Assembly (NCBI GenBank): GCA_902514485.1
Contig: CABXQY010000007.1
Span: forward strand, 1-34,574
Length of the DNA: 34,574 bases
Origin: an uncultured Candidatus Poseidoniales archaeon
GTDB taxonomy: Archaea > Thermoplasmatota > Poseidoniia > Poseidoniales > Thalassarchaeaceae
Direction: 5' to 3'
Each line of letters starts with the position of its first letter. The stretch's first letter is position 1. This document shows, in pieces, positions 1-34,574 of the stretch. The notes beneath the pieces are model-generated. The model did no database searches. It was not told where the DNA came from and saw nothing but the letters and a program-made list of their open reading frames with translations. The translations under genes and the position numbers were made by a program.

Positions 1-390
1 ATAGCTCCAAGAATGATGAGAGACTTGAGCAAATTATCGGAAAATAGGCCCGGCTTGATTCCAGTTTTGGGGGATGCCAGAAATCCATTATCAATTGCTC
101 CTTATCTTAGAGGAAAAGTAGATTGGATTCATCAAGATATTAGCATAGCAGATCAAACGAAATCATTTTTACATATTTCAGAGATATTTCTCAAAGTTGG
201 AGGGATTGGATTATTGTCCCTTAAGGCAGCTAGTGAAAGATGGATTGAGGGTGGTGATGATTCACGTTTTAAAGAGGCAGAGAAATTAATTAATTCAAAT
301 GTGAATTTAATTCTTCTAGAAAATATTGACATATCTCATTTTGAGAGTCAACATAGAATATTTGTTGTTCAAAAAATAGTTAATTCTTAG
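1..390 (+). CDS. flpA: Fibrillarin-like rRNA/tRNA 2'-O-methyltransferase, C-terminal part
   Basis: The gene is cut by the left edge. The frame is open to base 1 and the residues before the first ATG (13) read IAPR, so the family pattern APR-x-MRDL continues upstream and the ATG at 13 is internal. Also visible are the conserved block with LGDARNP, the VDWIHQDIS strand (family: VD.IYQDVAQ) and KVGGIGLLSLKA followed by the C-terminal strands. In archaea this protein is the SAM-dependent methyltransferase of the box C/D ribonucleoprotein and works with Nop5 and L7Ae on guide-RNA-selected riboses. The SAM-binding start of the Rossmann fold lies outside the window. Its stop overlaps the stop of the convergent membrane-protein gene by 4 nt. 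Confidence 0.88.
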   Translation: MAPRMMRDLSKLSENRPGLIPVLGDARNPLSIAPYLRGKVDWIHQDISIADQTKSFLHISEIFLKVGGIGLLSLKAASERWIEGGDDSRFKEAEKLINSNVNLILLENIDISHFESQHRIFVVQKIVNS

Positions 391-743
391 CCATCAGCTA
401 AAAGTGCGACTCCACCAAATACAACGAATAATAATAGGTAAAACAGAATTACTGCTATTGTCAATCCTATTGCTATCCAACCCATGATTTGAGCTGCTCT
501 AGCCAAACCATGATCTGGATGTCCCGGCTGATTACTAGTTATCTGTAAAGCTCCATTAGCGATTATTACTGCCGGAATAGCGCTACAGATTCCGCATAAA
601 AAAAATGATAATGCAGCAAGAACCATAGCCAAAACTGCATTAGTTTCAGTATATTGCCCAATCATTGAGTTCCCTGAAACTTGCACTGCGCTATTTGGAT
701 TCTTAGTTGGATTCGCCCAAGGTATTCCTTCACCGTTATCCAT
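387..743 (-). CDS. DUF4190-like small membrane protein
   Basis: A 118-residue protein. A polar N-terminus of about 35 residues is followed by two hydrophobic segments, roughly 36-65 and 84-113. The segments are separated by a short polar stretch (NQPGHPDHGLARAAQIMGW). This helix, Gly/Ala-rich loop, helix pattern is that of DUF4190-type proteins, where an 'A..MG..AI.L' motif starts the second helix. Cys51 and Cys54 lie in the first helix. No catalytic motif is seen and no function can be assigned. The start is the only ATG before the 100-bp divergent gap to the Fpg gene. Confidence 0.7.
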   Translation of the reverse strand: MDNGEGIPWANPTKNPNSAVQVSGNSMIGQYTETNAVLAMVLAALSFFLCGICSAIPAVIIANGALQITSNQPGHPDHGLARAAQIMGWIAIGLTIAVILFYLLLFVVFGGVALLADG

Positions 744-810
744 GTTCGCCCTACATGTGGTCTATTATTGAACTATTCTATATTTATTTCATAAGACATA
801 TGTAGATAGT

Positions 811-819
811 CAATATAAT
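811..819 (+). promoter_or_regulatory. TATA-like element for the Fpg gene
   Basis: The AT element CAATATAAT is centred about 28 bp before the ATG at 844. This is the distance expected between an archaeal TATA box and the transcription start, so the Fpg mRNA would be almost leaderless. No Shine-Dalgarno sequence lies before that ATG, which agrees. Confidence 0.45.
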
Positions 820-843
820 GTAATTACCTTCTATGGTTCAATC

Positions 844-1692
844 ATGCCAGAAATGCCAGAGGTCGAAACGGTTCGCCGGGGACTTGTTCCACATTTGGTA
901 GATACTACCATTAGTTTTGTAGATTTAAGGCGTCCAAATCTTCGTTTTCCATTTCCTTCTGATTTTGAAGAAACGCTGACTGGAGTTAAAATACAGAAAA
1001 TTGACAGGCGTTCCAAGTATCTCTTATTTCGTCTTTCTAATGGGTATACTTGGATGAGCCATCTTGGAATGACAGGAGTCTGGACCATTGGTTCAGATGG
1101 TTCTGGTAAACATGATCATGTTTATTTTGAATTTGATGATGGTGCTAAAACTGCAGTATATACTGATCATAGACGTTTTGGTTTTATGGATACATTTCTG
1201 ACATCCGAAGAGTCAGAGCAGAAATGGTTAGCCAGCCTTGGCCCCGAACCACTTACTGAAGAATTCACTATTGAAATTTTGAAGTCTAATCTTCAAGGTA
1301 AACGCTCTCCAATAAAGAGTGCATTGTTAGATCAGAGAGTAGTCTCTGGGCTTGGAAATATATATGTCAGTGAGATACTTTTCCGTAGTAAAATATCACC
1401 TTTAAGAACTGCAGCAGAGGTTGCAGGTAAGAGTAAGAAAGTTGGAGTCAAGGTGCAGCGTATTTTTGAGCATACAAATCAAGTTATAGCAGAAGCAATA
1501 ATGGTAGGAGGTTCAACAATTTCAGACTTCAGAGGCGTATCTGGGGAGTCTGATTTAGGTTATTTCGCGCAACAATTCAAAGTATTCAATCGAGAAGGCG
1601 AAGAGTGTGTAACTGAGTCTTGCAAAGGAACTATTCTGAGGATAGTTCAATCAGGTCGTTCTACTTTTTATTGCCCTAAATGTCAACGATAA
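844..1692 (+). CDS. mutM: Formamidopyrimidine-DNA glycosylase (Fpg/MutM)
   Basis: A base-excision repair enzyme that removes 8-oxoguanine and formamidopyrimidines and nicks the abasic site. The N-terminus MPEMPEVETVRRGL carries the catalytic Pro2 and Glu3 once Met is removed, which fixes the start at 844. The catalytic Lys of the beta-hairpin is in RRSKYLLF. The helix-two-turn-helix region contains the LLDQRVVSGLGNIYVSE signature. The C-terminal zinc finger (CVTESC ... CPKC) is complete. At 282 residues it has normal family length. Fpg is scarcer in archaea than in bacteria, so bacterial origin is plausible. It converges with the dehydrogenase gene, with one base between their stops. Confidence 0.95.
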   Translation: MPEMPEVETVRRGLVPHLVDTTISFVDLRRPNLRFPFPSDFEETLTGVKIQKIDRRSKYLLFRLSNGYTWMSHLGMTGVWTIGSDGSGKHDHVYFEFDDGAKTAVYTDHRRFGFMDTFLTSEESEQKWLASLGPEPLTEEFTIEILKSNLQGKRSPIKSALLDQRVVSGLGNIYVSEILFRSKISPLRTAAEVAGKSKKVGVKVQRIFEHTNQVIAEAIMVGGSTISDFRGVSGESDLGYFAQQFKVFNREGEECVTESCKGTILRIVQSGRSTFYCPKCQR

Positions 1693-1693
1693 A

Positions 1694-2455
1694 TCACTTT
1701 AATATTTGATTTACAATAATCAATTGCAACCACATAGGGGTTATTCTTGTAACTAGAGGTAATGGCTTATTTACAATTCCTGGCATTACCTCCCTTCTCC
1801 CTTTACGCATGGACTTAATCGCAATATTTGCCACTTTATTTGCAGGTACTGCTGATAATTTTTCCATTCTACTAAGTTTCATACCTGCTACTTCTTGGAA
1901 TCCTGTTACTACATAACCAGGACAAAGTGCAGTCACTGTAACTCCTCTATTTTCCAATTCTTTATGTAACGCTCTTGAATATGAGAGGACATATGCTTTT
2001 GTTGCACAATATACTGCAAACCCTGGTCCTGAAATATAAGCTGCAATAGATGCAACATTCATTATTTTCCCACCCCCTTTTTTGACCATCCGGTTGCTGA
2101 ATTCATGAGTTAATTTAGTTAATGCATGAATGTTTAGATCAATCATTTGTAATTGTCTTTCTGATTGCATTTCAGTGTGATTTCCTAGTATACCAAAACC
2201 CGCATTATTGACTAAAATATCGACTTCATCAACCTTTTGAATCACACTATTAATACCTTGTTCAGTAGTTAAATCAGCTACGATGACTTCACAATCGATA
2301 TTATATTTTTCAGTCAGTTTTTTAGATAATTTTTCTAGTTCATTTTTTCTTCTAGCGCAAATAACTAGGTCACAATTCTGAGAGGCCAATATTTTCGCAA
2401 TTTCCATACCTATGCCACTAGAGGCACCAGTCACTAGAGCGCGTTCCTTATCCAT
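1694..2455 (-). CDS. Short-chain dehydrogenase/reductase (DltE-like)
   Basis: An NAD(P)-dependent Rossmann oxidoreductase of about 253 residues. The cofactor loop TGASSGIG is directly at the N-terminus. It is followed by CARRKNEL (Arg suggests an NADP preference), VADLT, the structural NNAGFG motif and the catalytic Ser and YCATK (Tyr-x-x-x-Lys) in the expected order. The C-terminal region with RKGRREVMPG is typical of the DltE/YqjQ-type subgroup. I chose the ATG at 2455 (MDKERALVTG) because SDR proteins normally begin a few residues before the first strand. An in-frame ATG at 2482 would add nine residues. The substrate cannot be deduced. Confidence 0.88.
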   Translation of the reverse strand: MDKERALVTGASSGIGMEIAKILASQNCDLVICARRKNELEKLSKKLTEKYNIDCEVIVADLTTEQGINSVIQKVDEVDILVNNAGFGILGNHTEMQSERQLQMIDLNIHALTKLTHEFSNRMVKKGGGKIMNVASIAAYISGPGFAVYCATKAYVLSYSRALHKELENRGVTVTALCPGYVVTGFQEVAGMKLSRMEKLSAVPANKVANIAIKSMRKGRREVMPGIVNKPLPLVTRITPMWLQLIIVNQILK

Positions 2456-2626
2456 AATCCTCACAATGTGCCCCTCTTGCAATGCCCGTATAATATCATG
2501 TTTAGTTTATATGTTTTGGAACTCAATGAAATAATCCAATACCTGTGTGCGCGGCAAATCATAACTTCTCTAGTTTTTGCTTAGTTGATATATGGTTAGG
2601 GAATAGTTGTTTATGGTAGTGATTAA

Positions 2627-3226
2627 ATGAGTACAAGTAAGAAAAATAAAAATATTTGGAGTCTGACTTTAGTTAGGTCAGGAGGATATACAATTAATGA
2701 TGAATTAGAAGATGCTATATTTTCATTTGGTAGGACTGCTGAGGAAGTCAAAACATTCCCCAAACATCGAATACCGAAAGGATTAGTGAATTTACTAAAA
2801 AGAACTAATTTAGACGAAGAAGCTCTTGAAACAGGATTTTTTATAGAAATTTCGTCTAAATTAGTTAACCAAAAAGATTGGTTTAAGTTTGAAAATATTA
2901 TTTCATCACAATCTAAATCGTCCTGTCCCCATAGCTCCTCAGTAAGAGGCGTATTTTCAATAGTTGATGGATTTGATACCTTTGAATTAAACACTTTTCC
3001 TTGGGCCGGTTCCATGCCTAATCAGTTGTGGATAAGAGCTAGCCCACTAGATGATATGACCTTGGCATGGGTACTTTCTCAAGATAAAATTCTTCGCAGC
3101 GATGTTAATGAACAAAAAACTCTACATGACTTTTGGGAATTAGAAATAAGCAATCCTAAGCCTATTGGATATTTACGTCTTCCACCACCTCCAGAAACTC
3201 CGTACAACTTCTTCGACGAAGAATAA
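2627..3226 (+). CDS. Uncharacterised 199-residue protein
   Basis: I do not recognise this protein. It is soluble, with no signal peptide or membrane segment, and has mixed alpha/beta composition. It starts with a Lys/Asn-rich stretch and ends with a Pro-rich and acidic tail (LPPPPE ... DEE). Trp and Phe are frequent (FPWAGSMPNQLWIRASP). A TATA-like GATATATGG lies about 35-40 bp before the ATG at 2627. The reading frame fills the space between the dehydrogenase promoter and the aquaporin gene, and the opposite-strand ORF over the same bases looks like a shadow. Confidence 0.6.
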   Translation: MSTSKKNKNIWSLTLVRSGGYTINDELEDAIFSFGRTAEEVKTFPKHRIPKGLVNLLKRTNLDEEALETGFFIEISSKLVNQKDWFKFENIISSQSKSSCPHSSSVRGVFSIVDGFDTFELNTFPWAGSMPNQLWIRASPLDDMTLAWVLSQDKILRSDVNEQKTLHDFWELEISNPKPIGYLRLPPPPETPYNFFDEE

Positions 3227-3268
3227 TTAGAATAACATTGATGAGTATTATGTTTCCGAACACGGTTT

Positions 3269-3931
3269 ATGACATACACCATGCAACATAAATTGACTAC
3301 CGAATTTATTGGAACATTTTTCCTTTCCCTTACTGTTTGTACTGCTGCAGTTTATGGTTCAGCGGGAGATTATGCACCATTTGCTATAGCATCGGCACTG
3401 ATGGTTATGATCTATGCTGGAGGGCATATATCAGGGGCTCACTATAACCCTGCTGTAACGGTCTCAGTATACCTTAGAGGTGCGTGTGACAAGGATGATG
3501 TTCTACCATATATTGCTTCACAGATAGTAGCAGCAGTTTCTGCTGCTTTGATTGCTATGAAACTACTCGAATCAGGGATTCCAATAAATCCTGATGCCCC
3601 TACACCTGAAATGTTTGAGTTAGGGACTGAGGCTGTAGTAGCAGAACTTCTCTTCACTTTTGCATTAGCTTATGTGATTTTGAATGTTGCAACTACTGAA
3701 TCTACTTCAGGTAATGGTTACTATGGTGCCGCTATTGCACTTGTTGTACTTGCAGGTGCAATGACAGTAGGAAGTATTTCTCTTGGTTCATTCAATCCCG
3801 CAGTAACTAGTGCCCTAATCGTATCTGGGAAAGTTAGTCTTGCTGATTCATGGATGCACTTCGCTCCACAATTCATTGGAGCAGTTTTAGCAACATATGT
3901 TTACAAATTTACCCAATCAGATAGTTCATAA
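3269..3931 (+). CDS. Aquaporin/MIP-family channel with NPAV in the second half
   Basis: A 220-residue membrane channel with six hydrophobic segments arranged as two repeats. The two pore loops carry SGAHYNPAVTV (residues 55-65) and GSFNPAVTSA (173-182). Both Asn-Pro-Ala motifs are intact, so a water- or small-solute-conducting pore is expected. In most aquaporins the second NPA is followed by Arg, which forms the selectivity filter. Here it is Val179, so selectivity may differ. Length is close to AqpZ. An alternative start at Met5 (3281, MQHKLTTEF) would resemble AqpZ N-termini more closely. The next gene begins 10 nt after the stop. Confidence 0.9.
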   Translation: MTYTMQHKLTTEFIGTFFLSLTVCTAAVYGSAGDYAPFAIASALMVMIYAGGHISGAHYNPAVTVSVYLRGACDKDDVLPYIASQIVAAVSAALIAMKLLESGIPINPDAPTPEMFELGTEAVVAELLFTFALAYVILNVATTESTSGNGYYGAAIALVVLAGAMTVGSISLGSFNPAVTSALIVSGKVSLADSWMHFAPQFIGAVLATYVYKFTQSDSS

Positions 3932-3941
3932 CTATCACCTC

Positions 3942-4799
3942 ATGTCCCATCTCATGGCAACTACCAAGAGAAAGAAATGGCGTCGTCGTTCTAGGGAAAG
4001 TTCGATGTATGGATCCCCTACTGCCCGCAATCCATTCCCAATAAGTCGTTCTCGCTTAGAAAAGTATCATAGTTGCCCAAGGTGTTTTTGGATTGATAGA
4101 GTACAAGGTTACGATAGACCAGGGATGCCTGGTTTTTTGCTGAATACTTTAGTTGACACACTACTGAAGAGAGAGTTTGATATTCATCGAGAAAACGGCA
4201 CACCACACCCATACATGTTGGAGAATAATTTAGGGCACATGATTCCCTTAGATCATCCTATGATGGATGAATGGAGAGAGAATTTTAAAGGAGTTAGGAC
4301 CATTAAACACGGAATAGAAATAACTGGAGCAGTCGACGATATTTGGAGGTCTGGAGAAGGAGAAACAGAAGAGTGGTATGTTGTTGATTACAAGTCAACT
4401 GCTACAAACGCCACAATAACTCCTGAGTTATTCCTTGAAGATATATACAAAGGTGCTTATGTCCGTCAGATGGCAATTTATCAATGGTTATTGAGAGAAC
4501 TTGGGCATCCTGTTTCAACTAGAGGCTTCTTTGTTTATGAAAACGGTAACAATAGTGCTGAATCACTACTAACAGAAGGTACAACAGATAGTCCTCGAGG
4601 TATACCTCTTAAGCCGGCTTTGGTAATTGAAATTGATTTGTCCGAAGACGATGTGATTATAGAAGGTGAGCGTATTGATCTAAACTGGGTTGAAAATCTT
4701 GTAATTGGGGCTAAGAAATGCCTTGACCTTGATACAGCCCCAGAAGCAGGTGAGTTCTGTGAATATTGTGCATATGCTCATTCAGTATCGAAATTTTAG
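3942..4799 (+). CDS. PD-(D/E)XK superfamily nuclease with four Cys (Cas4/AddB/Exo5-like)
   Basis: The N-terminal region after a basic Lys/Arg stretch reads ISRSRLEKYHSCPRCFW, the 'S.S.L..Y..CPR.F' entry motif of RecB-type nucleases. The core shows ITGAVDDIW followed by VVDYKST, which supplies the Asp and the D-x-K catalytic pair. A helix with the Gln motif (RQMAIYQWLL) follows. Two further Cys occur as FCEYC near the C-terminus. Together with CPRC they could bind an iron-sulfur cluster, as in Cas4, AddB and Exo5. No CRISPR array or cas gene is nearby, so a repair or processing exonuclease is more likely than Cas4. Starts at 3942 or 3954 are possible. Confidence 0.8.
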   Translation: MSHLMATTKRKKWRRRSRESSMYGSPTARNPFPISRSRLEKYHSCPRCFWIDRVQGYDRPGMPGFLLNTLVDTLLKREFDIHRENGTPHPYMLENNLGHMIPLDHPMMDEWRENFKGVRTIKHGIEITGAVDDIWRSGEGETEEWYVVDYKSTATNATITPELFLEDIYKGAYVRQMAIYQWLLRELGHPVSTRGFFVYENGNNSAESLLTEGTTDSPRGIPLKPALVIEIDLSEDDVIIEGERIDLNWVENLVIGAKKCLDLDTAPEAGEFCEYCAYAHSVSKF

Positions 4800-4804
4800 T
4801 TTCG

Positions 4805-4813
4805 TTTATATAC
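4805..4813 (+). promoter_or_regulatory. TATA-like element for the 149-residue protein gene
   Basis: TTTATATAC is centred about 25 bp before the in-frame ATG at 4834 and 19 bp before the ATG at 4828. The spacing suggests a leaderless transcript beginning at or next to the start codon. Confidence 0.5.
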
Positions 4814-4827
4814 CGTCATGAATAACT

Positions 4828-5277
4828 ATGATCATGGAATGGGATGTAATAATATCTAAATCAATTGAAGACCAAAATGAAGACTTAGGGATTTTTAATT
4901 GGAACTTCAAAAGTAGTAATACCCACTCGGGCTTGAACACTCTGGTTTCAGAGAAGGTTAAAGATCGTGAATGGGCTCTAAGGGTTAATTCATCTTTATT
5001 ACATGGGGTTGAAGATGGTTCTGAAGTTTGGGCTCAGGAAATTTTTCTCATTCCTAAGACAAACGAGAAGAAATCTTACTCAGGTAAGACGAAGATTTTC
5101 TATTCTAAGTCATTACAAACTATTGGAAACCAGATTGGTCTTATCGAATTAGTCAATAATGAAATAAAAGAGGGAATTTGGGACATTAAACATAATCCCT
5201 TATGTTTTAATATTCATAATAGAGGACCTTGTTGGCATATCAGATTGCATAAAATAAGTAACGTCGAAGAAGAATAG
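4828..5277 (+). CDS. Uncharacterised 149-residue protein
   Basis: I do not recognise this family. The protein is soluble and mixed in charge, with Trp-rich spots (MEWDV, NWNFKS, REWAL, EVWAQE, GPCWHIRLHK) and an acidic C-terminus (VEEE). It has no signal peptide, membrane segment or metal motif apart from isolated Cys. A well-placed TATA-like element just upstream favours it being real and possibly beginning at the second Met (4834). It lies downstream of the nuclease gene on the same strand with its own apparent promoter. Confidence 0.55.
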   Translation: MIMEWDVIISKSIEDQNEDLGIFNWNFKSSNTHSGLNTLVSEKVKDREWALRVNSSLLHGVEDGSEVWAQEIFLIPKTNEKKSYSGKTKIFYSKSLQTIGNQIGLIELVNNEIKEGIWDIKHNPLCFNIHNRGPCWHIRLHKISNVEEE

Positions 5278-5298
5278 GTGTTGAGCCGAATAATGTAC

Positions 5299-5381
5299 CT
5301 GTTGAGCTCAACAGAAAAACTAAACTATTGAGTTCAATAGCCTATTTTGTTATGAGTTTACTACCTATTGACGCCAATAGG
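5299..5381. repeat. Cluster of three related palindromes
   Basis: Three dyads share a TTGA/TCAA-type core. They are CTGTTGAGCTCAACAG (5299-5314, perfect), CTATTGAGTTCAATAG (5325-5340, seven-base arms) and CCTATTGACGCCAATAGG (5364-5381, seven-base arms). Their centres are 26 and 40 bp apart. They sit in the gap between the 3' end of the 149-residue gene and the 3' end of icmF, before a small acidic ORF. They could be tandem operator sites, or RNA hairpins acting as terminators for the two convergent genes. Confidence 0.6.
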
Positions 5382-5550
5382 TGTTAGAGTCCTAACGCAA
5401 GGCGCTCAATGTTTATTGGTAGTTGGTTCATTCTTCAACCCATACATGTCAAATGAAGAAATTTTAGAAGATGCTACAGATGTAGTAGAAGGGGATTATG
5501 ATAATGATGATTTAGATGAATTCGTTGATTGGGTAGACTCTGTAGCTTGA
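5368..5550 (+). CDS. Possible small acidic protein
   Basis: A 60-codon frame with a TTG start that overlaps the third palindrome. A shorter version from the ATG at 5448 gives 34 residues. The C-terminal half is strongly acidic (GDYDNDDLDEFVDWVD). No homology is recognised. The gene lies between two convergent genes and would end 6 nt before the icmF stop. The acidic composition is typical of real small archaeal proteins, but neither start has a clear ribosome site, so it may be spurious. Confidence 0.3.
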   Translation: MTPIGVRVLTQGAQCLLVVGSFFNPYMSNEEILEDATDVVEGDYDNDDLDEFVDWVDSVA

Positions 5551-5556
5551 TTTTAT

Positions 5557-8500
5557 TCACATATTTCTGCGGAACTTTCCACCAGTCTCGAATAGTGCTT
5601 GTGTAACTTGTCCAACTGTGCAGTATTCTACAATGTCCATCATGACTTCAAACAAATTCCCGCCTTCTCTAGCCACTTGCTTGAGTCTTGCTAAACCTTC
5701 TTCAGCCTCTTTAGCATGAACCTCTTTGAATACTCTGTTCCTGTCAATTACCATCATCCTTTCAGTTTTATCAGAACGGGTAACTTCGATATTGAATTCT
5801 TCTACAGATAATGAATTGTCTACTCCTTCTTCGAAAGTGTTTACTCCAATAATTGGTAACTCTCCAGAGTGTTTTCTATGTTCATAAATCATAGATTCAT
5901 CTTGTATTCTATTTCTTTGGTAATTTACTTCAAGAGCACCTAGAACTCCACCCCGTCTATGCATTTCTTCGAATATTTTCAGTATCTCTTCTTCTACAGA
6001 ATCAGTTAACCAATCTGCTACATGAGATCCTTGTAGTGGATTTTCATTTTGTAACCATCCATATTCTTTTGAAAGAATAAGTTGGATTGCTACTGCATCT
6101 CTTACAGTATCTTCAGTAGGCGTTCCAAACGCCTCATCACGAGAATTAGTATGTAGTGAATTAGCATTATCTGCAAGTGCATAAAGTGCCTGTAAGGTAG
6201 TCCTGTAATCATTCCATGTATATTCTTGAGCGTGTAATGAACGACCACTACTCTGTATGTGATACTTCAGTTTCTGGCCACGCTCATCAACTCCATACAT
6301 ATCTCGCATAGCAATAGCCCAGATTCTTCTACAGACTCTACCAATTACTGCATATTCAGGATCCATACCGTTGGAGAAGAACCAACTGAAGTTTCTCAAG
6401 AATTTATTTGCATCTAATCCTCTAGAATTGAATAACTCAACATATGTTAGACCATTAGATAGAGTAAGAGCCGCTTGAGAAATCGGGTTAGCACCTGCTT
6501 CTGCAATATGGTATCCTGAGATTGAAACGAAGTAGTGATTTCTTACTTCATTATCAACATAGAACTCAGCAACATCCCCCATCATTCTTAGTGCAGTATC
6601 TAGATTGAAAACTAGAGTATTCTGACCCATTGATTCTTTCAATTGGTCTGCCTGAACAGTTCCTCTAACAGTGCTCAGAGTTCTTGCTTTAATTTCAGCA
6701 TGTTCTTTATCGTCAGGTTTCCGACCATTCTCTCCTTCGAACTTCTTCACTTGCTGTCTGATTGCCACGTTGAAGAAAGCAGCAAGGTGCCACCAATAAT
6801 TTCCATTGATAGTTTTTGATACTGAAGTATTAGGTGCACATAAATCAAATCCTTCGAACAATTTTTCCATTTCATCAACTGTACTTATTGAAACTCCACT
6901 TTCACAGACTTTCCCAAATATATCTAGTCTTTCTTGTGGGTCATTTCCATACAAGCTAGGTGAATCAAAAGCAACTGATAGTCGGTTGAAATCTTGATCT
7001 TTAGATAGGAAATGGTATCTTTTGTTTGTTCTCTCTGCACTACCTTCTCCTGCAAACATTCTGACAGGTAACTCATCTTGTCTCTTGAATGGGAAAACAC
7101 CTCCAGTGTAAGGGAATGAACCTGGCATGTTTTCTTTCCTAATCCATTGTAGAGTATCTCCCCAGTCGCTATAATCTGGTAATGCAACTCTAGGCATATC
7201 TAATCCAGAAAGCGTAGTTTTGGTTGTTTTAACTGGGATATTTTTGTTTCTAACTGTGTAACTAGTTGCTCCGGAACGATATTCCTCTGCTTTGGTTCTA
7301 AAATTGTCTAAACTTTCCCAAGCACCCTCAGGTATCTCTGAGCGAATAGTATCTGCTTCTTCTCTGAGTCCTTCAGCCGCAGTTTTATTATTCTTTAATT
7401 TCATTTGTTCTGATGCTGCTTCTAATTGTTGAACGAGCCTTATCTTTGAAGAAACCTCTTCAGTTCTAGAATGATAATTTCTGATAGTACTTGAAACTTC
7501 AGCCAAGTAACCCTGTCTTTCCGGAGGTATTGGTGAAGATCGATGTGGTAGCCCGTCTGCTCCTAATCTTGGCTCTGCTGCTGAAAATGATTGAGAATAT
7601 TTTTCATTTAGTAAATTGCAAAGTTTCTGCCATAATTGGTCAACTCCTGCATCTGCAAATTGACTAGCAATGGTTGGGACGACTGGTAGGTCAGAATTCT
7701 CTGCATCCCACATCTCTCTATTTCTTTTGAACTGTTTACGGATTTCTGCAAGTGCATCTTCTGCTCCTGGTCTATCAAACTTATTCAGAACTACAATATC
7801 TGCTGAATCTAACATCTCTAACTTTTCTAATTGGCTAGGTGCTCCATATTCTCTTGTTGTTACATACAAAGAAATATCTGCAACTTCGGTAATTGCGTCA
7901 TTACCTTGTCCAATTCCACTAGTTTCAACAACTACCAGATCAAATCCAACAGCCTTACAGGCTTCGATAGAGCGACCTATACAATCTGCAATTTCTCTAC
8001 CACTATCTCTGCTAGCAAATGAGCGCATGAATAGATTTTCATCAGATAATGAATTCATCCTAATTCTATCTCCTAGTAAAGCTCCTCCTGTTCTTTTACG
8101 TGTAGGGTCTGTGGCTAGTAAGGCTATTTTAGTCCCTGGATTATCCCTTTGTATCCTTAACATCAATTCATCAGTAAGACTTGATTTTCCAGCACCTCCA
8201 GTTCCAGTCAGACCGATGACTGGACATTTCGAACCATCAGTTGATCTAACTTTGTTCAGAACTTCATTGAATATTTCTTCATCTGCATTTTCAGCTAATG
8301 TGAGTAATTTTGATACTGAACCGTGATTATCTGCAGAGATTGGTTTTTTCAGATTTTCAAACCTTACTGGGTCAAGTAAGTTATTTTTTGAAGCCCTTTC
8401 TATAGCATCAGATACCATACCTGTAAGCCCTAATTCTCTACCGTCTTCAGGAGAGTATATTTTGGCTATATTAGAATCAAGTAAGTACTGTATTTCACTA

Positions 8501-8817
8501 GGAAGAATTGTTCCTCCACCTCCACCTACTAAACTAACATGACCAAAATCTGCCTCGTCTAATATCTGTTTAGTATGGGTAAACATTTCTACAGCTCCTC
8601 CCTGATATGAAGTAATTGCAACACAATGTGCATCTTCCTGAATAGCAGCTCTAGCTACCTCATCTGCTCCTCTGTCATGACCTAAGTGAATTACTTCACA
8701 ACCCATTGACTGGAAAATACGTCTGAAGATGCCAATTGCAGCATCATGACCATCGAATATAGCCGCTGCTGTAATGATTCTCAGCGGAGTTCCACCTGTC
8801 TCGGCAGACTTTTGCAT
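5557..8817 (-). CDS. icmF: Fused isobutyryl-CoA mutase (IcmF)
   Basis: An 1086-residue adenosylcobalamin enzyme that interconverts isobutyryl-CoA and n-butyryl-CoA and carries its own G-protein chaperone. Domain order is that of IcmF. The B12-binding domain (about 12-140) has FDGHDAAIG, where His24 is the lower cobalt ligand. The MeaB-like GTPase (about 195-410) has GTGGAGKSS, ETSGIGQG and NKFDRPG. A helical linker precedes the mutase barrel (about 540-1086) with RMFAGEG and SGYHIAEAGA. Phe588 and Gln732 (GQNT) match the Phe/Gln pair that marks isobutyryl-CoA rather than methylmalonyl- or pivalyl-CoA specificity. The two are 144 residues apart, as in characterised IcmF. It may serve valine or butyrate carbon flow. 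A perfect dyad lies just before its ATG. Confidence 0.96.
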   Translation of the reverse strand: MQKSAETGGTPLRIITAAAIFDGHDAAIGIFRRIFQSMGCEVIHLGHDRGADEVARAAIQEDAHCVAITSYQGGAVEMFTHTKQILDEADFGHVSLVGGGGGTILPSEIQYLLDSNIAKIYSPEDGRELGLTGMVSDAIERASKNNLLDPVRFENLKKPISADNHGSVSKLLTLAENADEEIFNEVLNKVRSTDGSKCPVIGLTGTGGAGKSSLTDELMLRIQRDNPGTKIALLATDPTRKRTGGALLGDRIRMNSLSDENLFMRSFASRDSGREIADCIGRSIEACKAVGFDLVVVETSGIGQGNDAITEVADISLYVTTREYGAPSQLEKLEMLDSADIVVLNKFDRPGAEDALAEIRKQFKRNREMWDAENSDLPVVPTIASQFADAGVDQLWQKLCNLLNEKYSQSFSAAEPRLGADGLPHRSSPIPPERQGYLAEVSSTIRNYHSRTEEVSSKIRLVQQLEAASEQMKLKNNKTAAEGLREEADTIRSEIPEGAWESLDNFRTKAEEYRSGATSYTVRNKNIPVKTTKTTLSGLDMPRVALPDYSDWGDTLQWIRKENMPGSFPYTGGVFPFKRQDELPVRMFAGEGSAERTNKRYHFLSKDQDFNRLSVAFDSPSLYGNDPQERLDIFGKVCESGVSISTVDEMEKLFEGFDLCAPNTSVSKTINGNYWWHLAAFFNVAIRQQVKKFEGENGRKPDDKEHAEIKARTLSTVRGTVQADQLKESMGQNTLVFNLDTALRMMGDVAEFYVDNEVRNHYFVSISGYHIAEAGANPISQAALTLSNGLTYVELFNSRGLDANKFLRNFSWFFSNGMDPEYAVIGRVCRRIWAIAMRDMYGVDERGQKLKYHIQSSGRSLHAQEYTWNDYRTTLQALYALADNANSLHTNSRDEAFGTPTEDTVRDAVAIQLILSKEYGWLQNENPLQGSHVADWLTDSVEEEILKIFEEMHRRGGVLGALEVNYQRNRIQDESMIYEHRKHSGELPIIGVNTFEEGVDNSLSVEEFNIEVTRSDKTERMMVIDRNRVFKEVHAKEAEEGLARLKQVAREGGNLFEVMMDIVEYCTVGQVTQALFETGGKFRRNM

Positions 8818-8823
8818 GAACTC

Positions 8824-8840
8824 GGGACACTACGTGTCCC
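8824..8840 (-). promoter_or_regulatory. Perfect dyad/hairpin directly before icmF
   Basis: GGGACAC-TAC-GTGTCCC has seven-base perfect arms around a 3-nt centre and ends 6 nt before the icmF ATG. As DNA it could be an operator over the transcription start. As RNA it would form a stable GC-rich hairpin at the 5' end of the icmF message. It is more GC-rich than its surroundings. Confidence 0.6.
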
Positions 8841-8858
8841 ATTTAATCCGCCGATTGC

Positions 8859-9422
8859 CTACTTTTGCAAATTTATACTAATCAAGGGTTCTTGTTCATT
8901 TCTTATTGGGACATAATTGGAGTCCATTAATGCCTTGAAACCTTCAGTTTCTTTGTCTAAATATTCAGGTTTTATGTTCACGAATCTTTTCAACATCCCT
9001 ACATATGATTCGTACGCTTGGATATTTTCAATCATTGATTTCTTAATTGATTTCATAAATTCTTTTTCTTCTGAAATATTGGCTCTAGTCCTAACTTCGA
9101 AAGCACCTTTATCGTTCATTCTGAAATCATGTGTAGAGTTACCTTGATTGATTTTATTCACTAAATGTTGAACTATGTCTGATACCTCATTTCCTATCTT
9201 CCAAGAAGACCTAGATTGAACTTCATACATACCGTCTTTTTCGAAGTTGAGTAAAATTTCCCAGATATCCTTCGGACTTTCAAAACTGGCATTAATGCCT
9301 CTATTTTTTGAATCTAATTCTAGATCATTCCATCCTAGTTCTCGTAGCCCATCAACGGTTCTTCGATACGCTTCGATTGAGTCAAGAGCCCCATCAACTG
9401 ACATTATAATCACATTCTCCAT
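8859..9422 (-). CDS. Uncharacterised 187-residue protein (possibly YbjN/CesT-like fold)
   Basis: The family is not recognised with confidence. An N-terminal helix (SIEAYRRTVDGLRELGW) is followed by alternating strands (LELDSKNRGINASF, YEVQSRSSWKIG), a helix, more strands (AFEVRTRANI) and long C-terminal helices. That order is reminiscent of YbjN/CesT chaperone-like folds. No signal peptide or membrane segment is present. It sits 41 bp upstream of icmF on the same strand and is divergent from the ubiquitin-like protein gene across a 155-bp gap. A role with IcmF is possible but nothing in the sequence shows it. Confidence 0.6.
   Translation of the reverse strand: MENVIIMSVDGALDSIEAYRRTVDGLRELGWNDLELDSKNRGINASFESPKDIWEILLNFEKDGMYEVQSRSSWKIGNEVSDIVQHLVNKINQGNSTHDFRMNDKGAFEVRTRANISEEKEFMKSIKKSMIENIQAYESYVGMLKRFVNIKPEYLDKETEGFKALMDSNYVPIRNEQEPLISINLQK
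8871..8877 (-). promoter_or_regulatory. TATA-like element for icmF
   Basis: Read on the minus strand the element is TATAAAT, about 26 bp upstream of a transcription start predicted near 8848, just outside the palindrome at 8824-8840. It lies inside the 3' end of the upstream 187-residue gene, so icmF could be transcribed on its own as well as by read-through. Confidence 0.4.
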
Positions 9423-9510
9423 ATTTCATTCTGTTATCTAAGTATGTATCACTCCTCCAGAGAAAGATAATTTTCCTGAACAGTTCATATACTCTTAGAT
9501 TGAATATTAC

Positions 9511-9532
9511 TTATGTCTGCGCCCGGACATAA
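9511..9532. promoter_or_regulatory. Operator-like dyad upstream of the ubiquitin-like gene
   Basis: TTATGTC-N8-GACATAA has perfect seven-base arms around a GC-rich spacer (TGCGCCCG). A TATA-like TCATATACT (about 9485-9493) puts the expected transcription start inside the dyad, a typical repressor position. It is also shared space with the promoter of the divergent 187-residue gene. One half-site, GACATAA, recurs at 11485-11491 in the leader of the TFB gene. Confidence 0.45.
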
Positions 9533-9564
9533 AATAGGGAAGCAAGTAGAAGTCATAAATTAAT

Positions 9565-9571
9565 GGAGGAG
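9565..9571 (+). promoter_or_regulatory. Shine-Dalgarno site that sets the Ubl start
   Basis: GGAGGAG lies six bases before the ATG at 9578. An ATG at 9563 overlaps this site and has no ribosome site of its own, so translation most likely starts at 9578, removing five residues (MEEQS) from the longest frame. Confidence 0.65.
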
Positions 9572-9577
9572 CAGTCA

Positions 9578-9793
9578 ATGGACGATATCAAGACAAATGT
9601 AGAAATCGCCGATAGAACTGGACATTCATCCCTTTCGCTAACGAAGAAAGAGACACTAGATCTCATCGAAGGCAATCAGGGATCTTGGATTTATCAAAAT
9701 AACCGAATGGTACAAGCAAGTGATATTGCTGATGCTAATTGGGCTGATGTTGGTACAATCCGAATAATGCCAGGTCTAACGGGCGGACAATGA
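9578..9793 (+). CDS. Ubiquitin-like beta-grasp protein ending in GGQ
   Basis: A 71-residue protein with the compact beta-grasp pattern. A strand with VEIADRTGHSSLSL is followed by a helix (KKETLDLIEG), the strand WIYQNNRMV and a terminal strand TIRIMPGLTGG. It ends Gly69-Gly70-Gln71. The di-glycine is the conjugation or thiocarboxylate end in ubiquitin, SAMP, ThiS and MoaD. The extra Gln must be removed before activation, which fits the JAB protease encoded by the next gene. Size, the R-x-MPGL-x-GG ending and the E1 neighbour set it apart from metabolic MoaD or ThiS, whose usual operon partners are absent. A strong Shine-Dalgarno sequence suggests high expression. Whether it modifies proteins or carries sulfur is unknown. 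Confidence 0.8.
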   Translation: MDDIKTNVEIADRTGHSSLSLTKKETLDLIEGNQGSWIYQNNRMVQASDIADANWADVGTIRIMPGLTGGQ

Positions 9794-9830
9794 AATATGC
9801 TAGTTAGTATAAGTCGGAATTTCAAAGAAG

Positions 9831-9852
9831 ATGGATGGTCTTTTCCATCCAT
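9831..9852 (+). terminator. Stem-loop between the Ubl and E1-JAB genes
   Basis: ATGGATGG-TCTTTT-CCATCCAT is a perfect eight-base stem with a six-base loop, extendable by one G-U pair. It starts 38 nt after the Ubl stop. No T-run follows on the plus strand, so it is more likely an attenuator, RNA-processing or 3'-stabilising element than a full terminator. It could give more Ubl than E1-JAB from one transcript. Confidence 0.5.
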
Positions 9853-9922
9853 TATCTCAGTGGTGTAGAACAATGACTGCCGAATTGGTGCGAGGCCAAT
9901 AATATCGAAAGGAAGTAAAAAT

Positions 9923-11131
9923 ATGATTAAAAAAAGTGAATTGATAATTGGAATAATAGGGGCAGGAGGCATAGGTTCTAACTTAACCTCAGTTCTTTAC
10001 CCTACTTTACAGCAGGGTGATTTAATTGGAAGATTGGGCGATATAAGGATACGTATATATGATTCAGACATAGTAGAAAAAAGTAATTTACCACATCAAA
10101 ATTTCACGGTTTCAGATGTTGGTGCTTTGAAAGTTATCAGCTTATGTAATCGTCTCTGGTCGAACACTGATAAATCTTTTACAGATGGACCAAATATAAT
10201 TTTAGATCCATCTCCATGGGATATCAGGGTAAAGGGCGATTTAGATGAATGTGACTTAGTAGTCGTAGCAGTTGATTCTCATCAAGCTCGTAAAGTGGTT
10301 CATGAAAACTGTGAATCTTGGTTGGACTTACGATGTTTAGGCGATGGGTATATTGCGATAGATAACACTGTTGATACCTCAATAGTCTCTCAATTAACTC
10401 CTAATCAAGAGTCGCAGTCTTGCCAATTTGAAGGGGCGATTGAATCTGGAAATATACAGTTCGGATATATGTCTGCGGCTGCTCATGGTGCGCAATGGGT
10501 CATCCAGTCTTTACGTATTATTTCGGGTGAGGACAACGCCCAAAGACCTCTTCCTCAGATTTCAAATATTACTTTTGGTACTGCTGCCAGATTAGAACAA
10601 GGAATAACTGATTCAAATAATGAGGCCCAGGATTCTTCAATATCGCCACATATTCATTCTCAATTAGAGATAGATAAGATGGTAAAATCTGGAAATCATG
10701 ATTCTATAGTAATTAAGGAAACATTAGCAGCTTTCGCTGAGAAAAAGGATTGGATATCTCTTTGGTCTTTGGCAAATGAATTAGGTCGAGAGGTCAGTAT
10801 ATTATATGATCAAGAATTAACTATGTGGGTCGATATCGGCACTTCTGGACGCGTAGAATTATCTCCTCCAATAGGATCTTTGACTCCCTATAAACTCTGG
10901 ATACACACACATCCGAGAGATGCTTATTGGTCATCTACCGATAAAGATACAATTGCTATATATTCGGAAATTTTAGATGAGGCTATTGTCCTTGGTCATG
11001 ACCACTTCAAAAGAACAATAAAATCGGGTGATCAACACTTTGATTTCCTTGAAGACTTTGGGCCATTAAGTCGATGGACTGATGAAATAATATGTGAATA
11101 TTCTGTGTCCGAGGTTTCAGAATGCCAATAG
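9923..11131 (+). CDS. E1 (ThiF/MoeB)-JAB fusion enzyme for the ubiquitin-like protein
   Basis: A 402-residue two-domain protein. The N-terminal E1 domain (about 5-225) has the nucleotide loop GAGGIGSN (13-20), IYDSDIVEKSNLPHQNF (Asp47, Asp49, Glu52, Asn55, Gln59), Lys70 and VVAVDS (Asp118 region), as in adenylating ThiF/MoeB/Uba enzymes. The usual NL-x-RQ Arg is His58. Cys130, Cys138 and Cys167 (QSCQFEGAIESG) are candidates for the thioester or persulfide residue. The C-terminal JAB/MPN domain (about 280-385) has a Glu-bearing first strand and the zinc motif HTHPRDAYWSSTD, giving His328, His330 and Asp340 as ligands. One protein could therefore both trim Gln71 from the Ubl and activate its glycine. 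It lies 129 bp after the Ubl gene and overlaps the next start by 10 nt. Confidence 0.88.
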   Translation: MIKKSELIIGIIGAGGIGSNLTSVLYPTLQQGDLIGRLGDIRIRIYDSDIVEKSNLPHQNFTVSDVGALKVISLCNRLWSNTDKSFTDGPNIILDPSPWDIRVKGDLDECDLVVVAVDSHQARKVVHENCESWLDLRCLGDGYIAIDNTVDTSIVSQLTPNQESQSCQFEGAIESGNIQFGYMSAAAHGAQWVIQSLRIISGEDNAQRPLPQISNITFGTAARLEQGITDSNNEAQDSSISPHIHSQLEIDKMVKSGNHDSIVIKETLAAFAEKKDWISLWSLANELGREVSILYDQELTMWVDIGTSGRVELSPPIGSLTPYKLWIHTHPRDAYWSSTDKDTIAIYSEILDEAIVLGHDHFKRTIKSGDQHFDFLEDFGPLSRWTDEIICEYSVSEVSECQ

Positions 11132-11355
11132 ATGATGAAGAGTCAGTCAAAAGGTTGAATCATTTACTTGACTCTTCAGATAAAAAATCAATAGGCATAG
11201 ATTCGATAATAAATACGATAATAGGGGAAGATGCGGACGATGAAATCAAACAACTGGTGAAGATAGCTTTAGATAATCTTGATGCAGGAATTACAATGAA
11301 GGAACTTGCAGAAGGTGTGATGAATTTATACAAATGGAGGGAATCTCAATGTTGA
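11122..11355 (+). CDS. Small helical protein translationally coupled to E1-JAB
   Basis: A 77-residue, mostly helical, acidic protein of unknown family. Its ATG lies inside the last codons of the E1-JAB gene (10-nt overlap), so it is almost certainly co-translated with it. The C-terminal helix reads ITMKELAEGVMNLYKW and the protein ends in Cys. It is too short for an E2 domain and has no Zn motif. It could be an adaptor, substrate or subunit of the E1-JAB enzyme, but only the gene order supports this. Confidence 0.65.
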   Translation: MPIDDEESVKRLNHLLDSSDKKSIGIDSIINTIIGEDADDEIKQLVKIALDNLDAGITMKELAEGVMNLYKWRESQC

Positions 11356-11462
11356 TCAGTGAATACTGTAAATCTCTTAGTCTGAAACGTTATTTTATCG
11401 TAAAAGTAAAAATCTCGCTCTCTCTGATTTTGTAATAAATCGGGTAGACATTGATGCACGAG

Positions 11463-11576
11463 ACCGCAAAGTTTAAGCGCCTTCGACATAACCTCGTAAG
11501 TCCGGCGAAGAGACCTACCTATTTGGGACTGGAGTGTTCTCCCTTTTCGGGCCTTGAGGCGATTAAGATGTGCGGT
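11463..11576 (+). promoter_or_regulatory. Possible structured RNA leader of the TFB gene
   Basis: This 114-base stretch is clearly more GC-rich than its flanks and can fold as a closed multi-hairpin. The closing stem is ACCGCA (11463-11468) with TGCGGT (11571-11576). An inner stem is CGCC (11478-11481) with GGCG (11504-11507), plus GAC/GTC inside it. Further hairpins are GGAG-TGTT-CTCC (11531-11542) and GCC-TTGA-GGC near 11552-11561. The ATG at 11568 lies directly before the closing strand. It may be a regulatory leader or an overlapping small RNA. A 39-codon N-terminal extension of the TFB frame from the TTG at 11451 is the alternative explanation. Confidence 0.3.
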
Positions 11577-12581
11577 ACAGATAGAGAAAATAGTAGAATA
11601 AATGGTAGAGAAAATTGTGAAGAATGTGGGAGTAAATCGATAGAAGAAGGTGTCTCACATTATCATTGCGGTAATTGTGGGATTCAACTTGAATCATTAA
11701 AGTATGACACTTGCTATACCTTTCCTAGCGAGGTTAAAACTACAAGAAGAACGAATAGTTCTTCTGATTTAGGTAGCCAGATAGGTATTGATAAGAGTAG
11801 TTCCTATCAATCAAGGAGATTAGCCGCTCTTCAAGATAGACATTCTCGTAGAAATCTTAGCTATACAGATAAGATAGTTAAAGAGGCGGAGATTGCTAAT
11901 TTATCTCCATCAATTTGCCTTAAGATTGCAGATATAATTTCCAAAGCTAATAGCCGAATGGAATTAACTCATAACAGAGATGGCATGATTGGTTTACAGT
12001 TAATATCTACTAGAGAAGATAGGTCTCAGTATAGACGTAGAGTATATGCTATCGCTGCTTTAGAGCTCTTGAGCCGTAATTTAGAATCGGAAGCAATTCA
12101 AGTATTAGAAATTGCATCAAAATGGGGCATCGACAAAAGTGATGTTTCCCAGGCGATTAAACTAATCAATAAAGTTTCAATATCTGTAAATGACTGTCTT
12201 TCAGTTAGCGATATGAATAATCAAACAAACGACCCATCTATCATCAGAAACGATAAACTAAATCATTTTCTTTTCAACTTCCAAGATCATCTTTGTGAGA
12301 TTATCGATTTTGATTCTGCCAAAGAAATAATTGCCTTAGCCATTGAAATACTTTCTAAAGAAGGTGAGCCTATTGGAAATGCATCTTTCATCAACAATGA
12401 AGGGAAATATCGTAATATGTCTCCCCAAAAAGCTTCCATGGAAACAATAATCGATTCTATGATTCATCTTGGATATTCGGATGAGATAATTAAGTGCTTC
12501 TTCAATAAAAAACCTGTACCTGGTATGACTTGGGTTAACTCTAGGCTGGGCCGACGGCGTCGAGCTCTCGTTGAAGATTAG
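11568..12581 (+). CDS. Divergent transcription factor B (TFIIB-like)
   Basis: A 337-residue protein with the TFB layout. The N-terminal zinc ribbon is CEEC ... CGNC (Cys17, 20, 34, 37). It is followed by a B-reader/linker-like stretch (LGSQIGI ... SRRLAALQDRHSRRN) and then helical repeats that resemble the cyclin core (SPSICLKIADIISKANS, YRRRVYAIAALELLSR, EIASKWGIDKSDVSQAIKLI). The second cyclin repeat is less clear and the C-terminus is very basic (RLGRRRRALVED). TFB recruits RNA polymerase to TATA-bound TBP. This copy is divergent and lies in an accessory block, so it may drive a local regulon. I start it at the ATG at 11568. The frame is open back to a TTG at 11451. Its 3' end overlaps the convergent gene by 41 nt. 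Confidence 0.72.
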   Translation: MCGTDRENSRINGRENCEECGSKSIEEGVSHYHCGNCGIQLESLKYDTCYTFPSEVKTTRRTNSSSDLGSQIGIDKSSSYQSRRLAALQDRHSRRNLSYTDKIVKEAEIANLSPSICLKIADIISKANSRMELTHNRDGMIGLQLISTREDRSQYRRRVYAIAALELLSRNLESEAIQVLEIASKWGIDKSDVSQAIKLINKVSISVNDCLSVSDMNNQTNDPSIIRNDKLNHFLFNFQDHLCEIIDFDSAKEIIALAIEILSKEGEPIGNASFINNEGKYRNMSPQKASMETIIDSMIHLGYSDEIIKCFFNKKPVPGMTWVNSRLGRRRRALVED

Positions 12582-14178
12582 CAATTCTCATTGTAACCTC
12601 ATTCATTTGTTCTTCTCTGATTTGAGCCCCTTCTGGATCTAAATCATCTGCGTCTCTATTGATAATTTGTAATCTTTCTCTCAATGCGACCATTTGTTCC
12701 AAATAATTTCTATTAACGTCAAACCTTTCTCTCAAATTATCATTTTTATCTCCTCTACGTTTGTATCTTTCAAATCTCGAAAGATAATTATCCAATGTGT
12801 TTATATTTTTTCTTGACGTTTTATCATTAAGAAGAGCCATCACGATACTCCCGATTGCATCCCCAATTACCAGTTTACGAAGACTTGGGTCTTCTACAAT
12901 ACAGAGTTCTTTTACTAGCATATTCCTTTCTCTTTCCATACGTCGCACATTCTCTCTTCTTAATATCAAACTATTGATTTGTCCTTCAATTATATCTTGT
13001 TCTGAAATAGGTTCCGCAGTTACTCTGAATCTGGATTGATGTGGACCACGCCCTGGTATAACAGCATACTTAACTCCTAATTCTCCTGTGATCTCTATTC
13101 TCTTTTCTCCTTTCAGGACTACCTTTCCATCTGACTGGTCTATTATTCCTCTAAGGAATTTAATGCCATTAATATCTGGATTTGATATTATATTTCTTTC
13201 AGTATCACAGAATAAGTAATATTGTAGGCATTCGAGTTTCATTCTATTCTCATGACCGGGCGTACTAAGGCTCCAATTAACTAATGTAGACCATATATTC
13301 AGGTCTCTAGGCACTCTTATTTTTCTCCAGGTATCATTTCTCCGAACCCTTATCATAAGTCTTCCTTTATCTACTATTAATGATCTAGGTGCCTTATATC
13401 CTTTGATGAACATTCTTGTCCGGTCTGACAATATTTCCGACCAGTTTTCCAACCAATAATCCCTATCTCCATTCTTCAGAAGTGAATGTTGTATGAAAGT
13501 AAATACTCTTTTATTATCTATTAGATCTAGGTTGTTTATTGGATGTTTAATTATATTCTTATCTCCAATCTTAGTAAAACCTCTCGCCCAGTGCCAAGCA
13601 TTAGGCTTTTTATCTAAATATTTATTCTCAGTAGCTAAGGAAATTGAGTATAATAGAATTTTCCAACTGAATGTATTATTCTGATTTGTTTCTAGAACCT
13701 CTCTTAAGTCTCTGTATGGTAATCTAATAACTTCGCCATCTAAGAAAAAGTTACCTGAAATCCAAGATAAATGGCTCCCATCTGGTAAAACCCATCCTCT
13801 CTGCAGCCTTTTCATATCATTTATTTCTTCAATTTTATATTCTCTAATTATATCCCGAAATATCCTTTCATCTTCCTTTGAAAATATTGTCTCAGTATCT
13901 TTCCTTTCTCGGTTCCAGTCGAAGATTCTTGTTTGTAATTTCTCAACTCTACTATCTAATGCCCAATCTCTGTTTTCTAAATCCAAAAGATTGAATGATT
14001 TCCAAACCTTTCTGATATCCGAAGAAGGGTTCCCAATGCTTTCTCTTAGTTCATCTGCTTTTTTCTTATCTGGAATCCAATCTAAGCTATATCCTGTAAT
14101 TTTAGGTACTAGAAGTGTGCATATCTCACACCATATCTGAGTTTTACTGTTTTCTCCACAAGCTACGCATTCACTCAT
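12541..14178 (-). CDS. Large zinc-ribbon protein, paralog B (unknown family)
   Basis: About 545 residues from the ATG at 14178, which overlaps the upstream stop by 8 nt (ATGAGTGA) and indicates coupled translation. The N-terminus is a zinc ribbon (CVACGENSKTQIWCEIC). The body shares several blocks with the upstream gene: a PDG-x2-LS segment, PRDLNIWSTLVNW, a GELGVKYAVI strand and GDAIGSIVMALLND followed by TLDNYL. The pair are therefore tandem paralogs. The C-terminal 90 or so residues are charged and predicted coiled coil (ERLQIINRDADDL, MRIANLQRELDAV). There is no nuclease, ATPase or protease motif that I can name. Arg, Trp and Ile are abundant. The function is unknown; a nucleic-acid- or ribosome-linked role is a guess from the zinc ribbon and basic character. 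Confidence 0.75.
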   Translation of the reverse strand: MSECVACGENSKTQIWCEICTLLVPKITGYSLDWIPDKKKADELRESIGNPSSDIRKVWKSFNLLDLENRDWALDSRVEKLQTRIFDWNRERKDTETIFSKEDERIFRDIIREYKIEEINDMKRLQRGWVLPDGSHLSWISGNFFLDGEVIRLPYRDLREVLETNQNNTFSWKILLYSISLATENKYLDKKPNAWHWARGFTKIGDKNIIKHPINNLDLIDNKRVFTFIQHSLLKNGDRDYWLENWSEILSDRTRMFIKGYKAPRSLIVDKGRLMIRVRRNDTWRKIRVPRDLNIWSTLVNWSLSTPGHENRMKLECLQYYLFCDTERNIISNPDINGIKFLRGIIDQSDGKVVLKGEKRIEITGELGVKYAVIPGRGPHQSRFRVTAEPISEQDIIEGQINSLILRRENVRRMERERNMLVKELCIVEDPSLRKLVIGDAIGSIVMALLNDKTSRKNINTLDNYLSRFERYKRRGDKNDNLRERFDVNRNYLEQMVALRERLQIINRDADDLDPEGAQIREEQMNEVTMRIANLQRELDAVGPA

Positions 14179-15877
14179 TTTGTTCACCATTTTTATTTTG
14201 TTCAATTAAATCACAGAAATATTCGAATCTTGCTTCCATATCCATTTCCTGCAATATTTCATCTATCATCCCATTAGAACACTCTTGCTGCTGTTGTTCA
14301 AATTCATGCTGCTGCCTTTGTATTTCTAAGTCATTTTCGTATTCTGCAATTGCCCTTTCCATATTTTCATCCATTTCATGGTGCCCGTGTATTGATTCTA
14401 GTCCTGCATGATAATCATGTTCTACTACTAACCAATAATTATCTTCTTTCATCATTGATGTATTTTCATCGATTGCATTCAAAAAGAAGTCTAAAGTGAA
14501 TATATAATCCCTGGATGATATATCATTACGTAGTGCTAGTAAGTAACCTACTGCTATATCTCCAAATGGTAATTCATTATGCTCAATTAAAGGATCTATG
14601 CATAAATCTAATCCTTTATTTTCTACGTCATCGATATCTCTGATACTTTGTATAGCATCTACTTTCAGTTTATCCGAATCAAAAGAAGATATAATATAGT
14701 TAATACCTGAAAATCCTTGAACTTTTAATCCGGATTTTTCACTATTGTAGTTAATTGGAATTAATGATGAATTCTCGTTTAATTTTTCTATTTCATCATG
14801 TAATAATCTCGCAGATTTTATTTGCCTAAGACTAGGTTTCCATAGTTCAAATTCCTTACTCCAGTTCATCAAAAGTCCTTGTATAAATTCTGAGCCTCGA
14901 CTTCTATTTGGTAATAGTGCACATACCATTAATTTCCTCCAATCTCTAGGGTCATTACCAAGTGAACATGTTGAAGGTTTATTTCTATCAATCACGAGTA
15001 TCTTCAGTCTATGATTTTGCGTTACTAATATGGGTGTACTCTTCACCCGATATTCTTCATTATAATCGTCTTTACCATAGTATATCTCAGTCCATAATTC
15101 TCCGATCATTCCGAAATCTTCATCGTTCATTTGTTGAATATTTTCTCTTATTATTTCAGAAGGGCATCTAGTATCACCTTCTTCTCTAAACTTTCTTTCA
15201 ATGAATTCTAAGAATGGTGGGACTCTTGATGTATTAATGTAATGCCCAGAAGGTACTTTCATCGGATAGTCAATACCTCTCCATGAGTTTTCCTTAATCC
15301 AATTCCCCCATTTTTCTTCATTATTACCAAAGTAATTTATAGGTGGTAGAGGTGTTGTAACACAGTCTAGCAATAATATAAAATCACTCCAATTCTTAAT
15401 TGAATTTATCCTAAATGGATTCGAGAGCCATTCAGCAATATCAAGAATAGGTATGTTACTAGTCAGTCTGTACCTATTTATGAAAATTCTTTGATCTTTC
15501 TCAATAGATAGTGGCGTCCCATCAGGGAAATAATAATTCCCAGGGCGTAGAATATTGAATCTTCTCCAATAGTCTACCAATTCATCCCATTCTGAAGATT
15601 CATAATTCCAATGTGCTCTTGAATCCTTACGCTTAGATTTAAGAATTGGTGGAATAGATATAGGTATGTTAACCTCTTGTACCAAATGTCGAATCCTTTG
15701 TTCAATCTTAAGTCCTCTACCTGGTTTCAGAAATCTATTGATTTCTTTATTCCTTTTCTCTGATAAAAATGGCCTGACATCTGTCCCCATGAATTCAGAT
15801 GATAACATTAGACAACCTGAACATAATTCTAATTCGTAAGGGATTTTTCCTGCACACCATTTGCAATATTTAGTCAT
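14171..15877 (-). CDS. Large zinc-ribbon protein, paralog A (unknown family)
   Basis: About 568 residues, and first gene of the two-gene operon. The start at 15877 (MTKYCKWCAGK) is preferred over 15910, because a TATA-like element at 15901-15907 puts the transcription start at this ATG. The N-terminal zinc ribbon reads CKWC ... CSGC. Blocks shared with paralog B are YFPDGTPLS, PRDWRKLMVCALLP, FSGINYIIS and GDIAVGYLLALRNDISSRD-x-x-FTLDFFL. The C-terminus differs. It is acidic and Gln-rich (EIQRQQHEFEQQQQE) instead of a basic coiled coil, so the two may form an asymmetric complex. No enzyme motif is recognised. Confidence 0.75.
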   Translation of the reverse strand: MTKYCKWCAGKIPYELELCSGCLMLSSEFMGTDVRPFLSEKRNKEINRFLKPGRGLKIEQRIRHLVQEVNIPISIPPILKSKRKDSRAHWNYESSEWDELVDYWRRFNILRPGNYYFPDGTPLSIEKDQRIFINRYRLTSNIPILDIAEWLSNPFRINSIKNWSDFILLLDCVTTPLPPINYFGNNEEKWGNWIKENSWRGIDYPMKVPSGHYINTSRVPPFLEFIERKFREEGDTRCPSEIIRENIQQMNDEDFGMIGELWTEIYYGKDDYNEEYRVKSTPILVTQNHRLKILVIDRNKPSTCSLGNDPRDWRKLMVCALLPNRSRGSEFIQGLLMNWSKEFELWKPSLRQIKSARLLHDEIEKLNENSSLIPINYNSEKSGLKVQGFSGINYIISSFDSDKLKVDAIQSIRDIDDVENKGLDLCIDPLIEHNELPFGDIAVGYLLALRNDISSRDYIFTLDFFLNAIDENTSMMKEDNYWLVVEHDYHAGLESIHGHHEMDENMERAIAEYENDLEIQRQQHEFEQQQQECSNGMIDEILQEMDMEARFEYFCDLIEQNKNGEQNE

Positions 15878-15900
15878 CAAATGAATATTGTTCCGACAGA

Positions 15901-15907
15901 TTATAAA
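15901..15907 (-). promoter_or_regulatory. TATA-like element for the zinc-ribbon paralog operon
   Basis: On the minus strand it reads TTTATAA, centred about 26 bp before the ATG at 15877, which implies a leaderless transcript. It shares a short divergent region with the zf-TFIIB gene, where ATCTAT (15933-15938) and ATAGAT (15954-15959) form an inverted repeat. Confidence 0.5.
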
Positions 15908-15979
15908 CAATTCAAAAAACAGCTACATTTACATCTATCCGGGTAAGTATTGAATAGATATGATTTATTCGAGAGAATT

Positions 15980-16441
15980 ATGACAACCGAAGTTATGTGT
16001 TGCCCTCGAGATGGTAGCTCTCTAATCTCTCCGGATAATGCTTCAAAGTCTGTATTTTCAAGAAATGGGATTTCACATTGTCCTACATGTTCAGGTCTCG
16101 CACTAAATCCTGAGGTAGCCTCTTCTGAAATCTGTACTCAAAAATTAGACGCAATTCATGATGGATTTAAAGATGAGGGAATTCCAGTAGATATCTGCTG
16201 TCCATTCTGTCAGACAGGAATGAAAGTTCGAGACTTTGCATTCAGAAAAATAGATGGCACTCTTACTGAATTAATTGAAATAGATGGCTGTCCGAATTGT
16301 GCATCTATTTGGCTTGATTCGGGGGAACTTCAACGTTTATCTCCTCCAAGTGGAAATACTAATCAGAATCCCTCCTCGGAAGCAGGAGCGCTCGCTATAG
16401 TTCTTGATTTTCTATTGCACCTCCCACTAGTTTTTGTATAA
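15980..16441 (+). CDS. Double zf-TFIIB zinc-finger protein
   Basis: About 153 residues from the ATG at 15980. Two zinc units of the zf-TFIIB (DUF/PF13453-like) type are visible. The first is CCPRDGSSL ... HCPTCSGLALN and the second is CCPFCQTGMK ... DGCPNCASIWLDSGELQRL. The 'CP-x-C-x(2)-WLD-x-GEL' end of the second unit is the family hallmark; the first unit lacks the Trp-Leu-Asp. The C-terminus is hydrophobic (AIVLDFLLHLPLVFV) and may touch the membrane. An earlier in-frame TTG at 15950 exists. It is divergent from the zinc-ribbon paralog operon. A role is not known for this domain family beyond metal binding. Confidence 0.75.
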   Translation: MTTEVMCCPRDGSSLISPDNASKSVFSRNGISHCPTCSGLALNPEVASSEICTQKLDAIHDGFKDEGIPVDICCPFCQTGMKVRDFAFRKIDGTLTELIEIDGCPNCASIWLDSGELQRLSPPSGNTNQNPSSEAGALAIVLDFLLHLPLVFV

Positions 16442-16479
16442 TTTTAATCTAGATATTCAGATAATATAGGTCGTTATTC

Positions 16480-17313
16480 ATGGTTGAAGATGAAGACAAT
16501 TGGTGGGTTAATAAAAATCCTGATAATGAAAAATCTCCCTCTGAATCTATGAATGTTTTTACTGGCAGCGTAGGTTCCATATCTAGTCAATCTCCTGATA
16601 TCTCGATTATGCCAAATGATCCAAATAAATTTATCATGTCACAATTTCTTATAGGCCTATTAATAATCCCTATTTTCGCTGGTTTTATCACATCAGTTGT
16701 AACTATATCTGCTAATAAATCTGTTAACGATACTTATTACGATGATTATTATTATTTTTCTGATGATGATAATCCTGGTACAACTATTATTTCGGGAGAC
16801 GAATATTATACTTGGGATGTGATATTTGATGTCCCTGATATTGATATCTCAGATATTGAAGAAAGGGACTATTGGTTGTCAATAGAGTTTAGGGCCGCAG
16901 AAGAAGATTCCCAGTGGGGTTATTGCTACTTTGATATGGATATCTTAGATAATAACGAATTGAAAAAATCAGGCGATGGAAGTTATTGGTATCCTATGTA
17001 TTGTTCTCACTCTATGGAAGAATATGAGGTGCTTTTCCAAGTGACTGAGCAAACATTTACTTATGCGATAGATCAGAATATACAGGCTGAATACGCGAGT
17101 ATTTACGGTGATACTGATATTAGTGGATTTGGAATTTTTCTACAAATACTTCCTATCCTAATTATTTTATTCTATATTGGAGTTATAGTCTGGAGTTTCA
17201 TATCTAAGAGGAAATCTCTAGGATTTGGTCTAATTGGTGGAATTATTATTGTCCCAATTTCTTTTTGCTTTTCTATGATTTTCATTTCTTTCTTTTATTG
17301 GAATAATTTTTAA
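16480..17313 (+). CDS. Membrane protein with extracytoplasmic acidic domain
   Basis: A 277-residue protein. A polar N-terminus of about 50 residues precedes a hydrophobic helix (about 53-75). An acidic, Tyr/Asp-rich region with Trp and paired Cys (WGYCYFDMD, YPMYCSHS) spans about 80-210. Two closely spaced helices follow at the C-terminus (about 216-238 and 246-272). The middle part is probably outside the cell and could hold a disulfide. The family is not recognised. It follows the zf-TFIIB gene after 38 bp with a TATA-like GATAATATA between them, and its stop abuts the stop of the LysE gene. Confidence 0.65.
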   Translation: MVEDEDNWWVNKNPDNEKSPSESMNVFTGSVGSISSQSPDISIMPNDPNKFIMSQFLIGLLIIPIFAGFITSVVTISANKSVNDTYYDDYYYFSDDDNPGTTIISGDEYYTWDVIFDVPDIDISDIEERDYWLSIEFRAAEEDSQWGYCYFDMDILDNNELKKSGDGSYWYPMYCSHSMEEYEVLFQVTEQTFTYAIDQNIQAEYASIYGDTDISGFGIFLQILPILIILFYIGVIVWSFISKRKSLGFGLIGGIIIVPISFCFSMIFISFFYWNNF

Positions 17314-17937
17314 TTAGATAACTCCTCCAATCATAAGTCCAGCAAAAATAAACATCAATACCCCCATTGCTCCATCTATGATGTGCGATATAGATCTTAA
17401 TTTTTCTACACGACCTCCTGTTGTTAGTACTAATGCAACAGTTACATACCACGTTCCATCGATTGTCATCCCTAATGCTCCCATACCGAGAAGTGTCTCA
17501 ATGCTTACATTATCTTCGATAAATGGAGTATAAAGTGCTAACATCCAAGCCAGAATCTTTGGATTTAATAGCGCTATAGAAAAACCTTGAATGAATCCTT
17601 GTTTATTCATTGAATCTTGATGACTTTCATCTAGAGATACTGATGGCCCCCTTTTTGCATGCTTAAGAAATGTATATCCCAGCCATATGAGAATACACAC
17701 TCCTCCCCATTTTAGCCATGTTTCAGCGGTTCCATGAATCTTCAATGCAGTAGCAAATGCTCCCGCTGCAAGAAATGCATAAATTCCGAAACCGATACCA
17801 TGTCCAATTCCAGTCATTACTCCTTGTGATCTTCCTCCTGCCAAGGTATTACGGAGGATTACTGCTAGGGATGGACCAGGGCTCATTGCACCTAAACTGA
17901 AGACTGTCGCCAGAGCCAACCATGCTTCAGGCGTCAT
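17314..17937 (-). CDS. LysE/RhtB-family amino-acid exporter
   Basis: A 207-residue inner-membrane transporter. It opens with SLGAMSPGPSLAVILRN, the P-G-P signature of the LysE/RhtB family, followed by GxxxGIGHGIGFGIYAF and four to five more hydrophobic helices with LLNPKILAWML between them. Length is standard. Members export lysine, homoserine, threonine or related compounds; the substrate here is unknown. It lies 14 bp after the acyl-CoA ligase gene on the same strand, so the two are likely co-transcribed. Confidence 0.9.
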   Translation of the reverse strand: MTPEAWLALATVFSLGAMSPGPSLAVILRNTLAGGRSQGVMTGIGHGIGFGIYAFLAAGAFATALKIHGTAETWLKWGGVCILIWLGYTFLKHAKRGPSVSLDESHQDSMNKQGFIQGFSIALLNPKILAWMLALYTPFIEDNVSIETLLGMGALGMTIDGTWYVTVALVLTTGGRVEKLRSISHIIDGAMGVLMFIFAGLMIGGVI

Positions 17938-17951
17938 TATGTAACCGACCT

Positions 17952-19757
17952 TTAAGCGCCTTCATACATAGCTTCAATTTCACTAGCCCAATTCTCTCTA
18001 ATTTGTATTCTTCTGATCTTTAAAGTAGGAGTTAGTTCCCCGAAATCTACATTTAAATCTCTAGGTAATATAGTGAATTTCTTAATCTGCTCTGGATTAC
18101 TGAATTGTCCATTTAGCCTACTTACTTCAACTTGCATTTCATTAAATATTTCTTCACTGTTTGTATAATCTGATAATGTTTTTCCAAAACTTTCTAGAGT
18201 AGTAATCTGTACCACTGGATCCTTTGGTATTTTAGCTGGGTCCATTCCATGTTTATCTCTCAGAATAGCACCAACATCTAGAGTAAATAATGCACTACAG
18301 TATTTTCTTCCATCTCCTATAAGCATGCACTGAGATACCATTGGTATTGATTTCATGGTTTCTTCAATAACTAAAGGTGCTATATTTTTCCCACCAGAAC
18401 TTACGTATAATTCTTTAATTCGTCCAGTGATTTTGACGTACCCATCAGAATCAATTTCTCCCTTGTCTCCCGAATGTAACCATCCGTCCGCGTCAATAGT
18501 ATCTGCAGTTGCTTCAGGATTCTTGTAGTAGCCTTTCATGACGTGTCTTCCTCTGAATAAAATTTCTCCCGAATCAGAAATCATAAGTTCTGTTCCAGAA
18601 AATGGTTTTCCTACTGTACCAAATTTATGATTCTTCTTGTAACCTAAACTAGCACCTGCAGTAGTCTCAGTCATCCCATATCCTTCGTAAAGTGGAATGT
18701 CTAGTGTATGGAATAGCTTTAGAATATCTGGATTAATTGGTGCTGCACCAGTAATAGCGTATACACAATTAGACATACCAATAGCTTCCTTTGCCTTTTT
18801 CTTGATTATCCCACCTAGTAATGGAACTTTAGCTAATTTTATCTTACCTCCTAATTTAGCAACCAAGTTACTGTATACTTTTTCATAGATTCTTGGAACT
18901 CCAATGAATAAGTGCGGTTGTACTTCTTTAGCATAATCTATGACATTCAAAGGCGCATCTACAACTGTCATGTGTAGACCCCAGCGAATGTGTGCATGAC
19001 AATCTACTAGTTGACCGAAAACGTGTGCACAAGGAAGCCAAGATACGTACCCCCAGCCTCTCTCAAATTCTTGTAATTTCCAAACTTCTGCCAATTCAAA
19101 ATCAATATTGTCATGGCTTAATTCAACTCCTTTAGGATTACCTGTAGTGCCGGAGGTGTAAATTAGAGAAAATGTATCTTCAGGAGTAATATTCTCTACT
19201 CTTTTTTCTATTTCTGAATATTCTACACCTGCTCCCTTTTCAATAAAATCAGACCATGATATGCATTTATCGTGTTCTGGCATATCTACACCATCCATTA
19301 CCACTACAGTTTCTACTTTGTTTAATTTATCCATTATTTCATGCAATCTGTATGCACACATTTTCTCTTTATTGCCCCCATCCATTGGATTATCTCCGAC
19401 AAAGACAACCTTTGAATCCGAATTCCCAACTACCCATTCGACTTCTTCTGGTGAGCAAGTATGGTAAACACCGACTGCTGCTCCATTACACATATTTGCA
19501 GCATGATAAGAAGTATACCATTCTACTCTGTTGTATGAATAAATGCTTAATTTATCACCTTCTTCAAAACCCATTGCGATTAATGACTTTGCTACTGAAG
19601 CGGTTTGATCGTGAAAATCACTCCAACTAATATGATTCATGTTTCCATCAGAATCCTTTGTAGAAATTGCTTTTTCATTTCCATAATTCTTCGCGTTCGC
19701 CATCAGGTATTCGGGAGTAGTCATAGCAGACATGGGACTCGACAGTCGTTGTTTCAT
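17952..19757 (-). CDS. Long-chain fatty-acid-CoA ligase, AMP-forming (FAA1-type)
   Basis: A 601-residue ANL-superfamily enzyme that activates fatty acids with ATP and CoA. It has the P-loop YTSGTTGNPKGVELSH (about 206-221), YEGYGMTETTAG, the hinge and adenylate region GWLHSGDKGEID, and VKITGRIKELYVSSGGKNIAP including the C-terminal motif. The pattern is that of the COG1022 group (FAA1, bubblegum) rather than acetate or propionate ligases. A palindromic operator-like site lies 15-51 bp upstream of the ATG. Together with IcmF in this window it points to acyl-CoA catabolism. Starts at 19733 or 19724 are also possible. Confidence 0.93.
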   Translation of the reverse strand: MKQRLSSPMSAMTTPEYLMANAKNYGNEKAISTKDSDGNMNHISWSDFHDQTASVAKSLIAMGFEEGDKLSIYSYNRVEWYTSYHAANMCNGAAVGVYHTCSPEEVEWVVGNSDSKVVFVGDNPMDGGNKEKMCAYRLHEIMDKLNKVETVVVMDGVDMPEHDKCISWSDFIEKGAGVEYSEIEKRVENITPEDTFSLIYTSGTTGNPKGVELSHDNIDFELAEVWKLQEFERGWGYVSWLPCAHVFGQLVDCHAHIRWGLHMTVVDAPLNVIDYAKEVQPHLFIGVPRIYEKVYSNLVAKLGGKIKLAKVPLLGGIIKKKAKEAIGMSNCVYAITGAAPINPDILKLFHTLDIPLYEGYGMTETTAGASLGYKKNHKFGTVGKPFSGTELMISDSGEILFRGRHVMKGYYKNPEATADTIDADGWLHSGDKGEIDSDGYVKITGRIKELYVSSGGKNIAPLVIEETMKSIPMVSQCMLIGDGRKYCSALFTLDVGAILRDKHGMDPAKIPKDPVVQITTLESFGKTLSDYTNSEEIFNEMQVEVSRLNGQFSNPEQIKKFTILPRDLNVDFGELTPTLKIRRIQIRENWASEIEAMYEGA

Positions 19758-19771
19758 CTTAATTGTTTACC

Positions 19772-19808
19772 AGTGTAATAATTGACACTTAGTATAATCG
19801 ATTACACT
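19772..19808. promoter_or_regulatory. Operator-like palindrome upstream of the acyl-CoA ligase
   Basis: AGTGTAAT (19772-19779) and ATTACACT (19801-19808) are perfect inverted half-sites. A third half-site, AGTATAAT (19791-19798), makes AGTATAATCGATTACACT an 18-bp near-palindrome with a single mismatched pair. The minus-strand TATTATAC-like promoter bases fall within it. The layout suggests an acyl-CoA-responsive or TetR/FadR-like regulator site, which is inference. Confidence 0.45.
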
Positions 19809-19821
19809 TAAATCTTTAATT

Positions 19822-20553
19822 TCAAGGTAGAACTGAGCTAATGTTTTCTCTCCAATCTTTTCCTTTATTGCGATTAGCCAAAGGTGATGCTGGAGAAGGA
19901 TGCCAGCAACTTACAATTTCTACATTCATTCCCTTTAATGCTTCAATGGCTCTTTTTTCAGCATATTTTCCAATTCCTATTACTTTCCCAATACCCATTA
20001 TTTTTACGACTTCTTTCAGATGTTGGTCGCACCTTTGTATCAATTCTTTGGCATATTCACCTGATATCTTATCGGGCGTGATATTTGTAGCCCTCTCTCC
20101 ATTGAACAACATCAATGGACAGTGATTTACAACGAATACATTAGAGAATATTTTTTCACAATCACCATATTGTTCTTCTAGTAAATTCCATAACCTCGTT
20201 CCTGAGACTTCTTCTTTATGCCAGTTTAGTCCCGTGACTGGTCTCTTAGGGTGTAAATCCCGTGGCTGTTTCACCTCTAGGTCTCTGATATTTAGCAAAT
20301 CTCTGACTACTGTTGTTGCTGAAAAAGGAATACCCATTTGCCCCATTCCATGAGGCCCAGGATTCATTCCTAGGAGTAGTGTTTTTGCTCCTTTCCCCCC
20401 ACCTAATTCTATGAATGCTTTATGTGGTTCCCACGCATAAATAAGAGGGTTATAGACACAATCTATTTTCTCATCCTGAATTAAATTTTGTCCGATTATG
20501 TCGACATCATCTCTCAGTCTAGCAGCTGCCTGAATTAGTTCTTCAATTACCAT
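19822..20553 (-). CDS. SMUG1-type uracil-DNA glycosylase (family 3 UDG)
   Basis: A 243-residue base-excision repair glycosylase. Motif 1 reads GMNPGPHGMGQMGIPF (62-77). It matches the SMUG1 consensus GMNPGPFGMAQTGVPFG and has the catalytic Asn64. The HPKRPVTGLNWHKEEVSG block follows. Motif 2 is HPSPASPLANR with the conserved His. These are specific to SMUG1, not to UDG, Mug or archaeal UDG-A. It removes uracil and oxidised pyrimidines from DNA. SMUG1 is known mainly from animals and some bacteria, so an archaeal copy is notable. It starts 7 bp after the deacylase gene, in one operon. Confidence 0.9.
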   Translation of the reverse strand: MVIEELIQAAARLRDDVDIIGQNLIQDEKIDCVYNPLIYAWEPHKAFIELGGGKGAKTLLLGMNPGPHGMGQMGIPFSATTVVRDLLNIRDLEVKQPRDLHPKRPVTGLNWHKEEVSGTRLWNLLEEQYGDCEKIFSNVFVVNHCPLMLFNGERATNITPDKISGEYAKELIQRCDQHLKEVVKIMGIGKVIGIGKYAEKRAIEALKGMNVEIVSCWHPSPASPLANRNKGKDWRENISSVLP

Positions 20554-20560
20554 AATATCA

Positions 20561-21025
20561 CTATTGTTTTATGTCTCTAACATCAGCTTCTGTAATTTCT
20601 TTTAAATCATTGGGAGTAATTGGAAATACCGTATCAGCAGTCCCCCCAGCCCCCCAAATTAATTCATAATTGAAAAGATCTTCGTCCATTATGATTTTAG
20701 TATTTTTTAGATGCCCAAAAGGTGGTACTCCACCTATGGCATATCCAGTATTATCTAGGACATATTCCGGGGAAGCTTGCCCTGGTTTGTAACCTAATAT
20801 TTTCTTCAGTTTTTTCTTACGATCGACTCTGTTTGAACCCGATGTGATTACAACAATAGCTTCATTTTCTCCCATAAAAACAATTGACTTAGCAATGTGC
20901 GATATGTCACAACCTAATTGGTACGCAGCATCCGCAGAAGTTCTGGTCCCCTCTTCATATTTTCTCGGTTCGGCGATATAATTAATTTTTTGACACTGCT
21001 CCATCCATATTTGATGGCCGTCCAT
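20561..21025 (-). CDS. YbaK/ProX-type aminoacyl-tRNA deacylase
   Basis: A 154-residue editing-domain protein that hydrolyses mischarged aminoacyl-tRNA in trans. The conserved Lys is in IAKSIVF. The glycine loop GYAIGGVPPFGH and the terminal strand region IWGAGGTADTVFPITP fit the YbaK/EbsC/ProX fold. The N-terminal RTSADAAYQLGC matches the 'TA..AA..LG' family motif. Length is typical for the stand-alone form. It is the first gene of a likely two-gene operon with the SMUG1 glycosylase. Confidence 0.88.
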   Translation of the reverse strand: MDGHQIWMEQCQKINYIAEPRKYEEGTRTSADAAYQLGCDISHIAKSIVFMGENEAIVVITSGSNRVDRKKKLKKILGYKPGQASPEYVLDNTGYAIGGVPPFGHLKNTKIIMDEDLFNYELIWGAGGTADTVFPITPNDLKEITEADVRDIKQ

Positions 21026-21107
21026 ATTTACTGGTGTGAGGTTTCAGAATAAAAGTTGTTTCTACTTCCGCATGATTGATGACCCATAGTATAGCGCGAG
21101 AGAACTA

Positions 21108-22523
21108 ATGGATTGGCCGATCGGTCCTTATGGGACTTCTATGGGTGCTTTACTTCTACTCACATTGCCAATACATTTTTTCTTAACTCGTGATGAAAAA
21201 GATCGCAGAGTTTCACTTAGAGAGCTCCCCCAAGAAATTCGTGAAAAGGGCTACTGGTGGCATATTTCGCTCTATGTTCTTATGTTTTTATACAAAGCAG
21301 CAATTGATTATCATAATGAACCTATGAAAGATAAAGTAGGGGGTTTTACTCATTGGATTTATTCAATTGAAGGCGATTGGACTAATAATATTCAAGAGTA
21401 CTTTTTGAATGATACACTCACAAATCTTCTTTCAGGGCATTATTTGTTCATGTATTTGTTTATGATTTGGTTTTCTCCGATATATTATATCCTATGTCGT
21501 GATGAAATTATGGCAGATAAAGCGGCTCTGAATTATTTCATAATTTATGTCCTCAGCGTTCCTTTGTACTTATTTTTCAATATAGAAGTGACATCTACAT
21601 ATATTGCAGATATGGATGCACTCTTGTATCATGATTCATTCACACTGGCTTTCTTTATTGATAATGATCCAATGGACAATGCAATACCAAGTCTACATGT
21701 AGGTTTACCTATCAGTCTCTTGATAATAAATAGACTACATTGTAGGAACTTAGGAATAAACTTCAATGATTGGCGGCATAAAGAATTTGATCGTTTTGTC
21801 TCTATTAATGTGATTATTTATTTGTTTTCTATCCAATATCTTGGGATACATTGGTTTATCGATATTGTCCCCGGTATTTTCCTTGCAATAATTACTTCCT
21901 CTTTCGTTCATTCAGTTCAGCCCATAATTCGTGCAAGAAAAGAAAATGGTTTTTCTTCACTGTTACCAAATAAAAGTCAATTCATTGCCTCCTTAATTAC
22001 TGTGATTATTTGTTCTACTTGGTTACTTGCAGGAGTAGTAGATGGCCCCGGAACAGATGAAAATGAAGCTAATATGAGGATGGGTATTGGTGATATTAAT
22101 TTGGATACAATCGAGGTTCATAGTTTATGGGATCCTGTATTCGTAGACGTATCCAATGTCGGAGAAAATAATTTAGATATACTCCTAATACAGAGGAAAT
22201 ATGTTCAACCTCATGTAGAAAAGGGTATTTTTAATTGGGATTTATTCGTATCTTCAGGTCAACTAATTTCTCTTTCAAGTAACGAATCAATAGAGTTTGA
22301 AGTTAATCCGACTACCTTATTTGATGTTTACATTATTCTTGTCAGAGTTTCAGAATCCAGCGATTTAGAACCAGACGCGCTGGGAGAGGTGAGAATTAAT
22401 TCCCATTATGTCGACGATAAGTTACTTTGGACAGGTCTATTAGTAAGTTTACCTGCTTTCATCATAACGGGCATAGTTCTTGAAGGCGCTATTGATTTGC
22501 GTAGGAATCAAAGTAAATTATAG
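21108..22523 (+). CDS. PAP2-superfamily (AUR1-like) membrane phosphatase/transferase
   Basis: A 471-residue polytopic membrane protein. The phosphatase motifs are IPSLHVGLPISL and GIHWFIDIVPG, the PSxH and HxxxD pairs of the PAP2_3/AUR1 group that acts on phospholipid head groups. About six hydrophobic segments precede residue 310. An extracytoplasmic beta-rich stretch (about 325-435; VDVSNVGENNLDI) resembles a CARDB-type domain, and a last helix anchors the C-terminus. AUR1-like archaeal members may make inositol-phosphate lipids, but the substrate is unknown. It overlaps the convergent membrane-protein gene by 16 nt. Confidence 0.82.
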   Translation: MDWPIGPYGTSMGALLLLTLPIHFFLTRDEKDRRVSLRELPQEIREKGYWWHISLYVLMFLYKAAIDYHNEPMKDKVGGFTHWIYSIEGDWTNNIQEYFLNDTLTNLLSGHYLFMYLFMIWFSPIYYILCRDEIMADKAALNYFIIYVLSVPLYLFFNIEVTSTYIADMDALLYHDSFTLAFFIDNDPMDNAIPSLHVGLPISLLIINRLHCRNLGINFNDWRHKEFDRFVSINVIIYLFSIQYLGIHWFIDIVPGIFLAIITSSFVHSVQPIIRARKENGFSSLLPNKSQFIASLITVIICSTWLLAGVVDGPGTDENEANMRMGIGDINLDTIEVHSLWDPVFVDVSNVGENNLDILLIQRKYVQPHVEKGIFNWDLFVSSGQLISLSSNESIEFEVNPTTLFDVYIILVRVSESSDLEPDALGEVRINSHYVDDKLLWTGLLVSLPAFIITGIVLEGAIDLRRNQSKL

Positions 22524-22915
22524 GCTAATATGCCGCCTATATACAGTCCAGACATCGCTCCTAATGCCAGCCAAATTCCTATTCTGAATGGTGGGTAATT
22601 ATATTGCCATATGTATATCGATTGACTTAACCATACAAGAAACACCACAACTATTCCATAGAATCCGAATAGAAAACGAAACGAATAAGATAGTAAAAGT
22701 GTTACTAGATAGCCGAAATATAATTCTTTCTTATTACCATATTTCTCTGGTAATAGGAAGCAACAGACCCCCAATATCCCTAAAACTAATATCGGTGCTA
22801 AAAGATTTTTTTTACTGAAATATTCTATCTGAAATAGATATGGTATGAATGATAGTAAAAATCCAACTATTGATGGTACAGCCACCGGCCATAGTGGAGC
22901 AGACTCCCACTTCAT
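22508..22915 (-). CDS. Four-helix membrane protein, unknown
   Basis: A 135-residue, very hydrophobic protein with four predicted membrane segments separated by short loops (EYFSKKN, PEKYGNKKE, YNYPPFR). No motif is recognised. Its ATG is 85 bp upstream of the dioxygenase gene, on the other strand, and its 3' end overlaps the PAP2 gene by 16 nt. The regular hydrophobic pattern supports a real gene. Confidence 0.6.
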   Translation of the reverse strand: MKWESAPLWPVAVPSIVGFLLSFIPYLFQIEYFSKKNLLAPILVLGILGVCCFLLPEKYGNKKELYFGYLVTLLLSYSFRFLFGFYGIVVVFLVWLSQSIYIWQYNYPPFRIGIWLALGAMSGLYIGGILAYNLL

Positions 22916-23000
22916 GTTTTGTCGGATTGGTATCTAGCATATAATACTCTGAATGGTTCCATGCGTCTCATTCATCAATAAGGAGAGTCTCCGCTACGAT

Positions 23001-23906
23001 ATGACGAAAGGCGAAATCGTACTTGGTTGTCTTGCCCCCCACCCCCCACATCTCGTTTATGCAGAGAACCCTCCTCAGAATGAAGCATTCAGCGAAGGTG
23101 GTTGGGAAACACTTCGATGGGGATATGCGAAACTTGCTCGAAAATTAAAAACAATTGATTATGATGCGATTGTAATTTTTACTCCTCATTGGCAGACTTA
23201 CATTGGGACTCATTTCTTAGGGCTTCCAGAATTCAAATCAAAATCTGTAGATCCAGTGTTTCCAAATTTATTTCGATATAATTATGATTTAAGGGTTGAC
23301 GTAGAATTAGCCGAAGCCATGCATGAAGAAACAGCGAAAGCAGGTATAATAACAAAAATGATGCGGAATCCTGACTTTAGAGTCGATTATGGTACAATTA
23401 CTTCATGTCATCTCTTGAATCCAGATTGGGATAAACCCATAGTCACAATTTCTAGTAATCGTAATTCACACTACTATTCCAACGAAGTGATGATTGAACA
23501 GGCCAAAGCATTGGGTGAAGCATGCATGAAGGCTATAGAAAAAAGCGGTAAAAAGGTTGTTTTAGTTAGTAGTCATAGTTTAAGCCACCGTCATTTCGTC
23601 ACTGAAGCTCCTCTTCCTGAAGATATGAGTAGAGAACACATATACAACCATAGTCAATATGTTTGGGATATGAAGATAATCGATATGTTCAGAGATGGGA
23701 AAATGCAAGAAGTAGTGGACATAATGCCAGAATATACTGAACAAACGATAGCTGAAACAGAAGCGGGTGGACTAATTTGGATGATGGCTGCCATGGGCGT
23801 CCCAAGTTATCCAGCAGAAATTTATGGTTATCAATCGGTAATCGGTACTGGCAATTGCATTGCATGTTGGGACCCGAATAATAATACTAGGGAGCTAGTT
23901 CTTTGA
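23001..23906 (+). CDS. Class III extradiol dioxygenase, catalytic (beta/AmnB-like) subunit
   Basis: A 301-residue LigB-superfamily enzyme that opens aromatic rings next to a hydroxyl or amino group with non-haem Fe(II). Candidate iron ligands are His14 (APHPPH), His63 (TPHW) and a Glu in AETEAGG (252 or 254). The catalytic His is in SSHSLSH (192 or 196). The N-terminal HPPHLVYAENPPQNEA and SEGGWE resemble 2-aminophenol 1,6-dioxygenase beta. I start it at 23001, where AAGGAGAG lies upstream and the domain begins at once; 22953 would add 16 residues with no family match. It is first in a coupled three-gene cluster. Confidence 0.87.
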   Translation: MTKGEIVLGCLAPHPPHLVYAENPPQNEAFSEGGWETLRWGYAKLARKLKTIDYDAIVIFTPHWQTYIGTHFLGLPEFKSKSVDPVFPNLFRYNYDLRVDVELAEAMHEETAKAGIITKMMRNPDFRVDYGTITSCHLLNPDWDKPIVTISSNRNSHYYSNEVMIEQAKALGEACMKAIEKSGKKVVLVSSHSLSHRHFVTEAPLPEDMSREHIYNHSQYVWDMKIIDMFRDGKMQEVVDIMPEYTEQTIAETEAGGLIWMMAAMGVPSYPAEIYGYQSVIGTGNCIACWDPNNNTRELVL

Positions 23907-23915
23907 GGTGATTTA

Positions 23916-24842
23916 ATGAGCGAAGATTCACCTATTTTATTCGGACTTTATGTCCCCCCTCATCCACAACCTCTGCTCAGTCCTGATGCGAATCAAGGAT
24001 ATTCTAATTTGCGTGCTGCCTTCGAAACTTGCAGAAAAAGAATCGAAGAAAGTGACGCGGACCTGATATTAGTTTATTCAACAACATGGCCAAGTGTTGT
24101 TGGTCACCAAATACAAGCACTGAAAGAATCAATTTGGACTCACGTTGATGATGATTTTCATTATCTCGGTAGTATGCCATATAATTTCAAAATTGATACT
24201 GATTTTGCTAATGAATATTGTTCTGCTGCCAAAAAAAGAGGTTTACATGCCCGTACAGTAGAATATGAAGGATTCCCGATAGATACTGGTTCTGTTGTAG
24301 CACTCAGTTTACTTAACCCTGACAACCGTATACCTGCATGTATTGTTTCTAGTAATATGTATGCAAACCGTTCGGAAACTATTGTCTTAGGTAAATCCGC
24401 TAGTGATGCCTTAATTGCTCAGGGTAAAAAAGCGGTTATAGTAGTGGTATCAAGTCTCTCTAATAGGATGTTCACAGAGCATATAGATCCTGCAGATGAT
24501 CGAATTCATAGTTCTAAAGATAATGAATGGAATGAGAAAATCCTACAATTCTTTGCTGATGGTAGGTTAGAAGATTTAAGCCAACTAAGTCGTGAAATTC
24601 ATGGACAAATAAGAGTTCAAAAGGTGGTTGCATACAAACCTGCTTGGTGGTTAGCATCTGCAATGGGTCAACATAATAATTACCAGGGTGAAGTATTGGC
24701 TTACGAGGCCTTACACGGTTCTGGGGGGGCAGTCATTCAGCTAACTCCTTCTACAGGTTCATTTGGCGATAAAGAGTTTGATGAAGATGATGTTGAATTC
24801 TATCAAGGCGATCGTAATGTCTTGAATAAGGAGAACTTTTGA
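23916..24842 (+). CDS. Extradiol dioxygenase non-catalytic (alpha/AmnA-like) subunit
   Basis: A 308-residue paralog of the preceding gene. The first His is kept (VPPHPQP, His16), but the second iron ligand is Thr57 (STTWP against TPHW). The Glu region is replaced (KVVAYKPAWW) and the catalytic His is lost (VVSSLSN). This is the state of the alpha subunit in alpha2beta2 2-aminophenol dioxygenase. It starts 9 bp after the beta gene with a GAGGTGAT ribosome site and overlaps the next start by TGATG. The role is probably structural, in a heteromer with the beta subunit. Confidence 0.85.
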   Translation: MSEDSPILFGLYVPPHPQPLLSPDANQGYSNLRAAFETCRKRIEESDADLILVYSTTWPSVVGHQIQALKESIWTHVDDDFHYLGSMPYNFKIDTDFANEYCSAAKKRGLHARTVEYEGFPIDTGSVVALSLLNPDNRIPACIVSSNMYANRSETIVLGKSASDALIAQGKKAVIVVVSSLSNRMFTEHIDPADDRIHSSKDNEWNEKILQFFADGRLEDLSQLSREIHGQIRVQKVVAYKPAWWLASAMGQHNNYQGEVLAYEALHGSGGAVIQLTPSTGSFGDKEFDEDDVEFYQGDRNVLNKENF

Positions 24843-25486
24843 TGTCTAAAGATGAGTTGACTGATTTTGAGAAACGTCGTAAACTCATCGAAGGGATCAT
24901 ATTTTCTCCTGATGATTTTGTTGAAAAAATGTATTCGGAATATGGTAAATCATTGCTTAGTTCTGCGGGTGGTGCATTAGGTGCTGCAGCTGGTGTAGCA
25001 GTAGGTGGCCCAGTAGGTGGTATTGTAGGTAGTGTAGTAGGTAAGAAAACAGCGGGTAAATTAGTGACTGAAAATGGCCCTTTTATCTCTACAGAAGGAC
25101 CTTCAGCAGTAGGCGCATACCCTCATTTACATAGAGTAGGTAATTTGATTTTTGTTAGTGGGATAGGTCCAAGGAAGCCAGTTACAAACGAAATACCGGG
25201 AGGTCCAATTAAGGATGAAGATGGTAATCCATTGGACTACGACATCAGAGCTCAAACTCGTTCTGTTATTGACAATATTCGAATAATTCTTGAAGAATAT
25301 GGTTCAAGTCTAGAAAATGTCGTGGATGTATATTCAATGCTTATAGATATGGACCGAGATTTTGCAGGATATAACGAGGTATACGCCGAGTACTTCTCTG
25401 AGATTATGCCTTCAAGAACTACTTGTGCAATATCGGCCCTACCCACACCTATTGCAGTGGAACTAAAAGTTATAGCTAAAGTTTAA
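24842..25486 (+). CDS. RidA-family protein (2-aminomuconate deaminase-like) with glycine-zipper N-terminus
   Basis: About 214 residues. Residues about 80-214 are a RidA/YjgF domain, with VGAYPHLHRVGNLIFVSGIG, DIRAQTRSVIDNIRIIL, DFAGYNEVYAEYF and the conserved Arg of SRTTCA. The match is closest to the 2-aminomuconate deaminase branch (AmnD/NbaF). The first 75 residues form an extra region: a charged helix, then a Gly/Ala zipper (GGALGAAAGVAVGG) usual for membrane-associated proteins. With the two upstream genes it reproduces the ring-opening and deamination steps of 2-aminophenol breakdown. The start overlaps the upstream stop by one base. Confidence 0.82.
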   Translation: MSKDELTDFEKRRKLIEGIIFSPDDFVEKMYSEYGKSLLSSAGGALGAAAGVAVGGPVGGIVGSVVGKKTAGKLVTENGPFISTEGPSAVGAYPHLHRVGNLIFVSGIGPRKPVTNEIPGGPIKDEDGNPLDYDIRAQTRSVIDNIRIILEEYGSSLENVVDVYSMLIDMDRDFAGYNEVYAEYFSEIMPSRTTCAISALPTPIAVELKVIAKV

Positions 25487-26511
25487 TTCAAAACTTTATT
25501 TATTCTCTCAGGAGTACAGTCCGTCGGCGCTGATACAGGGTTACATGCAACAGGATTTCCTTCAGGAATTTCTACCCAATAATCTATCCCATCGACTTTA
25601 GCAGGATAGTCAGTAGATATTGAATGCGCTCCTACTGATATTGCCGCATTAAGCCTAGTTTTATTATTATCATCTGCTTCACCATTTTCCGCATTATCTG
25701 CTCTCGATCTAACGATATAACCATCTTTGACCAATGCTCTAATTTCATCTGCATTTCCTACTGGATCTGTATTCGAGAATATTGCTGCTTCTGAACTACC
25801 GGCTTCTGACATTGTGAACATTCTTGCATCATTCAGTCCAGGGAATTTTTCATGATATCTCTGTCTTAATTCTCCACTTGATAGGAGAATAAACATTGCT
25901 TTACCCCTTGAATCATCTAGTAACGGCCATCCATTTTCCATTATTGCCTGAGAAAGTGTTTCTGAGTCCTTTCTCACATCATCGGGAGTAATTGTTTTGT
26001 TTCGTGGCCAAAATTCGATTATTTCTTGTTCAATACTGTCTAATAGATTCTGCAGTTCTACTATTGCAGTATTATCCGTACTTTGCTCTACCCATTCTTT
26101 TGGTTCAATCCAGATCATAAATGGGACATGTTCAGAATTTTCGTTAGACCAACTCAGAAGTGTGTTCAGACATTCCTCAAATGTGATACAAGTTGTTCGT
26201 AAGTCATACTGATTATGATAAACATAGAGTTGTCCTCTGGCATCCCACCAAACATCAATTTCAAACTGTCTCACTCCCTGTTCTTCCGCTTGTATATTTA
26301 ATGGCTGGTGTGAATATTCATATGCTCTTAATGTGGGGCCCAATGGCTCTAAGTGGTACGAATTATGAGTGCCTTTTACCTGAATATGATTTATCCTTAG
26401 AGGTGTCATGTCATCTTCATTATCAGAGAATATTTTTTCTGATTGAGATAGACAGCCACTGATTGAACCCGCTGTAATAATCAACACCATAAGGACTGAA
26501 ATCGCCTTCAT
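25483..26511 (-). CDS. PI-PLC-like phosphodiesterase lipoprotein
   Basis: About 342 residues from the ATG at 26511, chosen because it begins a lipoprotein signal (MKAISVLMVLIITAGSISGC). Cys20 would be lipidated, anchoring the enzyme outside the cell. The body fits the Ca2+-dependent phosphoinositide phospholipase C-like barrel: HIQVKGTHNSYH (first catalytic His), FEIDVWWD, YVYHN (second His), MIWIEPK and a C-terminal STDYP. A phosphodiester lipid or related substrate is likely. It converges with the RidA gene (4-nt overlap) and is divergent from the permease gene. Confidence 0.82.
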   Translation of the reverse strand: MKAISVLMVLIITAGSISGCLSQSEKIFSDNEDDMTPLRINHIQVKGTHNSYHLEPLGPTLRAYEYSHQPLNIQAEEQGVRQFEIDVWWDARGQLYVYHNQYDLRTTCITFEECLNTLLSWSNENSEHVPFMIWIEPKEWVEQSTDNTAIVELQNLLDSIEQEIIEFWPRNKTITPDDVRKDSETLSQAIMENGWPLLDDSRGKAMFILLSSGELRQRYHEKFPGLNDARMFTMSEAGSSEAAIFSNTDPVGNADEIRALVKDGYIVRSRADNAENGEADDNNKTRLNAAISVGAHSISTDYPAKVDGIDYWVEIPEGNPVACNPVSAPTDCTPERINKVLN

Positions 26512-26513
26512 CT

Positions 26514-26538
26514 TGTTCGGCCTACAATACTGTTCGGC
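26514..26538. repeat. Direct repeat TGTTCGGC in a divergent promoter
   Basis: TGTTCGGC occurs at 26514-26521 and again at 26531-26538, 17 bp apart, in the 80-bp gap between the divergently transcribed lipoprotein and permease genes. It could be a regulator site, but two 8-base copies are weak evidence. Confidence 0.3.
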
Positions 26539-26591
26539 GTTAACAATTTCGGAGTACAAACCTTCAACTATAACCAATCTTTCGCATAAAT

Positions 26592-28256
26592 ATGGATAGG
26601 TTGTCACCATCAGAAGTTCTAGGAATAGTTCTTCAACCTATTGAAAGAGTAACTGAGACTTTAGAACGCAAATTAGGACTCTTTTCAGTGGTAATTCTTT
26701 CATTATCTGCAATGTTGGGAAGTGGACTTTTCGTCCTTCCTTCTTTAGCTATGATGGAACTTGGAGGAGGTGAAATTCCAGTTGGTGGTATTTGGTTAGC
26801 GTATTTATTTGCAGGTTTAGTAATTCTACCTGGTGCGATATCGAAATCTGAGCTTGCATCTGCAATGCCTTCTTCCGGCGGAGCTTATGTCTATATCGAA
26901 AAAACATTTGGTCCAATTATTGGCACAATATCTGGATTAGGATTGTGGGCTAATTTTATGCTTAAATCTGCCTTTGCGTTAATTGGTTTCAGAGCATACT
27001 TATGGGTTTTACAAGGAATTTTAGGTTTTTCAATCAATCTTGACGTTGCAGTTATGATGATGTTGGCCTTGATTGTAGGAATTAATATTTTAGGCGCTAA
27101 AAGTATTAAGAAAGTACAAACGCCAGTTGTTTTAATTTCTGTCACATATCTATTGTTTGTTTGTTTCTGGGCTTTATCAACATCTGAACTAAATTGGAAT
27201 CATGCGTTGTCTAGAGAGTCATTCGGACCAGATTGGCATAGTTTTTCATCAACCGCAGCACTAGTCTTTGTATCATATATTGGAGTCACAAAAATTGCAG
27301 CAGTTGGTGGTGAGATTAAATCTCCCAGTAAAAATTTACCATTTGGAATACTAATCTCATTACTTTTCAGCATTGTTCTATATGTTTTTGTTACTCTAAC
27401 AATGGCAATTACAGTTGATCCAGCGAATTATATTGAAAGTGGACACGCACGAGAAGATCCAATCTATATTTTCGCGCTAGATGTAGGAGGTCAGACAGTC
27501 GCAACAATAGCAGCTACATTTGCAGCGGTCACAGTTCTCTCAGGTTCACTTGCAGGTATAATGGCCGCATCTCGATTCCTTTTTGCTATGGCTAGGGACA
27601 ATCTTCTACCTGCATTTTTTGAAGATGTTCATGGTAGATTTGCGACCCCTCATTGGGCAATATTCGGTACTGGTTTATCGATGGCTGCGGCAATAATGTA
27701 TCTTCCAGTTCATGATGTAGCAGAATTTGCTTCAGGATTTAATATTATGATTTTTATTGTTATCAATGCTTCTGTGTTAGTGCTCCGTTCATCAGCGAAA
27801 TCACATTGGTATGAACCAAAATGGAAATCACCTTTATTTCCTTTAATCCAGATTATAGGAATTTTAGGTGGTTCAGTTCTTATCTATGCAATGGGATCTA
27901 AGGCAGTAATTGGTGGAACCGCTGCTATTGTAATTGGATTAATTATCTACCAATCATATGGTAAAAAACATACCGAGAAACAGATTATTACCCCTTGGGA
28001 AACTTTCCGTCTGACATTTACTAATCCTGATGAGGTAGAACATCGGCGCCGATGGGCAGCATTCCATGCAGCAGATACTGAGAGAAATAATCATCTAAAT
28101 CTACACGAATTTATCTCAGCTATGCAATCTCTAGGTTTCTCTGGAGAAGGTGAAGATGCACTGAGAGAATATTTCCATGCCGCCGATGGAAATTGGGATG
28201 GTATATTAGAAATCGATGAGTTCTTGTTGGGTGTAGAAGAATTAGAGTTTGATTAG
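26592..28256 (+). CDS. APC-superfamily amino-acid permease fused to a C-terminal EF-hand pair
   Basis: A 554-residue protein. Residues about 28-450 form an APC transporter with some 12 helices. The first helix has the substrate-loop motif SAMLGSGLFVLPS, and AMPSSGGAYVYIEKTFG is the family block before helix 3. After the last helix a linker leads to two EF-hand units. The loops are DTERNNHLNLHE (495-506) and DGNWDGILEIDE (532-543), each flanked by aromatic-rich helices (FHAAD both times). The second loop matches the D-x-N-x-D-G-x-L-x(3)-E consensus well. The first has weaker ligands. A calcium-sensing permease is inferred. No join artefact is visible; the frame is continuous. Confidence 0.9.
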   Translation: MDRLSPSEVLGIVLQPIERVTETLERKLGLFSVVILSLSAMLGSGLFVLPSLAMMELGGGEIPVGGIWLAYLFAGLVILPGAISKSELASAMPSSGGAYVYIEKTFGPIIGTISGLGLWANFMLKSAFALIGFRAYLWVLQGILGFSINLDVAVMMMLALIVGINILGAKSIKKVQTPVVLISVTYLLFVCFWALSTSELNWNHALSRESFGPDWHSFSSTAALVFVSYIGVTKIAAVGGEIKSPSKNLPFGILISLLFSIVLYVFVTLTMAITVDPANYIESGHAREDPIYIFALDVGGQTVATIAATFAAVTVLSGSLAGIMAASRFLFAMARDNLLPAFFEDVHGRFATPHWAIFGTGLSMAAAIMYLPVHDVAEFASGFNIMIFIVINASVLVLRSSAKSHWYEPKWKSPLFPLIQIIGILGGSVLIYAMGSKAVIGGTAAIVIGLIIYQSYGKKHTEKQIITPWETFRLTFTNPDEVEHRRRWAAFHAADTERNNHLNLHEFISAMQSLGFSGEGEDALREYFHAADGNWDGILEIDEFLLGVEELEFD

Positions 28257-28317
28257 TGATTGATTAGGCGTTTAATTGAAGGCATGTATCTTGCTCGAAC
28301 ACTCCGAAGGTGAGCGT

Positions 28318-29133
28318 ATGGCAATATCTAGTCGAGCAAAAAAAGTTACAACGCATACACTACAAGAAATGAAAGCAAGTGGTGAGAAAATCACTATGTT
28401 AACCTCATATGACTATTCATTAGCGAGACTAGTTGACGCAGCAGGGATTGATGTAATTCTTGTGGGTGACTCAGCATCCAATGTAATGGCGGGAAATGAA
28501 ACAACCGTTCCAATCACTTTGGATCATATGATTTATCATGCACAATGCGTGATTAATGGAGTAGATAGAGCATTAGTGGTTGTTGATATGCCATTTGGAA
28601 CATATCAAGGAGATTCCAAAACTGCTCTCGATTCAGCAATTCGTATTATGAAAGAATCCGGGGGTCATGCCGTAAAATTAGAAGGAGGTTCAGAGATTGT
28701 AGAATCAGTGGTAAGGATTCAGCAAGCCGGAATCCCAGTAATGGGCCACCTTGGATTAACCCCTCAGTCAATTTATAAATTTGGAACTTACAGCGTTAGA
28801 GCCAAAGAACAAGATGAAGCAGATAAATTACTTGAAGATGCCAAGTCATTACAAGAGGCTGGTTGCTTCTCGATAGTTTTTGAAAAGATACCTGCAGAAT
28901 TAGCTAAAGAAGTCAGTGAAGCTCTAACAATACCTACTATTGGAATAGGGGCAGGAGTCGACTGTGACGGTCAAGTTTTAGTCCTTCATGATATGCTTGG
29001 TATTACAAAAGACTTCAGCCCAAGATTCCTAAGGAGATATGCCGATTTAGGCGAAACTATAGATGGAGCGGTCAAGCAGTACATCGAAGATGTACGTCAT
29101 AAAGAGTTTCCAAATGCTGATGAAGGTTACTAG
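28318..29133 (+). CDS. panB: 3-methyl-2-oxobutanoate hydroxymethyltransferase (ketopantoate synthase)
   Basis: A 271-residue enzyme that transfers a hydroxymethyl group from methylene-tetrahydrofolate to alpha-ketoisovalerate in CoA biosynthesis. Visible are [33 protein letters not shown] with the Mg-binding Asp, [29 protein letters not shown] and [21 protein letters not shown], all in family order. I start it at 28318, where GAAGGTGAG lies upstream and [11 protein letters not shown] fits family N-termini. An in-frame TTG at 28276 would add 14 residues. It uses the same keto acid that valine metabolism supplies. Confidence 0.95.
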
Positions 29134-29192
29134 TTTTTATCATTCATCACTCCAAAACTTCAAGGACAGCCGCCTGCATAGATGAGATTGCT

Positions 29193-30152
29193 ATGAGCGA
29201 ACTTTGGGTCGAGCGACATCGTCCGCGTACTGTTGGTGATATCAAAGGTCAGCGTGCGGTAGTTGAGAGACTGAGAGCATATGCTCAGAAACGTACCTTC
29301 CCCCATTTACTGTTTGCAGGCCCTCCTGGAACAGGTAAAACTACTGCTGCAATTGCCCTAGCAAGGGATGTATTTGGAGAGGGGTATCGTACTAATATGC
29401 TCGAAATGAATGCTAGTGATGAAAGAAAATTAGAGTCTATTAGAACTAAAGTGAAATCCTTCGCTAGAACTGCACCTGTACCTGGAACCACATTCAAAGT
29501 AATCTTTCTTGATGAAGCAGATGCATTAACTCCCGATGCTCAGGGTGCTCTGAGGAGAATAATGGAACAATATGCCGAAACTTGTAGATTCATTCTTTCT
29601 TGTAATTACTCTTCTAAAATTATTGAACCAATACAATCTCGGTGTGCTGTATTTCGTTTCCGACCATTAGCCGCGGATCAAGTTAGAGAAATGATAGTTA
29701 ATGTGGCATCTGGAGAAAATATTGAATTACATCCAGAAGCGGCAGATGCGATTGTCCATGTTTCTCTTGGTGATTTAAGAAAAGCGATTACTTCTCTGCA
29801 AGTTGCGGCTTCGTTAGATACCAATGTGACACGTGAATTAATCTACGAAACTACTGCGACCGCACCTCCTGAAGAATTACATGGTTATTTCTTAGCATGT
29901 CAACAAGATGGTTTTCAACCCGCACGAAGAAGATTGAGGGAACTTCTCGATAAATTTGGTCTGGCTGGGACCGATTTAGTAAATCAGTTACACAGAGAAT
30001 TGGGTAGTGTGACATTTTTTGATGAATCACAAAAACTCAAAGTTACAGAAGTAATGGCTGAAACCGATTTCAGAATGGTTGAAGGTGGAGGAGAATCGCT
30101 ACAATTAGATGCTATGACTGCAAAGATTTGTTCACAAATCAAAGAACAGTAG
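29193..30152 (+). CDS. rfcS: Replication factor C small subunit
   Basis: A 319-residue clamp-loader AAA+ ATPase that opens PCNA at primer ends. It has WVERHRPRTVGDIKGQ, Walker A GPPGTGKTT, NASDER, Walker B VIFLDEADAL, sensor 1 SCNYSSKII, the trans-acting Arg in QSRCAVFRF, and sensor 2 GDLRKAI. The C-terminal collar domain is present, and the length is normal for archaeal RfcS. It shares no operon with panB (59-bp gap). It overlaps the convergent membrane gene by 14 nt. Confidence 0.97.
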   Translation: MSELWVERHRPRTVGDIKGQRAVVERLRAYAQKRTFPHLLFAGPPGTGKTTAAIALARDVFGEGYRTNMLEMNASDERKLESIRTKVKSFARTAPVPGTTFKVIFLDEADALTPDAQGALRRIMEQYAETCRFILSCNYSSKIIEPIQSRCAVFRFRPLAADQVREMIVNVASGENIELHPEAADAIVHVSLGDLRKAITSLQVAASLDTNVTRELIYETTATAPPEELHGYFLACQQDGFQPARRRLRELLDKFGLAGTDLVNQLHRELGSVTFFDESQKLKVTEVMAETDFRMVEGGGESLQLDAMTAKICSQIKEQ

Positions 30153-31005
30153 TTTGTGCAATTGAAATTGTATAAACCAATTCTGATGTATTTACCCAAG
30201 GATTTCCTTGTTCAGTCATTGTAATTTCTAGAGTATATTCGCCTGGTCCAAGAGTCCCTAAATCCCATGCCATTCCTACATCGCTCTCATGCTGTCCTAT
30301 TTTGCTACCTCTAGTCCAGTTGGTTACTGAATCAAACATTTCGTTTTCTTCAGTATGCGAAATTACAGTCCCATTTGCTAATTCACGTAATATTTCTCCT
30401 CGATATTTTATTACTGCATTTATTTGAACAGACTCCGCATTCACATTATCTCTTACTGCCATTCCTAAAACTACATCGACAGTATCTTGATTCATATCTA
30501 TGGTGTAGATGCCGTTCTTCCAAGTTGTATCTTCAATCCCTTCAGTTTGTTCAATATCTATCCCTCCTGCCAGTGTCGGCGGAGCAATGTCAGCAAGTGG
30601 TGGATTAGACAATATGAAGGATAATGCTAGCCATGTAAATATGAACAAGAAAATACCTCTGAACCAGTTTCCATTAGTATACAGTTCATTATATTTAGTC
30701 GGTATGACAATTTTGTGAAGTGGAACTATTGTTGCGGATAATAATAATGGTAATAAGTATAATAAAGGCCCTGGACCATCGATTTCAGGCATTAACAAGT
30801 AGCGTATTCCTGCAGCTACTGCAACTCCATAAATAATTACAAGCCACATTGAGTAAGCATCCGCGACTTCCTTTATTGAATGCATCAATGGGTCAAAAGG
30901 TTCAATCTTTTTCGAGGTAGATTTACCTCCGTCTCTGTCACTACTTGACTTGCGTTTACGATCGTTGTAAGCGCTTGCACGCAAGGCAGTGTCTACGTCA
31001 ACCAC
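30139..31005 (-). CDS. Three-helix membrane protein with extracytoplasmic beta domain
   Basis: A 288-residue protein with a GTG start. A basic cytoplasmic N-terminus (KRKSSSDRDGGKSTSKK) is followed by three hydrophobic segments (about 52-72, 80-100 and 115-133). A beta-rich domain of about 150 residues follows, with a WKNGIYTIDMNQDTVDV strand pattern and LGPGEYTLEITM, which looks Ig- or CARDB-like. The family is not recognised. The tRNA lies 112 bp upstream on the other strand. Confidence 0.65.
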   Translation of the reverse strand: MVDVDTALRASAYNDRKRKSSSDRDGGKSTSKKIEPFDPLMHSIKEVADAYSMWLVIIYGVAVAAGIRYLLMPEIDGPGPLLYLLPLLLSATIVPLHKIVIPTKYNELYTNGNWFRGIFLFIFTWLALSFILSNPPLADIAPPTLAGGIDIEQTEGIEDTTWKNGIYTIDMNQDTVDVVLGMAVRDNVNAESVQINAVIKYRGEILRELANGTVISHTEENEMFDSVTNWTRGSKIGQHESDVGMAWDLGTLGPGEYTLEITMTEQGNPWVNTSELVYTISIAQTTVL

Positions 31006-31117
31006 GTATTGCCGATGCTGAACTATACATCAAGGGTACGGATAGACAAGGTTCCATAAAAACCTCTTTTGGAGGACGGTTATACTCAAATGGTGGTTGT
31101 TACTCGAGCCACTTACT

Positions 31118-31269
31118 GCCGGGGTGGCGTAGTTGGTAGCGCGTCGGACTCATAGGGTAATTTTGTGTGGAAATTTGATTTCTACTGAAACTAGTCATGA
31201 GCGCAACAGCCTGCTTTGAGTGTCTGAGACATCCGAAGGTCGCGGGTTCAAGTCCCGCTCCCGGCACCA
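31118..31269 (+). tRNA. tRNA-Met (CAT anticodon), elongator, with intron
   Basis: Exon 1 is 31118-31154 and exon 2 is 31231-31269. The acceptor arms are GCCGGGG and TCCCGGC with discriminator A and an encoded CCA (31267-31269). The anticodon stem is TCGGA/TCCGA with loop CTCATAA across the splice. The T arm is GCGGG-TTCAAGT-CCCGC. The D arm has AGTTGGTA. A CAT anticodon could also be tRNA-Ile2, but the anticodon-stem and acceptor sequence and the intron after position 37 fit archaeal elongator Met. A TATA-like TTATACT lies about 35 bp upstream. Confidence 0.93.
31155..31230 (+). other. tRNA intron with bulge-helix-bulge junction
   Basis: A 76-base intron lies between anticodon-loop positions 37 and 38. 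CTCA in exon 1 pairs with TGAG (31225-31228) to form the central four-base helix. The 5' bulge is TA^G and the 3' bulge is AC^A, both three bases and cut after the second. GGTA and TGTC form the inner helix. This is the standard substrate of the archaeal splicing endonuclease. Confidence 0.88.
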
Positions 31270-31291
31270 CCATTTACAAATAGTTCAACCG

Positions 31292-33307
31292 TTACAGTGT
31301 ACAATCGCCATCACATACATCTAATATTTGTCCTTTCAGAAGAAATCCGAAAGCAATTTCAGCAGGTTCTGTAGGTGTCCATAAATACCCATGAGCGCCA
31401 TTCCCTGGTCCGAAGATATTTTCTTCAGGTGCTGTATAATTTCCGTTAAAATACACAGCTACTGATGAAGATGCATCCCCTTCAACCCATATTGATGTTT
31501 CAAGTGGATGATAAACTGAACTATTCATAATCAATGCACCTGAACTTCGAACCATTCTATCTGCAGATAAAACAGGGACTACTTGGTCTCCCATTGAATT
31601 CAAAGCAACAAATTGATGTTCATGTAATCCTAAATGTTCGCTGTTGAGATATGCTGAATATACGTCAGGGTCTACAATGTCCCATAATTGCTGAATTACA
31701 GCAGACATAATCACGGCTCTATCCATTTGATTATCATATGATATGTCTAGGGAAAATGCATAATATAATCCTTCTACTGCTCCGGATCTTTCAGCAATCA
31801 AGGTGTACGGGCCTCCGCCTGCGAATAATGCTCCTCGCTCAATATCCGGAGATAATGCCATCACTGGGATTCCTACTATCCCTCCTAGGGAATAACCCCC
31901 CCAGTGAATCTCATCTGTATTTACAATCTTGACATCTGAATCATAGAATTCAGTCAAGTTAGAACAAGCATCCGAAAATGTCCTCGCTAATACTACATGA
32001 TTGATCATTCCCTGTTCTAAACTTGCAGAGTGATGAGTGAAATAATTAGGATCTAACAATGCAAAAGAAATAGGGTCATAGTCAACGCTTGTGAACCCTG
32101 TGATATCAGTTGTAAGCATCACAGTTTGATACGTATGGGCCCATCCTCTAGGTCCTCCATCACTTTGTCCCAAGAAACCATGCCCCCAGATTGTAATAGG
32201 CATGTTTTCTGTACTATCTTCAATGTTTGGAATAATCATTGTGAAAGGTATTTCTCTATTTTCTACGAAGACAGGCATACGATTTTCATCTCTCTGAATC
32301 AATGTAGGATTATATTCTGAGACAGTATATTGAGGTGTCGTAAATGTACCAGTTATTCTTCTCAAAGTGAGATTATCATCCCCATAATTTTCATCAACGG
32401 AATCTATGGTACAACCAATACCTCCTCCAACTCTCTCTAATGCATCATCTCTCATGTGTATTGTTGGACCCAATGCAGATTCTGCTGAGTTAGTCGTAAA
32501 GCTCCAAATTGCTTGTATTCCTGATCTTTCAACATTCTTCTCTTCTATGAAATAGTCAATTAGAAGCGAAATTTCCCCTCTCCTATCTTCAATGTCTAAT
32601 GAGTCAGTGGTATTACCATTCATTATTGCGTTAAGTGCTTGTGAAGGCTCAATTAATTCACCTAATTCATCACTTAAACCATGTACTAAGACGCCATATT
32701 CAGTATTGAATTCTAAATGTTTAATTGTTCTTATATGCAGAATCACAGCCTCTCCTTCTTCAGCCCTAGCATCTAACTCAACCCAATGCTCCACATGTTC
32801 TCCTGTATCCATATTCACTAGCATTGTTTGATGACCTGAATTCATACTTAGTGAGATATTATTCTGGCTTGCGAGCATGTCTATTATTGGTATTGAAGAA
32901 AAAGCAGTCATTATTTGAGTAGATGTACTAAATCCATCCATCTGATTGATTAGTGGTATTTCTATAACTGACTTTGATCCTGAACCTGGTAAACTATTAG
33001 CAGCATAATTGATTCTTTTTCCCGTGACAGTAGTAGAATCATCTAGCAAAAAAGCATTGGATGGGAATGGTAACATACAATGAATCGGATTGATATTATC
33101 GCACCCATTTGAGTGAGGGATACTCAATACTTCATTTTCTTCATTATCAAGTGTATCATCTATGCAACTATTATCTAATTCACAATCAGGAAGTGGAATA
33201 TTATCTTCGATTTCATCTGTTGTTTCATTGGATACTTCAGTGCATCCTGAGAGTAATATTGATGCCACTATTAATATCGCTATCAGAGTTCTTTTAGTAG
33301 TATTCAT
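31292..33307 (-). CDS. Large secreted lipoprotein with alpha/beta-hydrolase (lipase-like) domain
   Basis: About 671 residues from the ATG at 33307, which begins a lipoprotein signal (MNTTKRTLIAILIVASILLS then Cys). An acidic linker with paired Cys follows. The segment CMLPFPSNAFLLDD and the beta-rich N-terminal half resemble bacterial virulence-factor lipases. The hydrolase half has IWGHGFLGQ (oxyanion region), the nucleophile elbow GGYSLGGIVG and a C-terminal HGYLW with a likely catalytic His. It is probably a membrane-anchored esterase or lipase acting outside the cell. The Rieske gene lies just upstream on the same strand, with 23 bp between. Confidence 0.78.
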   Translation of the reverse strand: MNTTKRTLIAILIVASILLSGCTEVSNETTDEIEDNIPLPDCELDNSCIDDTLDNEENEVLSIPHSNGCDNINPIHCMLPFPSNAFLLDDSTTVTGKRINYAANSLPGSGSKSVIEIPLINQMDGFSTSTQIMTAFSSIPIIDMLASQNNISLSMNSGHQTMLVNMDTGEHVEHWVELDARAEEGEAVILHIRTIKHLEFNTEYGVLVHGLSDELGELIEPSQALNAIMNGNTTDSLDIEDRRGEISLLIDYFIEEKNVERSGIQAIWSFTTNSAESALGPTIHMRDDALERVGGGIGCTIDSVDENYGDDNLTLRRITGTFTTPQYTVSEYNPTLIQRDENRMPVFVENREIPFTMIIPNIEDSTENMPITIWGHGFLGQSDGGPRGWAHTYQTVMLTTDITGFTSVDYDPISFALLDPNYFTHHSASLEQGMINHVVLARTFSDACSNLTEFYDSDVKIVNTDEIHWGGYSLGGIVGIPVMALSPDIERGALFAGGGPYTLIAERSGAVEGLYYAFSLDISYDNQMDRAVIMSAVIQQLWDIVDPDVYSAYLNSEHLGLHEHQFVALNSMGDQVVPVLSADRMVRSSGALIMNSSVYHPLETSIWVEGDASSSVAVYFNGNYTAPEENIFGPGNGAHGYLWTPTEPAEIAFGFLLKGQILDVCDGDCTL

Positions 33308-33330
33308 CATATCTTCGAAACGACTTTGCA

Positions 33331-34407
33331 CTAAAAATCATTGTCTGAAGAGTTAGTTAATATCCTGTGGAAATGATGGACTCCTTTTTCTTTAGACGGT
33401 GAATATCTTCCTCTTTCATAAGATTTTGAAGAAACTCCTCTTTGTGTAGCTTCAACTATCTCTTGGTCTTCTGCTTCCACTTTATCTAAATCTCCTCCAG
33501 CGCCTTTTCCGAGCATTGATTTTTCACCTACAAAGCCATGATAAACTATTCTTGTTCTGTCGACTGAGATTGGATTCACAACATTTACTGATAGACCCCA
33601 TGGATAAAAGTTCAACATCAAACCTGGATATATCCAATAATAGTAAGCGGCTATTTTTTGTCCAAAGTCAGGTGATGATTCTGGTAAATCGAAACATGCC
33701 TCTCCTTCGTTAGCAATACCTATTTGCAAAACACCTCCTTCGAATAATTCTGTGCTATATGAGTCATAATCAAGCACACTGTGTAAGTCTCCATGCACAA
33801 ATGGAATATGAAAACCTTCGAGATAATTATCTACATAAAGTGCCCAATTAGCATTAATGTCATAAGATCTATGCCTTGATTTATCATATTCAAAAGATTC
33901 AATATTCATCCACCCGATTCTATTTTGCATTTCATTTATTACAGTATCAAAAAATTGTTCTCCACCTAAGAATATTATTCCATTCCATTTTTTAATATCA
34001 AACTCTTTTAGATTATCAGAGTCTGTGGGAAAGTTTTCGACATCTGTAAATTCTGGCATATTCCTCATGCACCCATCTAATCCAAATGTCCTTCCATGAT
34101 ATCCACATTTGAGAGATTTCAGATTACAAGGCTTTGTAGCAATTAGCATACCTCTATGAGTACATACATTTGATAGACATCTTATCTTTTCATCTTTAGT
34201 AAGTATTAACGCTTCTCCGAGAAATTTTTCTAATTGACGTAAAGGTATGGTGTTATTCTCATCAAGTTGACTCACATGTGCTGCAAAGTGAAATGAATTA
34301 GAAAGTTTAGAGAGAATTTCTGAAAATAGGGATTCTTCTGTGTAGTATCTTGATGGTAAGGTATGTGCTTTACAAATATCAGAATCTATGATAGGCGCAG
34401 CGACCAT
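33331..34407 (-). CDS. Rieske-type aromatic-ring/quaternary-amine oxygenase alpha subunit
   Basis: A 358-residue oxygenase. The Rieske [2Fe-2S] motif is CTHRG ... CGYHG (C-x-H and C-x2-H). The mononuclear iron site is in NYLEGFHIPFVH, giving two His, with an Asp expected in the C-terminal DKVEAEDQEIVEATQRG block. SRYYTEESLFSEIL at the N-terminus and the last block resemble choline/carnitine monooxygenase and ring-hydroxylating alpha subunits. Its electron-transfer reductase is not in the window. It could hydroxylate an amine or aromatic substrate. Confidence 0.88.
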   Translation of the reverse strand: MVAAPIIDSDICKAHTLPSRYYTEESLFSEILSKLSNSFHFAAHVSQLDENNTIPLRQLEKFLGEALILTKDEKIRCLSNVCTHRGMLIATKPCNLKSLKCGYHGRTFGLDGCMRNMPEFTDVENFPTDSDNLKEFDIKKWNGIIFLGGEQFFDTVINEMQNRIGWMNIESFEYDKSRHRSYDINANWALYVDNYLEGFHIPFVHGDLHSVLDYDSYSTELFEGGVLQIGIANEGEACFDLPESSPDFGQKIAAYYYWIYPGLMLNFYPWGLSVNVVNPISVDRTRIVYHGFVGEKSMLGKGAGGDLDKVEAEDQEIVEATQRGVSSKSYERGRYSPSKEKGVHHFHRILTNSSDNDF

Positions 34408-34432
34408 TGTGTTGACTCAGATGAATTCGTAT

Positions 34433-34570
34433 TCAGTCATTTTCATGTAGAGTCATCGAATTTCGAATCTTCGACCTCCAATTTACATAAGCAAATGATG
34501 GAATAGACCAGAGAATTATTGACCCTATCCAAGCTATTGCAGAACCGACTATCAAATCATATTCAATCAT
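34433..34570 (-). CDS. Small single-helix membrane ORF at the right edge
   Basis: A 45-codon frame beginning at the ATG at 34570 and ending in TGA at 34433. It has one hydrophobic helix (LIVGSAIAWIGSIILWSIPSF) and a basic tail (NWRSKIRNSM). The frame stays open to the window edge, so it may equally be the C-terminus of a longer membrane protein. It lies 25 bp upstream of the Rieske gene on the same strand. Confidence 0.4.
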   Translation of the reverse strand: MIEYDLIVGSAIAWIGSIILWSIPSFAYVNWRSKIRNSMTLHEND

Positions 34571-34574
34571 CGAC

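Follow-up and report, generated by a model that had tools for sequence, protein, structure and literature searches.

The stretch of DNA under study, which is called the window throughout and comprises 34,574 nucleotides, is a contig of a MAG that is 53% complete, and its nearest relatives are recorded as uncultured Candidatus Poseidoniales and Thalassarchaeaceae (Marine Group II, MGII). It carries a block of seven genes, here termed the cassette, in which a small ubiquitin-like protein (Ubl) is encoded next to a fusion of an E1 adenylation domain with a JAB/JAMM metalloprotease domain. The features of this block, with their positions in the window, are the following:

8818..15949, no strand assigned: entire cassette, about 7.1 kb with 7 genes, a single unit flanked by icmF and a zinc-ribbon gene
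8859..9422, minus strand: gene for a 187-aa protein, function not assigned; missing at empty sites, relatives in loci L031-L036
9563..9793, plus strand: Ubl, 76 aa, ending GLTGGQ, beta-grasp-like (open reading frame, alignment, AlphaFold2, Foldseek, dN/dS)
9923..11131, plus strand: E1-JAB fusion, 402 aa (open reading frame, Pfam, alignment, AlphaFold2, Foldseek)
9923..10597, plus strand: E1 adenylation domain, aa 1-225, with GAGGIG, D47, D49, N55, Q59, K70, D118 and R123, invariant Cys167 in SCQ, and H58 for the R of NLxRQ
10655..11107, plus strand: JAB/JAMM domain, about aa 245-395, with E290, H328, H330, S337 and D340
11122..11355, plus strand: 77-aa protein, overlapping the 3' end of E1-JAB; dN/dS about 0.23-0.38
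11451..12581, plus strand: divergent TFB-like transcription factor, joined to viral TFB-like genes by iterative profile search
12541..14205, minus strand: Cys-domain protein 1, 554 aa, candidate Ubl transferase, with an N-terminal zinc ribbon, invariant Cys435, and GD and ND motifs
14171..15910, minus strand: Cys-domain protein 2, 579 aa, paralogue of Cys-domain protein 1, with LDLCIDP...GD...ALRND

Five congeneric genomes (G001, G006, G008, G009 and G011) lack the cassette at this site, with icmF immediately adjoining the zinc-ribbon gene, which in the window starts at 15950. At these empty sites the stretch 8859-15910 is wholly missing, and in the three genomes compared the intergenic flanks can still be recognised at either side. 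Since the seven genes are present or missing together, they are most simply regarded as one functional unit. The initial annotation had described a minimal system of a Ubl and a single E1-JAB protein, a description which proves too narrow for a cassette that also includes two Cys-domain proteins, a TFB-like factor and a 77-aa protein. In many loci across the order, JAB is followed by a small protein of similar size (often ~78 aa); the helical character of the 77-aa protein was judged by eye only. A weak resemblance to YbjN (E=0.09) applies to a protein of another locus, not to the 187-aa gene itself. An integrase, a tRNA and a long repeat were looked for at the cassette ends and none was found. 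The two borders of the cassette site (8818-8857 and 15937-15957) bear conserved sequences, among them the palindrome GGGACACTACGTGTCCC, whether or not a genome has the cassette.

The Ubl reading frame encodes 76 aa from its first ATG (9563) and 71 aa from an inner ATG (9578), and its product ends in PGLTGGQ, in agreement with the GG-x tail first proposed for it. The AlphaFold2 model is of moderate confidence (pLDDT 77.5) and displays a bb-a-bb-(a)-b arrangement, and its top Foldseek matches are mostly SUMO, ubiquitin and UBL folds at TM scores of about 0.45-0.55 (about 0.5 to ubiquitin-like folds), none of them below E=0.001; at this level of model confidence, the predicted fold is beta-grasp-like, in line with what the initial annotation had expected. 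The gene is under purifying selection (dN/dS about 0.08-0.14 in comparison with more distant same-genus orthologues). The GG is invariant in all 46 aligned Ubls of host and viral origin, and the tails that follow it vary between zero and two residues. Tandem poly-Ubl genes with 2-4 copies, most of them with GG ends, are found at five loci (L071, L072, L073, L088 and L089; the poly-Ubl precursor of G127 has four copies), a Ubl-Ubl-E1 fusion in two genomes (L046, L047) and, in one genome (L061), a Ubl-GGG joined to a Cys-domain-related protein. Together, the free variation of the tail, the poly-Ubl genes and the Ubl fusions form the pattern of a modifier that undergoes processing and is in heavy use.

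Several variants of this small protein were seen beside the aligned set. A few Ubls outside the alignment end in AG-x rather than GG (AGQ, AGRV, AGLV; L089, L053, L055, L066), and the E1 of L053, L055 and L066 has an additional C-terminal segment. At L076:4550-6223, a Ubl domain is fused to an AAA ATPase, and the adjoining L076:6594-7019 combines a Ubl with a putative zinc finger. The Ubl gene adjoins a gene of FtsZ-type appearance (by eye) in another genus (L077-L079, L081), and RFC-like and RpoP-like genes at L071, L089 and other loci.

The presence of E1 and JAB in one chain, as initially annotated, is borne out by profile and alignment evidence. Pfam ThiF (PF00899) matches the E1 half above its cutoff (2.7e-10), and in the alignment of E1 proteins the G-rich loop and the D, N, Q, K and D residues are invariant, which are the ATP-site features of the E1/ThiF superfamily. 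The Arg of NLxRQ, as known from MccB and ubiquitin E1, is replaced by His in nearly all host E1s and by Tyr in viral E1s, so that adenylation by these proteins is not guaranteed; Cys167, in SCQ, is invariant. The JAB half of the window protein taken alone has no Pfam match, and Prok-JAB is matched by 6 of its 13 relatives (best 2.1e-5). The JAMM metal-site motif is complete and each of its residues invariant in the alignment, with a JAMM loop that, in the window protein, lacks one residue relative to AMSH. The nearest solved relatives of the JAB profile are the deubiquitinases AMSH-LP, AMSH and Sst2, and Caldiarchaeum CsRpn11 is a weak PDB match (E=0.11). In the AlphaFold2 model of the fusion (pLDDT 86), the E1 half resembles UBA5, ThiF, Cap2 and MccB by Foldseek.

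Purifying selection also acts on E1-JAB (dN/dS about 0.08-0.16, again relative to more distant same-genus orthologues), and from these sequence comparisons the Ubl and E1-JAB genes are judged to be real and maintained. The search for further E1-JAB fusions near a GG-x protein, which had been proposed as a check, brought up no fewer than 8 additional genomes or contigs with this arrangement; like the selection on the two genes and their co-occurrence, this speaks against chance. Most genera of the order encode E1 and JAB as two adjoining genes, and the fusion is a local variant. A contig labelled Verrucomicrobia (L107, QOAX01000180.1) carries an archaeal E1-JAB locus and is probably misbinned, and an outside E1 match in G157 was rejected as another E1 in a different context.

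The distribution of the cassette genes was followed across 146 related Poseidoniales (Marine Group II) genomes, of which 57 lie outside the family of the window. Both E1/JAB and Ubl are present in 63 genomes, E1/JAB alone in 7, Ubl alone in 6 and neither in 70 (Fisher p=7e-26), and E1/JAB is present in 40 of the 57 genomes sampled outside the family. The Cys-domain is in turn associated with the Ubl/E1 set (E1 or Ubl): both are present in 73 of the 146 genomes, the domain alone in 6, the set alone in 3 and neither in 64 (p=3e-30). Within the family of the window alone, the corresponding numbers are 30 with both, 3 and 4 with one of them and 52 with neither (p=5e-16). In 22 of the 70 E1-positive genomes, no more than 5 kb separate the Cys-domain from E1.

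Homology links the 554-aa and 579-aa proteins with one another and with a viral protein of ~400 aa that is encoded between Ubl and E1, and with two paralogues the window falls within the range of 1-4 per genome. Among 111 diverse host and viral sequences of otherwise low identity, only nine positions of the domain exceed 85% conservation, namely a Gly, a Val, Cys435 (99%), Ile436, Gly448, Asp449 (100%), Asn460, Asp461 and Thr470. Near-invariance of one Cys, in a protein that otherwise changes fast and whose presence follows that of Ubl and E1, is as expected of a thioester relay enzyme. Pfam (including its E2 families), NCBIfam, PADLOC and the PDB were searched for a profile match to the domain with no result, and an E2 fold consequently stays a candidate only; a genome search with PF00179 returned no UBC-type match, and none in the controls either. 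On the strength of these sequence patterns, the Cys-domain proteins are considered candidate Ubl transferases, their strict E2 status being putative. The initial annotation had seen no E2 or RING protein and suggested an E2-independent system, a suggestion that is weakened by a domain which co-occurs with Ubl and E1, is found near E1 and, on viral contigs, lies between both. By eye only, the ICID of the domain resembles the E2 motif G-x-ICLDIL, a likeness that is given no weight here. A family of ~230 aa (A7), considered as a separate E2 candidate, was rejected when members of it fell into the Cys-domain family.

Our favoured reading, which we consider probable with some reserve, is that the cassette encodes a ubiquitin-like protein-conjugation system of the Poseidoniales (MGII), in which JAB would trim the modifier, E1 would activate it and a Cys-domain protein would transfer it. 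The JAB half would remove the residue or residues beyond the GG of the Ubl and later cleave the conjugates. There is precedent for processing of this kind in Cap3, a JAB protease that cuts a tandem-fused modifier at its C-terminus (PMC10097602). The E1 half would adenylate the exposed Gly and may hold the Ubl on Cys167, from which the Ubl could be passed on to a Cys-domain protein at its invariant Cys, this protein acting as an E2/E3-like transferase. Targets may include transcription or viral proteins, given the TFB-like neighbour, whose recurrence beside both the host and the viral genes points to a possible connection with transcription.

The strongest competitor, unlikely in our view and still to be taken seriously, is conjugation by E1 only in the manner of the Haloferax SAMP system, where the Ubl would go straight to lysines and the Cys-domain proteins would be substrates, regulators or Ubl readers. 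Archaeal conjugation that proceeds without a classical E2 is indeed known from SAMP, the Cys-domain has no E2 Pfam match, and the E1-JAB and Ubl-E1 fusions place E1 at the hub. However, the Cys-domain tracks both Ubl and E1, and its near-invariant Cys amid fast change fits a relay enzyme rather than a substrate.

Sulfur transfer, in which the JAB-trimmed Ubl would be converted into a thiocarboxylate and donate sulfur to a metabolite or tRNA, appears less probable again. Sulfur-transfer systems with JAB-trimmed GG-x carriers exist, and the profile of the cassette E1 is nearest to PRTRC_ThiF and ThiF. Against this stands the gene content of the cassette and of the genomes that surround it. Moco, thiamine, rhodanese, sulfurtransferase and acceptor-biosynthesis genes were not recognised among the window ORFs or in the cassette; a molybdopterin or thiamine neighbourhood had been named at the outset as evidence against the system proposed there. 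A separate MoeB/ThiF-type E1 is present in all 17 relatives checked, which makes the cassette a second system, and a ThiS/MoaD protein in 17 of 18 genomes. In the window's own, 53%-complete MAG only the cassette E1 is seen, and its own ThiS/MoaD is located elsewhere, in line with the independence from MoaD/ThiS that had been proposed. With a canonical E1 elsewhere in the relatives, a dedicated sulfur role for the cassette is less needed, and poly-Ubl arrays and viral carriage are atypical for sulfur carriers.

Prokaryotic ubiquitin-like systems are best known from bacterial defence. The conjugation system proposed here shares parts with several of those described and differs from each of them in other respects. 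In operons 6a-6e of Iyer, Burroughs and Aravind (2006; PMC1779556), E1 is likewise fused or adjacent to JAB, some small Ubls end in a C-terminal Gly, rhodanese is absent, and some contain multi-Ubl proteins and E2-like partners; unlike these bacterial operons, the cassette is archaeal and viral, has its JAB C-terminal to E1 and no E2 domain, and its Cys-domain, TFB-like and 77-aa genes are outside the operon types described. The PRTRC ThiF/JAB/Ubl system provides the best NCBIfam model for the E1 (TIGR03736, 2.7e-14), yet the score of 53.1 bits falls far short of the curated cutoff of 144.75, and other PRTRC genes were not recognised in the cassette; among the viral fold matches, the one with the highest target-normalised TM (0.72) is likewise a PRTRC_ThiF. 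CBASS Cap2/Cap3 and bacterial defence E1-E2 systems likewise combine E1 and JAB, and the E1 half matches Cap2/E1-E2 by Foldseek and PADLOC, whereas the cassette has a dedicated Ubl, and an E1-fused E2 domain and a CD-NTase were not recognised among the window ORFs scanned. The archaeal SAMP/UbaA/HvJAMM1 system also operates with a Ubl, an E1 and a JAMM protease without a classical E2, but the cassette differs in its distinct E1, fused JAB and Cys-domain, and the SAMP/UbaA-type role probably falls to the separate MoeB/ThiF-type E1 and ThiS/MoaD of these genomes. In Caldiarchaeum subterraneum, a JAMM enzyme (CsRpn11) processes a Ub precursor (PMC6043591), whereas no UBC-type E2 or RING was recognised here, with the PF00179 search matching no control either. 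No description of the combination seen here in archaea and their viruses, which includes the Cys-domain family and poly-Ubl genes, turned up in the literature checked. Ubiquitin, ThiF and JAB are unmentioned in the magrovirus literature checked, and an earlier description may exist in Philosof (2017) or Burroughs (2009).

Related gene sets are also present on virus contigs. When IMG/VR was scanned with the alignment of E1-JAB proteins, 80 loci were obtained (no match with a single-protein query), and a second viral scan with a viral Ubl yielded 30, partly on the same contigs. Across 106 viral E1 loci, on contigs that are partly repeated, JAB accompanies E1 in 100, the TFB-like gene in 98 and the Cys-protein in 96, and Ubl, E1 and JAB are found together in 25 of the 30 viral Ubl loci within the stretch retrieved. 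On viral contigs with a resemblance to MGII tailed viruses, Ubl, Cys-protein, TFB, E1 and JAB all occur together, and in several contigs a chaperonin gene is located near the viral cassette genes. A chaperonin gene has been reported for MGII tailed viruses (PMC5332604; PMC10768690), and the resemblance to these is the reason for the host assignment to MGII; judged by these sequences, the viruses with cassette genes appear to infect the same archaeal group. In GenBank phage records, the viral E1 was matched only by distant ThiF proteins, mostly crAss-like, and the viral TFB and viral Ubl had no match.

The E1 tree separates host and viral proteins into two groups with 100/100 support, which points to old co-existence rather than recent copying. 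That the cassette is a decayed virus remnant without a cellular role, as the related gene set on MGII virus-like contigs and the polymorphism of the block within the genus might suggest, is very improbable in view of this split, the intact host genes under purifying selection, the spread of E1/JAB beyond the family of the window, and a window in which virus structural genes were not recognised.

The matching gene sets in archaeon and viruses suggest protein tagging on both sides of the virus-host relationship, the full set recurring in an abundant ocean archaeal order and on contigs of viruses that apparently infect it. A more far-reaching form of the conjugation reading, which we advance tentatively as a possibility, would see in marine archaea and their tailed viruses (as a clade of their own) a complete cascade with a new class of Ubl transferase, the Cys-domain family, which would act jointly with a TFB specific to the virus or the cassette, so as to seize or defend the transcription or the proteome of the host. 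The cassette offers a testable system both for Ubl transfer without a recognisable E2 and for tagging in archaeal virus-host conflict. At two loci (L041 and L042, in genomes G080 and G007), the JAB resembles viral JABs (by eye, against L144) and the E1 falls into the host group, which hints at gene exchange with viruses.
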